A stretch of 64,000 bases of DNA from Noviherbaspirillum saxi (GTDB lineage Bacteria > Pseudomonadota > Gammaproteobacteria > Burkholderiales > Burkholderiaceae_D). A program made the position numbers and the translations under genes. Within the stretch, counting starts at the first letter, position 1. Each line of letters begins with the position of its first letter. This document shows positions 1 through 64,000 of this stretch, piece after piece. Under the pieces are notes generated by a model that was given only the letters and a program-made list of their open reading frames with translations, ran no database searches and had not been told where the DNA came from. The DNA is taken from NCBI RefSeq assembly GCF_003591035.1, contig NZ_QYUO01000003.1, positions 496,001-560,000 of the forward strand. Direction: 5' to 3'.

Positions 1-209
1 ACGCATTTGCACGCCGCGACCTTGACAGCCTTCAATGGTATTGGAAAAGCGACTCCAATGCCGCCGGCAGACAAGATTTTCGGGCGATCGGGCACATGTG
101 TTGTCAGCTTATTGTCAGGAATTCTTCAGCTTCGCGACAGGAGTGGGCCATATAGTCGCCACATCTTTAATAGCGATCCTTATCAATATCTGATGCAGGA
201 TCGATAACA
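1..209. other. Upstream region of tctB, no gene recognised
   Basis: No convincing coding sequence was found in the first 209 bases. The short open frame here has no recognisable motif. The AT-richer stretch just before position 210 probably carries the promoter of tctBA, and an AGGAT sequence about ten bases before the tctB start may serve as ribosome binding site. A substrate-binding tctC gene, if present, must lie outside the window. Confidence 0.4.
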
Positions 210-683
210 ATGGAGACTGTCGTGCCAAACTTCATCCGTAACCCGCAGGATTTCTGGTCGGGTTTTATCTTTCTATTTGTCGGCCTGGCCGCGGTGCTGA
301 TCGGCCGCGACTATGCCATGGGCAGCGCAGGACGCATGGGCCCGGCTTATTTCCCCACCATGCTGGGCGCGCTGCTCAGCCTCATCGGCGCCATGTCGGT
401 TGCTCGTTCCATGTTTCGTTCAGGCGAGGCAATAGGACGTATTGCGTTGAAAAACCTGCTCCTGATCATCGGAGCCGTGATCCTGTTCGGCATTCTCGTC
501 CGTGGCGCAGGCTTGGTCGTTGCCGTCATTTTCCTGGTCATGGCAAGCGGCTTTGCCAGCACCAAATTCAAGGCATTGCCCTTCCTTGCCGTCGCCATCG
601 GTCTGGCGGTATTCAGCGCGCTGGTGTTCGTCGTCGCGCTGGGATTGCCGATGCCGGTATTCGGCCCTTGGTTCGGCTTTTAA
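210..683 (+). CDS. tctB: Tripartite tricarboxylate transporter small membrane subunit TctB
   Basis: A 157-residue inner-membrane protein with about four hydrophobic segments, the usual size and layout of TctB, the small membrane subunit of tripartite tricarboxylate transporters. The N-terminal part contains the family-like GxxxMGPAYFP stretch after the first membrane segment (around residues 40-50). It lies 9 bases ahead of tctA, which follows with its own strong ribosome binding site, so the two are co-transcribed. In this family TctB and TctA form the secondary transporter and a periplasmic Bug protein delivers the carboxylate. No tctC is adjacent; the Bug gene at 36.0-37.0 kb belongs to another operon. 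The substrate cannot be told from sequence. Confidence 0.9.
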   Translation: METVVPNFIRNPQDFWSGFIFLFVGLAAVLIGRDYAMGSAGRMGPAYFPTMLGALLSLIGAMSVARSMFRSGEAIGRIALKNLLLIIGAVILFGILVRGAGLVVAVIFLVMASGFASTKFKALPFLAVAIGLAVFSALVFVVALGLPMPVFGPWFGF

Positions 684-692
684 GGAGACAAC

Positions 693-2192
693 ATGGAAAT
701 CCTCGGCTATCTGTCTCTCGGTTTCGATACCGCTCTTTCGCTGAACAATCTTCTTTATTGTCTGATCGGCGTTTTCCTCGGTACCGCCATCGGCGTGCTG
801 CCCGGTCTGGGACCGGTGGCCACCATCGCCATGCTGCTGCCGGCTACCTTCGCACTGCCCCCGATCTCGTCGCTGATCATGCTGTCGGGGATCTATTACG
901 GTGCACAGTACGGCGGCTCGACCACCGCGATCCTGGTCAACCTGCCCGGCGAATCGTCGTCGGTGGTGACCGCGATCGACGGCTACCAGATGGCGCGCAA
1001 CGGCAATGCCGGCAAGGCGCTGGCGACCGCCGGAATCGGCTCGTTCTTCGCCGGCACGGTGGCCACGCTGCTGCTGGCGCTGTTCGCCCCGCCCCTGGCC
1101 GAACTGGCGCTGAAGTTTGGTCCGGCCGAATACTTTTCGCTGATGGTGCTGGGTCTGGTCGCCTCGGTGGTGCTGGCGCATGGCTCGCTGCTGCGCGCCA
1201 TCGGCATGATCATCCTCGGCTTGTTACTGGGCCTGGTCGGCACCGACGTGAACTCCGGCACGCCGCGCTATACCTTCGATCTGCCGCAACTGGCCGATGG
1301 CATCAACTTCGTCGTGGTCGCGATGGGCATGTTCGGCCTGGGGGAAATCATTGCCAACCTCGACCACGAAGAGACGCGCTCGCTGCTGTCGATGAAGGTA
1401 GGCCGCCTCATGCCTGACAAGGATGATCTCAAGCGCATCGTCGCGCCAATCCTGCGCGGCACCGCGCTGGGGTCCATGCTGGGCATTTTGCCGGGCGGCG
1501 GCGCGATGCTATCGTCGTTTGCCGCGTATTCGATCGAAAAGAAGATTTCGAAGAATTCGGCCCAGTTCGGCAAGGGCGCGATCGAAGGTGTGGCGGCCCC
1601 CGAATCGGCTAACAATGCCGGTGCGCAAACTTCGTTCATCCCGATGCTGACCCTGGGCATTCCGTCCAATCCGGTGATGGCGCTGATGATCGGCGCGATG
1701 ATCATCCAGGGCATCCAGCCGGGACCGGCGGTCATGACGGAACAGCCGGCGCTGTTCTGGGGCATCATCGCGTCGATGTGGATCGGCAACTTCTTTTTGA
1801 TCGTGCTGAACCTGCCGATGATTGGCTTGTGGGTGCGCATGATCATGGTGCCGTACCACTACCTGTATCCAGGCATCCTGGTGTTCTGCGCGATTGGGGT
1901 GTTCAGCCTGAATAACAGCGAATTCGACGTGTTCCTGATGGCGGGCTTCGGTCTGTTCGGCTACGTCTGCAGCAAGCTGAAAATGGAAGCGGCGCCGATG
2001 CTGCTGGGTTTCATCATCGGACCGATGATGGAAGAGTATCTGCGTCGTGCGCTGCTGTTGTCGCGCAGCGATCCGATGGTGTTTTTGCAGCGCCCGATCA
2101 GCGCGACGATGCTGATTCTGGCAGCACTGGCCATGGCGGTAGTGCTGCTGCCAGCCTTGCGCAAGAAACGCGAAGAAGCCTTCGTCGAGTAA
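693..2192 (+). CDS. tctA: Tripartite tricarboxylate transporter large membrane subunit TctA
   Basis: A 499-residue, very hydrophobic protein with about a dozen membrane segments. It has the conserved TctA signature region near the N-terminus (GVLPGLGPVATIAMLLP, then YYGAQYGGSTTAILVNLPGE) and its repeat in the second half (GILPGGGAMLSSF, then GIPSNPVMALMIGAM). This is the large permease subunit that moves carboxylates such as citrate across the inner membrane, driven by ion symport. The start is supported by AAGGAGACA just upstream. It forms an operon with tctB and is followed by palindromic sequences that look like a terminator. Confidence 0.95.
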   Translation: MEILGYLSLGFDTALSLNNLLYCLIGVFLGTAIGVLPGLGPVATIAMLLPATFALPPISSLIMLSGIYYGAQYGGSTTAILVNLPGESSSVVTAIDGYQMARNGNAGKALATAGIGSFFAGTVATLLLALFAPPLAELALKFGPAEYFSLMVLGLVASVVLAHGSLLRAIGMIILGLLLGLVGTDVNSGTPRYTFDLPQLADGINFVVVAMGMFGLGEIIANLDHEETRSLLSMKVGRLMPDKDDLKRIVAPILRGTALGSMLGILPGGGAMLSSFAAYSIEKKISKNSAQFGKGAIEGVAAPESANNAGAQTSFIPMLTLGIPSNPVMALMIGAMIIQGIQPGPAVMTEQPALFWGIIASMWIGNFFLIVLNLPMIGLWVRMIMVPYHYLYPGILVFCAIGVFSLNNSEFDVFLMAGFGLFGYVCSKLKMEAAPMLLGFIIGPMMEEYLRRALLLSRSDPMVFLQRPISATMLILAALAMAVVLLPALRKKREEAFVE

Positions 2193-2195
2193 ACA

Positions 2196-2249
2196 GCTGC
2201 GCCGGCGCAGCATCGTCGATCCAACGCCGGTATCCCGGGGTTGGATCGA
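2196..2249 (+). terminator. Hairpins behind tctBA
   Basis: Two inverted repeats follow the tctA stop. A 16-base perfect palindrome sits at 2196-2211 (GCTGCGCC then GGCGCAGC). A second stem pairs TCGATCCAAC at 2216-2225 with GTTGGATCGA at 2240-2249 around a 14-base loop and is followed by a weak T-rich tract. They lie between genes that converge (tctA on plus, the CHRD gene on minus), as expected for a shared terminator. Confidence 0.6.
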
Positions 2250-2279
2250 TAGTTCTTCGCAAGAGTGTGCGACTCTTGA

Positions 2280-2738
2280 CTACGGTTTGAGCTGTACCCG
2301 AATCTCTCCCGCCGGGTATGCGACGCTGTGAACATTGATATACAGATTGCCGGCTTTGTAATCTGCAAACTGGGCGTCCGTCAGTTTTGCGCTGGCCGGT
2401 ACGGAAAACACCTTATCCGAAGTCTTTGTCAACGGAATGATAACGGGGCCGTTTTCGCTCTTGGATCCCCGATGGATATGAGCGGCCGTTGCGCTCAGGT
2501 CGTCGATGATGACCGATCCGCTGACGGTTCTGTCGTCGGCAACGGTGATCGTACTTTTTCCCGATGCCTTGGTTGTAATCGGTGGCACCTCGTTGGCCCC
2601 GCTCAACGTCGTGGTGGGTTTGGAGCCGCCAAGACCGACCTTTTCCATCATGCCGCAGCCGCTGGACCATACTGCGATACCGGCAACGATGACGGCAGCA
2701 GCCACACGCCGGGCAGCACTATATTCTGAACGCTTCAT
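2280..2738 (-). CDS. CHRD domain lipoprotein
   Basis: A 152-residue protein. The start at 2738 is chosen because AAGGAGAC stands just upstream; an in-frame upstream extension to 2798 has no such support. The first ~28 residues form a signal peptide ending in a lipobox-like SSGC, so the mature protein is probably lipid-anchored. The rest is a CHRD domain: LSGANEVPP near the start, a central AAHIHRG, and a closing NLYINVHSVAYPAGEIRVQL. CHRD domains are named after chordin and are common in secreted bacterial proteins; their role is not established. It is transcribed alone, converging on tctA. Confidence 0.85.
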   Translation of the reverse strand: MKRSEYSAARRVAAAVIVAGIAVWSSGCGMMEKVGLGGSKPTTTLSGANEVPPITTKASGKSTITVADDRTVSGSVIIDDLSATAAHIHRGSKSENGPVIIPLTKTSDKVFSVPASAKLTDAQFADYKAGNLYINVHSVAYPAGEIRVQLKP

Positions 2739-3076
2739 TATTGTCTCCTTAAGCTGCAGGTTGGAATCGGTGCAGTATTGTTCTGCGGAACAGTGCATCG
2801 CAATCGCTGCATATTGAGCTTAGAAGAATGCGTTACGCGTGAACTTAAGTAATCAATAAGAATTGATTCAAATCAAGTCGTGCCGGAGAGAAGAGATATT
2901 CGCCCAACTGCAGTTCGCGTCGTAGGTGCCCTGCGCGAGTCTGCGTATTGCCTCGTTGAATGAAAACCGGGATTTTTTATTGCTTCAAGCGCACGACTCG
3001 CGCGCATCGTTAACTTTCCGGGCGTGGGCGGCATGCCCGCGACCACGCCCGATAATAGGTCTGGACCGCAGCGTCC
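2739..3076. other. Intergenic region between CHRD gene and small hypothetical gene
   Basis: This stretch holds the promoter region of the CHRD lipoprotein gene (AT-rich part around 2820-2880) and, at its far end, the hairpin described at 3019-3051. No credible coding sequence was seen; the short open frames carry no motif and no ribosome binding site. Confidence 0.4.
3019..3051 (-). terminator. Nested hairpin downstream of the small hypothetical gene
   Basis: CGGGCGTGG at 3019-3027 pairs perfectly with CCACGCCCG at 3043-3051. The 15-base loop contains a further GCGG/CCGC pairing. It lies 26 bases beyond the stop of the minus-strand gene ending at 3077. No T-tract follows, so termination is inferred from position only. 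Confidence 0.45.
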
Positions 3077-3382
3077 TTAGTGGTGGCTTCCCCCATTCAA
3101 AGGTCCGGGATTCCTACTGCCGTCGTTTCCATTTCCTCCAGAGCCTATGACCGTATGATGGAGATCGTGTATCTCTCCGTCGCTTAAAGGCTCGCCAATC
3201 TTGATGGAAACATCCCCGGAACCGTCAGAATTTTCTCCTACTATGCGGCCATTTTCGATCCTAAGTCTACCACCCGAGTTTTTAACAATTTCTTCGGCAT
3301 CTTTTTGGGTGAGTATTTCTCCCGGAGTAAATTCGTCCTGACTAAGGCTAACGTTGGGCAAAGTGAAAGAGACACCGGACAT
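3077..3382 (-). CDS. Small hypothetical protein, Gly/Asn-rich C-terminus
   Basis: A 101-residue protein of unknown function. The start at 3382 is preferred because GGGAGAA lies 9-10 bases upstream; the open frame extends to 3529 without such a site. It has no signal peptide or membrane segment. The middle is rich in charged residues (KDAEEIVKNSGGRLRIENGR) and the end is a low-complexity Gly/Asn/His tail (SGGNGNDG, then GGSHH). It lies downstream of exbD on the same strand with a gap of about 180 bases, so it may be a separate unit. No family was recognised. Confidence 0.5.
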   Translation of the reverse strand: MSGVSFTLPNVSLSQDEFTPGEILTQKDAEEIVKNSGGRLRIENGRIVGENSDGSGDVSIKIGEPLSDGEIHDLHHTVIGSGGNGNDGSRNPGPLNGGSHH

Positions 3383-3564
3383 AGCTATTCTCCCTATAAG
3401 TATTGAAAGTCCCCAAGCACCCCATGATGCTCGCGATAGACTTAATACGTGAGTGGATCGAGCCGGAAAAATAGTTCCTATCGCTGCGGATAACACATCA
3501 AAAAAACGGTTGGGACTTGCAGCCTGCATCCCGCCACCGCATAGCTGGTGCAGTGGATGCCAGA

Positions 3565-3987
3565 CTATCTGGCCGCTTCGGTGACAAATGCGATTTTGGT
3601 AATGCCGACGCTTTGCGCGATGGCCATCACTTCGGCAAGCTGCTCATAGTGCGTGCGGCGGTCGGCGCGCAAGTGCATTTCGGGTGACGGCGCACCCTGG
3701 GCCAATGTTCCTTTCAAGTGTCCCGCCAACGAAGCATTGCCAACTTCTTCACCGCCGACAAATATCCGGTTCCGGGCATCCAGTGAGACCTGGACCGTAA
3801 GCGCCTGATCGTTCATGCGCGTAGCGTCTACCTTGGGCAGGTCCACCGGCACCGCCTGGTTCAGCAAAGGTGCCGTGATGATGAAGATGACCAGCAACAC
3901 GAGCATCACATCGACCAGCGGCGTGGTGTTGATCTCGACCATAGGTTGGCTGTGACCGCTCTTGCTGCCGTTGTAGTTGAATCCCAT
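3565..3987 (-). CDS. exbD: Biopolymer transporter ExbD/TolR family
   Basis: A 140-residue protein with a short cytoplasmic N-terminus, one membrane segment at about residues 22-42 and a periplasmic domain. The membrane segment holds the family motif TTPLVDVMLVLLVIF; Asp26 corresponds to the proton-conducting aspartate of ExbD/TolR. With ExbB it forms the inner-membrane motor that energises TonB. It follows exbB by 13 bases and ends an operon with a TonB-dependent receptor and tonB, so an ExbD role is preferred over TolR. Confidence 0.92.
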   Translation of the reverse strand: MGFNYNGSKSGHSQPMVEINTTPLVDVMLVLLVIFIITAPLLNQAVPVDLPKVDATRMNDQALTVQVSLDARNRIFVGGEEVGNASLAGHLKGTLAQGAPSPEMHLRADRRTHYEQLAEVMAIAQSVGITKIAFVTEAAR

Positions 3988-4000
3988 CGTTGCCCCCGGG

Positions 4001-4729
4001 TTAGCTCGCTGCGCGCAGAGCCGTCACCGCGACCGCTCTGGCCTGACCGTCGACGCGCACCCCTGCCACCAGATAGGCATGCAGGCTATTCGCAAAGCCA
4101 TCCAGCTGGGCCAGCACGAGGCGATTTCCGCGGGTGAATGCGTTATACGCCAGCACAGCCGGAATCGCGACAAACAGGCCGGCGGCCGTCATGATCAGTG
4201 CCTCACCGACCGGCCCCGCCACCTTGTCGAGTACGACTTGCGTCGCTCCCGACAATCCGACCAGCGCGTGGTAAATGCCCCAGACGGTGCCGAACAGGCC
4301 GACAAACGGCGCGGTCGAACCGACCGAAGCGAGAAACGTCAACCCACGTTCGACGCGCGCCTGGGCAAGCACGGTCGACTGTTGCAAGGTGCGTCCGATA
4401 AACTCGCTTGCATCCACGCCGGCTCCGATGCCGCCCGATGACTTTTCTTCCCATGCCTGGGCGGCCAGAATCGCATCGGTGGCAAGGAGGGCAAACACGC
4501 CGGTTTTGTCCTGTGCCCGGATGGTGTCGAGCGCCTGCGCACGCGAACTCGCATTCCAGAATACGGTCATGGCGGCAGAGATGATTGAGCGATTACGCCA
4601 CTGCGCGAACGCCTTGCCGATGATGATGTACCAGCTGGCAACCGACATCAGCAGCAACATGACGGCGACGGCATACGACACCGCATCGCCTTGGGCCAGG
4701 AAGTGCGCCAGTCCGAGTTTGTCATTCAT
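4001..4729 (-). CDS. exbB: Biopolymer transporter ExbB (MotA/TolQ/ExbB proton channel)
   Basis: A 242-residue inner-membrane protein with three predicted membrane segments: near residues 15-40 and, in the conserved C-terminal proton-channel domain, around 130-160 (TAPFVGLFGTVWGIYHAL) and 170-200 (ALIMTAAGLFVAIPAVLAYN). These two stretches are signatures of the MotA/TolQ/ExbB family. AAGGAGT precedes the start. With ExbD it uses the proton motive force to drive TonB for the receptor encoded upstream. Confidence 0.94.
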   Translation of the reverse strand: MNDKLGLAHFLAQGDAVSYAVAVMLLLMSVASWYIIIGKAFAQWRNRSIISAAMTVFWNASSRAQALDTIRAQDKTGVFALLATDAILAAQAWEEKSSGGIGAGVDASEFIGRTLQQSTVLAQARVERGLTFLASVGSTAPFVGLFGTVWGIYHALVGLSGATQVVLDKVAGPVGEALIMTAAGLFVAIPAVLAYNAFTRGNRLVLAQLDGFANSLHAYLVAGVRVDGQARAVAVTALRAAS

Positions 4730-4768
4730 GGGAAGACTCCTTGTTCAACGAGGTTGATTGTCAAAAGA

Positions 4769-6115
4769 TCAGGCCGTCGCGGGCTTGCGCATGCGCCAAT
4801 GCAGCAGCAATTCGGTAATCAGCACCAAGCCTGCCGACAGCCCCAACAAGGGCATTGCCATGCTCAGGATGATGGCCGTCACCCATGTCGCGGGAGAGGC
4901 CGATGTCCATGCGCCGGGTAGCAGGCGCGGCAGCCCGAGCGCACCGCTTTGCCGGCGCTTGAAGTACATCACCCATCCGGATACGAGCGAGAACAGGATG
5001 CCGAGTCCGAACATCAGCAGCACTGCCTGATTCCACCAGCCGAATTCGCCGCGATGGAAGGGAATGCCGATCGCCGTTGCCTTGCCAAACGCCGTTTGCC
5101 TGTCCCATCCCGCGTAGTAGAGACTGTTGCCACTGTACGCATCCAGTACCAGGTCGAACTTCTTTTCCGGCTGCCTGCGGTCGAAGCTGGCTGCGCGCCA
5201 GACGCCGTGTGCTCCTCGCGGCGCCGTCAGTTGCATTGACACATCCGGAGCCTGCCGGCGCGCGGCATCCCATGCTGATTGCCAGTTCATCGGCGTCGCG
5301 CCTTCGATCGCCGCGGATTTCAGATTCCGCGGCGCTTGCGGCGGTGCCTGCCCCGCCAGATCGCGTGCACCCCGTATCTGTTCGCCCGCGTACTTGCTCC
5401 ATGTCAGTCCGGTTGCCACCATGATCAGGCTGATCAGGCTCAGCGCGATACCGATGAAGGCATGCCATTGCCTCCAGGCCGGGCGCCCTTGCGTTCCCTT
5501 TTGCGGCAACGCGTTCTGCTTCTTCGATGGCCACCACAACACGATGCCGGTGATCAGCATGATCATTAGCCAGCTCGCGGCAAGCTCGATCATCCAGCGC
5601 CAGCCGTCGCCTTGCAGCAGACTGGAGTGCAGTTTTCTCGACCAGTTGCCGAAACGCTCCGCCTCCACTTGACTACCCAGCACTTCCGCCGTGTACGGGT
5701 TGACGTACATGACCGTGGGCCGCGCCGAAATGCTGTCGGCGGCAGGCCCGTGGTCATGTCCTTCGTGTCCGGGCCTGGTGCCGACCGGTGCGAAATAAAC
5801 CTTCACGCTATCGCGCTCGTTATAGGCGGGCACGACGGAGCGCAACATCAGGCCCTCCGGCATTGCGGCATTTGCCGCAGCAACTGCATCGTCGAGCGGC
5901 CGCATGGCCCCGGCAGGAACGACCCGATCCATTTTGCCGTACAACGCGCTTTCGATCTGCGGTGTGAAGATGTACAGGATGCCCGTGAATGCCGCAACCA
6001 GTGCAAATGGCGAGGCGATCAGCGCCGCCCAGAAATGGATACGCCAGAACAGGCTCCTGCGCTGGGCCTCCAGTAATTTCTCATTATTGACGGTGCTTAT
6101 CCTGGTTCGAATCAT
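4769..6115 (-). CDS. PepSY-associated membrane protein
   Basis: A 448-residue membrane protein of the PepSY-TM type often found beside TonB-dependent metal or siderophore receptors. The start at 6115 is supported by AGGAGAG upstream. The first membrane segment is at about residues 28-48 (FWAALIASPFALVAAFTGIL); others follow a large periplasmic loop (SWLMIMLITGIVLWWP), then FIGIALSLISLIMVATGLTW and a C-terminal pair. A His/Gly-rich stretch (GHEGHDHGP) in the loop could bind metal. In related proteins a role in iron or siderophore reduction is proposed, but function here is inferred only from context between the receptor and exbB. Confidence 0.82.
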   Translation of the reverse strand: MIRTRISTVNNEKLLEAQRRSLFWRIHFWAALIASPFALVAAFTGILYIFTPQIESALYGKMDRVVPAGAMRPLDDAVAAANAAMPEGLMLRSVVPAYNERDSVKVYFAPVGTRPGHEGHDHGPAADSISARPTVMYVNPYTAEVLGSQVEAERFGNWSRKLHSSLLQGDGWRWMIELAASWLMIMLITGIVLWWPSKKQNALPQKGTQGRPAWRQWHAFIGIALSLISLIMVATGLTWSKYAGEQIRGARDLAGQAPPQAPRNLKSAAIEGATPMNWQSAWDAARRQAPDVSMQLTAPRGAHGVWRAASFDRRQPEKKFDLVLDAYSGNSLYYAGWDRQTAFGKATAIGIPFHRGEFGWWNQAVLLMFGLGILFSLVSGWVMYFKRRQSGALGLPRLLPGAWTSASPATWVTAIILSMAMPLLGLSAGLVLITELLLHWRMRKPATA

Positions 6116-6147
6116 GCATGCTCTCCTGATGATCAACGCCTGCCGTC

Positions 6148-8424
6148 TCACATACTGAACTTCAGCTCAGCGACGACAGTGCGCTGGGTATACGGATGGA
6201 AGGCCCAGTACTTGTAGTTGTTGAGGTTGTCGATGCCCAGCGCCAGGCTCCACTGCCTGGCGACGCGGTAGTGCATGCGCACATCGGCTACCAGGAACTT
6301 GCTGACGCCGGTGTAGCTGAAGCCGTTCGGATCGCTGTTGTCCAGCGTGCCGTACTGCCTTCCGCTATAGCGCAGGCCGAGCGTGTGGGTCCATTTTTCA
6401 TTGGCGCGATAAGTGGCCAGCAGGTTGGCGCGCCATTTCGGCACGCGCGGCTGCCATTTGCCCACGCTCGCCGGGAACTTGGCATTCTTCGCTATCGTCG
6501 AATCGGCATAGGTCAGGCTGCTGTTCAGGTCCAGGCCGCGCAAGCCGATGTCATTGGCCTGGTAGGCCAGCTCCAGGCCGGAAGTGTGGATCTCGTCCAC
6601 GTTCTGGATATTGGTCAGGCTCGGCGTGACCGTGACGTTCGTTTGCGAATACAGCGCGTCGCGCGTGTTTTCATGGAACAGCGTGGCGCGCATCAAACCG
6701 TTGCCTAAGTCGCGTTCCACGGTCCATTCGCTGGTCCAGGATTTCTCCGGCCTCAGGTTCGGATCGTTGTTGACGATGGTGCCGGTAGAAATGCTGCCCT
6801 GGTACAGTTCGGCGACCGTCGGCATGCGCACCGCGCGTCCCAACGATGCCTTCAGCGCCAGTTCGGACGATACCTGGTAGGCGATCGCCGCCTTCGGCGA
6901 AAAATGGGTTTCCTTGCGTTCCACGAACGGCAACACCGAACTTGCGTTCGCGATCTCGCCGCCATAGGCATGCCATTCTTCGAGGCGTCCACCCAGCGTA
7001 GCGCGCCATGCTGGCGCGAAGCGCCAAGTGTCTTGCAGATACAGGCTTTGCAGTGCACTGTTGCCATTGAAAGCGGAGAAGCGGGCCGCCGCGCCGCCAT
7101 TGAGCCAGTCCGGCGTATCGGACACCAGCGTGCGCAGCTTGTAGTTCTCGCGCTGGTAGCCCATATCGACAATGTGCGCGCCCGCCGCGCCATCCGGACG
7201 CCAGGTGCCTTTCAGCGACAGCGCATGCCAGCCAGTGCCGCCCATGTCGGTGATGCGGCCGGCGCTGGCCGCCGGCAATGCGGTGGTCGGCGTGCGTACC
7301 TGGTCCTTTGCATAATCGTAGAGACTGGCCGCGACTTCCCAATCCCAGACACCCTGGATATTGCTCTTCACCGACAAGCCATGCATCACATGTTCCAGCT
7401 TGCCGTTGCTCGGCGCGAAGTCGGCCGGCGTCAATGCAAACTGGCGGCCGCCGATATTGACGTTGCCGCTGTAGACAGGCTTGCCGGCCGCGTCATGCAA
7501 ATAGGTTTGGGAGGTGCGCTTTGCTTCGTTCTGCCACCAGCCGAGCGTATAGCTGGCGCGCAAGGTTGGTGAAAAATCATAGGCAAGCTTGGCTTTCGCA
7601 TGGTCCTGGATGGTGTGCACCTGGTTCGTGGCGCCGAGAATCCACCAGTCCCGGTTTTGCGGATTCTTGTCCGCGATCGCCCCCGTCACGGGCGTGCCGG
7701 CGCCGCTCGCCGTGCCGGCACTGACCAGCCTGGTCGCGAAAACGAGCGGCTGGCCGTCGCTGTCGAGCCGGTTGACGTTCAGCCACCAGAACCAGTTGCC
7801 GTTCCTGTTGCCCAGCGACGCGCTGGCCTGGTGTCCGGAATAGGTGTCATCGGCGCCATATTGCTGGAAGCTTTGGGTGAAGCCGGTCAGCTTGGCATGG
7901 CCTTCGAATTTCGTCGGCATACGCGTCAGATAGTCCACCACGGCGCCGACCGAGTTGCCCGGATAGGCTGCCGAGAACGGACCGTACAACACATCCACGC
8001 GCTCGATCTCTTCCGGCGTTACCAATCCCCAGCGCGGCGTAAAGGAAGCGCCGTTGCCCAGCAGGTTGGACAGCAGGATGCCGTCCGCATAGACCAGCGA
8101 GCGTGCGCTGTTGCCGGTTCCCGATGCGCGGCTGGCCAGGACCGCATGGTCGTAGTCGCCGATGTAGCGCTTGCGCACCAGCAGGCTCGGCAGGTATTTC
8201 AGCGCATCTTCGCTGTCGGTTGCATTGATCGTATCCTCGACCTGTTCACCGGTCACGCCTTCGATGGTGGTCGGGATCTGCGTCGGCAGGGAAGTCGGAC
8301 GCCCGCCGGTGACCGTGACCGTGCCCAAGGTCTTGACCGGACCGCCGGATACCTGCTGGGCCGATGCGCCGGTAGCCAGGGCGGCAAGCAAGGCAGCGTA
8401 TAGCAGGCGGTAGCTGGATTTCAT
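6148..8424 (-). CDS. TonB-dependent outer membrane receptor
   Basis: A 758-residue outer-membrane receptor. It starts with a signal peptide cut after ATGASA, followed by a plug domain (about residues 50-170: SEDALKYLPSLLVRKR, then GPFSAAYPGNSVGAVVDY) and a 22-strand-type beta-barrel ending in Phe-Ser-Met (ELKFSM) with alternating aromatic residues. A clear TonB box was not identified; GTVTVTG near residues 34-40 is a candidate. A run of G (GGGGGGA) precedes the start. It is flanked by tonB and the PepSY/exbB/exbD genes, so it imports a ligand too large for porins, probably a metal chelate; the ligand cannot be read from sequence. Confidence 0.93.
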   Translation of the reverse strand: MKSSYRLLYAALLAALATGASAQQVSGGPVKTLGTVTVTGGRPTSLPTQIPTTIEGVTGEQVEDTINATDSEDALKYLPSLLVRKRYIGDYDHAVLASRASGTGNSARSLVYADGILLSNLLGNGASFTPRWGLVTPEEIERVDVLYGPFSAAYPGNSVGAVVDYLTRMPTKFEGHAKLTGFTQSFQQYGADDTYSGHQASASLGNRNGNWFWWLNVNRLDSDGQPLVFATRLVSAGTASGAGTPVTGAIADKNPQNRDWWILGATNQVHTIQDHAKAKLAYDFSPTLRASYTLGWWQNEAKRTSQTYLHDAAGKPVYSGNVNIGGRQFALTPADFAPSNGKLEHVMHGLSVKSNIQGVWDWEVAASLYDYAKDQVRTPTTALPAASAGRITDMGGTGWHALSLKGTWRPDGAAGAHIVDMGYQRENYKLRTLVSDTPDWLNGGAAARFSAFNGNSALQSLYLQDTWRFAPAWRATLGGRLEEWHAYGGEIANASSVLPFVERKETHFSPKAAIAYQVSSELALKASLGRAVRMPTVAELYQGSISTGTIVNNDPNLRPEKSWTSEWTVERDLGNGLMRATLFHENTRDALYSQTNVTVTPSLTNIQNVDEIHTSGLELAYQANDIGLRGLDLNSSLTYADSTIAKNAKFPASVGKWQPRVPKWRANLLATYRANEKWTHTLGLRYSGRQYGTLDNSDPNGFSYTGVSKFLVADVRMHYRVARQWSLALGIDNLNNYKYWAFHPYTQRTVVAELKFSM

Positions 8425-8466
8425 TCTTGTGTTCCCCCCTTTGTTGTTTTAAATGGCCGTATTGGC

Positions 8467-9174
8467 CTAACCTTCCAGTCGGAAAACAATCGGTACCATT
8501 ACGTTTGCAGCCACTGTTTCTTCGCCGCGGCGCGCCGGTACGAAGCGCCAGCGCTGCACGGTATCGACAGCCGCCTCGTCCAGACGCGGAATGCCGCTGC
8601 TTTGCTTGATCTGTATCTGTTCGGGCAGGCCTGCCGTGCTTACCCGGACCTGCAGCAATACCTTGCCCTCTTCGCGCTTGCGGCGCGAAATCGACGGATA
8701 GGCAGGCGCAGGGTTTTGCAGGTAGTCCGCGTCGAACCGTGGCCCCTGTACTACTACCGGTGCGGGTGCCGGCGTAGCGGCCGGACCAGGAGCCGCAGGG
8801 AGCCCGGCTTCACTGCTCGGTGCGGTCGGCGCAGCCGGGAACATGGGCGATACCGGCTCTGCGCTTGGTACTGCTGCAAGCATCGGCTTCTGCGCTGGTA
8901 CTTGTGCGTTGCGCTTCACTGACGTCGCAGCCGCCGGCAGCGGTGCAGGGGGAGTCGTCACGGATGTCGGGGGTTCAGGCAATGAAGGCGACGGGATCTC
9001 GATGGTGCGCGTTTCCAAGCGCAGCACAACTGGCTCTATCGTGTTGTGTGCCTGCGCAGACATCAGGCAGGCAATCAGTCCGGCGTGCAAACCTACGACC
9101 GCGGCAAACTGCGATGCACGTTGCGCCAGCGGACGGTGCTCCTGAGGTTCATCGGAAAACGCAGCAGTTGTCAT
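8467..9174 (-). CDS. tonB: Energy transducer TonB
   Basis: A 235-residue protein with one N-terminal membrane segment (around residues 22-42, AAVVGLHAGLIACLMSA), a long Pro/Ala-rich linker crossing the periplasm (about 60-150) and a C-terminal TonB domain (about 155-235: YPSISRRKREEGKVLLQVRV, then WRFVPARRG). It is the first gene of the operon leading into the receptor, so it is probably dedicated to that receptor. No good ribosome binding site was seen directly before the ATG at 9174, so the true start could differ by a few codons. Confidence 0.92.
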   Translation of the reverse strand: MTTAAFSDEPQEHRPLAQRASQFAAVVGLHAGLIACLMSAQAHNTIEPVVLRLETRTIEIPSPSLPEPPTSVTTPPAPLPAAATSVKRNAQVPAQKPMLAAVPSAEPVSPMFPAAPTAPSSEAGLPAAPGPAATPAPAPVVVQGPRFDADYLQNPAPAYPSISRRKREEGKVLLQVRVSTAGLPEQIQIKQSSGIPRLDEAAVDTVQRWRFVPARRGEETVAANVMVPIVFRLEG

Positions 9175-9622
9175 AGGTGGATGAGATGTTTCAACGGGCC
9201 ATGGAACAATCCGGGTTCGGCAGAGAATTCTCCTTTTGTCCGATATTGAGTGGCGCCTGCGAAGCGATGGTTCCAGAACGAACGAATTTTTAATCTGCTC
9301 TACAACCTGTCACTTGCAAGCGGATGCACTGGCCAGGCAGTAGATATCGAAGGAGCGGCTTCGAGAATGGGGCCACCTACGTTGATGCCGTGGCCATGAG
9401 CGATGATGATCGCGGTGACGGTCGCGCGATCTCTATCTTGATATGGTTGACCTGGGCTAAAAACGAGAACAAAACCGCATCCTGCAGGAACCTTTTGCGT
9501 TCTACTTCCACTTAGTCCACGCACAAAGACGTGACTGGCGTCGCTTGAACACGTCAGTGGCAATTCGACGCCAAAAGACGGGGCGATGACCGTCGCACCA
9601 GCCGGTTTCGTTCGGTGTATCC
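9175..9622. other. Divergent intergenic region between tonB and the 741-aa orphan gene
   Basis: About 450 bases hold the promoters of the minus-strand tonB operon and of the plus-strand gene at 9623. No classical Fur box was recognised. An 87-codon minus-strand open frame (9300-9563) exists but has no ribosome binding site or motif and is not annotated. Confidence 0.4.
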
Positions 9623-11848
9623 ATGACCAGAATTCTTCCAGCGCCCTCTTCTTCGTATCACTCAGCTGACAATGGATGCGTGAAAATCAGCGAGATGCGC
9701 TCTGTCGGCAATCTGCGGCTCGATGATGTTAGTCATTTGTTACGCACTCCAGACAACGCCCACCAGGTCGGTTGTCCAGAGCCTACATCATCCCCATGCC
9801 CACCGGCCCTCGGCGGCACGCCGACACTAGATACGGTCATCAAGCAGTGGCACGACGAACAGCACGCCACTTTTAATATAGCCGTTGCACTTCAAGCAGT
9901 GCGCTGTCTCAAAAAGCAGAGTGCACGATCGAACTTCAACAACAGCAAAGAAATGGAAGAGCGTCTCCAGCAATGGCAGAATATCCCGCCAGCCTTAACG
10001 GAAACAGCGGGAACGACCGCCGGTTTATGGCCAGGATGGGACGAGCTGCGTGAAAGCATTCCGGGAATCCTGATGTCGCAGCTCGTCCCGTCCTGGTTAG
10101 AACCGGCGACATCCGATATTGCTGTGGTCGTCTCCGATATTACGTCGACCTTGAGGCAGACTGAGTGGGTGCCGCGACTTGACCAGCGTATCTCTCAAGC
10201 TCCGTGTTTTCGGGAGATCCGGAATCAATATGCGGACGTCTCGCTTGCGCTACAGCGGGCGCTGGCTGAGTTCATTTCTGCGCGCGCAGAAGTGCTTATG
10301 GCGGTACGAAAAGGGAAAGTTGAAAAAAGCACGATAGACTTATACCGGGCTAGTCATGAGACGCTCACACACTATATCGATACTGCGGGGGCGGCTCGCG
10401 TCGCGCATCAGAAAGCAGCGGGCATAGTGCGGCACCGTCTCGAGGACAACCGTGCATCGACCACAGTCAAAATTATTAGGGCAGGCGCCGCCGCAACGGC
10501 GGCGAACGTACTATCGCCTCTGTTTGAAGCTGCGCAAATGGTGGCGAGAAATAGTGATCGGGCGCGCGCTAACCGCGTCATCGACGAGTTAAACATGCGC
10601 TTTGCCGACATCCTGAATGACGGTTGTGAAGCCAAGGCTGCCAGTCAATTGAAAGAGACGGATATCGACGCGCGAAAATTGCGAAAGCAGTGGAAAGGTC
10701 CGATGGAGTCGCGGTTGGAATTGGTAGCGGAAGCGCTGGACTACGAGGCGAAGCAAGAATGCAACGAGCGGGCGCATCGACTTCTCGTTCTGCAACGGGA
10801 TCTGGTGATGAAGGGGGATCTGGGCGGACTCGGTCACCAATCACGTGCGGCCGAATTGCTGGTAAATGACAGTGACCTACTTCGGGCAGCACTGAAGGCA
10901 AGACTGCTAGGCGACGGGGCAGTTGCTCGTTTAAGCAAGGCGTACTGCACGCGGGCACTGTCCGATACGCTGGGCATAGTCTCCGAGGAGGCTTCATCGG
11001 CGCTTCTCGATGGGCTCTGCAGCGATCAGGTCATCGATGCCGCAGCGTCCGCCGCCACGGCCGCCGAGACGTCACTCGTCATGGGTTCTGGCGTCATGGC
11101 GAGGCAGATCGAGCCTTCGGCATCGCATTTGGAGCGTAGACATGTGAGTACGTTAAGCTACCTCGGGCAGCTTACCAAGGTCGGGACAAGGCTGTACAAG
11201 AATACCGTTGCGACTGCGAGATCGATTCCGCAAATGTGGCATAACGCCCGCGATGGCATACATGGGGCGCAACAGGGATCTGCGATCGACAGAGACCTCG
11301 CTCAGGCGCGCGTAATGATGGCGGAGGGAATAATAGGGGCCTGTGTTGGTGACGTGATGACTGCCGCAAAATCGGATAGCGAGGTCAAGGTACAGAATAG
11401 TTTTGACGTCCTGATGCCTCTGCTATATGGCTTAAAAGGAAAAGGCCATGATTGGCATCGAAACAGGCTCAAGGACGCTAAATTAAAGATAACAACGTAC
11501 ATTCCAATTGCCGATGTCGGCCGCGTCAAAGAGGTCGAACAGAACAACGAAACGGTACTGCTATTGCTCAAAACCGAGAAAGCGAACCTCGTTTTTTTCA
11601 AGGGATTGAAACACCGTGGCAGCGATGCATGGTATCAAATCGATGACGATGGTTTGAATTTGCGCCATGTACCTACGATGCCACTGTCCGAGCTCATGAA
11701 GGGCCTGGAAGGTACTGTTGTGGAGGTACTGGTTGCGAGCCGGACTCTGCACGGAGAAGCTACCGATCGCCCAAAGCAGCATCTTGGGAAAGATTGCCGT
11801 CCTCTCTCTGCTTCGCTCCGATTACGGCCTGTTCTTCACCAGCGTTAG
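9623..11848 (+). CDS. Large orphan protein, possibly secreted effector-like
   Basis: A 741-residue protein with no recognised domain. The first ~75 residues are Ser/Pro-rich and low in predicted structure (MTRILPAPSSSYHSADNG; PTSSPCPPALGG). The bulk (about 75-690) looks largely alpha-helical, rich in Ala, Arg and Glu. There is no signal peptide and no clear membrane segment. A disordered Ser/Pro-rich N-terminus followed by a helical body is typical of type III effectors, but no secretion genes are in the window, so this is only a suggestion. The last ~35 residues are Arg/Leu-rich and read like a frame-shifted tail. Codon choice is less GC-biased than in neighbours, suggesting recent acquisition. 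It faces the AAA pseudogene. Confidence 0.6.
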   Translation: MTRILPAPSSSYHSADNGCVKISEMRSVGNLRLDDVSHLLRTPDNAHQVGCPEPTSSPCPPALGGTPTLDTVIKQWHDEQHATFNIAVALQAVRCLKKQSARSNFNNSKEMEERLQQWQNIPPALTETAGTTAGLWPGWDELRESIPGILMSQLVPSWLEPATSDIAVVVSDITSTLRQTEWVPRLDQRISQAPCFREIRNQYADVSLALQRALAEFISARAEVLMAVRKGKVEKSTIDLYRASHETLTHYIDTAGAARVAHQKAAGIVRHRLEDNRASTTVKIIRAGAAATAANVLSPLFEAAQMVARNSDRARANRVIDELNMRFADILNDGCEAKAASQLKETDIDARKLRKQWKGPMESRLELVAEALDYEAKQECNERAHRLLVLQRDLVMKGDLGGLGHQSRAAELLVNDSDLLRAALKARLLGDGAVARLSKAYCTRALSDTLGIVSEEASSALLDGLCSDQVIDAAASAATAAETSLVMGSGVMARQIEPSASHLERRHVSTLSYLGQLTKVGTRLYKNTVATARSIPQMWHNARDGIHGAQQGSAIDRDLAQARVMMAEGIIGACVGDVMTAAKSDSEVKVQNSFDVLMPLLYGLKGKGHDWHRNRLKDAKLKITTYIPIADVGRVKEVEQNNETVLLLLKTEKANLVFFKGLKHRGSDAWYQIDDDGLNLRHVPTMPLSELMKGLEGTVVEVLVASRTLHGEATDRPKQHLGKDCRPLSASLRLRPVLHQR

Positions 11849-11958
11849 CTGCGCAGCTTTGGGGCGCAGTTATAGCCTGAAGCTGAATCGCATGGTCGAA
11901 CGCTTGACATGCAATTCGACTGCTGAATTTCTTTTTTCTTACCTTGCTTAAAGTGGTC

Positions 11959-11992
11959 ATAGCGCCATCTCGCATCATCGAGATGGCGCTAT
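11959..11992. terminator. Perfect 14-bp bidirectional hairpin
   Basis: ATAGCGCCATCTCG at 11959-11972 pairs without mismatch with 11979-11992 around the six-base loop CATCAT. It lies between two convergent genes (plus gene ending 11848, minus pseudogene ending 12039), which fits a bidirectional terminator. Only weak T-rich sequence follows on either strand. Confidence 0.7.
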
Positions 11993-12038
11993 CACTTCTT
12001 AGCATTGCCTCGGCAATGATCTTTGCCTTCAAAACCAC

Positions 12039-13783
12039 TTACTTTCCGGAAGGCTTATCGCCAAGCCAATCAGTTATGCTAATTGCAAGATTTTTAACTG
12101 GCTCAGTAAGAATTTCGACATTATCCGCGTGCCATTTCAATAGTTTTTCTATCGCCTTCTGTCGCTTCTTGTTGTTGTCCGGATCGGTGGGCATTTGGCT
12201 GAGGATATTTTGAATGATGGTCAAAGTCTCTTCTTGAAGATCGCTATCCAAAGCATGTCCGACTACCAAATCTCTTAATCGGCTTAAACATGTTCCCACC
12301 GAAGCCCAGGAAACTTCGGGCTGTGCGGTGCTGCACATGGATTCCTTGACCAAATGCGAAATCACATGCAAGGCTTCTTTTTTCTCGGCTTTATCGGTAA
12401 TTTGTACAGGGACACCTGCCGCTACCTGGGTGCCTAACAAAGCGTTAACAAGGAATAGCATCACTGAATCATTTTTCACGATGGTATGCTGGCTACATTT
12501 CTTACGTAGAGCAGCTAATGCTTCACTTAATTTGGCATCTTGTTTTACGCGGCCGCTCATTTGATCAATGAACTTCTCAACAGTGGCCACTCTGTCTGTG
12601 CTGATGCGTTTCCCGCCCATCTCTTCTTGCGCATGAACCGCATATATATCACTAACTATCTGCAGGACCGTAGCGTCGTCGTACCAATCGATAGGTTGAT
12701 CTTGGTTACTTAGTTCATGCTCGATTCGAGAGATAAATTTCGAGACGACTTCTTTGATAACTCGACCTCCCGGATTCCGTTTGATATCCTCATTAACGAT
12801 ATGCTCACGTCAATGATCGAAGACATTCTGTACCTTTCCTGCAAATTCATCGCCATGTTGAGTCTTGATTCGTTCGATGATGACGCTGAATTTCTCTGAT
12901 GCCGCAGCAATTTTTTGATCCTCGGTTAGTGCCTGGAAAGTGATGATTGGAAAACGTTGGGCCAGGGCGGCGTCTTTCACAACGTCGTTTGAGGCGAAGA
13001 TCAAATTGATACGGTTGAGCGGTATTTTGATATTGCAGCTTGGGACGTTTAATACGGGTGACGCCTGTAACAAAAATTTCATATACGAGGCCATGTTATT
13101 GGCGTTCAAGTTGGCTTCATCAAAAAATACCAATGGATTACTGACACCAGAACGAACAATCTCAAGCGCTAATTTTCCGACAAGCTCTTCCAAGTCCTGC
13201 TTCCCCTGTTTTACCTGGCCGGATTTTTGTTCGCCCTGAAGTTTAGCAAGCGTCGTGGAAGACATATCAATCTTGATGAAGAGAACACCAAGAAGCTCCG
13301 CAATCTTCTCAACCATTGTTGTCTTGCCAGTGCCTCCGTATCCACCCAAATAAGCAACTGCCGTCGACTCAGGAGTGTTATTCGGATTCGAATTGTGTAC
13401 GGCAACCGATATGAAGTTCCCTATCGCTCCTTGAATGGCAGTATCGTATCCACTTAGAGTTTTCTGGAATTCCTGGTAAGCAGATGAGTTGAAAAGCGAG
13501 GCTGCAATATGTTTAGGAGGGCTGTTAGTACAAATGAGCCATACATAACGTAGAAAAAACGGGCGGTAGATGTCAATATGAGCTGCTGTTACGTTTTCAT
13601 CTTTGTTGAATTCACCTATGCCATATTGAATGGTATTGCCAATTGCAACAGCCGTCTCTTTAACATCGTCATGGCACTCCTTTAATCGCGGAGCTAAAAA
13701 ATCTTCGATACGACTCCCTGGGTCGGCACCATACTCTCGATTAGGTCCTGAACTGCTCGTTGGGTAGCAGCATTGCTATACAT
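12039..13783 (-). pseudogene. AAA-type ATPase, broken by a frameshift and an in-frame stop
   Basis: One ~580-codon gene can be rebuilt. It starts at ATG 13783 (MYSNAATQRAVQDLI) behind AAAGGA. About 15-20 codons later the reading must change by one base (near 13720-13740) to continue as EYGADPGSRIEDFLAPRL and on to the ATPase core. That core has a Walker A loop (GGYGGTGKTT), a Walker B (LVFFDEANLN) and a sensor-1-like NLIFASND. A TGA at 12810-12812 interrupts the frame after VFDH; the same frame then stays open for over 250 codons to the stop at 12039. The region is visibly AT-richer than the flanks. Either the gene is decayed, or the lesions are sequencing errors. The ATPase subfamily and role are unknown. 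Confidence 0.75.
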
Positions 13784-14145
13784 TTTTGATCCTTTCTATT
13801 TTGATACACATGTTCCCGATTCTGTCGCCGTCCTACGCAAAGGCGATAGTCGCTGTACTTGCGTTCAGGTTTCCCGGATACGGTTGGCCCGGAGAACATT
13901 TCTTCAAGTTGACTTAGGCGACGGCTGTACGGACGTATTTGACCGAACGAGCGCCCCGCACTTACCAAACCGTTTGCAGGCGCTGTAACACTCTTGGCTT
14001 CCGGTGGGTAGCATCGTTCGGGATTGAAGTCGTCGCTTGAACCGACTTGAAAACTGCGCTGGCGAATCAATCCCGCAGTGTTTCGGCTTTCTGCAAACGG
14101 TTTGAATTGGGTTGGTGGTGCTGACTGACAGACCGGTTCCTGCAT
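13741..14145 (-). CDS. Possible small Ser/Pro/Arg-rich protein upstream of the AAA pseudogene
   Basis: A 134-codon open frame overlapping the first codons of the broken AAA gene. The translation is plausible but motif-free (QEPVCQSAPPTQFKPFAES; later SRRLSQLEEMFSGPTVSGKP). Codon use is not obviously random, and the N-terminus is polar and Ser/Pro-rich like that of the orphan at 9623. No ribosome binding site precedes its ATG, which lies inside an inverted repeat. It could be a short gene, or the true N-terminal part of the AAA protein in yet another frame. Low confidence. Confidence 0.25.
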   Translation of the reverse strand: MQEPVCQSAPPTQFKPFAESRNTAGLIRQRSFQVGSSDDFNPERCYPPEAKSVTAPANGLVSAGRSFGQIRPYSRRLSQLEEMFSGPTVSGKPERKYSDYRLCVGRRQNREHVYQNRKDQKCIAMLLPNEQFRT

Positions 14146-14246
14146 CTGTCAGTTCTGCGGGGTATTTTTTACTTCATTGCTTGGGTTGATAGCGCCAAGT
14201 ATGGGCGAAACGGTTGTCGATTACGCTGTGTTCGCTTGGTGGAAAA
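13784..14246. repeat. Region with two inverted repeats between AAA pseudogene and cusA
   Basis: The 14-base arm CAAACCGTTTGCAG at 13966-13979 recurs in perfect inverted form at 14091-14104, 111 bases away. A second inverted repeat pairs ACTGACAGA (14124-14132) with TCTGTCAGT (14145-14153); on the plus strand it is followed by a T-run (TTTTTT near 14165). The second could end transcription or bind a regulator. Apart from the doubtful frame ending at 14145 nothing coding was seen. Confidence 0.5.
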
Positions 14247-17200
14247 TCATGAATTTAATACCCCTCGGCGCATCAGCAAATAAGCCGCCGGCACCACCAG
14301 CATCGACAGCAACGGTGCCGTTATCATCCCTCCCACCATCGGCGCGACGATGCGCTGCATCACCTCCGAACCAGTTCCCGAACCCGCCATGATTGGCACC
14401 AATCCCGCGATGATGACCGCCACTGTCATGGCCTTGGGACGCACCCGCAGCACGGCTCCGTCGCGTATTGCGTCGAGCAGGTCGGCATCCGACACCAGGC
14501 CGCGCATACGTTTTTCCTCCCATGCGTTCTTGATATACAGCAGCATGACCACCCCGAACTCCGCCGCGACACCGGCCAACGCAATGAAGCCGACGCTGCC
14601 GGCGACGGACAGATGATGCCCGAGCAGCCATAGCAGCCAGACGCCGCCGCAGCATGCGAAGGGCAATGCCGACATGATCAGCAGGGCTTCGTCGGTTCGC
14701 TTGAACAGGAAGAACAGCAGGATGAAAATGATGAGCAGCGTCGCCGGCACCACCAGTGCAAGTTTCGCCTGCGCCCGCTCCAGGTATTCGAACTGTCCCG
14801 ACCAGGACACCGAATAACCAGCGGGCAGCGCGACCTGCGCGGCAACCGCCGCCTGCATCTCCCGCACGGCGGAACGCAGGTCGCGTTCGCGGATATCGAC
14901 GTAGACCCATCCTGACAGGCGCGCATTCTCGCTCCTGAGCATGGGCGGGCCGCTGCTGATGCGGATGGTCGCGAGATCACCCAGGCGCACCTGCGCGCCG
15001 CGCTCGGTCAGGACAGGTAACTGGCGCAGCTTCTCGACCGAATCGCGCACTTCGCGCGGATAACGCACGTTGATCGGGAAGCGCTGCAAGCCCTCGACGG
15101 TTTCTCCGATATTGTCGCCGCCGATCCCGGCCGACACGAGGCTTTGCACATCGTCGACATTCATGCCGTAACGGGCGGCCGCATCGCGGTCGATGTTGAC
15201 GTCGATGTAGCGTCCGCCGCTCAGCCGTTCCGCGAGCGCCGATGACACGCCCGGCAGCGTCTTGACCAGCCGTTCGATGTCGGCAGTGATGCGGTCAATT
15301 TCCTTCAGGCTGCTCCCGGCGACCTTGATGCCGACCGGGCTCTTGATGCCGGTGGCGAGCATGTCGATCCGGTTGCGGATCGGCGGCACCCAGATGTTGG
15401 ACAGCCCGGGAACCTTGACCGTGCGGTCCAGCTCTTCGACCAGCTTGGTGGGCGTCATGCCCGCTCGCCATTGGTCGCGCGGCTTGAAGCGGATGGTCGT
15501 TTCCAGCATTTCCAGCGGCGCGGGATCGGTCGCGGTTTCGGCGCGGCCTGCCTTGCCGAATACGCTTTCCACTTCCGGCACAGTTTTGATCAGGCGGTCG
15601 GTTTGCTGCAGCAATTCCGCTGCCTTGCCCGCGGACAGTCCCGGCAATGCAGAGGGCATGTACAACAGATCGCCTTCATCGAGTGGCGGCATGAATTCGC
15701 TGCCGAGGCGGGACAAGGGCCACAGTGTGACGATGACGATGCACGCTGCGATGCACAAGGTCGCCTTCGGATGACGCAGCACACGCTCAAGCACCGGGCG
15801 ATACAGCACGATCAGCGCACGGTTGAGCGGGTTGGCCTGCTCGTCCGGAATGCGCCCGCGAATCAGGTAGCCCATCAATACCGGAATCAGCGTGATGGCG
15901 AGCCCGGCCGCTGCGGCCATGGCATAGGTTTTGGTGAAGGCCAGCGGCGCGAATAGCTTTCCCTCCTGCGCTTCGAGCGTAAACACCGGTACGAAGGACA
16001 GGACGACGATCAGCAGCGACATGAATAAGGCCGGTCCGACTTCCACTGCGGCGTCGCCGATGACGCGCCAGTGTTCGTCACCTCGCAACTCTTCACTTGG
16101 ATGGGCATGACGCCATGCCTCGATATGCTTGTGGGCGTTTTCGATCATTACCACGGCCGCATCGACCATCGCGCCGACGGCAATGGCGATACCGCCGAGC
16201 GACATGATGTTGGCATTGACGCCCTGGTAATGCATGACGATGAAGGCCGTCAGTATGCCGATCGGCAGTGTGGCGATCGCCACCAGCGACGAGCGCACAT
16301 GAAACAGGAATAACCCGCACACCAGCGCCACGACGATGAATTCCTCGATCAGCTTTTCCACCAGGTTCCTGATCGCGCTCTTGATCAGTACCGAGCGATC
16401 ATAGACCGGGACGATCTCCACACCCTGCGGCAATCCCGGCTTCAACATCTCGAGACGGGCTTTCACGGCATCGATGGTGTCGAGCGCGTTCTTGCCGGAT
16501 CGCATGACGATGATGCCGCCAGCAACTTCTCCTTCGCCATTCAATTCCGCGATGCCGCGCCGCATTTCCGGACCCACCTGTATGCGCGCCACATCGCCGA
16601 GCCGCACCGGCACGCCCGCATCGCTGGCCGCCAGCGGAATGCGCCGAAAATCGTCCAGCGACGCCAGGTATCCGGACGCGCGCACCATATACTCCGCTTC
16701 GCCCAGTTCGAGCACCGAGCCGCCGGTTTCCTGGTTCGCCTTGCGCACCGCCTCGATCACCTTGCCATGCGTGATGCGATAGGCACGCATCTTGTCCGGA
16801 TCGAGCACGATCTGGTATTGACGCACCATGCCGCCGATGCTGGCCACCTCGGCCACATTCGGTACCGCCTTCAGTTCGTATTTGAGGAACCAGTCCTGCA
16901 AGGCGCGCAGTTGCGACACATCCATCCTGCCGCTGCGGTCGACCAGCGCGTATTCGTAGATCCACCCGACGCCCGTCGCGTCCGGTCCGAGCGATGCCTT
17001 TGCCTGTGCCGGCAGGCGCGACTGCACCTGGTTTAAATACTCCAGCACGCGCGAGCGCGCCCAGTACAGATCGGTGCCATCCTCGAACAATACATACACA
17101 AACGAATCGCCGAAGAAGGAATATCCTCGCACCGCTTTCGCGCCCGGCACCGACAGCATGGTGGTGGTCAGCGGATAGGTAACCTGGTTCTCCACGATCT

Positions 17201-17372
17201 GCGGCGCCTGCCCGGGATACGTGGTGCGAATGATCACTTGCACATCCGAGAGATCGGGAATCGCATCGAGCGGCGCGCGCAGCAGCGCCCAGCTTCCCCA
17301 TAGCGTGAGCAACAGCGCGCTTATCAGCACCAGCAGCCGATTGGCGATGGACCAGCGGATCAGCCGGGCCAT
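14247..17372 (-). CDS. cusA: Copper/silver efflux RND pump CusA
   Basis: A 1041-residue heavy-metal RND pump with twelve membrane segments and two large periplasmic loops. ATG at 17372 overlaps the stop of cusB (TGATG), so this start is chosen over an in-frame TTG one codon earlier. Three methionines that bind Cu(I)/Ag(I) in E. coli CusA (M573, M623, M672) are conserved at positions 572, 622 and 671 ([30 protein letters not shown]). The proton-relay segment [20 protein letters not shown] is intact. The pump expels monovalent copper or silver from periplasm and cytoplasm through the adaptor and outer-membrane channel encoded upstream. Confidence 0.95.
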
Positions 17373-18892
17373 CAACTGGCGCCTGCTGCTTTTCGGCCAC
17401 CCGAACCGGATGCGGTCGCGCGCGAAATCGTGGTGATCTGGTACACGCCTTCTTTGGGCATGCTGAACTCGAACACGACCTTGTCACCGACGGCGATCCC
17501 TTTCGGCATGCCGCCTGCGGGCAAGGCGAACTCCATCGTCATCTCTCCCCATTTGAGCGCGGGAATTGGCGCATGTGAAATGGTGGCTTCCTCCTTGCTA
17601 ATGTCCTCGACCTTGCCCTCGGTGCGATAGGTGCGGTGAGTGGCCTGCGTGACTGCGTTCATGCGCGTCGCGGTGCCTTTCAGGCTGGCTTCCGAATCGA
17701 TCAGGAACTGGCCGGAAACGACCACGGTTTGTCCGGCTTCGACGCCTTTCCGGATTTCGGTCCAGCCATTGGCTTCGATGCCGGCCTGCACATCGACCGG
17801 CTTGAATGTGCCGCCTTCTTGCATCAGGATCACGACTTGCCGTTCTCCGGTCTGAATCACCGCTTCGCTCGGGACGGCAAGCACCGCCGCGCGCGGCGCG
17901 GAAGCGAGGCTGACGGTGGCAAACATGCCCGGCGTCAGTTCGCCGGAGGCATTCGCCAGCTCAATGCGTGCCTTGCGCGTGCGGGTGGCCGGATCGATCT
18001 CGGGCAACAGCTCGCTGACCTTGCCTTTGAAAACCATCCCCGGCATGGAGGAAACCTGGGCTTCGACCGCCGTACCGGCCCGCACCTGGACCGACATGTT
18101 TTCCGGGAGGTCTGCGTTGAGCCAGACGGTGCCAGTGCCGTTGAGCCGAAATAAGCTCATCCCGGGCGCGACGGTCATGCCTTCCCTGGCGGCGAGTTCC
18201 GTGACCACGCCGTCGACGGGGGCCGTCACCGCTTGGTGCGGCTGGACGTTGCCGCGCGCTTCCACCGTGCGGATCTGGTCTTCGGACATGCCGGCCAGAC
18301 GCATGCGCTGCCGCGCCGCTTTGGCCAGCCCGTTCAGTCCGGTTCCGCCGCCCACGCGCCGCGCTGCCAGGTATTCCTCCTGCGCGGCAATCCACTCCGG
18401 CACATACAACTCCGCCAATGCTTGTCCCTTGTGTACCCGGGCTAGCGGTGCGCGCACATGAAGACCTTCGACGAATCCGTTGCTGCGCGCCTGTATCAGC
18501 ACAACATCGCGCTCGTTATAGGCAATGCTGCCCACAGCGCTCACCACCGGCGCCAACTCCTTCCTTGCGACTTCGGTGGTGCGTATTCCCAGATTCTGCT
18601 GTACGCGCGGGTTGATGCCGACCTTGCCGTCGTCGCCCGCCGCGCCAGCCTCATCCGCGTAGACCGGCACCAATTGCATGTCCATGAATGGCGACTTGCC
18701 CGGTTTGTCGAAACGCGGGCCGGGAACCATCGGATCATGCCAATACAGCACTTTCTTTTCCGGCGCCCCGATACCCGCTTCGCGGCTCGACGTATCCTCT
18801 CCCTGCGTCATGATCACCCGGTAAAGGCCGTAGCCCGAAGCAGTGCCAAGGCTCACCGCCGCTAACGCGACCGCAATCAGTCCGCGATTCAT
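17372..18892 (-). CDS. cusB: Copper/silver efflux periplasmic adaptor CusB with CusF-like C-terminal domain
   Basis: A 506-residue membrane-fusion protein. The start at 18892 overlaps the stop of the upstream gene (ATGA). It has an N-terminal membrane anchor or signal (residues 1-25), then a heavy-metal-binding segment ([20 protein letters not shown], then MDMQLVPVY), an alpha-hairpin and lipoyl-like core, and beta-barrel domains. The last ~75 residues match Cus[17 protein letters not shown] places His, Trp, Met and Met at the same spacing as the CusF copper site (H36, W44, M47, M49). In E. coli CusF is a separate chaperone; here it is fused to the adaptor and would hand metal directly to the pump. 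Confidence 0.93.
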
Positions 18893-20778
18893 TGCATGTT
18901 CCCCGGACCGCCGGTTGCAGCATGCGGCGCCGGGTCGGACTGGGCTGTGTAGAAGCGCAGCTGCACCCACAAGCGGGCGATGTCTGCTTCCAGTTGCAGC
19001 GCTTGGAGACGTACGTCAATTTCATTGCGGCGTGCCGCCAACACATCGGCCAACATCACCTTGCCGCCTCTATAGGCCGCCAGCGATGCCTGGGTACGTT
19101 GCTTCGCCAGCGGCAACAATTCTCGCTCGAAGCGCAGGTGGCGCTCACGGCCATTTTCCCATTCGGCCGCAGTGTTGCGGACTTCCGCAGTGACAGCCCG
19201 CAAGGCTTCTTCCCGCTCGGCCGCCGCTTGCGCACCCTTTGCGATACTGGCCGAGATTTCACGGTCCTGGCGATTCTTCGGATCGATCTGAAAAGGGATG
19301 GAGAGGCCGACCGACAGCATGTTGCCCTGCATGGAACCGCGCTGGCTGTAGGCCAGTTCCACGCTCCAGTCGGAAGATTTGTTCGCTTGCGCAAGCTGTA
19401 TTTCAGTCGTACTGATTTTTTCCTGCCTGGCCAGCAACGCAATTTGCGGATGCTCATCCAGCTGGCGAAGAATTGTGGACACATCGACCGGCACGAGGTC
19501 AACGGAAGGCCGTTCCGCCAGCGGCCGGCTCGCCGCCTCGCCTATCCAGCGTGCCAGCATGGTCCTCGCGCTCCGGATCCTGCGCGCGGTCTCGCTGGCG
19601 CGGTTGTCGACCTCAGCCAGTCCGCTTTTGGCGGCAAGAATATCCGCCTGGCTACCAGTCCCGCCACGATAACTGCTTTCGGCAGCCACGATCTCCGCCT
19701 TCGCCTGCTCGCGCTGACTTGCGATGACGCTTGCCATCGTCTCGGCGTAGTAAACATCGAACCAGACAAGCGCCGTATCCCGCTCGATCGCGGCGGCCGC
19801 GAGGTCCTTTTCGGCCAGCATCTTTTCGGATTCGCGCGTGAAACGGTCCGCGCGCAAACGGCGTTTGTCGCTACCGGTGAATTCCTGCGAGACACCGATC
19901 CGACGCATTGTCATTGCGTCGCCGGTCAGGCTGAACCGATCCGCTCCGCTCACGGGAAGATTTTCGATACCGCCCCTGAGAACAGGATCGGGCAATTGAC
20001 GTGCGGCGGTTGCCATTTCCAGCGATGCGGACGCCGAGCGATCCTGTGCGACGAGCTGAAGCGACCGGGCGGTCGCGTGGCGTAATGCCTCGGCCAGAGT
20101 GAGTCCGCTCGAGGTCGTGCCGACGCGCCGGCTCCTGATCTCCGGCTCCATGGGATAGCCGGCGTTGAAGCTCGTGCCGGGTGCCGGAAGGGCCGGTAGA
20201 GACGAGGGCAGCGCCGCGACATGACGCTTATCCTCCGCTCGCAGCAACGCAAACTCGGGGCGAAATGCCGGCTTGCGATTGGGATCAGGCGGCGGCACGG
20301 GGCCGGCCATGACGGGCAGGCGCTGCGCGGGATGCCCTGCCTGGAGGGCGGTATCGCCAACGCGTGCCGTCTCGGTCTGCGTCCGCCTGGCTCCGGGGAC
20401 GTAGGCGATCCCGCGGTGAAGAATCAGATCGGGCAATACATCGTCTCCGGTCTCGGCGCGTCGGTCCGGAGCCGGCGGAGGAACACGCGCGGCATGCGGC
20501 TGGTTCCGCGCCTTCGCATGCGCAGCCTTCGGTGTGTAGGCAATTCCCGCGCGCAGGACGAGATCCGGCACACGACCGTCGTCAACACCCACCGTCCTCT
20601 CTTCCAAACGCGGCGCAGTCTGGTATCCACGGTCTTGCGAATCCGACGCAGCGGCAAGGGACATCACCGACAGCAGCATCGCCGCGCTGAGTGGCATCGG
20701 CAGACAAGCACGACCATCCGCTCTGATCTCCGTTGCTAGTAGAGTCGCGCCTGCCAATCGATATCCAAACATCCTCAT
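18889..20778 (-). CDS. TolC-family outer membrane channel (CusC role) with repeat-bearing N-terminal extension
   Basis: A 629-residue outer-membrane efflux protein. The TolC-type domain fills about residues 225-620 (LTLAEALRHATARS; later SYRGGTGSQADILAAKSGLAEVD and its second-repeat partner). It precedes and overlaps cusB by four bases, so it is the channel of the Cus pump. Unusually, about 170 residues stand between the signal-like start (SAAMLLSVMSLAAAS, near residues 31-45) and the TolC domain. This stretch is Pro/Arg-rich and contains two copies of one motif: DGRVPDLVLRAGIAYTP (67-83) and DDVLPDLILHRGIAYVP (112-128). The start may be at 20778, 20772 or 20697; AGGAA lies before the first two. 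Confidence 0.88.
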   Translation of the reverse strand: MRMFGYRLAGATLLATEIRADGRACLPMPLSAAMLLSVMSLAAASDSQDRGYQTAPRLEERTVGVDDGRVPDLVLRAGIAYTPKAAHAKARNQPHAARVPPPAPDRRAETGDDVLPDLILHRGIAYVPGARRTQTETARVGDTALQAGHPAQRLPVMAGPVPPPDPNRKPAFRPEFALLRAEDKRHVAALPSSLPALPAPGTSFNAGYPMEPEIRSRRVGTTSSGLTLAEALRHATARSLQLVAQDRSASASLEMATAARQLPDPVLRGGIENLPVSGADRFSLTGDAMTMRRIGVSQEFTGSDKRRLRADRFTRESEKMLAEKDLAAAAIERDTALVWFDVYYAETMASVIASQREQAKAEIVAAESSYRGGTGSQADILAAKSGLAEVDNRASETARRIRSARTMLARWIGEAASRPLAERPSVDLVPVDVSTILRQLDEHPQIALLARQEKISTTEIQLAQANKSSDWSVELAYSQRGSMQGNMLSVGLSIPFQIDPKNRQDREISASIAKGAQAAAEREEALRAVTAEVRNTAAEWENGRERHLRFERELLPLAKQRTQASLAAYRGGKVMLADVLAARRNEIDVRLQALQLEADIARLWVQLRFYTAQSDPAPHAATGGPGNMQ

Positions 20779-21215
20779 CTCAACGGGTTCCTGAAAAAGA
20801 CGTGATTCGCTACGTTGCGATTCCCTCTGATGTTCATCCTCTGAAGCAGCCGCGACCTGGATGCAAGCCGCATCGCCAACACTTCAGCATTAAACGTGCC
20901 ATGCGCCATTTTTCGCACATGCCTCAAGCAGCCATCGTGGTCTGGCGAAAGACATGGAGCGAGGCTATTGCAGACTTGCATAGAGCGCAGCGACCTTATC
21001 TTGCGGCCCTGCCCTGCAAGATTTCGTGGACCGACAGATCGGGGGCCGAATGCCTGAACTGCAGCACGCTCACGCTGAAACGAACCTGATCTGTGGATAT
21101 TGAGTGACCTGGATTGTCATGATGGTTCCATCCTGCGCGGAGGCGGCTTGCCCCAGCCTGCGCGCACGGGAACATCCTGCCGAGCAAAGTGCGTGATGCC
21201 TCATCGGGCACAGCT
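20779..21215. other. Promoter region of the cus operon
   Basis: A 437-base stretch upstream of the cus operon and downstream of the TSUP gene. It must hold the cus promoter, but no CueR- or CusR-type box was recognised. Open frames here lack motifs and ribosome binding sites. Confidence 0.4.
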
Positions 21216-21974
21216 TCAGCCAGAGAAGTCGCCGATCAGCTTGGGCAGGGAAGATGCAAGCAATGCGATGCCGGATGCGGTCAACAGACCGAGGACCAGT
21301 TTTCGAAAGTTCGTCTCGCTCATGCCGATATACAGCCGTGCACCGAGGAGTGAAGGAATGAGCATCGCAGGCCCGACAATCACAAACATGGGAATCATGT
21401 CTGCGTTCACCACACCAGTGCTGACATAAATGAGCATCGTCACGAACAAAACGGCCAAGTTGAAATTCTGGATAACGGAACGCTGCTCGCTCTTGTCGAA
21501 TCTCTTCAGGGTGCACCACAGCGTGGGGATGGTGCCGCTAAAGCCGCCCAGGCCACCCATCATGCCCCCCAGGACGCCAACGATTCCATTGGCGAGCGAT
21601 CCCCCGGCTTCGATACGCCGCAGGCGATGCGCGAACAGCATGATGGGGCACCAGACGACAAGGATCGTTCCCAATGTTGCCTTGAACAGTTGAATGTTCA
21701 GGTGCGGCAGGATACCTACCCCGATCGGGATGCCGACCAGGCCGCCGAGGATAAAGGGAAGCAGAAGCTTTAGATCCATGCGGCGTCGCACCGTGAACAC
21801 GGCCACGATCTGCCCGGTCAGTCCGCCGAAGACGGCCATTGCGGCGGCCAGCCTGGGATCGATGGCCCAGGCCCAGAACGACATCGCCACCAGTCCGAAC
21901 GCGAAGCCGGAAAGGCCTTGAACGAAGCCGGCGACCACTGCGCCGAGTATTACGATCAAAATTGTTATATCCAT
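21216..21974 (-). CDS. TSUP family (TauE/SafE) membrane transporter
   Basis: A 252-residue membrane protein with about eight membrane segments in two repeats, the layout of the TauE/SafE sulfite/sulfonate exporter family: GAVVAGFVQGLSGFAFGLVAMSFWAW near the start and GVLGGMMGGLGGFSGTIPTLW in the middle. The ATG at 21974 begins the hydrophobic stretch; the upstream extension to 22046 is polar and unsupported. It lies 88 bases downstream of the Lrp-type regulator on the same strand and may be controlled by it. The substrate is unknown; these proteins move small organic or sulfur anions. Confidence 0.85.
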   Translation of the reverse strand: MDITILIVILGAVVAGFVQGLSGFAFGLVAMSFWAWAIDPRLAAAMAVFGGLTGQIVAVFTVRRRMDLKLLLPFILGGLVGIPIGVGILPHLNIQLFKATLGTILVVWCPIMLFAHRLRRIEAGGSLANGIVGVLGGMMGGLGGFSGTIPTLWCTLKRFDKSEQRSVIQNFNLAVLFVTMLIYVSTGVVNADMIPMFVIVGPAMLIPSLLGARLYIGMSETNFRKLVLGLLTASGIALLASSLPKLIGDFSG

Positions 21975-22062
21975 GCGGTGTGCATTTTCAATCTGTGGTG
22001 CGGTAATGAATAGGTCCGTGGATGACGGTCGATGGCTGCCGCGCACGCGGTGCCGGTCCGAT

Positions 22063-22581
22063 TTAGCGCGCCAGCACCAGCTTTCGCGTGGCCTCGGTGG
22101 GCTGCAGCAGATGTCCCAATGGCAGAACGTTGGTCTGCTTTATTCTCTTGAGCGTGATATTCGACTTTACGTTGACCACACCCGGTGCGCGCAGCAGGCT
22201 GCTCATCAGAAATGCCGAAAAAGACGCCAGGTCGGGCACCACAATCCTGAGGATGTAATCCGCTTCGCCGGTAACCGACAGGCACTCGAGAACTTCCGGC
22301 ATGTCGGAAACCGCCCGTTCGAAAGTGTCGCTGCGTGCTTCCCCATGGCGTTCCAGCGTGACCGAGGTAAACGCCATCACGCTCAGGCCGACGATGTCGG
22401 GATCGAGCATCGCTGCATAGTGACTGATCACCTTTGCTTCTTCCAGCCGCTGTATGCGTCGGCTGACTTGCGACGTGGACAGATGAATTTTCTCGCCCAG
22501 GGTACCGTTGGTTGTCCTTCCGTCCTGCTGCAATTCGTCCAAAATCTCCAAATCATACCGATCGACATTTATCGTAGTCAT
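22063..22581 (-). CDS. Lrp/AsnC family transcriptional regulator
   Basis: A 172-residue regulator with an N-terminal winged helix-turn-helix (about residues 5-60: LDELQQDGRTTNGTLGEKIHLSTSQVSRRIQRLEE) and a C-terminal RAM ligand domain (GEADYILRIVVPDL). ATG at 22581 has GGAGA upstream and is chosen over a TTG three codons earlier. It is divergent from hpd across about 230 bases containing a 15-base palindrome, so it most likely controls 4-hydroxyphenylpyruvate dioxygenase in response to an aromatic amino acid. It may also regulate itself and the TSUP gene. Confidence 0.9.
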   Translation of the reverse strand: MTTINVDRYDLEILDELQQDGRTTNGTLGEKIHLSTSQVSRRIQRLEEAKVISHYAAMLDPDIVGLSVMAFTSVTLERHGEARSDTFERAVSDMPEVLECLSVTGEADYILRIVVPDLASFSAFLMSSLLRAPGVVNVKSNITLKRIKQTNVLPLGHLLQPTEATRKLVLAR

Positions 22582-22605
22582 TCTATTCAATCTCCGCCAT
22601 AAATT

Positions 22606-22620
22606 TGCACACTTTGTGCA
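22606..22620. promoter_or_regulatory. Palindromic operator between lrp-type gene and hpd
   Basis: TGCACACTTTGTGCA is a 15-base inverted repeat with six-base arms and a 3-base spacer, 25 bases before the regulator's start. A related sequence (GCGCACAAATTGCATGC) lies about 30 bases further toward hpd. Lrp-type proteins bind arrays of such sites, so this is a candidate operator for the divergent pair. Confidence 0.5.
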
Positions 22621-22814
22621 TGTTGACCTTTAAATACTACACATAACGCGCACAAATTGCATGCTTCGCGCATTAGACTTTGCCTATTGTCACTAGATTA
22701 CGCCGTCCGGCCAATGTGATCGATTGGCGGATTCCCGGCACTGTTTCACAGGCAGCGGATCTGAACAACAGGTGTCCGTCACTACTCTGCTCCACTCTTT
22801 TTCAGGAATACATC

Positions 22815-23891
22815 ATGGCTGATTTGTTTGAAAACCCGATGGGCCTCATGGGCTTCGAATTTGTTGAATTCGCGTCGCCGACGCCGGGAGTGCTGGAGCC
22901 GATGTTCGAGACGATGGGCTTTACCAAGGTGGCGCGCCATCGTTCCAAGAATGTGGTGTTGTACCGCCAGGGCGGCATCAATTTCATCATCAACAGCGAA
23001 CCCCACAGCATCGCCTCTTACTTTGCCGCCGAGCATGGCCCGTCCGCCTGCGGCATGGCTTTCCGCGTCAAGGATGCGCACAAGGCCTATGCGCGCGCGC
23101 TGGAGCTCGGCGCGCAACCGGTCGACATCCCGACCGGACCGATGGAATTGCGTCTTCCCGCCATCAAGGGCATCGGCGGCGCTCCGCTGTATCTGATCGA
23201 CCGCTTCGAAGAAGGCAAGTCGATCTACGATATCGACTTTGAATTTATCGAAGGCGTCGACCGCAATCCTCAAGGCGCCGGCCTGAAGCTGATCGATCAC
23301 CTGACCCACAACGTCTATCGTGGCCGCATGTCTTACTGGGCTGCCTTCTATGAGCGCCTGTTCAACTTCCGCGAAATTCGCTACTTCGACATCCAGGGCG
23401 AATATACCGGCCTGACCTCCAAGGCGATGACCGCGCCCGATGGCATGATCCGCATTCCGCTCAATGAAGAATCGAAGAAGGGCTCCGGCCAGATCGAAGA
23501 ATTCCTGATGCAGTTCAACGGCGAAGGCATCCAGCACATCGCACTCTATACCGATGACCTGATTTCGACCCTGGACCAGTTGAAGATGGCGGGTGTCGAC
23601 TTCATGCCGTCGCCGCCCGAAACGTACTACGAAATGCTGTCTGAAAGACTGCCGGGACATGGCGAAAACGTCAGCGAATTGCAGACACGCGGCATCCTGC
23701 TCGACGGCTCGACCAACGGCGGTGAAAAGCGTTTGCTGCTGCAGATCTTTTCCAAGACCGTGTTTGGCCCCGTCTTCTTCGAATTCATCCAGCGCAAGGG
23801 CGACGATGGCTTTGGCGAAGGCAACTTCAAGGCATTGTTCGAATCCATCGAACGGGATCAGGTGCGTCGCGGCGTACTGCAAACCGCTTAA
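22815..23891 (+). CDS. hpd: 4-hydroxyphenylpyruvate dioxygenase
   Basis: A 358-residue enzyme that converts 4-hydroxyphenylpyruvate to homogentisate, the second step of tyrosine breakdown. The two vicinal-oxygen-chelate domains are intact. The iron ligands are His162 ([10 protein letters not shown]), His241 ([11 protein letters not shown]) and Glu323 ([13 protein letters not shown]), the usual spacing for bacterial enzymes. The start at 22815 ([10 protein letters not shown]) follows an AGGA-type site; the longer frame upstream is not protein-like. The product feeds hmgA at 25.1 kb. The divergent Lrp-type regulator probably controls it. Confidence 0.96.
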
Positions 23892-24016
23892 GGCATAGGA
23901 ACCGGCAGGCGGCATTTCTCAACGATTGAGCAACGACACACGAGCAGCGCTGTCATCCGGCTTCTGGGTTGTCGAATGAAAACATCGCGGTTGACGACAG
24001 CCCGGTGTGCGTTGCG

Positions 24017-24922
24017 CTATTCCCTGAACGTCTTCGCAATCACGGTACGCAACCATTGGTTGCCACTGTCCTGGTTGAAACGGCGGTGCCAGAAAATGCT
24101 TGTCTGCAGCGGCGGCAGTTTCAGCGGCGGGTAGATGAAGGCGAGCCCGAAGGGCGCGGCGGCTCGCTGTGCCAGCTTTTCCGGCACGGTCACCACCATG
24201 TCGGTGCTGCTGACGATATAGGGTACGGATGTAAAGTGCGGTACATGGAATTGCGCCCTGCTCGCCACGCCTGCCTTCTCCAGCCTGTCATTAATCACGT
24301 CATACGGGTTCTCGCGCGACGAGACGATGAGATGTCTTGCCTGAAGGAATTCGGCAAGACTGACTTTGCCGTTCGCAAAGACATGATCCTTGCGAAACAT
24401 CGTGACATACTTCTGACTAAATAAGCTGCGGTGGTAGAGGCTTTCCGATGCATCGGTAAACGCCCCGATCACCAGGTCGATCTGGCCTGTCTCGATACCT
24501 TCACGCCAGTCCACCGTGTTCACCCGCACGGCACTAATCCGGACATGCGGTGCGATTTTGTTACATTGTTCCAGTAGCGTCGGCATGAAATGGATCTCGC
24601 CCACGTCGGTCATCGCGATCACGAACTGGCGGTCGCTACTCAGCGGCTCGAACTGCTGCTGCCGATTCAGCGCGCGGGAAACGTTTGCCAATGCGTTGGT
24701 AATCGGCTCGGCAATATCCTGCGCATAAGGCGTGGGCTGCATGCCCTGTGCGGTACGGACGAACAACTCATCATCGAAGGTCTTGCGTAGTCGCGCAAGC
24801 GCATTACTGATCGTAGGCTGAGACAGGCCGAGACGTTCCGCGACCAGCGATACTTGCCGCTGCTGAAATAGTTCATGGAAGATCACGAGCAGATTAAGAT
24901 CGATATCGGAGGGATTACGCAT
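24017..24922 (-). CDS. LysR family regulator of the homogentisate genes
   Basis: A 301-residue LysR-type regulator. The helix-turn-helix is at about residues 5-65 (DLNLLVIFHELFQQRQVSLV, then AERLGLSQPTISNALARLR and LFVRTAQGMQPT), typical of the NodD/NahR branch. The C-terminal half is the substrate-binding fold. It is transcribed away from hmgA across a 140-base AT-rich gap, the usual arrangement for a LysR regulator and its target. It is therefore inferred to activate hmgA-fah with an aromatic intermediate as inducer. Confidence 0.9.
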   Translation of the reverse strand: MRNPSDIDLNLLVIFHELFQQRQVSLVAERLGLSQPTISNALARLRKTFDDELFVRTAQGMQPTPYAQDIAEPITNALANVSRALNRQQQFEPLSSDRQFVIAMTDVGEIHFMPTLLEQCNKIAPHVRISAVRVNTVDWREGIETGQIDLVIGAFTDASESLYHRSLFSQKYVTMFRKDHVFANGKVSLAEFLQARHLIVSSRENPYDVINDRLEKAGVASRAQFHVPHFTSVPYIVSSTDMVVTVPEKLAQRAAAPFGLAFIYPPLKLPPLQTSIFWHRRFNQDSGNQWLRTVIAKTFRE

Positions 24923-25062
24923 TATTGATTATCTAAATATCCGAAATTTGTGTATTTGTATTTTAATTCATCGAGTATGGTCCTATAGTCGTTGCTGTCA
25001 TTCTTTCGTTTCCGGTATTCCGGCACGAATTTGCCATTTATCGTTCGCACAGGAACATTTTC
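24923..25062. promoter_or_regulatory. Divergent promoter region LysR / hmgA
   Basis: The 140 bases between the two starts are AT-rich (for example ATTATTGATTATCTAAATAT), unlike the flanking genes. LysR regulators typically bind a T-N11-A dyad in such gaps; several weak candidates occur but none stands out. AGGAAC lies before hmgA. Confidence 0.45.
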
Positions 25063-26406
25063 ATGACAACCATCGACGATCTCGCCAAAGCGCCTGGTCT
25101 AACCATCAACAAGGCACGCTACCAGTCTGGTTTTGCCAATGAATTTGCAAGCGAAGCCTTGCCCGGCGCCTTGCCTATCGGACAGAATTCCCCGCAGCGT
25201 GCGCCGTATGGCCTGTACGCCGAGCAAATTTCGGGTACCGCATTCACTGCTCCGCGTAGCCATAACAGACGTTCGTGGCTGTATCGCATCCGGCCAGCCG
25301 CAGTGCATCAGCCCTTCAAGTTGGTCGAGTCGAGCACCATCGTGTCCGATTTTGCTAGCGTGCCGCCGACCCCACCGAATCAGCTGCGCTGGAATCCCCT
25401 GCCAATGCCCACCACGCCAACGGACTTCATCGAAGGCTGGGTCACTATGGCCGGTAACGGCTCACCGGACGCCATGGCCGGATGCGCAATTCATCTGTAT
25501 GCCGCCAACAAAACAATGGAAGGCCGCTACTTCTATAACGCTGACGGCGAATTACTGATCGTGCCGCAGCAGGGCCGGCTTCAGATTGCAACCGAAATGG
25601 GGATGCTGGAAATCGAGCCTCAGGAAATCGCCGTCATTCCGCGCGGCGTGCGTTTCCGCGTTGCACTGCCGGACGCTCAGGCGCGCGGTTATATCTGCGA
25701 AAACTTTGGCGCGCTGTTCCGGTTGCCCGATCTGGGCATCATCGGTTCCAACGGTCTCGCCAATCCGCGCGACTTCCTGACGCCGCATGCGGCCTATGAA
25801 GACGTGGAAGGAGAGTTCGAACTGCTGGCCAAGTTCAACGGCCACTTGTGGAGCGCCGCGATCAGCCATTCGCCGCTGGACGTCGTGGCATGGCACGGCA
25901 ACTACGCGCCGTACAAATACGACCTGCGCCGCTTCAATACCATCGGTTCGATCAGCTACGATCATCCTGATCCGTCGATTTTCCTGGTGCTGCAGTCGCC
26001 GAGCGACACGCCGGGTGTTGATACCATCGACTTCGTGATCTTTCCACCGCGCTGGCTCGCCGCGGAAAACACGTTCCGGCCGCCCTGGTTCCACCGCAAC
26101 ATCGCGAGTGAATTCATGGGCCTGATTCATGGCGAGTACGATGCCAAGGCAGAAGGTTTCGTCCCCGGCGGCGCCAGCCTGCACAACTGCATGTCGGGGC
26201 ACGGCCCGGACGGCGAAACTTATGAAAAGGCATCCCGCATCGACACCACCGCGCCCAACAAGGTGGCCGACACCATGGCTTTCATGTTCGAGACACCGAC
26301 TGTGATCAAGCCGACGCGGTTCGCGCTGGAGACCTCGCAGTTGCAGAACGAATACTTTCAATGCTGGCAGACCATCAAGAAAAATTTCAATCCGAACGCA
26401 AAATGA
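25063..26406 (+). CDS. hmgA: Homogentisate 1,2-dioxygenase
   Basis: A 447-residue non-haem iron enzyme opening the ring of homogentisate to maleylacetoacetate. The iron ligands His344 (WFHRN), Glu350 (SEFMG) and His380 (SGHGPD) have exactly the 6- and 30-residue spacing of the human enzyme (335, 341, 371). Length is normal. It overlaps fah by four bases (ATGA), so the two are translationally coupled. No maleylacetoacetate isomerase gene is in the window; it must lie elsewhere or be dispensable. Confidence 0.97.
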
Positions 26407-27674
26407 ATACATCAGATATGACAACCGCGCCCGATCTCAAGAGCTGGGTGGAAAGTGCGAATGCCGCCGACAATGAATTTCCGATCCAAAACCTCCCGTT
26501 CGGACGCTTTCGCCGCGACAGCAATAGCGACTGGCTGATCGGCGTCGCCATCGGCGACCAGGTGCTGGACTTGCGCAAGGCAAAGCTGATCGACACCATC
26601 GACATGAATCACTTGATGGCGTCAACCAGCGACGAGCGCCGTCGCCTGCGCCTGGCGATTTCCGAAGGCCTGCGACATGGCAGTGCACAGCAGGCGGCAT
26701 TCGCTTCTGCACTTGTGCCGCAAGACCAGGTGGAACTCGGCCTGCCCTGCCAGATCGGCGACTACACGGATTTCTATACCGGCATTCATCATGCGACAAC
26801 CGTCGGCAAGCTGTTCCGCCCCGACAATCCGCTGATGCCGAACTACAAATGGGTGCCGATCGGTTATCACGGCCGCGCATCGTCCATCGGCGCCAGCGGG
26901 CAGCAATTCCATCGTCCGCGCGGCCAGACTAAAGGACCGGACGATCCGGCGCCGTCGCTCGGGCCGTCGCGCAGAATGGATTACGAACTGGAACTGGGCA
27001 TTTTCGTCGCACGGCAAAACGCATTGGGCGATCCGGTCACGATGGAACAAGCGGAAGAGCATGTGTTCGGCCTGGCCTTGCTCAACGACTGGAGCGCGCG
27101 CGATATCCAGGCTTGGGAGTACCAGCCGCTAGGACCGTTCCTGGCAAAAAACTTCGCGACCACCGTATCGCCATGGATCGTAACGATGGAAGCGCTGGCA
27201 CCATTCCGTATTCCATTCCAGCGCCCTGCGGGCGATCCGGCACCCTTGCCTTACCTCGATTCGGCATTGAACCGTGCAGCTGGTGGCATCGACATCAAGC
27301 TGGAAGTATGGCTGCAAACCGAAGCGATGCAGAAATCCAAGCTCGCGCCGCAACTGCTGACGACCTCCAATTACAGCGATGCCTACTGGACCGTGGCACA
27401 ACTGATTGCGCATCACACCGTGAATGGCTGCAACCTGCAAAGCGGCGACCTGCTTGGTTCCGGAACATTGTCGGGTGCTGCAGCCGATCAGGGCGGTTCG
27501 CTGCTGGAGTTGACGCTCGGCGGCAAACAGGCACTGACGCTGTCCAATGGCGAAAAACGCACCTTCCTGGAAGATGGCGACACGGTGATCCTGCGCGGGT
27601 ATTGTGAAAAACCGGGGGCAAGACGGATTGGTTTTGGCGAGTGTCGCGGTACCTTGCAGGGCGTAAGGAAGTAG
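26403..27674 (+). CDS. fah: Fumarylacetoacetase
   Basis: A 423-residue hydrolase splitting fumarylacetoacetate into fumarate and acetoacetate, the last step of the pathway. Family motifs are present: [20 protein letters not shown] (metal Asp and catalytic His region), [10 protein letters not shown] (metal Glu) and [19 protein letters not shown] (metal Asp). The start at 26403 overlaps the hmgA stop; an open extension to 26361 only repeats hmgA sequence in another frame. It ends the operon. Confidence 0.96.
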
Positions 27675-27734
27675 TGAGATCGATGATGCCAACTGGCGTT
27701 GCATTGATGTGCGACGCCAGCCGATCATGTTGGC

Positions 27735-27989
27735 TCAGGAAACATTGCGAAATTGCAGAAATACAATGTCGACCTGCTGCCCATTGGATCGCCTGTACTC
27801 AATCCAGCGCAGCAAGTCTGGCAACCACTGCGCGACCGACGCTTGGCCAATCGGTGCTACGACAGCTACGCGCAAATCGTCGACGCCTGTTGCCGAGGCT
27901 GGAATCAATTCACACACATCCCCGGCGCCATTCGTTCGCTATGCACGCGGAGATGGACCAGCCTGACATCCGAGTTCAAGACCGGATAA
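27735..27989 (+). pseudogene. C-terminal remnant of an IS630-family transposase
   Basis: About 80 codons read KYNVDLLPIGSPVLNPAQQVW followed later by LANRCYDSYAQIVDACCRGW and IRSLCTRRWTSLTS. This is the end of an IS630-type DDE transposase, where LLPxPPYSPxLNPAExVW carries the last catalytic Glu. Here two residues are missing from the PPYSP part and the Glu is changed (NPAQQVW), so the piece is inactive as well as truncated. No inverted terminal repeats were recognised. It directly abuts the receiver fragment on the other strand. Confidence 0.8.
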
Positions 27990-28188
27990 AGTGGGATTGG
28001 TAGTAGCCGGTCAGGGCGATCAAGCCCATGGCCACGGTTTGCGCGAATGCGCGACGCTCATGAGCAACCTCGTCACCGTTCATTTCTGGCAGTCCTATAT
28101 CGATAATCGCGATATCTGATAATTCCGCACGGGTGATCTGAATGCCGATTCTTCCGTCCGCATTTGCAACTTGGAAACAATATTGATG
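27976..28188 (-). pseudogene. Receiver-domain remnant of a response regulator or hybrid kinase
   Basis: In one minus-strand frame about 70 codons read QVANADGRIGIQITRAELSD, then IAIIDIGLPEMNGDEVAHERR, then IALTGY. This is the middle of a receiver domain: the phosphoacceptor Asp in IIDIGLP and the switch Thr in ALTGY. The part after ALTGY (normally the conserved Lys-Pro) is lost exactly where the IS630 piece begins, and no start is found upstream. It resembles the receiver at the end of the hybrid kinase at 43.5-45.9 kb (LLDIGMPDMDGNELARRLR, AVTGYGQ). Confidence 0.75.
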
Positions 28189-28305
28189 TTATGATAAACC
28201 GCTTCCTGAAGTACCTTCTCAAGAAGCAAGCCTATGTCCTTGATTTAGAAGCCGGATCCGCGTTGTTATTTTTTCATCACCATGCGTCCAGATTAAGCGC
28301 AAATT

Positions 28306-30444
28306 ATGGAGACTTCGGTTCCCGACATCCAGCATCGCCTGATGGCTGCAAGCCTGCCTGCGTTACCGCAAGTGCTGGTGCAGCTGATCAGCCATTGCGA
28401 GTCGGAGGAGGGCGGCATGGCGGCGCTTGCCGAACTCCTTTCCAGGGATGCGGCACTCGCCATGAAAGTGCTGCGCGTCGCGGCCAGCCCCGTCTATCGC
28501 CGCGGTCCGGTGCCGGCGAATCTCGAGCAGGCACTGACGGCCATCGGCATCGACATGGTGCGCACCCTACTCCTCACCGAATCGGTCTACCAGACCTTCA
28601 ACGGCTTTGCGGCCACGCGCGGCATTGACCTTCGGCCCTTCTGGGCGCATGCCATTGCAACCGCGATTTCTGCGCGTGCCATCGCCGACAAGCTCGGCTA
28701 TGCGCAGGTCGAAGAAGCCTATCTCGCCGGACTGCTCCACGATATCGGCCGGCTGGCGCTGGTCACCGCCGCACCGGACGAGTACGCGGCCAACTTCCAT
28801 GCGGAAGACGACGACGCACTGTGTGCGACGGAAGAACGCACGCTGGAAATCACGCACCCTGAGGCGGGCGCACTGCTCATCGAAGGATTGGCACTGGACT
28901 CCTTCCTCGCCGACAGCATCCGGTATCACCACGAACCGCTGGAACGCTTGCAGACATCGCATCCCTTGGTGCGCCTGACCGCCCTTGCCGATGCCTTCGC
29001 GACGCACGCCGGCAGCGCGGACGGGATCCCGCCCGCGGTGGCGCGCATGGCCGGCTTCTCGCAGGAGGAGGCGCGCGAGCACGCACAGACGCTTGCGGAG
29101 CAGATCGCGCATCTGGCGGCCTCGCTGGGCATCGAAGTGGCGAAGGAGACGCGCCCCGCATTGCTGGCCCGGCGCACCGGCCTAGCGGCAACAGCGATCC
29201 TCGGCGGTGACCGGCTCAATGAAAAGGTGCGCGATCTCATCCTCGTGTCGAAAACGGCGGAGGAACTCCGCAAGTTCCACGACGCGAACGCGTGCACCCG
29301 CGCCATCGTGAAGTCGTCGGTCGTCCTGTTCGGCTTCTCCGACGCAATCGTGCTGTCCGGATCGGCCGGCAGCGACATCCTCACGCCCGCTGCGCTGGAA
29401 GACGGCCGGATGCGCCTGTCCGGATTGTCGCTGCCGCTGGACGAAGGCAACATTGCCGGCATGGCGGCGCTGCACGGTATCGCGGCTTTCCATATTCCCC
29501 CGCGCGTGGCTTCGGTGGTCGAGGATCAGCTGCTCCGCTTTTTCAAGACGAATGCACTCGTTGCGCTGCGCCTTTCCCCCTCGGCGGAAGAGCCGGTGGT
29601 CTTGCTCGGCGCGATGAGCGCGGGGCAGGCGCAGCTCTTGCGGAACCGACAGCACCTGCTCGGCGACTTCGGCCGCCAGTCCGGCGCCATCCTCGGCCAG
29701 ACGGTGCAACATAACGATAAAGCGGGCTTTCCGGATGCGGCCCTCGCCAGTGAATTCCAGCTTGCCGCGCGGCGTGTCGCGCATGAAGTCAACAACCCGC
29801 TGTCGATTATCAAAAACTATCTCGCGTTGTTGGATCGCAAGGCCGACAACAAGCAAGCGTTCGGCGACGATTTATCGGTCGTGACCGAAGAGGTTGACAG
29901 GGTGGCACAAATCGTCAATGACTTCGCCCAGGAGCACCAGGCGCGGCCGGACGACAGTGCCGACGTCAATGGCGCACTCGCGCACGCCGCCCGCATGTTT
30001 TCCGAGAGCGGTTCGTTGCATCCGGAGGTACGCATCGCGCATCACGCCTCGCGCGAACCGGTCCGCGCCGCCATCGATTCGCGCGTCTTCAACCAGATCC
30101 TGATCAACCTGGTGAAGAATGCCAATGAAGCGATGGCCAACGGCGGACGGATCGATTTGCGCAACGCCGGACTGGTTCCGCGTGACGGCCGGCACTGGAT
30201 CGCCGTCAGCGTGATCGACACCGGTCCCGGCATTCCGGACACCTTGATGCCCCGGCTGTTCTCGCCGATAGCCAGTGCGAAAGACGGCCCCAACCGTGGC
30301 CTCGGCCTGTCCATCGTGCACGACCTGGTGACCAAGGCGGGCGGGCAGATCAGCTGCCGCAGCAGCAATGCCGGCACGGTGTTCGACATTCTCCTGCGCC
30401 ATGCGCCCTTTCATGCCCAGCCCGAACCTGGAGAACGCGGATGA
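28306..30444 (+). CDS. HDOD-domain histidine kinase
   Basis: A 712-residue cytoplasmic signalling protein. Residues about 10-210 are an HDOD domain (LPALPQVLVQLISHCESEEG; AGLLHDIGRLALV). A GAF-like segment follows (about 300-440). A histidine kinase core follows: His493 in RRVAHEVNNPLSIIKNYL, N-box NLVKNANEAM, and ATP-lid glycines DTGPGIP and NRGLGLSIV. No membrane segment is present, so the signal is internal. Its stop overlaps the start of the receiver-GGDEF-EAL gene (ATGA), which has the receiver this kinase is expected to phosphorylate. HDOD fused to a kinase is uncommon. Confidence 0.9.
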   Translation: METSVPDIQHRLMAASLPALPQVLVQLISHCESEEGGMAALAELLSRDAALAMKVLRVAASPVYRRGPVPANLEQALTAIGIDMVRTLLLTESVYQTFNGFAATRGIDLRPFWAHAIATAISARAIADKLGYAQVEEAYLAGLLHDIGRLALVTAAPDEYAANFHAEDDDALCATEERTLEITHPEAGALLIEGLALDSFLADSIRYHHEPLERLQTSHPLVRLTALADAFATHAGSADGIPPAVARMAGFSQEEAREHAQTLAEQIAHLAASLGIEVAKETRPALLARRTGLAATAILGGDRLNEKVRDLILVSKTAEELRKFHDANACTRAIVKSSVVLFGFSDAIVLSGSAGSDILTPAALEDGRMRLSGLSLPLDEGNIAGMAALHGIAAFHIPPRVASVVEDQLLRFFKTNALVALRLSPSAEEPVVLLGAMSAGQAQLLRNRQHLLGDFGRQSGAILGQTVQHNDKAGFPDAALASEFQLAARRVAHEVNNPLSIIKNYLALLDRKADNKQAFGDDLSVVTEEVDRVAQIVNDFAQEHQARPDDSADVNGALAHAARMFSESGSLHPEVRIAHHASREPVRAAIDSRVFNQILINLVKNANEAMANGGRIDLRNAGLVPRDGRHWIAVSVIDTGPGIPDTLMPRLFSPIASAKDGPNRGLGLSIVHDLVTKAGGQISCRSSNAGTVFDILLRHAPFHAQPEPGERG

Positions 30445-32651
30445 ACCTACAGAAAGCACCGATCTTCGTTCCCGATTTCACCGGCCGGAATGACACGCCG
30501 GCCATCGCACCCGTCGCACCGCGCTTGCTGCTGGTGGACGACGAACCGCGTCTCCTGTCCAGCCTGGCCGCCCTGCTCGACGGCAACGGCTACGAACTGA
30601 CCACCGTCGGCGGCGGGCACGAGGCGATCACCATGCTCGCACGCCGGCATTTCGACCTCGTGCTGCTCGACCTGCGCATGCCCGGCGTGAGCGGTCACGA
30701 CGTCATGGACTTCATCAACGAGCGCGGCATCGACACCGATGTCATCGTGCTGAGCGGGGACAGCGGGATCGAGGCGGCGATCGGCGCCATCAACCGGCGC
30801 GCCTACGGCTACCTGCGCAAGCCCTACCGGCACGATGAACTGCTCAGCCTCGTCGGCAACGCGCTTGAGCGCCGCAGGCTGGCTGCGGAAAACCGCGACT
30901 TCGCCTGGCGGCTCGAATGCTCGGAAAAGCTGTACCGCTTCCTCATCGACAGCTCTCCCGACATCATCTATACCCTCGACCCCGAAGGCCGCTTCACGTA
31001 CGTCAACCGCCGTGTGACCGAACTGCTCGGCTTCGACCGCAACGAATTGATAGGCGCCTCGTATACCGCCATCGTGCACGACGACGACCTCGAGCGCGCA
31101 CGTTACGTCTTCAACGAACGCCGGGTCGGGGAGCGCGCCACGCGCAACGTGGAACTGCGGCTGAAATGCGCGGACCCGATGAAGGCACGTACTTTCGAAA
31201 CCTCGCTGCGCACCATCTCGTTCAACTCCATCGGCATGTACCTGAACAACGGCAAACAAGGCACGGTCGAGTACACCGGCACTTACGGCATCGCGCGCGA
31301 CGTCACCGAAAAGCGCCGCACCGAAGAGGTCATCGCCTACCAGGCTTACCACGACATCCTCACGGACCTCCCGAACCGGGCGCTGTTTCGCGACCGGCTG
31401 GAGCTGGCCATCGTCCAGACCCGGCGCAAGGAAGAGGAACTTGCTCTGATGTTCGTCGACCTCGACCGCTTCAAGACGGTGAACGATTCGCTCGGCCATC
31501 TGAAGGGGGACGAACTCCTGCGGCAAGTCGCCGTGCGCCTGAAGAGCTGCATTCGCAAGGGCGATACCCTGGCGCGCATCGGCGGCGACGAATTCGTGGT
31601 GCTCATGCCGGAGTTGCGCGAACGCTCGTCCGCCTCCGTGGTCGCGCAAAAATTCCTGCAGGTGCTGGCAGCGCCGTTCATTCTCGATGACACGACGCTC
31701 CATATCTCCGCCAGCATCGGCATCGCGGTGTTCCCCGAGGACGGCGACAAGATCGACGACCTGATTCGCCACGCGGACATGGCGATGTACAAGGTTAAAG
31801 GAGAAGGAAAGAACGGGTTCAGCTTCTACGACCGTTCACTGCTCGACGCCGCGCATGATAAGGTCCTGCTGGAGCAGGACCTGCGGCGCGGCTTCAAGGC
31901 CGGCGAACTCGAAATGTATTACCAGCCGCAGATCGATGCCAGGACCGGCGCAGTGGTCGGCGCCGAGGCCGTCATGCGCTGGAATCATCCCCAGCGCGGC
32001 GTGCTTCCAGCGGGCGAATTCCTGCCGCTGGCCGAGGAAGTCGGCTTGATGGTGCCGTTCAGCGACTGGATGGTGGACAGCGTGTGCCGCGACCTCCGGC
32101 GCCTGCGCGATGAAGGCAAGGAGGCCGTGCGGGTGTCGATCAATCTGTCGCCGACCTGCCTCATGCGGGACAACTTCTTCCGGACATTGACGAGCGCGCT
32201 CGAAGCGTACCGGATACCGGCGACGCAACTGGAAGTCGAGATCACCGAAAACATATGCATCCGCGATCCTGAAACCGCCATCAAGCATCTGAAAAAGCTG
32301 AGCAGCTTCGGTGTGCGCATCGCGATCGACGATTTCGGCACCGGCTATTCCTCGCTGGCCTATCTGCAACGCTTCCCCGTCAACACGCTTAAGATCGACC
32401 AAGCCTTCATCCGCGAGATCGGCCATGCCGACGGCCATTTCCCTGTCGTGCTCGCCGTCATTGCCATTGCGCGGGGTCTGAAACTCGATCTGATTGCGGA
32501 GGGCGTGGAATCGGAGTTGCAGGCGCGCTATCTCGAACAGGCCGGGTGCAGGATCATGCAGGGCTTCCTGTACCACAAGCCGCTTCGGCTGGAACGGTTC
32601 AGTGAACTGCTGCATGTGCAGGCGTCCACGCCCAGGCTAGGAGCGGGTTGA
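30441..32651 (+). CDS. Response regulator with PAS, GGDEF and EAL domains
   Basis: A 736-residue protein. Receiver (about 30-145) with Asp77 in LVLLDLRMPGVSG; PAS domain (about 155-285, SPDIIYTLDPEGRFTYVNRR); GGDEF domain with an intact GGDEF at 381-385 and an RxxD inhibitory site five residues earlier (RKGD); EAL domain from about 455. The EAL signature itself reads EAV (509-511), but the other phosphodiesterase motifs (VEITEN, DDFGTGYSSLAYLQRFPVN, AEGVES) are present. It probably makes and/or degrades cyclic di-GMP under control of the upstream kinase. It overlaps both neighbours. Confidence 0.93.
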   Translation: MNLQKAPIFVPDFTGRNDTPAIAPVAPRLLLVDDEPRLLSSLAALLDGNGYELTTVGGGHEAITMLARRHFDLVLLDLRMPGVSGHDVMDFINERGIDTDVIVLSGDSGIEAAIGAINRRAYGYLRKPYRHDELLSLVGNALERRRLAAENRDFAWRLECSEKLYRFLIDSSPDIIYTLDPEGRFTYVNRRVTELLGFDRNELIGASYTAIVHDDDLERARYVFNERRVGERATRNVELRLKCADPMKARTFETSLRTISFNSIGMYLNNGKQGTVEYTGTYGIARDVTEKRRTEEVIAYQAYHDILTDLPNRALFRDRLELAIVQTRRKEEELALMFVDLDRFKTVNDSLGHLKGDELLRQVAVRLKSCIRKGDTLARIGGDEFVVLMPELRERSSASVVAQKFLQVLAAPFILDDTTLHISASIGIAVFPEDGDKIDDLIRHADMAMYKVKGEGKNGFSFYDRSLLDAAHDKVLLEQDLRRGFKAGELEMYYQPQIDARTGAVVGAEAVMRWNHPQRGVLPAGEFLPLAEEVGLMVPFSDWMVDSVCRDLRRLRDEGKEAVRVSINLSPTCLMRDNFFRTLTSALEAYRIPATQLEVEITENICIRDPETAIKHLKKLSSFGVRIAIDDFGTGYSSLAYLQRFPVNTLKIDQAFIREIGHADGHFPVVLAVIAIARGLKLDLIAEGVESELQARYLEQAGCRIMQGFLYHKPLRLERFSELLHVQASTPRLGAG

Positions 32652-33916
32652 TGGAAACCGCGGCGACAGCTGACCGGGTCGAGGCTTCGGCGCAGAGCGG
32701 CACGCCGGAAGCGCAGTTTGCGCTCGCGCTCATGTACCTGATCGGGCGCGGCGTGCCGCGCGACGAGCAACAGGGCATCGCATGGCTGGAGAAAGCTGCC
32801 ACGCAGGGCCACGCCGAGGCGCAGTTCCATCTCGGTGCGCGCCATGCGACGAGCCAGGGCATTCACGGCATTAAGCAGGACATCGACAAGGCGATCGCCT
32901 GGTACCGCAAGTCCGCGGGTCAAGGACACGCCAAGGCCCAGTACAACCTTGGCCTGCTGCTGTATGGCCGGAAAGGCGCGAACGCCGAAGAGAAACGAGA
33001 GGCCATCGACTGGTTTGAGAAAGCGGCGAGCGGCGGCCACGCCGGCGCGCAGAACAACCTCGGCCTGGTCTACGCGAATGGCGTCGAGGCGCCCCGCGAC
33101 TACCGCAAGGCGATCGACTTGTTCGCCCGGGCCGCGGCGCAGGGCGACGCGGCCGGACAGAACAACCTTGGCATCCTGTACAGCAGCGGCAAAGGCGTGC
33201 CGCAGAATCAGATGCAAGCCGCCGGCTGGTACGCGAAGGCGGCGGCGCTCGGTCACGCCGCAGCCCAGTACAACCTGGCGAACCTGTATGAAACGGGCAA
33301 AGGCGTCAGCCAGAACATGGACGTTGCAGCCAGGTGGTACCGCAAGGCAGCCGAACAAGGCCACCTGAAGGCCCAGCTCAGCCTGGCGCAAATCCTGGCC
33401 CGGGGCAGCCACCTGCCGAAGGACATGGTTGAAGCCATGTCCTGGTATCGCAAGGCAGCCGAGCGGGGCCATGCGGAAGCCCAGTTGCAAGTGGCGAAGA
33501 TCCTGGACGCAGGTGACGGCGTCGAACGGGACACCCGGGAAGCGCTGCGCTTCTATGAGCTCGCCGCGCACCAGGATGTGGTGGAAGCCCAGTTCCGCCT
33601 CGGGATGTTCTACGACTGCGGCGTCGATGTCGATAAGAACGACGAAATGGCCTTGCACTGGTATGGCAAGGCAGCCGAGCAGGGCATCGCGCGCGCGCAA
33701 TATAACCTTGGACTGATGCTTGCCTATGAACAGGGCACGCCGGCCGATCCGGTGAAGGCCTGGCAATGGCTTAACCTCGCCGAAGCCGCCGGACTGCAGC
33801 GGGCGGCCCGTCATCGCCGTGCCGTCGAAACGCGTCTTTCAGGACAGGAACTCGCTGCTGCAAAGAGTGCGGTGGCCGAATGGATGCCGCGGCACAAAAG
33901 GCAGCGTGATCGATGA
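32651..33916 (+). CDS. Sel1-repeat protein
   Basis: A 421-residue protein made of about ten Sel1-like repeats of ~36 residues, each with the core AxAQxxLGxxYxxGxGVxxDxxxAxxWYxKAAxQGH. No signal peptide or membrane segment. The ATG at 32651 overlaps the stop of the GGDEF-EAL gene (TGATG). Sel1 repeats form helical solenoids that act as adaptors. Its place at the end of a kinase/c-di-GMP operon suggests it binds one of the two signalling proteins or their target. The last ~30 residues (SGQELAAAKSAVAEW) are the usual cap seen in bacterial Sel1 proteins. Confidence 0.92.
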   Translation: METAATADRVEASAQSGTPEAQFALALMYLIGRGVPRDEQQGIAWLEKAATQGHAEAQFHLGARHATSQGIHGIKQDIDKAIAWYRKSAGQGHAKAQYNLGLLLYGRKGANAEEKREAIDWFEKAASGGHAGAQNNLGLVYANGVEAPRDYRKAIDLFARAAAQGDAAGQNNLGILYSSGKGVPQNQMQAAGWYAKAAALGHAAAQYNLANLYETGKGVSQNMDVAARWYRKAAEQGHLKAQLSLAQILARGSHLPKDMVEAMSWYRKAAERGHAEAQLQVAKILDAGDGVERDTREALRFYELAAHQDVVEAQFRLGMFYDCGVDVDKNDEMALHWYGKAAEQGIARAQYNLGLMLAYEQGTPADPVKAWQWLNLAEAAGLQRAARHRRAVETRLSGQELAAAKSAVAEWMPRHKRQRDR

Positions 33917-34049
33917 CCCGCGGGCGTTCCCATCGCCTGGACGTGAGCGAGGCATTTTTCTGGCGGGTAGTAGCGATCGAATATCGCTAGAACTTGGTAC
34001 GGATTGACGGCGCGCACAGCCATCGACATGCGTTACCCCCCGCACGGAC

Positions 34050-35018
34050 TTACTTCCCCGGCGCGAGCAATGCCGAATTCCTTTGTATCGCCCCTGGCGT
34101 CACCCCGGTAACACGCTTGAACGCACGATTGAAGGCCGCCTCGGATTTGTAGCCGACCCGGCTGGCGATATGCGCGAGCCGCTCATCACGTTCCTTGAGA
34201 GAGGCAAGCGCAAGGTTTATTCTCCAGCGCGCGAGGTATTGCATCGCGGGCATGCCCACCAGTTCGGTGAAGCGGGCGGCAAACGCCGAGCGCGACATGG
34301 CGACTTCACTCGCCAGCATGCTCAGCGTCCATGCGCGTGCAGGATCGCCATGGATCAGCGAGATTGCGCGTCCGATCTGCCTGTCCTTGAGTGCGCCAAG
34401 CCAGCCGGTCTGCGCCGCCGGGTCATGGTCGATCCATGAGCGTATCGCCTGGATCACCAGGATATCGGCAAGCCGCGTCATCACGGTTTCTCCACCCGGT
34501 CGCATATCGCGTGCTTCCGATGCCATCAGGCGTAGCGTGCCCTGCATCCAGTCGCTATACCGTACACCGGATGTCTCGACCACAATGGCCGGCGGCAGCA
34601 GCGAGATTAGCTGCCGTGCAACCGGATGATCGAACCGAACCACTGCACAAACAAGCGTGGTCGCCGCCCCAGTGCCGCCATGACGGATGATTTCGTAACG
34701 CTCACTGAGGGCTTCGCGCGGCAGATCAAAGAGCTCGACAGCATCGGCGCCGGTATCGCTTGTCAGCCGATGCCCTGCTCCATGCGGCACCAACGCCAGA
34801 TCACCGAGCTGTAACACCTGCGCCGGCAATCCTTCGACTTCCAGCCAACAGCGCCCCGAGATGATGACATGAAACATCATGCAATCCGGAAACGGCGGTA
34901 GTGCAATACCCCAAGGTGCCGTTAATTCCGCGTGACTATAGAAAGTCCCGCTCATGCGAAGAAAATGCAGCGCTTCGCCAAGCGGATCCGTGGTGCCCCA
35001 AGTGTGGATGTCAATCAT
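34050..35018 (-). CDS. AraC family transcriptional regulator
   Basis: A 322-residue regulator with an N-terminal cupin-type sensing domain (about 1-190) and a C-terminal AraC double helix-turn-helix (about 215-310: WTLSMLASEVAMSRSAFAAR; LAHIASRVGYKSEAAFNRAF). It is divergent from the NAD(P)-binding protein at 35172, a common pairing in which the regulator controls the oxidoreductase. The inducer is unknown. Confidence 0.92.
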   Translation of the reverse strand: MIDIHTWGTTDPLGEALHFLRMSGTFYSHAELTAPWGIALPPFPDCMMFHVIISGRCWLEVEGLPAQVLQLGDLALVPHGAGHRLTSDTGADAVELFDLPREALSERYEIIRHGGTGAATTLVCAVVRFDHPVARQLISLLPPAIVVETSGVRYSDWMQGTLRLMASEARDMRPGGETVMTRLADILVIQAIRSWIDHDPAAQTGWLGALKDRQIGRAISLIHGDPARAWTLSMLASEVAMSRSAFAARFTELVGMPAMQYLARWRINLALASLKERDERLAHIASRVGYKSEAAFNRAFKRVTGVTPGAIQRNSALLAPGK

Positions 35019-35171
35019 TCCTCATTTTAGCGGCTGGAGATTTTTATCGTCCAGCGGTTCTGGACGAATGAGCAATACATCGCGACTTCCAGTCATTGAT
35101 AGTCCTATCTTCATACGCCACACTGGACCTCATGCAAGTTCACTCTCAACCGCACGATAAAGGAGATCGAC

Positions 35172-35828
35172 ATGAAAGTACTAGTGATTGGCGCAACCGG
35201 CGGATCGGGGATCGCCGCTGTCAAGGCATTGCTGTCTGCCGGCCATGAAGTGACCGCGTTTTCCAGGCATCCGGAAAAGCTGAAGGAGTTAGGCAACAGG
35301 ATTGCCATGGTAGCCGGCGATGCCTCGAGCTTGGCCGACGTTGATCGTGCAGTCCAGGGAAAAGACGCCGTCGTCGTGACGCTAGGCATCAGCGAAAGCG
35401 CGCTGCGTGTACGCCTGTTCGGAAGCCGGAATACACCGATCAATATCCGATCAGCCGGAACTGCCAATGCCATTACGGCAATGCACAGGCACGGCCTGCG
35501 GAAACTGGTAGTGCAGACCAGTTTTGGTGTGGGCGAGTCGCGTGCAAAATTGCCGCTGTTGTACCGGTTGATATTCAAGCTGCTGCTTGCCCCGCAAATT
35601 GCGGATACTGAAGAACAAGAGCGGCTAGTACGCAATAGCAGGCTGGACTGGGTTATTGCCCAACCCGTCAATTTGACCGATACCCTTGAAGACGGATATC
35701 CGCTCGCATCGCCGGAGGGCGAAGTTAATGCCATGAAAGTGTCGCGCAAGCAAGTCGGAAGTTTTCTGGCAAACGCCATTGATACCTCGGCTTACCTGCA
35801 CCGGTCGGTTGCGCTGTCAGGACAGTAA
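35172..35828 (+). CDS. NAD(P)H-binding oxidoreductase-like protein
   Basis: A 218-residue Rossmann-fold protein of the NmrA/atypical short-chain dehydrogenase type. The nucleotide loop GATGGSGIAAVKAL is at residues 8-21. Typical downstream features are present (DVDRAVQGKDAVVVTLG; LDWVIAQPVNLTD). AAAGGAGAT precedes the start. Such proteins are flavin reductases, quinone reductases or redox sensors; the exact reaction cannot be assigned. Probably controlled by the divergent AraC protein. Confidence 0.85.
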   Translation: MKVLVIGATGGSGIAAVKALLSAGHEVTAFSRHPEKLKELGNRIAMVAGDASSLADVDRAVQGKDAVVVTLGISESALRVRLFGSRNTPINIRSAGTANAITAMHRHGLRKLVVQTSFGVGESRAKLPLLYRLIFKLLLAPQIADTEEQERLVRNSRLDWVIAQPVNLTDTLEDGYPLASPEGEVNAMKVSRKQVGSFLANAIDTSAYLHRSVALSGQ

Positions 35829-35869
35829 TGCCGTCGCTTTGGGATGCTGATACTTATGCCGGCATTGCG

Positions 35870-35901
35870 CGGAAAGCACCGTTTTTAAGCGGCGCTTTCC
35901 G
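35870..35901 (+). terminator. Hairpin downstream of the NAD(P)-binding gene
   Basis: CGGAAAGC (35870-35877) pairs with GCTTTCCG (35894-35901) with a 16-base loop containing a T-run. It lies 42 bases after the plus-strand stop and is a candidate terminator. Confidence 0.45.
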
Positions 35902-35998
35902 AAAGTGTTTGCTACTTCGGGAGTCTCAGTCAATTCCCAGTACCCGCAAGAGCACTGGCACTGCCATGGCGCTGCATGTCGGTCAGCCTTAAAGAACC

Positions 35999-36018
35999 AG
36001 CGGACCGTCTGGTCCGCT
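35999..36018 (-). terminator. Rho-independent terminator of the CoA-transferase/Bug operon
   Basis: AGCGGACC and GGTCCGCT form a perfect 8-base stem with the 4-base loop GTCT, ten bases beyond the stop of the Bug gene. On the minus strand it is followed by a T-containing tract (GGTTCTTT). Confidence 0.7.
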
Positions 36019-36027
36019 ATCAGAATG

Positions 36028-37005
36028 TCAGTCGATGGCCATGCCGGACTGTTTGACCAGCGTCGCATATTTCACCATTTCGGACTGGAACAAGCCTGCC
36101 GTCACATCAGGCGTGCTGCCCACGGCGGAGAACCCTTGAGCGGCCAGGGAATCCTGGACTTCCTTGGTGGCCAGCAGAGCCTTGGTGTCGGAATACAGCT
36201 TGGACACGGTGGCCGGCGGCATGCCGGCAGGACCGATCAACGCGATCCATCCCTGCATGCTGTAATTCGGCACACCCTGCTGGGACAGCGGCAACACGTT
36301 CGGCAGAATCGATGAAGGCGTCGTCGTCGACACCCCGATCGCCTTCAGCTTACCCGACTTGATGTGCTGGGCAGCGCCGGTCACGCCCAGAAAGCCGAGC
36401 TGGATCTGGCCTCCGAGCAGGTCGGTCGTCATCTGGCCAGTGCCCTTGTACGGGATATGTTTAAGCTTGATGCCGGCCTCGTGCTGCAACGCTTCTGCGG
36501 CAAGATGCAGGATGGTGCCGTTACCGGAAGAGCCGTAGGTCAGGTCGTCGGGCTTGGCCTTGGCAAGCGCGATGAGTTCCTTCAAATCCTTGGCCGGAAC
36601 CGATGGATGTGCCACCAGTACAAACGGCGATCCGGCCACGATGGTGATCGGCGTAATGTCCTTGATCGAATCGAAGGGCATCGATTTGTACAAGCTCGGG
36701 TTGACCACATGGTTATTCGATACCATGCCCAGCGCCGTGCCATCCTTGGGCGCTCGCACCAGCTGGCCGGTGCCGGGCACGCCGCCGGCGCCCGGCAGGT
36801 TTTCTATCACGATAGGACTGCCGATCGCCTTCGACAGCGGGTTACCCACGGTCCGCGCGAGCGCGTCGACACTCGAACCGGGTGCGTTCGGGACAATCAT
36901 CCGGACCGGCTTGTCGGTTTGCGCCGCAGCGGGCAGAAAAGGTGTCGCCAATGCCAGCGCAACGATGGCAAGTACGGCACGGCGGGTGTTTGATGCGTGA
37001 TTCAT
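36028..37005 (-). CDS. Bug family periplasmic substrate-binding protein (TctC type)
   Basis: A 325-residue secreted binding protein. Start at 37005 has GGAGA upstream. The signal peptide ends near residue 30 (FLPAAAQ). Mature sequence shows the family features KPVRMIVPNAPGSSVDALAR, IVIENLPGAGG and, later, YGSSGNGTILHLAAE. Bug proteins bind small carboxylates or other compounds for tripartite transporters. It is the last gene of an operon with a CoA-transferase and a lyase, which suggests it takes up the acid those enzymes degrade; membrane subunits would come from elsewhere, for example tctBA at 0.2-2.2 kb. Confidence 0.93.
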   Translation of the reverse strand: MNHASNTRRAVLAIVALALATPFLPAAAQTDKPVRMIVPNAPGSSVDALARTVGNPLSKAIGSPIVIENLPGAGGVPGTGQLVRAPKDGTALGMVSNNHVVNPSLYKSMPFDSIKDITPITIVAGSPFVLVAHPSVPAKDLKELIALAKAKPDDLTYGSSGNGTILHLAAEALQHEAGIKLKHIPYKGTGQMTTDLLGGQIQLGFLGVTGAAQHIKSGKLKAIGVSTTTPSSILPNVLPLSQQGVPNYSMQGWIALIGPAGMPPATVSKLYSDTKALLATKEVQDSLAAQGFSAVGSTPDVTAGLFQSEMVKYATLVKQSGMAID

Positions 37006-37068
37006 GCTGGTCTCCAATGGTTATATCGGCGGCCGTTACATGCCGGGCCGCCTTCCGTAAAATCAGGT

Positions 37069-37593
37069 TCAGCCAATCCGGACGAGGCGTTCCTTGAAGT
37101 CGGCGCCGCGTTCCACATAGCCGGCTGTGTTCTTGTGCATGCTCGCGATGGCGTCCGCACTCAGTTCGCGTAGTACCTTGGCCGGCGATCCCAATATCAG
37201 CGAATTGTCCGGGAATTCTTTTCCTTCGGTGATGACCGCCCCGGCCGCAACCAGGCAATTCTTTCCGATCACTGCGCCATTCAGGATCACGGCCTGGATC
37301 CCGATCAGCGATCCTTCCTTCACGGTACAGCCGTGCAGCATCGCCTGGTGCCCGATCGTCACATTGCTTTCCACCGTCAGAGGGAAGCCCGGGTCGGCGT
37401 GCAATACCGCGCCTTCCTGTACATTGCTTCCACGGCCGATCGAGATGGGCTCATTGTCGCCGCGCAGTACGGCCGATGGCCACACGCTGGTGTTTTCCTG
37501 TAGCCCGACATCGCCGATGACGGTCGCTGTCTCGGCCACGAATGCCGAGACATGAATCTCCGGCGTCTGGTTTCCGATCTTGTATATCGCCAC
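37069..37593 (-). CDS. Gamma-class carbonic anhydrase-like protein
   Basis: A 174-residue left-handed beta-helix protein with hexapeptide repeats (ISIGRGSNVQEGAVLHAD, LTVESNVTIGHQAMLHG). The three zinc-binding histidines of the gamma-carbonic anhydrase/YrdA/PaaY family are present (VLHAD, GHQAMLHG). Related proteins next to CoA-ester pathways include PaaY, a thioesterase. Here it sits between a CoA-transferase and a Bug gene, so a CoA-related accessory role is possible. Activity is not certain. Confidence 0.9.
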   Translation of the reverse strand: MAIYKIGNQTPEIHVSAFVAETATVIGDVGLQENTSVWPSAVLRGDNEPISIGRGSNVQEGAVLHADPGFPLTVESNVTIGHQAMLHGCTVKEGSLIGIQAVILNGAVIGKNCLVAAGAVITEGKEFPDNSLILGSPAKVLRELSADAIASMHKNTAGYVERGADFKERLVRIG

Positions 37594-37613
37594 GCTGCTC
37601 TCCTTTGACTGTG

Positions 37614-38822
37614 TTACACCGCTGCCGTGGCAGGCGCTGCCTGCAGCGCTGCGATCTGTTCGTCGCTGTAGCCAAGTGCAAGCAGCACGTCGCGCGTGTC
37701 CTCGCCGATCTTTGGAATGGCGCGACGCGGTTTCAGGCGTTCGCCGTTCAGTGAGATCGGCAGCAGCGGCATATCGGTTTGCGAGCCGTCATCGAGCGTG
37801 AGCCTGGTCAAGCCGCCGCTGGCTTTCAGGTGCGGATCGTCGAACAGCTGCTCCGGACGGACGATGGAAGCGAAAGGAACATTGCGTGCTTCCAGTTGCG
37901 CCGCGAGCGTCTTGGCATCGATATGTTGCAGGGTCTCGCGCAGCGTCGACAGCAGCCACGGGCGCACGACGACGCGCTGATTGTTGGTTGCGAGCTTGGG
38001 GTCAGTCAGCAGGTCCGGCCTGCCGATCAGTTCGCACAGGGCGCGCCACTGGCCGTCGCCAGTCGCGGCGATGAAGAGTTGTTCCTGGTTCGCCATTTCA
38101 AACACGTCATACACTGACCAGGCGCTGATGCGTTCCGGCATGGGCGCGGCGGCTTCGCCGGTAACGACATACTGCTGCATATGCTGGGCAGAGAGCAGCA
38201 CGCAGTTTTCAAACAGGGCGCTTTGGACTTCCTTGCCGGCACCGGTGGTCCAGCGCTCGTTGAGCGCGGCAAGCACGCCGATCGCGCCGAACATGCCGCC
38301 CATGATGTCGTTGACCGAGCTGCCCGCGCGCAGCGGGCGGCCGACCGGACCGGTCATGTAGGCCAGGCCGGCCATCATCTGCACGACTTCATCAAGCGCC
38401 AGGCGGTTTTCGTAAGGGCCGCTCAGGAAACCCTTGTGCGACACATAGATCAGGCGCGGATTGAGCTTGCTGAGCGTCGCATAATCCAGGCCGAGATCCT
38501 TCATGCGGCCGGGCTTGAAATTTTCGACAAACACGTCGGCGGTCGCCGCCAGCTTGCGCAGCGCGTCGCGCCCTTCTTCAGTCTCGGTATCGAGCGCCAC
38601 GCTTTTCTTGTTGCGGTTGAAGGTGCGGAAGAAACCCGCGCCTGCGCCGAGCAGGCGGCGTGTTCCATCGCCCTTGGGCGGCTCGACCTTGATGACTTCG
38701 GCGCCGAGATCTCCCAGAATCATCCCGCAGGTCGGGCCCATCACCATATGCGATACCTCGACGACACGGATGCCGCTCAGCGGCAAACGGGCGTTCTGAT
38801 CGCTTTTCAATTCTTTAGTCAT
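37614..38822 (-). CDS. CaiB/BaiF family CoA-transferase
   Basis: A 402-residue family III CoA-transferase. Start at 38822 overlaps the lyase stop (ATGA). Motifs: GIRVVEVSHMVMGPTCGMIL at the start, LGAEVIKVEPPKGDGTR, and NRNKKSVALDTETEEGR followed by ADVFVENFKPGRMKDLGLDY, which carries the usual catalytic Asp region. The enzyme moves CoA between carboxylic acids. With the HMG-CoA-lyase-like partner it would activate a hydroxy-dicarboxylic or branched acid before cleavage. Confidence 0.92.
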   Translation of the reverse strand: MTKELKSDQNARLPLSGIRVVEVSHMVMGPTCGMILGDLGAEVIKVEPPKGDGTRRLLGAGAGFFRTFNRNKKSVALDTETEEGRDALRKLAATADVFVENFKPGRMKDLGLDYATLSKLNPRLIYVSHKGFLSGPYENRLALDEVVQMMAGLAYMTGPVGRPLRAGSSVNDIMGGMFGAIGVLAALNERWTTGAGKEVQSALFENCVLLSAQHMQQYVVTGEAAAPMPERISAWSVYDVFEMANQEQLFIAATGDGQWRALCELIGRPDLLTDPKLATNNQRVVVRPWLLSTLRETLQHIDAKTLAAQLEARNVPFASIVRPEQLFDDPHLKASGGLTRLTLDDGSQTDMPLLPISLNGERLKPRRAIPKIGEDTRDVLLALGYSDEQIAALQAAPATAAV

Positions 38823-39772
38823 ACAACAGCCTTTTCGATGTTCGATTGCTTGGAATAAGCTTTGGGCAGTCCGGCGTGTGCCAAAGAGCCATACATCACT
38901 GCCTGCGGAAGCGCCTGCTGGATGATCGAGCGTGCATCGAGCAGCTGCTGCACATCGATTCCGGTGTGATAGCCCAGGCTTTCGAGCATGAACACCAAAT
39001 CTTCCGTGGCGACATTGCCGGTCGCTCCCGGCGCGTGCGGGCATCCGCCGAGACCGGCCAGCGATGCATCGAATTCATGAATCCCATGCTGCAAGGCGAT
39101 CATGGTGTTCGGCAGCGCCATGCCGCGCGTGTCATGGAAATGCGCGATCGTAAGTTTTCCCTGTGCCTGTGGAATCAAGGCATCGAAGAAACGGTCGACC
39201 TGGCCGGGCGTAGCATGTCCGGTCGTGTCGGCCAAGGCGACGATGTCGCTGCCGGCATCGAGTACGCGCAAGACGATATCCTGTACATCTTCAAGCGGCA
39301 CCTCACCCTGCAGCGTGCAGCCGAATACGGTGGACAGACCGGCGATCAGTTTGGTGCGTCCAACCTTGTCCATGTCGTCGCGCAGTTCGCGGATGCGGCG
39401 AAATTCTTCGACCATGTCGGCCGGTGTTTTTCTGACGTTTGCCATGCTGTGCGCAACGCTCACCGAGATCGGCGCGACGATGCGATGAACACCGGCGGCC
39501 AGTGCCTTTTCCGCACCCTTCAAATTAGGAACCAGCGCGGTCACCGTCAGGTCGCCATAGGTCAGTGCATGCGCGACCACTTCATCCGCATCGGCCATTT
39601 GCGGCAGCAGCTTGGCGGGCACATAAGAGGCCACTTCCATATAACGCACGCCGGCAACATAGGCCGCGTCGATCCAGCGCTTCTTGTCGTGCGTGGGCAT
39701 GATGCCGGACACGCTTTGCAAGCCGTCCCGCATTCCCACTTCCTGCACCGTCGCATGTCTTTTCTGCATCAT
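38819..39772 (-). CDS. Hydroxymethylglutaryl-CoA lyase-like enzyme
   Basis: A 317-residue TIM-barrel lyase of the HMG-CoA lyase family. Start at 39772 is supported by AGGAAAG; a GTG/ATG extension to 39793 is not. Motifs: QEVGMRDGLQS (catalytic Arg and metal Asp), HFHDTRGMALPN (metal His pair) and GLGGCPHAPGATGNVATEDL (loop with the catalytic Cys). It cleaves a 3-hydroxyacyl-CoA into a keto fragment and acetyl-CoA or a related product. First gene of the four-gene operon. True substrate may be HMG-CoA or a citramalyl-CoA-like ester. Confidence 0.92.
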   Translation of the reverse strand: MMQKRHATVQEVGMRDGLQSVSGIMPTHDKKRWIDAAYVAGVRYMEVASYVPAKLLPQMADADEVVAHALTYGDLTVTALVPNLKGAEKALAAGVHRIVAPISVSVAHSMANVRKTPADMVEEFRRIRELRDDMDKVGRTKLIAGLSTVFGCTLQGEVPLEDVQDIVLRVLDAGSDIVALADTTGHATPGQVDRFFDALIPQAQGKLTIAHFHDTRGMALPNTMIALQHGIHEFDASLAGLGGCPHAPGATGNVATEDLVFMLESLGYHTGIDVQQLLDARSIIQQALPQAVMYGSLAHAGLPKAYSKQSNIEKAVV

Positions 39773-40221
39773 CAGACTCTTTCCTGGTTGCACACGCTGA
39801 TAAAAATCGCGTTGTTTACATTGGCTCGAGAGGGAGAATAGCGATCAAACAACATCTTAAAAAGCGGTATTTCGGAACGCTATCCATCGCGGATGACGAT
39901 GGCAGGAGATGGATAGAGATGCGGAAGAATCTTAATCAACGGAATCCGTAGGCAATACGCAATATGAATGCGGCAAAACGCATTTACCTGCGCCGGCGAT
40001 CCCGATGGAGTAATCCTCATTCCCTTCCCGACGTGCGTCTAGCTGAGCGCTGGATTGCAATCATTGCTCCTGCCAATCGTTCCAAATGAGCGGACAACGA
40101 GGCAGATTCCGATGGTTGAAACCCAACTGTAAGTTGCGACTCGTCCACAAAAACCGCATCCAAGGCCCTCCGCATGTACATAACATACCGATTTTTTAAA
40201 AATCTTAGATCCTTGATTAAG
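39773..40221. other. Intergenic region upstream of lyase operon and sodC
   Basis: About 450 bases between two divergent units. It contains the promoter of the lyase operon on its left side. No credible coding sequence was recognised; the minus-strand frame near 40017-40229 has no motif and covers the sodC promoter. Confidence 0.4.
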
Positions 40222-40237
40222 TGGCACAACCTTTGCA
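40222..40237 (+). promoter_or_regulatory. Sigma-54-type promoter of sodC
   Basis: TGGCACAACCTTTGCA matches the sigma-54 consensus (TGGCAC-N5-TTGCA): GG at 40223-40224 and GC at 40235-40236 are 12 bases apart, as required for -24/-12 elements. Transcription would begin near 40248, about 46 bases before the sodC ATG. AT-rich sequence lies just upstream. An activator binding site was not identified. Confidence 0.65.
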
Positions 40238-40293
40238 GCCTTTATGCATCAGCAAGGACGTTCTTGCGAACACCATCATTGAGGAGAATACAA

Positions 40294-40902
40294 ATGAGCA
40301 CTACTGTCATCAAGCATCTGGCTAACAGCCGTGAGTTAACCGCTGAAGGTCGAGACGTTCGGACACGGTTGGGTACGACGTTGATACTGATCGTGTCGCT
40401 GGCGGTGCTGATTGCGCCTGCAAGGGCGACCGATCTTGGCGCGGAAGTGAAGCTTCATGACAGAGCCGGCAACCAGGTGGGAAAAGCGAGGCTTGCTCAG
40501 CAAGGGGACGGTAATGTAGTTGTCCAGGTACACGTCCATGACCTCCCCCCAGGCTTCCACGGGTTCCATGTGCATGCAGTCGGCGAATGCGTCCCGCCTT
40601 TCATCTCGGCCGGTGGTCACTTCGATCGGGATGGACATAGTCATAAAAGTCACACCGGTGACCTGCCCGTTTTGCTGGTGAATACCGACGGTACGGCGAA
40701 TGCGAAGCTCGATACGGATCGCTTCGCGGTCGCCGATCTCTTCGATGCGGATGGCAGTACGATCATCATCCATGCGAACCCGGACAACTACGCAAATATC
40801 CCGAATCGGTATGTCGCCGCGCCGGACGCGACGACACTGGCGACGGGTGATGCTGGAGACAGGATCGCGTGTGGAGTGGTAGAAAAGGTGGTGGAAAGAT
40901 AA
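40294..40902 (+). CDS. sodC: Periplasmic Cu,Zn superoxide dismutase
   Basis: A 202-residue secreted superoxide dismutase. Start at 40294 follows GAGGAGA. The signal peptide is unusual in having a ~26-residue polar leader before the hydrophobic core (TTLILIVSLAVLIAPARA). Metal ligands are present: FHGFHVHAVGEC (copper His pair), SAGGHF, KSHTGDLPVL, and IIIHANPDNY (last copper His). The disulfide cysteines are in GEC and RIACGVV. It removes superoxide in the periplasm. A sigma-54-type promoter lies in front. Confidence 0.93.
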   Translation: MSTTVIKHLANSRELTAEGRDVRTRLGTTLILIVSLAVLIAPARATDLGAEVKLHDRAGNQVGKARLAQQGDGNVVVQVHVHDLPPGFHGFHVHAVGECVPPFISAGGHFDRDGHSHKSHTGDLPVLLVNTDGTANAKLDTDRFAVADLFDADGSTIIIHANPDNYANIPNRYVAAPDATTLATGDAGDRIACGVVEKVVER

Positions 40903-41082
40903 GCGCTTTGGAGAAAGTTATATGACCGGTTAGGGTGGGGATCCGCATGCCAGTAGCTCGATTGAACGATCGTTTCCCTCTCCTTACCGGACATTAAAGA
41001 GCCTCACCGTTAGGCCAGCCGAACGCTTACGCCATCATTCAAAGATATGCATCACGCCGGTTTTAATCACCTATGCGCTGTT

Positions 41083-41526
41083 TTAATGCGGAATCCTCAC
41101 GGTCCCATGCACGGTAATGCCAGGCTCCACAACGATAGCAGGAGACGCTGGCATATAGATCGGGGCCTGTTGCAAACCACCGTGTCGAGATCCCTTACAT
41201 TTACGTTCCTCTTCATATTCGCCATTCTTGGCTTGCTTGCGTTTTACTTTGCAGTCCCCGTCCCGATATTCCTCTTGGTACTCTCTGCGTTCCGCGTGAT
41301 ATCCGCTGCGCAGAGGCCGGCATTTCCGCTCTTCCTCGTACTCGCCGTTCTTGTCCTGTTTGCGCTTGACCTTGCAGTTCCCGTCCCAATACTCTTCCTT
41401 GTATTCGCGACGCTCATGCCCTCGGCCTTTTCCTTGGCCGCTTTCATCGTCCCAAGAATCTGCCATGGCAATGAGTGGCAAAGCGAGTAGCAATGTCGGC
41501 AATAAAAGCGCGCCTACCTTTTTCAC
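41083..41526 (-). CDS. Secreted protein with two 32-residue Cys/Glu/Lys repeats
   Basis: A 147-residue exported protein. Signal peptide residues 1-22 (cleavage after AMA). Two near-identical repeats at residues 38-69 and 79-110 share ERREYxEEYxDG, then CKVKRKQxKNGEYEEERKC; period 41 residues. Each repeat has two cysteines 18 residues apart (51/69 and 92/110), suggesting one disulfide per repeat. The end is Pro-rich and hydrophobic (APIYMPASPAIVVEPGITV). The family looks like uncharacterised proteobacterial envelope proteins; the function is unknown. Confidence 0.8.
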   Translation of the reverse strand: MKKVGALLLPTLLLALPLIAMADSWDDESGQGKGRGHERREYKEEYWDGNCKVKRKQDKNGEYEEERKCRPLRSGYHAERREYQEEYRDGDCKVKRKQAKNGEYEEERKCKGSRHGGLQQAPIYMPASPAIVVEPGITVHGTVRIPH

Positions 41527-42024
41527 GGCGTTTCTCCATGTTCATATGACGAAATTTTCTTTTCGGCTCAGAACTTAACAGCTAAACCACAAAGCAGCTG
41601 TAAGAAGATGTTTCGGAGATGGCTGCCCGCGATTGCTGCAGATGAAGCATGACGTCGATGCTGCGATTTCCCGGATGATTGTCACTGTCGCCAACGCCAC
41701 TCTATGGCGGCATCTGGTTGAAGAAAACAGGATTCAATGGCGTGGATCAGACCCACTGCGCATGCAATTGGCGCAAGCGCAGACGTTTCCTACGAGACAA
41801 ATACCTTGGCCCAGGGTCATACCGTCGGGATGGAATCACAGGAAAGCCATACGTTTTATCGTGTGCCGCACACGCTTTAACTTTTATATTCCTCTCGCAC
41901 ATTGTTCCACACCACCTATACTAAATTTACCAGCTGTTTGAACAAATGGCGGCGTCCGGTAAATTTAACGAGCGTACGTCTTGTTTTCGCATCTGTCAGG
42001 TGCAGTCTCATTTACGGAGGCAAT
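41527..42024. other. Divergent intergenic region before the universal stress gene
   Basis: About 500 bases holding promoters of the minus-strand repeat protein and of the plus-strand stress protein. Open frames here have no motif or ribosome binding site. No regulatory site was recognised with confidence. Confidence 0.4.
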
Positions 42025-42486
42025 ATGTACCGCTCTATTCTGGTGGCGTACAACGGAACCCCTGAAAGCCGTTCGGCATTGCATGAATGCATTCGGCTCA
42101 CTCCCCCATCTTCTACACAAGTCCATCTGCTTGCCGTGATTCACCCGCACGATCCGCTGGTGGACGGTGAATACGGCGCAAGAGCCGCTTACAGTACACA
42201 GGAAATGATGCAGGAAGAGCAGGCAAAAATGGAGAGGGAGCTTGCCGAGGGTTGCAGGATGCTGCAGGAAGCCGGCCTCAATACAGATATTTTCCTTGAG
42301 ACAGGAGAGCCGGCGGACATCATCAGCAATATGGCCGCCAAACTCGGCGCCGATCTCGTCATCGTCGGGCATCCGCGCCACAGGTCATGGGTGCAGCGCT
42401 GGTGGCGTGGCTCGACCGATGCCTTGCTGCTGGGAAAAGTGCATTGCACGCTGATGATCGCGCCTGAACGGGCAGAAGCGGCGTAG
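42025..42486 (+). CDS. Universal stress protein UspA family
   Basis: A 153-residue single-domain UspA-fold protein. ACGGAGGC precedes the start at 42025; the open frame upstream is not protein-like. It begins MYRSILVAYNGTPESRSAL and has near the end the nucleotide-binding pattern GADLVIVGHPRHRSWVQRWW followed by a GSTDALL segment, close to the ATP-binding type (G-2x-G-9x-G-S/T). It is a cytoplasmic stress-survival factor of uncertain biochemical role. Confidence 0.9.
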   Translation: MYRSILVAYNGTPESRSALHECIRLTPPSSTQVHLLAVIHPHDPLVDGEYGARAAYSTQEMMQEEQAKMERELAEGCRMLQEAGLNTDIFLETGEPADIISNMAAKLGADLVIVGHPRHRSWVQRWWRGSTDALLLGKVHCTLMIAPERAEAA

Positions 42487-42542
42487 CTGCCAGCCCGGAT
42501 CACTCCGTCGCCGGCCAGTGACATGAGCCTGCCTTGGTCGGG

Positions 42543-42578
42543 CTATGCCTGGTCCTATGCCTGGTCCTATGCCTGGTC
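42543..42578. repeat. Three perfect tandem copies of a 12-bp unit
   Basis: CTATGCCTGGTC is repeated three times without a mismatch, and the last copy touches the stop codon of the minus-strand LysR gene (stop at 42578-42580). Such short arrays arise by replication slippage. No spacer, so this is not a CRISPR. Confidence 0.9.
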
Positions 42579-43492
42579 TATTGCGCAACCTTGCCAATGA
42601 AGTCGACAAACAAGCGCGTCGGCATCGGCAATGCTTCGTAATCGCGCATGCAAATGACAAAGCGCCGGTGCGCCCATGGATCGGTCAGGGGAATGACCCG
42701 CAAGTCCAATGCGGTCTGGTATGGCGCGATCGCTTCGGCCGGAATGATGCTCATGGCGAGATTGGCGCGAACGATGCGACATGCCGCTTCAAAGGTCGCG
42801 ACATGGATACGGTTGAATACCGTTTTACCGGTATCGGCCGCGACACGGCGCAGGAACAGGTTCATCAGGCTTTCAGGCTGTTGTCCGACATGGTCGTATT
42901 GCAGCGTTTCCTCGAATGACACCGACTCGCGTTTGGCCAATGGATGATCGGGATGGACTACCGCGGTCAGATGATCGGTCTTGTAGGGAATGACCTGCAG
43001 TCCGCGGGTATCGGCAAAGTCCCAGCAGACGCCGATGGCTGCGCTGTTTTCCTCGACCGCGCGGATCACCTGATTGCTGACGCGCTCCTCCATGTCGACC
43101 TTGATATTGTCGTGCTGCGCGAGGAAGGCGCTGATGTCGTCCGGCAGGAATTCGACAACGGCCGAGACGCTGGCATAGATATGGATATGGCCGCGAACGC
43201 CGCTGGCATACTCGCTCAGTTCCGCCTGCATTTTTTCGGCACCGCGCAACAACAGGCGTGCGTGCTGCAGCAAGGCTTCGCCCGCCGGTGTAGGCGTGAC
43301 GCCGGAACGATGTCTCAGCAGCAGCGGCGTGCCGATGACGTCTTCTATATCGGTGATGCGTTTGCTGACCGCGGACGCCACGATAGCCTCGCGCTCGGCA
43401 GCATGCGCGATGCTGGCTTCTTCGCACACGGCGACAAAAAGACGCAGGGTGATGAAGTCGACCTGCCACAATCGTTTTTTGGCGGGTTTCAT
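42578..43492 (-). CDS. LysR family transcriptional regulator
   Basis: A 304-residue LysR regulator. Start at 43492 has AAGGAAGC upstream; the extension to 43540 is unsupported. The helix-turn-helix is at about residues 12-70 (FITLRLFVAVCEEASIAHAA, then AVSKRITDIEDVIGTPLLLR), followed by a substrate-binding domain. It sits about 50 bases downstream of the hybrid kinase gene on the same strand. Its target is not evident from neighbours. The stop codon adjoins a 12-bp tandem repeat. Confidence 0.9.
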   Translation of the reverse strand: MKPAKKRLWQVDFITLRLFVAVCEEASIAHAAEREAIVASAVSKRITDIEDVIGTPLLLRHRSGVTPTPAGEALLQHARLLLRGAEKMQAELSEYASGVRGHIHIYASVSAVVEFLPDDISAFLAQHDNIKVDMEERVSNQVIRAVEENSAAIGVCWDFADTRGLQVIPYKTDHLTAVVHPDHPLAKRESVSFEETLQYDHVGQQPESLMNLFLRRVAADTGKTVFNRIHVATFEAACRIVRANLAMSIIPAEAIAPYQTALDLRVIPLTDPWAHRRFVICMRDYEALPMPTRLFVDFIGKVAQ

Positions 43493-43543
43493 GACGCTTC
43501 CTTGTAATCGGATGAATTTGGCATCGCTTTCTGCATGCATGGA

Positions 43544-45886
43544 CTAGGCATTGCCGATGTCATTCAACAGGCTCACGAGTTTGGCGATATCGACAGGTTT
43601 GACGAAATAGTGGTCGAATCCCGCTCCCTGGCTGCTATGCTGATGCCGATCCTGACCGTAGCCGGTAACGGCGACCAGGATTGTTCCGACATTTTCCGGC
43701 TGGATGCGCAGGCGGCGTGCCAGTTCGTTGCCATCCATATCGGGCATGCCGATATCGAGCAGGCAGACATCGGGATTTTCCATTCGCGCCCGCTCCAGCG
43801 CTTTGTGCGCGCTGTGCTCGACGCACGCCTGATGGCCGACGGCCTCGACAAACATTGCGAGCATATCCGCGGCATCGGCATTGTCATCGACAACCATGAC
43901 TTTCAAAACCCTGCGCGGCGTGGCTTCTGGCTGTGCAGGTTGCTCAATCGCGGCGCTGCCGGTTCCTTCATCCAGGTGCGGCAGCCTTACCGTGAACGTG
44001 CTGCCTGTTCCCATGCCTTCGCTATGGGCGGTAACGCTACCGCCGTGCAAATCGATCAGGCTTTTTACCAATGCCAGCCCGATTCCCAGACCGCCTTGCG
44101 CGCGATCGGGTGTTCGCTCAGCCTGTGCGAACAGTTCAAACGCCCGCTCCTTCACATCGGGCGACATACCGATGCCATTGTCGGTGACACTGATCCATAC
44201 CTGATCGTCGTATACGTCCATATTCAAGACGATGTCGCCGCCTGCAGGTGTGTACTTTGCGGCGTTGTTCAACAGATTGCTCATCACTTGCACCAGACGT
44301 TTCTTATCGCCCAGGACAAACGTCGATTCGGGCGGCGTACGAACGGTCAGCCTGTGTCTCCTGGATTCGATCAACGGCCGCACCTGCTCGACCGCGTCGG
44401 AGACGATGTGTTTTGCATCCAGCTTCGCTTTTTCCAGCGACACGAGCCCGCGTGTGACACGCGATACGTCGACCAAGTCGTCCACCAGGCCAATCATGTG
44501 CGCGACCTGACGCGAGATGGTGGCGCTGGTCTGCTTCAGCCGTTCTGCGCTGGGCTGACTCAGGGTCAACAGATCGGCGGCGGTGGAAATGGGCGCCAGC
44601 AGATTCCGCAGTTCATGGGCCAGCATTGCACGAAATTCATCATTTCTGCGATCGGCCTGTCTTAGTGCTTCTTCAGCCCTCACCCGGTTGGTGATATCCA
44701 TTTGCGCGACCACCGCACCGACGACCCGTCCATCATCATCCTTGATGGGCGCCCCCGTATTGAACACGATCCGGCGTACGGGCGGTGCGTCAAACGATTC
44801 GATTTCTATTATGTCTTCGAGCGCTTCCTCGCCGCGCAAGATACGGGCGGTCGTCCATTCCGACGGCTGAAGGGGCAGACCTGTCCTTGCCGATCCGTCC
44901 GCCCACCAGCCTTTCCATGCGCTGAAGTCTTCTATGTGCTCACTGATCGGATGTCGTTCGCCCCACAAGCGCCGGTTGCTTGCATTGGCGAGCCGGATTG
45001 CGCCACTTGCATCGCTCACTACGATCCCTACCGGTACTGCTTCCAGTACTGCGTTCAGGCGATGCCGTTCGGCTTCGGCTTCACGCGCGGCCGCAAGTGC
45101 CTGATGCCGGCTGTGGAGTAATTCTTCGTCCGCTCTTCTTTGCTCGGAAATATCCTTGAAAAGAACGCCGACCTGTTTGCTGTCTGCAGCATCGAGGCGA
45201 AACGCGTAAACGTCGAACCACCGGTCAAGCGCCTTTGCCTCGCTCTTGAAGCGAACAGGCTCACCGGTCTTTGCCACCTTGCCGTAGATCTCGATCCAAT
45301 GGGTTTCATGGAGCGGCGCGAGCTCGCGGATGGTTTTTCCTATCGAGTTCCGCAGGCCGGTCTGTTGTTCGAACATGGGGTTGACTTCACAGAACCGGTA
45401 ATCGCAGGCTTGTTCGTCCTGGTCGTACAGCATTTCAATGACACAGAAGCCTTCATCGATCGATTCAAAAAGGCTACGGTATTTTTCTTCGCTTTTCTTC
45501 AAAGCGCTTTCGGCCACCTTGAGATCATGCACATCGGTGGACGTGCCGAACCAGCGCCTGATTTCACCTGTCTGCGAATCGCGGTAGGGTTCCGCCCGGA
45601 CACGCTCGGTTACATTGCGGAAGTAGATGGAAATACCGACCGTTGCAGGATAAGCATGAGCTTCATACCAGCGGTCATGGTCAGGATAATACGAAATGAC
45701 TGTAGTGCCGACTTGTTCACTTGCAGCTTTGTGATAGGCCTTTGCTTGGCGATTCACATAGGTGAATTCCCAGTTCTTGTCTACGAAGCAAGACGCATCT
45801 GTGATGCTTTCCAGAATAGTAGTCGCGTCGCCAGCCTTATCCTTTAAGGAATCGTTAGTTGAGTGCACGTCTCTTTCCCTAGCCAA
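43544..45886 (-). CDS. Hybrid histidine kinase with PAS domains and a receiver
   Basis: A 780-residue cytoplasmic hybrid kinase. PAS-type domains span about 20-120, 130-260 and 275-410. The HisKA has His424 in AMLAHELRNLLAPI. The ATPase has NLLNNAAKYTP, DNGIGMS and GGLGIGLALVKSL. A C-terminal receiver (about 660-780) has Asp711 in CLLDIGMPDMDG and Lys in FVKPVD. The first PAS is short: ISIYFRNVTERVRAE runs straight into PYRDSQTGEIRRWFGTSTDV, as if the end of one PAS were joined to the end of another by an in-frame deletion. No membrane segment, so the signal is intracellular. No separate output gene is adjacent. Confidence 0.92.
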   Translation of the reverse strand: MARERDVHSTNDSLKDKAGDATTILESITDASCFVDKNWEFTYVNRQAKAYHKAASEQVGTTVISYYPDHDRWYEAHAYPATVGISIYFRNVTERVRAEPYRDSQTGEIRRWFGTSTDVHDLKVAESALKKSEEKYRSLFESIDEGFCVIEMLYDQDEQACDYRFCEVNPMFEQQTGLRNSIGKTIRELAPLHETHWIEIYGKVAKTGEPVRFKSEAKALDRWFDVYAFRLDAADSKQVGVLFKDISEQRRADEELLHSRHQALAAAREAEAERHRLNAVLEAVPVGIVVSDASGAIRLANASNRRLWGERHPISEHIEDFSAWKGWWADGSARTGLPLQPSEWTTARILRGEEALEDIIEIESFDAPPVRRIVFNTGAPIKDDDGRVVGAVVAQMDITNRVRAEEALRQADRRNDEFRAMLAHELRNLLAPISTAADLLTLSQPSAERLKQTSATISRQVAHMIGLVDDLVDVSRVTRGLVSLEKAKLDAKHIVSDAVEQVRPLIESRRHRLTVRTPPESTFVLGDKKRLVQVMSNLLNNAAKYTPAGGDIVLNMDVYDDQVWISVTDNGIGMSPDVKERAFELFAQAERTPDRAQGGLGIGLALVKSLIDLHGGSVTAHSEGMGTGSTFTVRLPHLDEGTGSAAIEQPAQPEATPRRVLKVMVVDDNADAADMLAMFVEAVGHQACVEHSAHKALERARMENPDVCLLDIGMPDMDGNELARRLRIQPENVGTILVAVTGYGQDRHQHSSQGAGFDHYFVKPVDIAKLVSLLNDIGNA

Positions 45887-46022
45887 TGTGACTTGTTGCC
45901 AGATTATAAGGCGTACCGATTTGGGCTACCTGGTCGCGCCGTACCTGGAGTGGTTTGTGCCCGGACGGGCAATTTGCTTGGCCTACACCCACTTTGCGAC
46001 TGTCATCACGCCTGCAGCATGT

Positions 46023-46580
46023 TCATATTTTCAGGAAACGAATCACGCGGCAGGGGTTGCCGACGGCGACGACATCTTCGGGGAGATCCCTGGTTACGAC
46101 GCTGCCAGCCCCAATGATGGATCTTGCGCCGACAGTCACGCCAGGGCAAAGAATGGCGCCGCCGCCGATCCAGACATCGGCCCCGATGACAACGGGTTTG
46201 CCGCCTTCCAGGCCTTGGCGCCGCTCGGCCGCATTTTCGGGATGGGTTGCGGTATATATCTGCACAGCCGGCCCAAACAATACGAAGTCCCCAATATGCA
46301 CCGGCGCCACGTCGAGAATGACGCAATTGAAGTTCATGAAAACCTTCTTTCCCAGGGCGATATTGGTCCCATAATCGCAGAAAAACGGCGGCTGGATAAA
46401 GGCATCGGTTTTGGCTGCTACGAGTTCGCTGATCAGCCTGGTCCGCGTTTCCACATCGTCGTCGGCCAGCGCATTCAATCTTCCAAGCAAGTCTCTCGCA
46501 CGAAGTCTTTCCGCCACGAGCTGCGCATCGTTGGGATCGTAAAGTTCTCCCGCGATCATTTTTTGCTTTTCGGTTTTCAT
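46023..46580 (-). CDS. Sugar O-acetyltransferase (Maa/LacA type)
   Basis: A 185-residue left-handed beta-helix acetyltransferase of the maltose/galactoside acetyltransferase group. The N-terminal Mac segment (EKQKMIAGELYDPNDAQLVA) is followed by hexapeptide repeats (NIALGKKVFMNFNCVILD), the catalytic His in YTATHPENAAER, and GADVWIGGGAILCPGVTVG and GAGSVVTRDLP. It transfers acetyl from acetyl-CoA to a sugar hydroxyl. Start at 46580 gives the family's usual N-terminus, although no strong ribosome site was seen. Confidence 0.92.
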   Translation of the reverse strand: MKTEKQKMIAGELYDPNDAQLVAERLRARDLLGRLNALADDDVETRTRLISELVAAKTDAFIQPPFFCDYGTNIALGKKVFMNFNCVILDVAPVHIGDFVLFGPAVQIYTATHPENAAERRQGLEGGKPVVIGADVWIGGGAILCPGVTVGARSIIGAGSVVTRDLPEDVVAVGNPCRVIRFLKI

Positions 46581-46817
46581 GACATGACGGCGTGATCGAG
46601 GACGCAGGAAAAATATACATTCACGCGTCAACAGAATGTTGCGCTTAGGCGCCCCGGCCCGCAGGGCTGAAGTATAGGGTCATTCACATGTATTCAATCT
46701 TCTTTTCCGCTTGCTTTCAAGCCGGATCAATATCAGGAACTTATAGAAGAACCCTGTCTCCAATTTTTCCAAATAAGCATTGTTTTCATTCATTGTTTTT
46801 CATTAACGGGAGTAACT

Positions 46818-47234
46818 ATGGGCGTCCTTAGCAATATCTTCAGCAAGATCTTTCCGTCCTCTCATGCAGCACCGGCACAAGCACCAACGAATACTGCGCC
46901 AGCTCCGGAAGCCACTGCGGCAAATCAAGCGGCCGCACCGGGGGTGCCGCCTTCCGCCGCCGCTCCAGCCATGAGCGAAGTCGATGTGGAAGCGGTCCTC
47001 AACGGACTCGCGCAAAAAAATCCGCAAAAGCTGAACTGGCGCAGTTCAATTGTGGATTTGTTGAAGCTGCTCGATCTGGACAACAGCCTCGCGGCTCGCA
47101 AAGAACTCGCGCAAGAACTTAATTACACCGGTGATATGAGCGATTCCGCGACGATGAATATCTGGCTGCATAAACAAGTGATGAACAAGCTTGCCGCAAA
47201 TGGCGGCAGGGTGCCGGCGGATTTGAAGGATTAG
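46818..47234 (+). CDS. DUF3597 domain protein
   Basis: A 138-residue protein with a short start (MGVLSNIFSKIFPSS), an Ala/Pro-rich linker (about 18-52) and a compact helical C-terminal domain (about 53-138: VDVEAVLNGLAQKNPQKLNW, then SSIVDLLKLLDLDNSLAARK and MNIWLHKQVMNKLA). This matches the DUF3597 family, whose function is unknown. A GGGAG stretch precedes the start. It converges with the zinc peptidase gene 60 bases away. Confidence 0.85.
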   Translation: MGVLSNIFSKIFPSSHAAPAQAPTNTAPAPEATAANQAAAPGVPPSAAAPAMSEVDVEAVLNGLAQKNPQKLNWRSSIVDLLKLLDLDNSLAARKELAQELNYTGDMSDSATMNIWLHKQVMNKLAANGGRVPADLKD

Positions 47235-47293
47235 GCAGAACGTTAGAGCCGTTTCGCGAAAGGCAGCGAGGTCGTTTACCACGGCCGCGACCG

Positions 47294-49132
47294 TCATGTC
47301 CGCGCGATGGCTTTTATCTTGCGCTTCTTGTGCAAAACCTTGAAGTTCAGCTTTTGCGCATCCCTTTCTACCGCGTATAGCTGCTCTTCATGTCTCCGCT
47401 TCATGTCGTCGACGCGCTTCCTTATCAAATAACGAATGTTTCCCTGATTCCCAATTAGAACAGTCGCTCCACCGATAAAGCTTCGCCTTCCGTCATTGCG
47501 TTCTTGTGTGACTTCGGCGACAAGTTGACTGCGATACATGCCGTCGGACATGGCTTGGTGTGCAAGCCGAATCGACTCGACCACGACAGGACCGTAGCGC
47601 TGCCCGGGCTCGTGTAATCCGAACACGGCCAAACGTTCCGGCGACGCGGTAACGTATCGGCCGAGAGCATGTGCGCGTCGCTCATATTCGCTGGCGTTCG
47701 CGCGTTCGATTCCCGTATCCGTGAATCGCAGCAGGCTGAAACGTAAGGCATCGACAGGCGGCAAGTCGAGGTCCGGCGCTTTCCAGCGCAATGAATCTTC
47801 ACTGAGGTCGACAACATGGTCCAGTGCAATATCGCGTCTGCGGAACGCCTTGATCAATGCATCGCGGTAGCCAAGGCGGTCGTTGGCGACGATATCATGG
47901 TCAGCAGTAATCAGGGCTCGCAGGTATTCGCCGAAACGGATATCCACCGGCGGACAATAATCGATTGCGCGTATGCAGATACTGAGGAAATGCGCGGCGA
48001 GTTTGCCGACTTCGCTTGCCAGCAGCTGAAGCAGTTCAGCGGACATCTGTGTGCCTGTCTCGGCGCCGGTAAGCCTGGCAATTTTGAAAAACGGCTTTGC
48101 CTTGCGCTGATATACGCTCAGGAAGGCTTCGAAAATGGCGGATACCAGGATCGAGCCGCGATCATGCGATTCGGTGCAATGCGGGTCGGAATATTTGACC
48201 AGCTTGTCGCTCGGGGTATCGGGGCTCTCTTCCCGTTTCAATGCGCGCCGCAAGGCGCCGCCGATTTCCCCATTGATGGCTTCGCCGAATTGCTTTCCCA
48301 TTTCGAGCAGCAAGTCGACATTCAAGCCGCGCGTCGATTCTTCCAATGCCTGCACGACCAGTTCTTCGCGTGAAAAATGCATCAGCATCGCGATGATATC
48401 GGCAAAGCCTTCATGGAATGCGCCAACATCGATGTGGGTGTCATGGACGAATTGCGCGCGCATGCCGTCCAGCAAGGCGTGGCTTAGTTCATGCGCAATG
48501 ATGTCGCGCGAAAGTGCGGTAAAGACCAGTCCGCCGGGCAGTACATAAGGGGACGATGTCTTTTCCGCATGAAAGAATCCGAACTCCAGCGTGCCCGCTA
48601 CCGGATCGTAATAGGCGTTGGTATCACGGAAGGCCTGTGGCTTGAGGATGAGCGCAGTCGGTTTGCGGTCCGCAACGCGTTGCGCCGCCCATGGTCCCCA
48701 GGACGGATTGCGGCCAAGTGCCTTGCGAAACACGCCGTAGACTTCCTGACAAACCGCATACGTCATCTGCGCCGCGAAACGCGGATCGCCGGTGGAAGGC
48801 AGCAGTCCGGCGTTGAGCGCCATGGACAGTTCATTCAGGTCGAGCGGATGCGCAGCATAGCGTTCAGCCCGGCTGGGCATCCAGTCCATCGCCTGCACCA
48901 GGTCCGGATGCAGGGCACCGCCCGCCACCGCGAACAAGGCACCGCTCGGCCCCGGCAGCAGGCGCTCGTACGGCACCGCGATTTTCAGGACAGGTTCCCT
49001 GAGCCCGACGGTGGCCGGGTCCAGCGCATAGATCCATAACGATCGCGTTGCCGGTTCGCTTTCCGAGCTTGCATAGGGGGCAATGTAAGCCGGAAGCGTG
49101 ACGCGCGGACCCAGCGTATAAGGCAATGCCAT
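47294..49132 (-). CDS. Thermolysin-like zinc metallopeptidase
   Basis: A 612-residue protein without a signal peptide. It has a zinc motif HELSH (His214, Glu215, His218) followed 27 residues after the first His by HEGFADIIAML, where Glu241 is the likely third ligand and Asp245 fits the ExxxD pattern of M4-type gluzincins. Downstream segments SDPHCTESHDRGSILVSAIF and FLSICIRAIDYCPP resemble M4/M36-like domains. AAGGAG precedes the start. It lies 35 bases downstream of the caspase-like gene on the same strand, so they form one operon. Lacking a signal peptide, it probably acts in the cytoplasm, unusual for thermolysin relatives. The C-terminal ~100 residues are basic. Confidence 0.8.
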   Translation of the reverse strand: MALPYTLGPRVTLPAYIAPYASSESEPATRSLWIYALDPATVGLREPVLKIAVPYERLLPGPSGALFAVAGGALHPDLVQAMDWMPSRAERYAAHPLDLNELSMALNAGLLPSTGDPRFAAQMTYAVCQEVYGVFRKALGRNPSWGPWAAQRVADRKPTALILKPQAFRDTNAYYDPVAGTLEFGFFHAEKTSSPYVLPGGLVFTALSRDIIAHELSHALLDGMRAQFVHDTHIDVGAFHEGFADIIAMLMHFSREELVVQALEESTRGLNVDLLLEMGKQFGEAINGEIGGALRRALKREESPDTPSDKLVKYSDPHCTESHDRGSILVSAIFEAFLSVYQRKAKPFFKIARLTGAETGTQMSAELLQLLASEVGKLAAHFLSICIRAIDYCPPVDIRFGEYLRALITADHDIVANDRLGYRDALIKAFRRRDIALDHVVDLSEDSLRWKAPDLDLPPVDALRFSLLRFTDTGIERANASEYERRAHALGRYVTASPERLAVFGLHEPGQRYGPVVVESIRLAHQAMSDGMYRSQLVAEVTQERNDGRRSFIGGATVLIGNQGNIRYLIRKRVDDMKRRHEEQLYAVERDAQKLNFKVLHKKRKIKAIART

Positions 49133-49167
49133 GTGCGCTCCTTGTTGTGTGCTCCGTGTCGTGCGCT

Positions 49168-52023
49168 CTACAGCCTGTCGATTTTTTCATCCAGCCTGTC
49201 CAGCCGTCGTGACAGTTCGCGCAAGGCTGTCACTACCGGTGCCATATTGCCGTCGTCCGGATTGGCAAGCAGTCCGTTTTCGGGAAAGGCGATTCCGCCC
49301 TTCATCATCGATGCGCCGCCCTGTGCTACACCATGCCTGAACAAGAGCTTGCCGCTTTTCAGCGCGGGATCGTTCAACCCCGGACTCTGTAGCGCATTGC
49401 CGCTGAATGCCCTGGCGATAGTGGCGGCCAGTTCGGCATAGCTGCTTGGCCTTTGACGGGCCGCTGCCAGCGCCTTGACCAGCTCGACCGTAAAGTCGCC
49501 GCGTCCGCCGTGCTCATAAGCGGATTGCTGATCGTTACAGGCCGCATAATGAAGCTCCCAGCCGGATACAGTGCCGATGCCCCGTCTGGAAATCTTGCGG
49601 ATGGCGCGGCCGCCAACGATCTGATCCGCGTTGGTGTACTTTGCCAGAAATGCCTGCATCAGGTTATCGGGCACTTTCATGTAACGGCTGTTTCTATCGC
49701 GCTGCGGCTGTTGCCTGTCAAACGCCGCGCGTGTAATGGTGCCGCAATGACAGCAGTCGGTGAACAGCACCAGTTCCAGGTTGCGATCGCGATACTGGTC
49801 CAATAGGCTGCCCACTTCATCGTCGAGAATGAATTCGCCGTTGTTGTAATCATACGGAACAAGCACTTCGTTATAGCCATCCGGTTCATCCGGATTAGGA
49901 AACTGGGTTCCATGGCCGGCATACTGGATCACGACCATGTCGCCGCTTCCTGCGCTATCCAGCAAAGCGGCAATGCGTGCAAGGATTGCGGCCCTCGTCG
50001 CGTCGCGATCAAGCAGCAATTCAACAGTAAAGCCCCATTCTTCCAGCGCCACGGCGGACGCGCGCGCATCGGCGACGCAGCCCGAGAGCGGCTGCGTGCT
50101 ATAGGAATCGATGCCTATGCACAGCGCGCGTCCGCCCCGGCCCGCAAGCTCCGACGATACAGGCTTCGGGGCAAGGGAAGCGATGTTCATCGCCGACGCA
50201 CGCTTTATTTCCCGCTCTCCGTCGCCCAAATGCGGAACGGGAATGGCGTCCGTGTCATTCAGACGAAGAATTCTACGGATGACGGAATTCATTGTCGGCG
50301 CATCATTGTCGAAGTCTCCGTGCGCATAGGCGCGGCTGGCGCTTCGACCGGAGATCTGCACGCTCGGACTCCAGATGACTTCGGCCTGTCGCGCATTACC
50401 GGATATGCCGAAGAATTCGTTCAGATGAGGATCGGCGCGGATCGACTCTTCCAGCCCAAGGATGGGTGTCGCATACGGCGGCGTCTCGCAGGCATTGCGC
50501 ACGAAGTACAACAGTGACTTGCGATACAAACCGATCACATCGTCCCGCAGCTCTTCATGTTGATACATGGTAAACATGGACAACTCGCCGATGCTCTTGC
50601 CGACCTGGTCCAGTAGCGTCGCCTTGAACAAGTCGATGCGTGCGGCCGGCGCCAGCAGGTTGACGGTTTTGATCGCCGGCGCCGCTGCCTGATCATTCAC
50701 GGCTTCCGCATGGAGCTGTGCCAGCAGGGTCAACAAATGACAGTGAAAGATCGCGCCCGCGCTATGCCCAATCGCATGCACTTCTACCTGCTTGTGTTGC
50801 CTGTCCTTGAAATGCCGGATCCACCGGACCAGCTTGTGCGCCATCAGCGCCGCCCCGCCCGCCTGGCCCGTTGCGCCTGCCGGCAGCGAAGCCATGAAGG
50901 CACTCGCCTTGATGCCGTCCCAGGTCGGTCGCCCGATAGTCGGGCCAAGCGTTGCTTCAAGAAACGGATCGGTAAAAAACTCGCGTCGCTGCAATGCGAG
51001 TTCGCGCCTCGAACCCTGCAGCAGCACTTCAATAAATCCGGTCTCCCATACGAAAAAAACAGGATAGACGCCGTTGCCCAGCCACCACTGGTAATCCCTC
51101 AGACACATGCTCAGGCCTACCGGCTCGTCCACCAGGCCGCCATGGGCAATCAGGGCAATACGGGGCGTCGCGCCCACTGTCAGTGCCCATGCATCCAGAT
51201 CGGCGATCAGGCGGTCCAGGTCGTGTTCCGAGGTCTGGTACCAGCCCCCCGATGAGAGATGCCCGCCCTGGAGGTTGACGACATGGCGGCGAAAAACTTC
51301 CATGTCGCCCGGAGTAAAACCTTCACGGGCATCGCGGCCGCCGGTTGCACCTCCGGTCCATGCATAGGACGCCTGACGCAGATCGTTAGGCGGCTCAGCA
51401 TTCTGCATCGGTATCCAGCCAGTGCCGTCCTGCGGCATGCCGAAGTGCGAAGCATAGGCACGCGCATGACTGGAAGGCGATCGACCGGCCGGTGCATCTT
51501 GCGCCTGCAAGCGTCCCCTGATTTTGCTTCTGAGAAGCTCCGCATTCAGGCCAGATCCCGGCGACGACCGGCCCGATATCATCTCGCTAGGGAACCTGAT
51601 AGTTTCTGCACCAAGCAGAAACCCCGTGCAGATTTCCGCGAGGACTTGATGCAAGACGGCTTCCTGCTTGCCGCACAAGGTATCACGACCATGGTCGAAA
51701 TCGCCTACCAGCGCGACTGCCATCGGCCCGTCCTGCAAGTCGCCATTGTGTCCGGCTACGCTCGCGGGAGGGCAGTCGAGATTGCGCGCGGTCCAGATCG
51801 AACCATCCGGTCCGAGATACAAATGCGCGGGCGCAGCTTGCCAGCCGAGAACGTCGCCATGGAATCGATCGATGGCGTGCATGGTTGCGGCGCCGGCCCA
51901 GTGCGATTGGCTGGGTCGCCAGGTGTGATGAAGATGGATTGCGTTGATGCGCCTTGTCCAGCCTCGGCGCAGTAATAGTCTGAGCTGCTCGATATCGATT
52001 TGCTGTACGTGGCCAATCATCAT
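49168..52023 (-). CDS. Three-domain protein: amidase/PGRP-like, serine-hydrolase-like and caspase-like
   Basis: A 951-residue protein without a signal peptide. AAAGGAGAA precedes ATG 52023. Domain 1 (about 20-150) resembles N-acetylmuramoyl-L-alanine amidase/PGRP: INAIHLHHTW (His32), VAGHNGD (His92) and MAVALVGDFD. Domain 2 (about 230-560) looks like an alpha/beta-hydrolase with the nucleophile elbow AIGHSAG (Ser421). Domain 3 (about 655-900) is a caspase-like C14 peptidase: ALCIGIDSYSTQPLSGCVAD, His704 in QYAGHGTQF and Cys757-Cys758 in LFTDCCHCG, with Cys758 at the metacaspase catalytic position. The last residues form a short coiled coil (LRELSRRLDRLDEKIDRL). It leads an operon with the zinc peptidase. 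Function unknown; see findings. Confidence 0.85.
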   Translation of the reverse strand: MMIGHVQQIDIEQLRLLLRRGWTRRINAIHLHHTWRPSQSHWAGAATMHAIDRFHGDVLGWQAAPAHLYLGPDGSIWTARNLDCPPASVAGHNGDLQDGPMAVALVGDFDHGRDTLCGKQEAVLHQVLAEICTGFLLGAETIRFPSEMISGRSSPGSGLNAELLRSKIRGRLQAQDAPAGRSPSSHARAYASHFGMPQDGTGWIPMQNAEPPNDLRQASYAWTGGATGGRDAREGFTPGDMEVFRRHVVNLQGGHLSSGGWYQTSEHDLDRLIADLDAWALTVGATPRIALIAHGGLVDEPVGLSMCLRDYQWWLGNGVYPVFFVWETGFIEVLLQGSRRELALQRREFFTDPFLEATLGPTIGRPTWDGIKASAFMASLPAGATGQAGGAALMAHKLVRWIRHFKDRQHKQVEVHAIGHSAGAIFHCHLLTLLAQLHAEAVNDQAAAPAIKTVNLLAPAARIDLFKATLLDQVGKSIGELSMFTMYQHEELRDDVIGLYRKSLLYFVRNACETPPYATPILGLEESIRADPHLNEFFGISGNARQAEVIWSPSVQISGRSASRAYAHGDFDNDAPTMNSVIRRILRLNDTDAIPVPHLGDGEREIKRASAMNIASLAPKPVSSELAGRGGRALCIGIDSYSTQPLSGCVADARASAVALEEWGFTVELLLDRDATRAAILARIAALLDSAGSGDMVVIQYAGHGTQFPNPDEPDGYNEVLVPYDYNNGEFILDDEVGSLLDQYRDRNLELVLFTDCCHCGTITRAAFDRQQPQRDRNSRYMKVPDNLMQAFLAKYTNADQIVGGRAIRKISRRGIGTVSGWELHYAACNDQQSAYEHGGRGDFTVELVKALAAARQRPSSYAELAATIARAFSGNALQSPGLNDPALKSGKLLFRHGVAQGGASMMKGGIAFPENGLLANPDDGNMAPVVTALRELSRRLDRLDEKIDRL

Positions 52024-52637
52024 TTCTCCTTTCGCGCGGGCGCAAGGCCGCGATACTTCCGGCAATGGCAGAAGGCATCACGATACGGTTCGGGCGACGT
52101 CACGAGGAGGGGCGTGTCACCGAGCCGTTCATAAAGGCTAGATTCCACGCAGACGAATCTCTATCCCATAAATATGGTGATAGGGGGATGCCGTGCGATA
52201 TGTCAAACCGCATTGCCTGCAAAGAGTTTTGTAAAAGTAAAGACGGATCGCGCCGTCGGAGCATGAGCCGACCTTGCGCAGGAAAAAGACAAGTTATGCA
52301 GCAGTCGTTCCAAACATTGTCATGGCTCCACAAATTCGTCTTTTCTGTCGCAGGATGTGCGGCTGGATCAGGCATTCACGGATGGCAGCTGCGCGAGGAT
52401 TTAATTTTTTAATGGCTCTTTGGTGAATCAATTCCACCATTAAGCAGTCTTACGCTTATTAGAACGGACACTAGTACATTTTCCGGATTATCTGTTACGC
52501 TTCATGCGTTGTCGGCAATCAGATCCATATTGCCCGGCTCATTATCCCTTGAGACAGGCTATCCAAAATCACTTTGGGCATTAAAGGAAACGATTTCCTT
52601 GATGCGGCTTCACACTTTATACAATTATTATTTTTAC
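52024..52637. other. Intergenic region upstream of the caspase operon
   Basis: About 610 bases between divergent genes. The left part must hold the promoter of the caspase/peptidase operon; the right part is AT-rich (around 52395-52480) and precedes the gene at 52638. An imperfect hairpin lies near 52168-52190. Open frames here have no motif or ribosome site. Confidence 0.4.
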
Positions 52638-54005
52638 ATGACCAACAAAGCTGAAAAGTCTGTTGCGGTGGCGGTTATTAAATGGACCGATGAGGAATGG
52701 ACGGCGATCGCAAGGCAGCTCCATTCGACCATGGGCTCGGCGCTTCTCGCATCCGAACATCTGGAAGAAGTTAAGGCGAAGGATGTCTTTACCGCGCAGG
52801 AAACGGCCTTGCCGGAGCACCGGCATCGCAAGTTAATCTCGATTTCGCAGGGTTTTCAGGCGATACGTCAAAAGCTCAAAAACATCCTGTCGGAAACAAC
52901 GTCGGAGCCGCCGGCACATGCCGGAACGCAGGAACAGCTTTTTACACAGCCCGTCCCGCCCACTGCCCGATCCGGATCCGACAGCGAGGAGGATATCGCC
53001 GGCGAAAGCGCCATTGCAATGAACGATATACCTTCCCATTCGACGCATTCCCAGCCCGCAACTGTGCACTCGGCAGCAGCGCAACCTGCCTCGGTCCAGC
53101 CTTCAGGCAACGCCGATGACATCCTGGATACATCGCATGCGCACGAATCCGGTTCCGGCAGCGAGACCGGCATGTCCGGGAAAGTTAACGAAGAACATCC
53201 GGCCACGCGTGACACCGGCCCAAGTGCGGCTGCCATGGCAAAGCCGCACGCTGCAACCTCGCCGGTCAGGCAGAACAACACCAGACCAGCCGTTGCGCCG
53301 CGCGGAGCACATCGTAACGAAGAACGCGTTGAGCCGGCGTCAGGCGCCAATCTGGTTGAAATCGCCCGTCCTTTCGTCGCCATGGTATGCCAGGAACTCG
53401 CTCGCGCCCTGGTCGATGCGCTGGCACAGTCGAAGAGCCCGGGCACTTTATCGGCCCTCGTACAGCAAGCCGTGGCGCAGGCCGGATCGGGCCAGCCGCC
53501 TTCACAGATGCCGGCGGACGTCAGGCCGATGCACCACGCAGCTTCAACCGATGAAGACGACACCGGCGTTGCAGAGAGCGAAGTCCAGCCGCTGTTCGAT
53601 CCCAAGCTGCCGCCATCGGCCAATAGCAGCTTCAAGCCCACGGTGGGCGTGGTCGGCGCGAATGCGCATGATTTTGACGAATTGCAGCAGATGTATCCGC
53701 AGTTGCTATTGACTGCGGTCGCAGTGGACGATGTGCCGCATGCCAATTCACTGCGTCAATGTCAGCGCATCATCGGCTTGCGCGAGGACGTGCCCGCAAA
53801 AACCGATGAAATCCTGAGGCGTATTTTCAGAAACCGCTATCTGCGTCTGACCGGCGGCATGGAGCGCGTTCGGGAACAGCTGGATGCTTGGCTGGACAAA
53901 CCGGGATCGATTGATGCCGGCCGGCCAACTCCCCGGAAGCCGCGTAAGCCGGGCAATGGCCCAAAGAAACGGCATGGTAACTATCCGCCGCGTACGCCGC
54001 GTTAA
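52638..54005 (+). CDS. Unknown protein with conserved ends and a low-complexity middle
   Basis: About 455 residues if translation begins at 52638 (MTNKAEKSVAVAVIKW); ATG 52602 or 52509 are alternatives, and no start has a strong ribosome site. The N-terminal ~90 residues contain IKWTDEEWTAIARQL and could be a small DNA-binding helical module. Residues ~95-250 are low-complexity, rich in Ser, Ala, Pro and His. A helical part follows (VEIARPFVAMVCQELARAL). The C-terminal ~110 residues look folded (TVGVVGANAHDFDELQQMYP; IIGLREDVPAKTDEILRRIF) and end in a basic tail. No signal peptide. Tail-to-tail with the ECF sigma operon, five bases apart. Confidence 0.65.
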   Translation: MTNKAEKSVAVAVIKWTDEEWTAIARQLHSTMGSALLASEHLEEVKAKDVFTAQETALPEHRHRKLISISQGFQAIRQKLKNILSETTSEPPAHAGTQEQLFTQPVPPTARSGSDSEEDIAGESAIAMNDIPSHSTHSQPATVHSAAAQPASVQPSGNADDILDTSHAHESGSGSETGMSGKVNEEHPATRDTGPSAAAMAKPHAATSPVRQNNTRPAVAPRGAHRNEERVEPASGANLVEIARPFVAMVCQELARALVDALAQSKSPGTLSALVQQAVAQAGSGQPPSQMPADVRPMHHAASTDEDDTGVAESEVQPLFDPKLPPSANSSFKPTVGVVGANAHDFDELQQMYPQLLLTAVAVDDVPHANSLRQCQRIIGLREDVPAKTDEILRRIFRNRYLRLTGGMERVREQLDAWLDKPGSIDAGRPTPRKPRKPGNGPKKRHGNYPPRTPR

Positions 54006-54010
54006 ATAGC

Positions 54011-54541
54011 TCATTTAGCCACTCCTCCATCAATCAGATATTCACGCAAGAAGGCACGTGCCCGGTGCAAACGGCTTTTTGCGGCTTCCCGGGTGATACC
54101 AATGCGCCGGGACGCCTCGTGAATGGTGAGTTCTTCAAGATCCCGCAGAATAATGATTTCACGGTATGGCGCGGGCAGCGACTCGATTGCACGTACCAGA
54201 TCGAGCCGCAAATCATCGTTCGGCACGCTGGCAAGATATCGGGTCTCGTCTACGGCTGTCAGCTCCTCGGCGCCGCGCATCAGCATCAGTGCCGGCAGCA
54301 TGCAGAGACGGGTGATCATCGTGATGAGCCAGCCGGCAAGCGCGGCGGGAGTGCGTACGCTGCCCACGCGCCGGTAAATCACGATGAGCGCTTCCTGGAC
54401 CACATCTTCGATGACGGAAGAGCGGTGGCATTGCCGCCGGGCGTAGCGCCGTATGTCCGGCTTGAGCTGCAACAGTAGCTGGTTCAGCGCGTCGGGGTCT
54501 CCTGCTTGCGCGGCTTCGAAAAGGCTGCTGGATATCTGCAT
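54011..54541 (-). CDS. ECF-type RNA polymerase sigma factor
   Basis: A 176-residue sigma-70 family factor of the ECF group. Region 2 is at about 10-80 (EDVVQEALIVIYRRVGSVRT) and region 4 at about 115-170 (SLPAPYREIIILRDLEELTI, then HEASRRIGITREAAKSRLHRAR). It lies 4 bases after the DUF2892 gene and is co-transcribed. No recognisable anti-sigma factor gene is adjacent; the small membrane protein upstream is the only candidate partner. Confidence 0.92.
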   Translation of the reverse strand: MQISSSLFEAAQAGDPDALNQLLLQLKPDIRRYARRQCHRSSVIEDVVQEALIVIYRRVGSVRTPAALAGWLITMITRLCMLPALMLMRGAEELTAVDETRYLASVPNDDLRLDLVRAIESLPAPYREIIILRDLEELTIHEASRRIGITREAAKSRLHRARAFLREYLIDGGVAK

Positions 54542-54545
54542 CGGT

Positions 54546-54752
54546 TTATCGTCCTATGGGTTTGCGCCCTGCAGCGGCGCAGGCAGGACAATACCCGAAC
54601 ATCGCCGTCAACACACTGACGGCGCCCGCGCCGGCAAGCAAGAGGCCCAGCAGCGAAGCCTGCAGGCCGAACAAGCCGCAAAGAATCATTGCCACGCCCG
54701 CTAGCAGTCGGCCCATACGCTCTTTTCCGCTTACATTTTTACGATAGATCAT
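54546..54752 (-). CDS. Small DUF2892 membrane protein
   Basis: A 68-residue inner-membrane protein. Start at 54752 has AAGGGAATC upstream. After a short basic N-terminus (IYRKNVSGKERMGR) two hydrophobic segments fill residues 15-52, followed by YCPACAAAGRKPIGR with a CPAC pair. This is the pattern of DUF2892/YgaP-like membrane tails. It leads the two-gene operon with the ECF sigma factor. The cysteines could respond to redox or metals, but that is inference. Confidence 0.8.
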   Translation of the reverse strand: MIYRKNVSGKERMGRLLAGVAMILCGLFGLQASLLGLLLAGAGAVSVLTAMFGYCPACAAAGRKPIGR

Positions 54753-54993
54753 CGAGATTCCCTTGTTTAAACACACAGGATTGGTGTGCAAACGGTAAGA
54801 GGAAGGGAAATTGATAAAGGATTCGCGGGATCGGTTTTTTTATTTGCCGTGAGCAGAATGTTTCACGGCAGCTGAATTTAATTATAAAAATTGCAATTAA
54901 GTCCATTTGTTGAAATGTTATTAAAACAAATGTCGTTCTATGGAGATCGCGGATAAGGATTCCCCGTTGGCAAGCAAATAATTACAAGGATAC

Positions 54994-55067
54994 AACTGCG
55001 CCATTTATTTGGCGCAGTTCTGCAAACTGCGCCATAATTACGCCACCTCATGTGACGAACTGCGCCA
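54994..55067. promoter_or_regulatory. Four-copy operator before the fic gene
   Basis: The decamer AACTGCGCCA occurs at 54994-55003, inverted at 55010-55019 (TGGCGCAGTT), and again directly at 55025-55034 and 55058-55067. The first two form a palindrome with a 6-base centre. A fifth partial copy (ACGCCACC) is near 55040. All lie within 85 bases upstream of the fic ATG at 55076. The Fic protein has an N-terminal helix-turn-helix, so self-regulation is likely. The rest of the 54753-55075 gap is AT-rich and non-coding. Confidence 0.75.
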
Positions 55068-55075
55068 CCCACCTT

Positions 55076-56443
55076 ATGTCGTCCACTTCCAGATTATTAA
55101 AGACAGTCCAGGAATCACCAGCCGGCTTGACGCTGGCTGAACTGCTGACCGCCCATCCGGACCTGCCGCGCCGTACTGCCCAGCGGTGGATCAGCCAGTT
55201 GATTGGGAACGGCGATATTACGGCAGTCGGCGAGGGGCGCGCCCGTCGGTATTTCATCGCTCGGTCGATGTCGCCTGGTACTCGGCAAGACATCTTCCCG
55301 ACTTACATTCCCCTATCCGCCGATAGCCGAGATATCGTTCACTATATCGACCAGCCGCTTGAGGCGCGCAAACCTGTCGGTTACCAGCCTGACTTCCTCA
55401 ACGCCTACCAACCGAACAAGACCTGGTATCTGCCCGAGCCGTTGCGGCGCCAGCTGCACAAGATGGGCAAGACCGCGCAAGCCGATGCCCCGGCCGGCAC
55501 CTACAGCCGTGCGATCCTGAATCGTTTGCTGATCGATTTGTCGTGGGCATCAAGTCATCTGGAAGGCAATACGTATTCGCGCCTCGATACGCGCGAACTG
55601 ATCGAACATGGCACGGCGGCGCATGGCAAGGCGGCGATTGAAACGCAGATGATCCTCAACCATAAGACCGCAATAGAGCTACTGGTAGAGAATATCGGAA
55701 CCGCGGAATTCAACCGCTATACCCTGATGAATCTGCATAGCGCCCTGTCGGAAAACCTGCTTCCCAATCCCGCGGATGAAGGTCGCATTCGCCAGCATGC
55801 GGTGGATATCGGCAAGAGCGTATATCGTCCGCTATCGGCGCCGCAGCAGATCGATGAAGCACTCGATGTGGTTCTCGCCAAGGCTAACCACATCGTCGAC
55901 CCGTTCGAGCAATCCTTTTTCGTGCTGGTGCATCTGCCCTATCTGCAGCCGTTCGCTGACATCAACAAGCGCACTTCACGCCTGGCCGCCAATCTTCCAC
56001 TGTTTCGCGCCAACTTTTGCCCGCTCACCTTTCTTGACGTACCGGAGCAGGCATACAGCCGCGCAGTTCTCGGCCTCTACGAAATGACGCGGATTGAACT
56101 GCTGCGCGATCTTTATGTATGGGCCTATGAGCGATCGACCCAAGAGTACCTGGCCATCAAACAGGACCTTGCGGAGCCGGACCCCGCCCGGCTTGCCTAT
56201 CGAGACATCATCAAGCAGACGATACGCGACGTTGTCACGCGACCGGAAACGGACGCCCTGTCGCTGATCCGGCAGGCAGTAAAATCTGCCGTACCCGATC
56301 CCGATCGCGACAATGTACAGGCCCTGATCGTCGAGGAACTGCGACGTCTGCATGAAGGCGTACTTGCCCGTTATGGCTTGCGACCTTCCGAACTCGCGGC
56401 GTGGAAATCGCAGCAAGCGTCGGAGATGTCTAATGACCGATAA
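55076..56443 (+). CDS. Fic family protein with N-terminal DNA-binding domain and altered catalytic motif
   Basis: A 455-residue protein. Residues 1-70 look like a winged helix (LTLAELLTAHPDLPRRTAQR). An inhibitory-helix motif of the (S/T)xxxE(G/N) type is present (SSHLEGN, Ser159-Glu163). The Fic core motif, normally HPFxDGNGRxxR, reads QPFADINKRTSR (291-302): the catalytic His is replaced by Gln291, the nearest His being His286. ATG 55076 is chosen; a GTG at 55052 would start inside the operator. No antitoxin gene is adjacent. Fic enzymes normally transfer AMP to proteins; activity here is uncertain. Confidence 0.87.
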   Translation: MSSTSRLLKTVQESPAGLTLAELLTAHPDLPRRTAQRWISQLIGNGDITAVGEGRARRYFIARSMSPGTRQDIFPTYIPLSADSRDIVHYIDQPLEARKPVGYQPDFLNAYQPNKTWYLPEPLRRQLHKMGKTAQADAPAGTYSRAILNRLLIDLSWASSHLEGNTYSRLDTRELIEHGTAAHGKAAIETQMILNHKTAIELLVENIGTAEFNRYTLMNLHSALSENLLPNPADEGRIRQHAVDIGKSVYRPLSAPQQIDEALDVVLAKANHIVDPFEQSFFVLVHLPYLQPFADINKRTSRLAANLPLFRANFCPLTFLDVPEQAYSRAVLGLYEMTRIELLRDLYVWAYERSTQEYLAIKQDLAEPDPARLAYRDIIKQTIRDVVTRPETDALSLIRQAVKSAVPDPDRDNVQALIVEELRRLHEGVLARYGLRPSELAAWKSQQASEMSNDR

Positions 56444-56832
56444 GCTACCCTCCTTGATCAATCAACGTCCCTTTGCTGCACAATCAACGTCCCTTTGCTG
56501 CAACTAGAGCAGATTGATACCGCAATCCGGTAGGCACCAAAGCGACGCGCATGCCGCATACGCTCACAATATCCGCATCAGTTAATTGCATTACTCGCGA
56601 TGAAAAAAACGGCATGAGTCATGACGAAAAAGGATGCGCGTGTCGCACTCATCGATCCACTACCACCGATCTCGGAGCCAATGGAGAGCACTTGCACAAC
56701 TCACTATTCGTAACAACTTCTACCGATGAAGTTGGCATATCGGCTATTGATAGCGCGATGTTGACGTGCTGAAATGCAAGACCTTTATGTTTTCAGTCTG
56801 ATGCCCGTGCGGTTATCGGCATAGCCCAAGCA
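56444..56832. repeat. Intergenic region with a 22-bp tandem duplication
   Basis: Right behind fic, 22 bases (56459-56480, core CAACGTCCCTTTGCTGCA) are repeated perfectly and directly at 56481-56502. The rest up to 56832 has no recognisable gene; it must include the promoter of the beta-helix lipoprotein gene. Confidence 0.85.
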
Positions 56833-58695
56833 ATGATCAAACTCTTATCCCCTACACGTTCAGCAGCACGTTTCATCATCGTGGCATCATCTTGTCTGGG
56901 TTTGGTCGCTTGCGGCGGCGGTTCCTCCACATCAACCACGTCGGAGGCGGCAACAGAAACGACGACAGCAAGCGCCGCAACATCAGCAACGCCCACGAAT
57001 ATCGCGGCGCCACAAGGGGCCTCGTCATCGGATGCTGCGAGCCCCTCCCCGTCATCGCCCGCATCCGCGACATCGCCAACGGTCACAATCCCAGCGACAC
57101 CAATCCAGGTTGCGCCACAAGGCTTGCCCATCCTTCCAATGCCAAGCGGTATCGCGAACGGCGCGACGCTCGATCTGCAATGCGGCAGGACCTATCATGG
57201 CACGCTCGACCTGAAGGGAAAGTCGGACATCACGGCAAGAACCGTAGGTGACTGCGGAAACGCCGTGCTCACGCCTGGTCAGGTTATTGCCGGATGGACT
57301 CGATACCAGGGGAATGTCTTTTCCGCGCCGGTGCCGTTCGAAGTGGCACAGGTCATTATCGCGGACCAGCCGCTCACTCGCGCGCATTGGCCATCGCGCG
57401 CGCAGACATGGGCAAAGGCCAGCGCCTCCGATGCAGGAAGCCTCACTTATGCAATGCCGAATTCGGACCTGGTCGGCGCCACGCTCGTCTTCAAGCCGTA
57501 TGAGTGGGCCGTGGAGGCACGAAAGATAACGGCATATTCCGCTTCCGGAATGACGTTGACGTCCACCGGTGACATCAACTTCGATGGATACACGCTCAAT
57601 GGCGCGGTAGACTTTTATGTCGAAGGCAAACTATGGATGCTGGACGAACCGGGCGAGTGGGCGCTCAGTAACGGACGCCTGTATGTCTGGGCACCCGATG
57701 GCCAGTCTCCGGAAGGCCGGGTCTGGGTATCGCCGAACAAAGACGGAATTGATGCGACGAATGCCAAAAACATCACGCTTGAAAATCTCAGCATCTACGG
57801 TGCTGCCAATGGGATCAATGCGCTCGGTGCAAGCAACCTGAGCGTAAACAAAACGCACATCATCCACTCTTCCGCGAATGGCATTCTCAATTCCGGCGGC
57901 ACGCATCTTTCGGTTGACGCAACCACAATTCGCAATTCACGCCATGATGCGATCGCGGTGAAATGGGGCGGCGGAAATGAAGTGATTAGGAATTCGACCA
58001 TCGATGCATCGGGCACGATCGGCATGCCGACCAATGCGCATGCGGCGATCAACCTCACTGCCGGTCGCGGTGCGCTCGTGCAAAACAATCAGGTGACCAA
58101 TTCCGGATACATCGGCATTCGCGTATTCCGCGATGCAAAGGTAAACAGCAACACCGTCGACGGCGCCTGCCAGGTGCTGACCGACTGCGGCGGCATATTC
58201 ACATCGGCGCCGGACCGAGCCGCGCTCAATACCAGCATTGCCAACAACGTCATCCGTAACGTCGGTAAAGCCCAGAGGCTGGCATGGGCAATTTATCTGG
58301 GCGACTATGCAAACGGCACGTCGGTGACCGGGAATACCGTCTCCGACAGCGGAAACGGGATGGAAATCTTGAATGGTTACAACAATCTGATCGACGGCAA
58401 CAATTTCTCGTCCAGCACGCAATCGCATATACAGATTGTGGAAGCAGGCACTACGGCGACCGTACGCGACAACATCTTCTCCAATAATCGATTCACCATG
58501 ACCGGTAGCCAGGAGGCATACCGCATCAGCAGCGATCTCGGTGTGAATGCCGTGGCACGGTTTGCAAGCTACGCATCGAACACCTACCAGAGCTCGTCGT
58601 CCATCTTTGCGAACTATAACGGCGAGGCGCTTAACTACGCGCAGTGGAAACAACGCACGGGACAGGACGGCAGTTCGACGTTCGGTACGCCTTAG
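56833..58695 (+). CDS. Lipoprotein with right-handed parallel beta-helix
   Basis: A 620-residue secreted protein. The signal peptide ends in a lipobox (GLVAC, Cys at about residue 27). A Ser/Thr/Ala/Pro-rich linker (28-100) follows. From about residue 110 it reads as a parallel beta-helix: short repeats rich in Asn, Gly and Ile (ITLENLSIYGAANGINAL; LSVDATTIRNSRHDAIAVKW; VTGNTVSDSGNGMEILNGYN). Such folds occur in polysaccharide lyases, epimerases and surface adhesins; no catalytic pattern was recognised. It is probably outer-membrane anchored and faces an extracellular polysaccharide. Confidence 0.82.
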   Translation: MIKLLSPTRSAARFIIVASSCLGLVACGGGSSTSTTSEAATETTTASAATSATPTNIAAPQGASSSDAASPSPSSPASATSPTVTIPATPIQVAPQGLPILPMPSGIANGATLDLQCGRTYHGTLDLKGKSDITARTVGDCGNAVLTPGQVIAGWTRYQGNVFSAPVPFEVAQVIIADQPLTRAHWPSRAQTWAKASASDAGSLTYAMPNSDLVGATLVFKPYEWAVEARKITAYSASGMTLTSTGDINFDGYTLNGAVDFYVEGKLWMLDEPGEWALSNGRLYVWAPDGQSPEGRVWVSPNKDGIDATNAKNITLENLSIYGAANGINALGASNLSVNKTHIIHSSANGILNSGGTHLSVDATTIRNSRHDAIAVKWGGGNEVIRNSTIDASGTIGMPTNAHAAINLTAGRGALVQNNQVTNSGYIGIRVFRDAKVNSNTVDGACQVLTDCGGIFTSAPDRAALNTSIANNVIRNVGKAQRLAWAIYLGDYANGTSVTGNTVSDSGNGMEILNGYNNLIDGNNFSSSTQSHIQIVEAGTTATVRDNIFSNNRFTMTGSQEAYRISSDLGVNAVARFASYASNTYQSSSSIFANYNGEALNYAQWKQRTGQDGSSTFGTP

Positions 58696-58908
58696 TCGAT
58701 GCGAAGCAAAGTCATCATGCTGGTCATGATTGTCTCCGAACATGCGAATTGACGGCCACGCGCGGGCACGCGGCGGCCGGCATCTTACTAAAATTGCATG
58801 TTTGCACTCTCCAGGAACAGGCTGATGCAATCGAGACGGGGGCTTGCGCTTTCACAGCCTGCCGCTTGATAGTATTCTTCTGACATAAGCGCGAAAACAA
58901 CAGACCCG

Positions 58909-60225
58909 ATGCCAAACTTTGTAGATCTCTTGCTCGACGCGGTATTCCTGGTGGATGTTCACGGGCGCATTGTGTACGTCAGTGCGGCCTGCGAGCGCAT
59001 CCTGGGTTATACGCCGGAAGAGATGATTGGCAAGACAATGATCGATTTCATCTCGCCCGAAGATCGCGCAAGGACCCGCGAAGAGGCAAGCCATGTGATG
59101 GCAGGACATCCGAGGATAGGCTTCGAGAACCGCTATATTCGCAAAGATGGCAGTCTCGCCAATATCATGTGGTCCGCGCGCTGGTCTGAAGTTGACCAAT
59201 TGCGCGTTGGCGTTGCGCGCGACATCACGGAACGAAAACGCGCAGACGCACAGCAAGCGGCAATATATGCAATCTCTGAAGCTGCGCACTCTGCTCTTGA
59301 TCTGACTGCCTTGTTCCGGGAAATTCATCAAATCATAGCGCAGCTGATCCCAGCGGACGGTTTTGCCGTTGGGATGTGCGATGAAGACAGCGATCTGCTC
59401 GGTTTTCCGTACCAGCTTGGCGGCCATGGCGACGGATCCCTCATACCCGAAGGTATCGTATTGCGGATCTGTGCTGAAGTTATCCGTGGCAGAAAATCGA
59501 TGGTGATACGGCGCGAGCCATCGGCTTCGATCGCCGGTGCTGAGGTATCTCCGAGTATCGATGCATCCTGGCTGGCCGTACCGCTTTTCTCGCAAAAAGC
59601 CACAATGGGTGCGCTGATTATGAAAAGCACCCCAGGAACGTCTTATACCGAGAAAGACAAGGAATTGCTGGAGTTCGTTTCCAAGCAGGCGGCTGCGGCC
59701 ATCGAGCGCAAGCAGCTACATGCGGAGTTGGTGAAGATAGCGCAGTTCGACGAACTGACCGGTTTGCCCAACCGGCGCATACTGCATGACCGGATGAAGA
59801 TCGCGCTTGCTCGATCCCGCCGGGAAGAGGGCCGGACGGCCGTGCTCTATATCGATCTCGACGATTTCAAGCAAGTCAATGACACGCTCGGACATGCGGC
59901 CGGCGATCTGTTGCTGCAGGAGGTTGCGCGGCGATTGAAGCAATGCGTGCGCGAGGAAGATACGGTCGCGCGCCTGAGTGGAGACGAATTTGTGGTACTA
60001 ATCGAGCGCATTCACCAATCCGAAGACGCCTTCACCGCCGCGCACAAGATCCGCACCGTGGTCCATGAATCGGTAACGATAGATGGCAAATCGCTGCGCA
60101 TGATGCCGAGTGTAGGAATCGCGTTCTACCCCGATCATGGCGATCACGCGGAACAACTCATGAAGCATGCCGACCAGGCCATGTACCTTGCGAAGAAACA
60201 AGGTAAAGTTTCCGCAGCGAATTGA
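58909..60225 (+). CDS. Diguanylate cyclase with PAS and GAF domains
   Basis: A 438-residue cytoplasmic protein. PAS domain (about 1-115: LLDAVFLVDVHGRIVYVSAA), GAF domain (about 130-270) and GGDEF domain (about 275-438: FDELTGLPNRRILHDRM). The active-site loop reads SGDEF (357-361), a variant seen in active enzymes, and the RxxD inhibitory site (REED) lies just before. It should make cyclic di-GMP in response to an internal signal. Nearby partners are not obvious. Confidence 0.93.
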   Translation: MPNFVDLLLDAVFLVDVHGRIVYVSAACERILGYTPEEMIGKTMIDFISPEDRARTREEASHVMAGHPRIGFENRYIRKDGSLANIMWSARWSEVDQLRVGVARDITERKRADAQQAAIYAISEAAHSALDLTALFREIHQIIAQLIPADGFAVGMCDEDSDLLGFPYQLGGHGDGSLIPEGIVLRICAEVIRGRKSMVIRREPSASIAGAEVSPSIDASWLAVPLFSQKATMGALIMKSTPGTSYTEKDKELLEFVSKQAAAAIERKQLHAELVKIAQFDELTGLPNRRILHDRMKIALARSRREEGRTAVLYIDLDDFKQVNDTLGHAAGDLLLQEVARRLKQCVREEDTVARLSGDEFVVLIERIHQSEDAFTAAHKIRTVVHESVTIDGKSLRMMPSVGIAFYPDHGDHAEQLMKHADQAMYLAKKQGKVSAAN

Positions 60226-60234
60226 TCCTGGCAA

Positions 60235-60262
60235 TGGAATCCATTGGAATCCATTGGATTCA
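60235..60262. repeat. Short tandem repeat behind the diguanylate cyclase gene
   Basis: TGGAATCCAT is repeated twice (60235-60244, 60245-60254) with a partial third copy. It contains the 15-base palindrome GAATCCATTGGATTC and lies ten bases after the stop, so it may also act as a weak terminator. Confidence 0.6.
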
Positions 60263-60408
60263 TATAAGATAGTTTCACCTTAGGTTTTTAGAATTACTGT
60301 TTGATAAGTCGACCACATCGGCAACCCGAACGCCACCATCTTGCGAAGGATGAAGCAATCAGGCAGAGTGCCGGTTTATCAATCGGAACTTTCCGTATCA
60401 ATGCAGCC

Positions 60409-60834
60409 ATGCAAAACAAGTCTGTCAAATACTTGCATCTGAGGTCGGGCGATTCTCTGCCGACCATGAGCGAAATCTCTCCTTTCAAGGCCATCGTCAT
60501 CATCGAGGAGGACGTGTCTGAATTCTGGCAATGGGATGTCAGTCGTTGGCTTGTCTCTTCCGGTTGCCGATACATGCTCGCCTGGGGAACGGAATGCACT
60601 TCCTGGGACGAATCCGTCGACGAGGCCGGTCTGGAAGCATTCGACTATGAGGACATTCCAGAAGACCAACGCGTGATGACCACATCGCACGACGACGAAG
60701 AATTGAGCGAGGCATTCTGGTTTGCGAAGCACCGCGCGCATCATCCTGCGCAAGAGCTGCGGGATACGATTATCCTGCATATCGCTGAACAGGCACGGCA
60801 ACAAGAACTGATTGAGATGTATGAGGATTCATGA
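60409..60834 (+). CDS. Small acidic protein of unknown function
   Basis: About 141 residues from ATG 60409; the frame is open from 60301, and ATG 60466 is another possible start, none with a strong ribosome site. The core has an aromatic, acidic pattern: AIVIIEEDVSEFWQWDVSRW, SGCRYMLAWGTECTSWDESV, FDYEDIPEDQRVMTTSHDDE and AFWFAKHRA. This looks like a conserved soluble family of unknown function (perhaps the one catalogued as DUF7684). No signal peptide or membrane segment. It follows the diguanylate cyclase by about 180 bases. Confidence 0.7.
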   Translation: MQNKSVKYLHLRSGDSLPTMSEISPFKAIVIIEEDVSEFWQWDVSRWLVSSGCRYMLAWGTECTSWDESVDEAGLEAFDYEDIPEDQRVMTTSHDDEELSEAFWFAKHRAHHPAQELRDTIILHIAEQARQQELIEMYEDS

Positions 60835-61361
60835 CATATCCGCACTGGCGGCGAGGTACACAGAATTTAAGGAGCCATAGGCTGCGATCTGCAGCTAAGC
60901 AGCTTTCGAGCAAGCATCAAAGGTGGTAACGATCTGGTTTTGCGACCGTAGGAATCTGATGACGTAAACGGCATACCGGCCTGGTGAAGAACCTGTAAAT
61001 TCAAATGGCTTTCGAAGCCGCGGACATTTTTAAGGGTTACCAGGCGCGACTCTCATCGTGGCGCGGAGAATGTACTCCAATCAGACGCCGTATAGATTTG
61101 CGCAAGCCAACAACGTCAGCAATCCAGGGTTGCAAATCGGAGGGTGACCATAGATTTGAACTTAGCTACAACATTACGTGTAGGTCCCCAAGTCGAAATG
61201 CGTGATTCCAGCTCGCATCAATGCCTACTCATACAGTCTCACCAATCACGCTGAACCATTTTTCCTTTTTCCCCCTCCGCTTGATTCGCTCACGCAATAT
61301 GGTACTGCATTGGTTCAACCGAGTCCGTCCGGAAACTCGCTCGGCATACCATCCTCGTCCG
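60835..61361. other. Long non-coding stretch
   Basis: About 530 bases without recognisable gene, tRNA or clear hairpin. The short open frames lack motifs. The base composition is somewhat lower in GC than the flanks. Confidence 0.4.
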
Positions 61362-62639
61362 CTACGCAAGCAGTTTCGGTTCTTTCTGTCCCAGCTTGAG
61401 TGTCTCTTCGCGCGGCAGCCACTGCCCTGTTACTTCAAAGCGCCCCTGCATCACGAAACGCGGCTTGTTGCTGCCGCGCTGCTCCGCGGCCAGCTTGCAC
61501 AGGCTCCCGATGTTGCCTTTCTTCAGGCGGTTGACCAGCAGGCCGACTTCGGTTTCCGGAAAGTCGCGCAGCATGTCATAGTCGCCGTCGCTGTCACCGG
61601 CCACGAAGATGGGCCCGTAGCCCTTGGTGGCGATGAGTTCGCTGCGGATCGTCAGGCTCTTGCCGGGTCCCCAATTCAGCGGCCAGTTCTTGCGGTACGC
61701 CGACTGGTAGACATCGCCATTCATGTCCAGCCGCAAGCCGATCACGTTTTCCGGCGCGACGTGATAACCGTACTTGGGCAGGCTGGCAAATACGCGCACC
61801 ACGTCTTCGAGTGATGCGGTGCTGACGTAAATATCGATGCCATTGCGGCGCAGCACTTCCATCAGGTTCGCTATTTCCGGGGTCAGGCGCAGCCCGCGCG
61901 TGTGCGACACGCTGACCACGCCGGCCTTGCCGGGCAGGCTCTTGGCGCTGGCAAGCTTGAGTTTGGCGATCTGGTCGCTCAAGCCGTTGTCGTTCGATTC
62001 TTCCGCCAGTGCGGCCACTTCGGCGCGCGTCATGTTGGCGAAAAAATAGATCACCCAGGGATACCCGATGTTCGGACCGTGGGTGTCGTTGATGGCTTCG
62101 TACAGGTAATACAGCTTGGCGCGGAAATCGATGAAGTGATCGTCCGCGGTAATTTCTTCGAGCGTTTTGCTGCCTTTCATGCCACGGTAGTTCGCGTGCA
62201 GGTACGCGTAGTCCGCATCAAGGTCGGCGGTGATGGCGTCGAGCGTGACGGATTGACCTTCGGCATTCTTGTAGTCCGCGGCAAAGGCGCCGGCGGGAAC
62301 GCCCTTGCGGATGATGGTGCCGAAATCTTCCGGCGTCAGGCGAAAGGCCAGCTTGTTGATCTGGTACATGAACAACGCTTCTTCGGTGTCGTTCATGATG
62401 CAGGTATTGTCCCAGTCGAACACTGCGTAGGGACGGCGGTTAGCCGTATAGCCAGCGCTGTGCTTGCCGTGGCGCGCGATCAGTGCTTCGATCGCCTGGC
62501 GCGTCGGAGCGCTCCATTTGGCGCGATCCAGTTCCACCGGCGCTGCCGCCACGTCCGGCGCGTTGGCTGCCAAGACCGACAGCGGCAGCGTTGCCGCCGC
62601 TGCAGTACCCACTCGACCCAAAAATAACCGACGATCCAT
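61362..62639 (-). CDS. Tat-exported HAD-family phosphatase
   Basis: A 425-residue exported hydrolase. Start at 62639 follows AAAGGAGTAAAG. The N-terminus is a twin-arginine-type signal (MDRRLFLGRVGTAAAATLPL). HAD motif I is FDWDNTCIMND (Asp75 nucleophile, Asp77), motif II is probably IYVSTAS, and motif IV VAGDSDGDYDML. The arrangement resembles periplasmic phosphorylcholine phosphatase-like enzymes, which have a large cap domain between motifs I and II. The substrate is a guess. It lies 28 bases downstream of the iron-sulfur protein gene on the same strand. Confidence 0.85.
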   Translation of the reverse strand: MDRRLFLGRVGTAAAATLPLSVLAANAPDVAAAPVELDRAKWSAPTRQAIEALIARHGKHSAGYTANRRPYAVFDWDNTCIMNDTEEALFMYQINKLAFRLTPEDFGTIIRKGVPAGAFAADYKNAEGQSVTLDAITADLDADYAYLHANYRGMKGSKTLEEITADDHFIDFRAKLYYLYEAINDTHGPNIGYPWVIYFFANMTRAEVAALAEESNDNGLSDQIAKLKLASAKSLPGKAGVVSVSHTRGLRLTPEIANLMEVLRRNGIDIYVSTASLEDVVRVFASLPKYGYHVAPENVIGLRLDMNGDVYQSAYRKNWPLNWGPGKSLTIRSELIATKGYGPIFVAGDSDGDYDMLRDFPETEVGLLVNRLKKGNIGSLCKLAAEQRGSNKPRFVMQGRFEVTGQWLPREETLKLGQKEPKLLA

Positions 62640-62772
62640 GTTCTTTACTCCTTTTCTGGTTGTGATACATCTAAAGAATGATCGACTGCGGCCGATCTTC
62701 TGCCGTCCACCTTGCCGAGACCTCCGCTCAAAAACCAATGGCACATCGCATCCGGCCTTCCGGTAAAACGGA

Positions 62773-64000
62773 TTACTTCGCCTTCTTTCCTGAAATCGTG
62801 ATGGACTGCGCAGTCACCGTGCTGACTTCACCGTCCATGCTGGCGTGAATCGATGCACCCAACGCCCCCTCTTCCATCTGTGCGATCAACTGGCCCCGGT
62901 GTACGTAGTCGCCCTCACGCACGACCGGCGTAGCGGCAGCACCGATATGCTGACGCAAGGGCAAACTCACTTTTTCCGGCAGCCAGCCGTCCTCAATCAG
63001 CGGCGCGTCCTGGACGTATCGGGTAATGGCATTGCGATGAACGAGTCGTATCGACGGAATCAACCGATCCTCTGCCAGCACATCGAGCGGACGAAGATCA
63101 CCAACGTAACGCGCGCCTTCGGCGCGGAGCTCGGCCTTGTACGCGATGTTCAGGCGCATCGGGGAAATGTCGACCGGACAGGCATAGGCTTCGCAGATCG
63201 CGCATTCGGAACAGGTCAGCGCGGCCAGCCGTACCAGCGGCGTACCGACATCGTTGAAATTGCTCGAGCGGACCAACAGGTGCGGAGGCAGTTCGTGGCC
63301 GATCATGTGGCGCGGGCATAGCTCGGTGCACAAGTTGCATTGCACGCAATTGGTTTCTGCCACCCGGCGAATCTGTTCCATGCTGGTGGTACGGCGCCTG
63401 ATCAGGATATGGTCGGCCGGGAACACCAGCAAGCCGCCGGTGGTCTTGGTCACCGGCTGGTTGATGTCGTTGACCAGCTTGCCCATCATCGGCCCGCCAT
63501 CCAAGTAGGCCGGATTGTCAATGGTGACGCCGCCCGCCATGGCCAGCACTTCCGCCATCGACGTGCCGATCGGCACCGTCACGGTCAGCGGCTTGCGCAC
63601 CGCGCCGCTGACCGTGAGCGTGCGGGTAATCACCGGCATGTCCTGGTCCACCGCGCGCGCGACATTGATCAGCGTGAGCGGGTTGTTGACCACCACGCCA
63701 ATGCTGATCGGGATCGCGCCCGGCGGCACCCGCCTGCCGGTGGCCATCCAGATGGTGATGACTTCATCGCCGGCCGGATAGACATCCTTGAGAATGTGGA
63801 TGCGCATGCTGGACGGCAGCAGCGGTTCCAGCGCCGCGATCGCCGCCTTGTACTTGGCCTTGAGGCAGATCACGCCTTCCCTGGCGCCAGTGGCCGTCAT
63901 GCCCAGTTCGATCCCGCGGATCAGCTCGCGCGGATACTTCGCCATCAATTGCTGGTCCACCTTCAGCATCGGCTCGCACTCGGCGCCGTTGACCAGAAAA
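62773..64000 (-). CDS. RnfC/PduS-like iron-sulfur SLBB protein (5' end outside window)
   Basis: The frame is open to the window edge, so the N-terminal part is missing; the first visible residues FLVNGAECEPMLKVD match the conserved VNAxECEP loop of RnfC/PduS. Then follow an SLBB domain (about 140 residues in), two ferredoxin-type clusters (CVQCNLCTELCP and CSECAICEAYACP) and a C-terminal lipoyl-like hairpin (VREGDYVHRGQLIAQMEEGA). Such proteins bind flavin and NADH and pass electrons to cobalamin or a membrane complex. PduS is linked to bacterial microcompartments; whether shell genes lie beyond the window is unknown. Confidence 0.88.
   Translation of the reverse strand, partial: FLVNGAECEPMLKVDQQLMAKYPRELIRGIELGMTATGAREGVICLKAKYKAAIAALEPLLPSSMRIHILKDVYPAGDEVITIWMATGRRVPPGAIPISIGVVVNNPLTLINVARAVDQDMPVITRTLTVSGAVRKPLTVTVPIGTSMAEVLAMAGGVTIDNPAYLDGGPMMGKLVNDINQPVTKTTGGLLVFPADHILIRRRTTSMEQIRRVAETNCVQCNLCTELCPRHMIGHELPPHLLVRSSNFNDVGTPLVRLAALTCSECAICEAYACPVDISPMRLNIAYKAELRAEGARYVGDLRPLDVLAEDRLIPSIRLVHRNAITRYVQDAPLIEDGWLPEKVSLPLRQHIGAAATPVVREGDYVHRGQLIAQMEEGALGASIHASMDGEVSTVTAQSITISGKKAK

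Follow-up and report, generated by a model that had tools for sequence, protein, structure and literature searches.

The window analysed here, a 64,000-nucleotide stretch of the Noviherbaspirillum saxi genome, carries on its minus strand a gene for a 951-aa protein with three domains (PGRP/Amidase_2-like, alpha/beta-hydrolase-like and caspase), followed by a gene for a putative metallopeptidase. The features are listed below.

49168..52023, minus: 951-aa PGRP, alpha/beta-hydrolase-like and caspase protein (P0001), from the open reading frame, Pfam and homologues
51517..51981, minus: PGRP/Amidase_2-like domain, residues 15-169, from the family profile against PDB and Pfam
51928..51930, minus: His32, first zinc-ligand position of the PGRP site, kept (alignment)
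51589..51591, minus: Pro145 at the second zinc-ligand position; of 117 listed homologues that have the domain, 100 have His here (alignment)
51562..51564, minus: Ser154 at the zinc-ligand Cys position, Cys in the same 100 of 117 (alignment)
50227..51315, minus: alpha/beta-hydrolase-like domain, residues 237-599, from motifs and a DUF900 match below cut-off
50761..50763, minus: Ser421, nucleophile of GHSAG, in 120 of 120 listed homologues
50542..50544, minus: Asp494, likely catalytic acid, in 120 of 120 listed homologues
50320..50322, minus: His568, likely catalytic histidine, in 120 of 120 listed homologues
49369..50139, minus: C14 caspase domain, residues 629-885, from PF00656 (5.7e-20) and PDB matches
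49912..49914, minus: His704 of the caspase dyad, in 119 of 120 listed homologues, with a gap in the remaining row
49750..49752, minus: Cys758 of the caspase dyad, within DCCHCG, in 119 of 120 listed homologues, with a gap in the remaining row
47294..49132, minus: 612-aa M4/thermolysin-like metallopeptidase, from HELSH with downstream ligands and adjacency in 39 of 50 ORFs

The long frame proposed by the first-pass annotation is real: it lies on the minus strand and is open throughout, with zero internal stops. An AGGAG sequence is located 2 nt upstream of the first ATG and 5 nt upstream of the second, and MxG is the consensus N-terminus across the homologues; because of this spacing and the family consensus, we favour a start at the second ATG (52020), which would give a protein of 950 aa. 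A crude hydropathy scan detected neither a signal peptide nor a membrane segment in the protein, in agreement with the earlier reading, and a scan of the locus for promoters and terminators returned fewer sites than the mean of shuffles. The adjacent metallopeptidase gene was absent from the first-pass annotation.

Three domains and a broken zinc site

In total, 436 relatives of the protein were found. The three domains stand in the order first claimed for them, without an export signal, as profile and motif evidence bears out, and the same order is present in other genomes: in 116 of the 120 listed homologues, the window protein among them, the key positions of all three domains are filled by residues. 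Since this arrangement recurs so widely among the sequences compared, the three-domain order is not chance.

The caspase domain matches PF00656 with 72.4 bits against a cut-off of 21.4, and its matches in PDB are 3bij GSU0716 (1.3e-19), MCA2 (5.1e-14) and Metacaspase-4 (1.9e-13). His704 and Cys758 are found where they had been placed, as is GHSAG with Ser421, and the profile together with the His/Cys dyad assigns the domain to the C14 caspases/metacaspases. In the alignment D652 pairs with position 115 of the MCA2 chain, presumably the S1 Asp (native D95), and the domain is predicted to be a metacaspase-type protease cutting after Arg or Lys. The general caspase model is the sole PADLOC match for the gene pair.

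The middle domain contains the motifs AHGG, GHSAG, LAPA and HGxFDxD in the sequence order typical of the alpha/beta-hydrolase fold. The match to DUF900, an alpha/beta-hydrolase family (PF05990), stays below the cut-off both for the full protein (0.0046) and for the domain piece (E 0.0011, 18.9 bits against a curated cut-off of 20.5), and the comparison of its profile with PDB gave no significant solved relative. The elbow nucleophile, the acid and the His follow one another in the usual order, as would be expected of a hydrolase of this putative fold.

For the N-terminal domain the Amidase_2 match of the window protein alone (1e-4) is below the Pfam cut-off, and the family profile matches bumblebee PGRP-SA (4.5e-9), Drosophila PGRP-SD (2.6e-8), PGRP-LB (3e-8) and T7 lysozyme (4.7e-6) in PDB, a similarity that places it among the PGRP-type domains. 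The first-pass annotation had named His32 and His92 as amidase histidines. His32 is indeed a zinc-ligand position; His92, on the other hand, sits in a conserved GHNG motif and is no ligand, the other two positions being 145 and 154. Of the 117 listed homologues that contain the domain, 100 have His, His and Cys as the three ligands, and the site is absent from the other 17, the window protein and 16 relatives. With His, Pro and Ser at these positions the window protein has lost two of the three catalytic ligands, and its site is, on the alignment, broken as in the animal receptor PGRPs. Many residues of the domain are invariant over 40 aligned rows, including rows without the zinc site, which is consistent with a conserved ligand groove though no proof of one. 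Across 15 rows without the site the mean identity is 73% in the PGRP domain, 83% in the hydrolase and 77% in the caspase, so that among these proteins the PGRP domain is conserved somewhat less than the other two.

For the closest relatives, a first tree required the zinc site to have been lost twice, a single loss occurring in just 1% of 200 bootstrap trees; in a smaller tree a single loss was not rejected (AU p 0.149), and the proposal of two independent losses was dropped. All 17 listed losses may go back to one event. The zinc site is also absent from the homologue at locus L047, and because this locus lies elsewhere in the family, an independent loss is claimed for it only.

The metallopeptidase partner and the spread of the pair

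The metallopeptidase gene starts 35 nt past the caspase gene on the same strand, with GGAG 5 nt before its ATG. Its product has HELSH at 214-218 followed by E241, D245 and H323, and the residues H214, E215, H218, E241, D245 and H323 are the same in all 40 partner proteins compared; the HExxH motif with a downstream Glu ligand and a later His suggests an M4/thermolysin-type enzyme. The Pfam scan gave no family for the protein: Peptidase_M4 does not match the window partner and matches 4 of 32 members weakly (best 0.011), and thermolysin compared with the partner profile gives an E of about 1.

Among 50 ORFs with the full PGRP, hydrolase and caspase order, the window's included, an M4-like gene is next downstream on the same strand in 39, counted as profile matches on all open frames and not as gene calls, because the first gene caller missed the caspase gene at several loci; the callers used for the neighbours were home-made and not fully reliable on GC-rich sequence. 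The M4-like gene is split over frames in one locus (L026) and ended by the contig edge in two (L036 and L040), and 11 of the 50 loci are without it. Two further pairings occur in a genome of the class (G125) and in one cyanobacterium, where the M4-like gene is split over two frames. The trees of the two proteins agree (Mantel r 0.80 over 40 pairs, 36 of them with the amidase domain; highest value in 2000 permutations 0.38; 21 of 37 splits in common). At the level of sequence the caspase protein and the M4-like peptidase are thus shown to be co-inherited as a gene pair, and the adjacent metallopeptidase gene is the strongest sign of a putative two-gene system.

By taxon names as recorded, the family reaches at least eight phyla of bacteria. 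A match over both ends of the protein was found only in the window's genome and, in two frames, in G125 among 370 genomes of the class (with up to 2 candidates per genome scored), and in none of 14 congeners (with up to 8 scored). The genome scan with the single window sequence gave no match; with the family alignment it gave 308, of which the best 80 were kept, and six loci of the family are located in Polaromonas. Outside these pairings the M4-like profile is rare: in the class it matches 4 of 276 genomes, and the caspase protein is also encoded in two of these four, the window's and G125; in the phylum it matches 12 of 397, several weakly. There was no match among 50,697 phage records; two plasmid records matched at 1e-20, one spanning 92% of the protein, and the matches at 12 loci in viral contigs are limited to residues 562-907, the caspase end. 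Five congener regions compared show no synteny with the flanks of the window pair, and for this reason an insertion is not demonstrable. The gene pair is patchy and apparently horizontally moved.

The surroundings and the composition of the module vary. The actinobacterial relatives have no detected PGRP domain; one member of the same family (G031) has the amidase and hydrolase parts without the caspase; and the partner is exchanged for a CHAT-hydrolase family in Hymenobacter and Azospirillum and for a Tle1-like phospholipase at locus L055. Elsewhere, relatives of the M4-like protein adjoin subtilisin, patatin and MBL proteins matching LmuA/RTasMBL defence models. Apart from host synteny in Cryobacterium and Hymenobacter, no third gene recurred in the clusters. 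Within a neighbour set of 148 ORFs of 100-600 aa, longer ones having been dropped, no defence enrichment was found: eight PADLOC models matched one member each at 1e-15, counted without a random-gene baseline. Seven window proteins were scanned; among them, as among the 25 commonest families of the neighbour set, there is no delivery gene or domain and no MoxR, vWA or VMAP.

Relation to known systems and possible function

The first-pass annotation knew of no described system with this order. Parts of it are known: Asplund-Samuelsson et al. reported in 2012 four Amidase_2-metacaspase sequences, one of them from Polaromonas (PMC3501461), which by their description resemble the window protein in sharing both domains on one chain. 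In the parts of that survey consulted, a serine hydrolase is unmentioned save for a GDSL-lipase match in a Chitinophaga protein, as is a metallopeptidase partner. In the VMAP ternary conflict systems the caspase is always found with an alpha/beta-hydrolase in the neighbouring gene, according to the sections consulted of Kaur et al. 2020 (PMC7159879); the pairing is alike by description, but there it serves a MoxR-vWA-VMAP core, whereas in the window this core was not seen, hydrolase and caspase form one chain, and there are two additions, a PGRP domain and an M4-like partner. A protease and a second enzyme in adjacent genes also recall the Canu caspase-nuclease and the Hachiman/AVAST nuclease-protease pairs, as far as these are described in the consulted parts of PMC12799240, and MBL neighbours of that kind occur beside M4 relatives elsewhere and upstream at L047, the one match in 94 loci to two MBL queries at 1e-5. 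Unlike Canu as depicted there, the window has no MBL relative by these queries, the 951-aa protein has no Ig-like domain in Pfam, and the partner is a metallopeptidase. The hydrolase between amidase and caspase, the metallopeptidase partner and hence the full assembly were not found described in the literature searched.

The best solved matches of the PGRP profile are insect PGRP-SA and PGRP-SD; as aligned, the former is without the His and the Cys, and the latter has Ser for Cys. Animal PGRP receptors are secreted or membrane-bound, and we know of none fused to a caspase. The likeness is one of domain and site loss, not of pathway descent. Once insect PGRP receptors have been mobilised, recruitment of the caspase DREDD follows, according to PMC6626034.

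Our tentative reading, which we hold possible though short of an even chance, is a horizontally spread, two-gene cytosolic module for conflict or cell suicide. We favour a device whose PGRP domain would sense muropeptides and control the hydrolase, the caspase and the partner protease. The domain would bind muropeptides or wall precursors arriving in the cytosol during an attack on the wall by a phage lysin, an antibiotic or a predator, candidate ligands including anhydro-muropeptides imported for recycling; the route of such pieces to a cytosolic sensor is assumed, and the genome encodes an AmpG-like permease with a score below the family cut-off. Most relatives may also cut muropeptides, and the window protein would only bind them. 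Binding would free the metacaspase-type protease, which would activate the M4-like peptidase or be activated by it, while the serine hydrolase would attack a lipid or another ester, and the attacked cell would stop growing or die. The key residues of hydrolase, caspase and M4-like peptidase are intact in the window, whereas the PGRP zinc site is gone. The sensor-executor idea of the first-pass annotation is plausible and, because the PGRP domain has lost two of three ligands and yet is conserved while the executor residues are intact, somewhat better supported than before; it is still inferred. The more specific proposal is that bacteria have pattern-recognition receptors of the PGRP type with a direct connection to a caspase: a cytosolic PGRP domain, turned into a pure receptor in some lineages by giving up amidase activity as in the animal receptors, would detect peptidoglycan fragments freed by a breach of the wall and start a suicide response by caspase, metallopeptidase and lipase. 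We regard this as doubtful.

Three destructive activities in a single chain could also be a weapon, injected into rivals by a secretion machine, with the amidase directed against the wall, the lipase against the membrane and the caspase against proteins. An Amidase_2-metacaspase joined to a lipase has been described as 'what seems to be a highly destructive weapon', a similar idea voiced for the Chitinophaga protein in the consulted part of the 2012 survey (PMC3501461), and a neighbouring gene at one locus (L055) encodes a Tle1-like phospholipase. However, a signal-like N-terminus was seen by hydropathy in 0 of 120 listed homologues, secretion families are missing from the 25 most frequent of the 136 Pfam families in the neighbour set, the usual neighbour is a peptidase and no immunity-type gene, and the site lost in the window protein and its 16 listed relatives is the wall-cutting one, with the other residues kept; we consider this explanation very improbable. 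The same lack of an export signal suits a device for stress proteolysis or wall recycling in the healthy cell, in which an AmpD-like PGRP domain would trim or sense recycled muropeptides while the proteases tune regulators and the cell survives, and so do the H-H-C site kept in most listed members and the absence of recurring defence neighbours among the 148 ORFs. Such a housekeeping role is unlikely, given the very patchy, apparently horizontal movement, the several hydrolases within one chain and the exchange of partner genes among conflict-type enzymes. Finally, the PGRP domain could be a mere scaffold binding protein or substrate, the trigger being a phage protein, a nucleotide or the state of the membrane. 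The zinc site is dispensable, and in some relatives a papain-like domain, a CHAT domain or nothing detected takes the PGRP position with the hydrolase retained; the many invariant PGRP residues, in contrast, fit a ligand groove, and we judge the scaffold improbable.

The PGRP, hydrolase and caspase protein with its protease could form a self-contained sensor of cell-wall damage that triggers intracellular proteolysis. If so, bacteria of at least eight phyla would couple a peptidoglycan-recognition domain to a death-type protease in one compact device, a combination that insect immunity also links, the sensing by a bacterial cell of its own wall damage from inside would have a directly testable case, and a cytosolic thermolysin-like family would join the conflict proteases. 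Even with another trigger, the conserved pair of caspase protein and M4-like peptidase is a clear experimental target.

Domain architecture and the zinc site of the PGRP domain

The first-pass annotation had placed a PGRP/amidase-like domain (domain 1), a hydrolase-like domain (domain 2) and a caspase-like domain (domain 3) in one chain, P0001, and its coordinates were right. The genes considered here are:

49168-52023, minus strand: caspase protein P0001, stop-free open frame of 951 aa
47294-49132, minus strand: M4-like partner of 612 aa, 35 nt after the P0001 gene and preceded by its own GGAG; contains HELSH and HEGFAD motifs and a His further along the chain
46818-47234: DUF3597 gene, converging on the metallopeptidase gene

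Translation of P0001 more likely starts at the second ATG, because the AGGAG lies 5 nt upstream of that codon (2 nt upstream of the first) and the family consensus begins MxG, two close relatives starting with MIG and MLG. The Pfam scan detects a clear caspase domain (5.7e-20) and weak matches below their cut-offs to Amidase_2 (1e-4) and DUF900 (0.0046), and PADLOC adds solely its general caspase model. The solved relatives of domain 3 are GSU0716 (1.3e-19) and metacaspases. His704 and Cys758 are conserved in 119 of the 120 homologues listed (the remaining row is gapped there), and Asp652 aligns at what we take to be the S1 Asp of metacaspases, so that cleavage after Arg or Lys would be expected.

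When a profile of 34 domain 1 sequences was compared with solved structures, animal PGRPs scored best (bumblebee PGRP-SA, 4.5e-9; Drosophila PGRP-SD, 2.6e-8; PGRP-LB, about 3e-8), and T7 lysozyme matched at 4.7e-6. In the alignment to 1oht (labelled CG14704 protein, presumably PGRP-LB), the His of HHT (His32 in P0001), the His of RFH and the Cys of CPG correspond to H42, H152 and C160, which we take to be the three zinc ligands. The ligand positions of P0001 are thus 32, 145 and 154, the latter two occupied by Pro and Ser; His92, earlier proposed as an amidase-type histidine, sits in a GHNG motif instead. H-H-C is present in 100 of the 120 listed homologues and lost in 17, and three lack the positions altogether; Ser replaces Cys in all 17, and in five the first His is gone too. 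Among the 34 aligned loci, 32 retain the site, the exceptions being the window and L047. The loss in the window and the 16 others may reflect either one event or two. Mean identity within 15 losing rows is 73% in domain 1, 83% in the hydrolase and 77% in the caspase, versus 74%, 70% and 69% within 16 site-keeping sister rows; domain 1 of the site-losing proteins is therefore not decayed, being somewhat relaxed yet clearly constrained.

The hydrolase module and the distribution of the family

The alignment of 45 domain 2 sequences contains the blocks AHGG, GHSAG, LAPA and HGxFDxD, with Ser, Asp and His invariant, and the block order is that of an alpha/beta hydrolase, the predicted fold. Ser421, Asp494 and His568 are conserved in all 120 listed homologues. 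No solved structure gave a significant sequence match to domain 2, and DUF900 is touched by six of the 45 members (best 2e-4). Since domain 2 also lies C-terminal to a papain-like protease in L003 (1e-8) and L009 (0.0018, below cut-off) and behind a CHAT domain in L066, it is a module with varying company. The papain-like peptidase is of type C1, clear in L003 and weak in L009; caspase-free frames of 620-780 aa carry domain 2 in these two loci and in L004, L005, L008 and L011. Single chains read PGRP-hydrolase-caspase-CHAT in L029 (CHAT sub-threshold) and DUF7363-CHAT-hydrolase-caspase in L066. In L079 (6293-10021, a Burkholderiales contig), about 1243 aa precede the PGRP domain in frame, and this stretch has no Pfam match at 0.001.

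The protein search yielded 436 relatives, P0001 included, from the 8000 best candidates. The same domain order, sought in other genomes, is present there: key positions of all three domains are filled in 116 of the 120 homologues listed of these 436, the PGRP part being missing in three and the caspase part in one. An alignment-based genome scan gave 308 loci, of which the best-scoring 80 were kept, near copies among them (Polaromonas, Pseudomonas, Cryobacterium). Judged by record titles, the taxa in which the full order occurs include Pseudomonadota, Desulfobacterota, Acidobacteriota, Armatimonadota, Chloroflexota, Bacteroidota (Hymenobacter), Chlorobiota and Gemmatimonadota, and in one cyanobacterium on a 1.2-Mb plasmid record. 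Amidase and caspase parts were both matched in two of 370 class genomes (at most two candidates scored per genome), the window genome and G125, whose match is split over two frames and whose caspase protein and M4-like gene likewise stand in a row. This double match is absent in all 14 congeners; G031, from the same family as the window genome, has amidase and hydrolase parts without the caspase.

The M4-like partner and other neighbours

The partner has no Pfam match, and HELSH, HEGFAD and the later His assign it as a predicted thermolysin-like gluzincin; H214, E215, H218, E241, D245 and H323 are identical in all 40 partner proteins. An M4-like gene is next downstream on the same strand in 39 of 50 full-order ORFs, counting the window and L060, whose amidase domain is partial (among the 39, the L026 gene is broken up across several frames, and those of L036 and L040 run into the contig end); the other 11 lack it despite at least 1.5 kb of further contig. 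No PGRP domain was detected in 31 hydrolase-caspase ORFs (the ORF of L059 starts at a contig end); of these, four have the gene in this place, 12 have a weakly matching one upstream on the opposite strand, 14 have none and one has no room. The M4-like family is generally rare (4/276 and 12/397 genomes, window genome counted, several weak). Trees of the two proteins agree (r 0.80 versus at most 0.38 in 2000 permutations; 40 loci, 36 with the PGRP domain) and have 21 of 37 splits in common. The FastTree tree, without printed supports, puts Desulfobulbaceae beside Nitrosomonas and the window beside Marinobacterium and Halioglobus, groupings which point to horizontal movement.

In four Hymenobacter loci and Azospirillum, a next gene from one cluster replaces the M4-like gene; the member scanned (L054) combines a DUF7379 hydrolase (sub-threshold) with a CHAT protease. 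A sub-threshold CHAT match is also present at the end of the Azospirillum chain itself. The next gene in one Magnetococcales locus encodes a Tle1-like phospholipase, and in L047 an MBL gene lies upstream of the complete pair. Several further arrangements were observed. By domain scan, the caspase and M4-like genes of L022 are flanked by an astacin-like gene before the former and a pYEATS (prokaryotic YEATS) gene after the latter; L031 has the same gene clusters at both places. Apart from the caspase protein, the M4-like peptidase occurs fused behind subtilisin with an MBL protein encoded next (L157 by scan, L158 alike in layout), or with MBL and patatin genes after it (L160). The two scanned MBL proteins (L157, L160) match the LmuA and RTasMBL defence models, and these arrangements appear to form a separate, second protease-nuclease-lipase cassette. 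L068-L089 (Cryobacterium, Arthrobacter) show a stand-alone caspase (+), a distant M4-like gene (-) and a hydrolase-caspase gene (+). Close to this layout, 12 loci carry a gene of one cluster, represented in the scan by the flotillin/Band 7 protein of L068. The DUF3597 gene is found in 7 of the 15 genomes of the genus, window genome counted, with different flanks in all four congener regions fetched around it.

Possible function

In the parts of the literature consulted, four Amidase_2-metacaspases and 23 metacaspase operons with proteolysis domains were reported in 2012, with no M4-like partner named (PMC3501461), and this paper was the sole open-access match for both Pfam names together. Hydrolase-caspase pairing is described in VMAP systems (PMC7159879) and proteases activating MBL nucleases in PMC12799240; the consulted parts of PMC8195603 and PMC4933709 do not mention an amidase. 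No description of the PGRP-hydrolase-caspase and M4-like assembly was found in the open-access papers searched.

The function could be that of a weapon delivered to other cells, a recycling or stress device, or a scaffold with a different trigger. The loss of the wall-cutting site while the executor residues stay intact argues for domain 1 as a sensor rather than a weapon, like receptor PGRPs, which is the sensor half of the sensor-executor proposed at first. A crude hydropathy scan detected a signal-like N-terminus in none of 120 caspase proteins and none of 120 M4-like proteins, and a weak internal hydrophobic stretch in two and seven, respectively, which agrees with a cytosolic pair. Going beyond these sequence facts, we consider a cytosolic device the likeliest reading, ahead of the three rivals: wall fragments would gate its protease and hydrolase activities, and the gated device would then harm or arrest its own cell.
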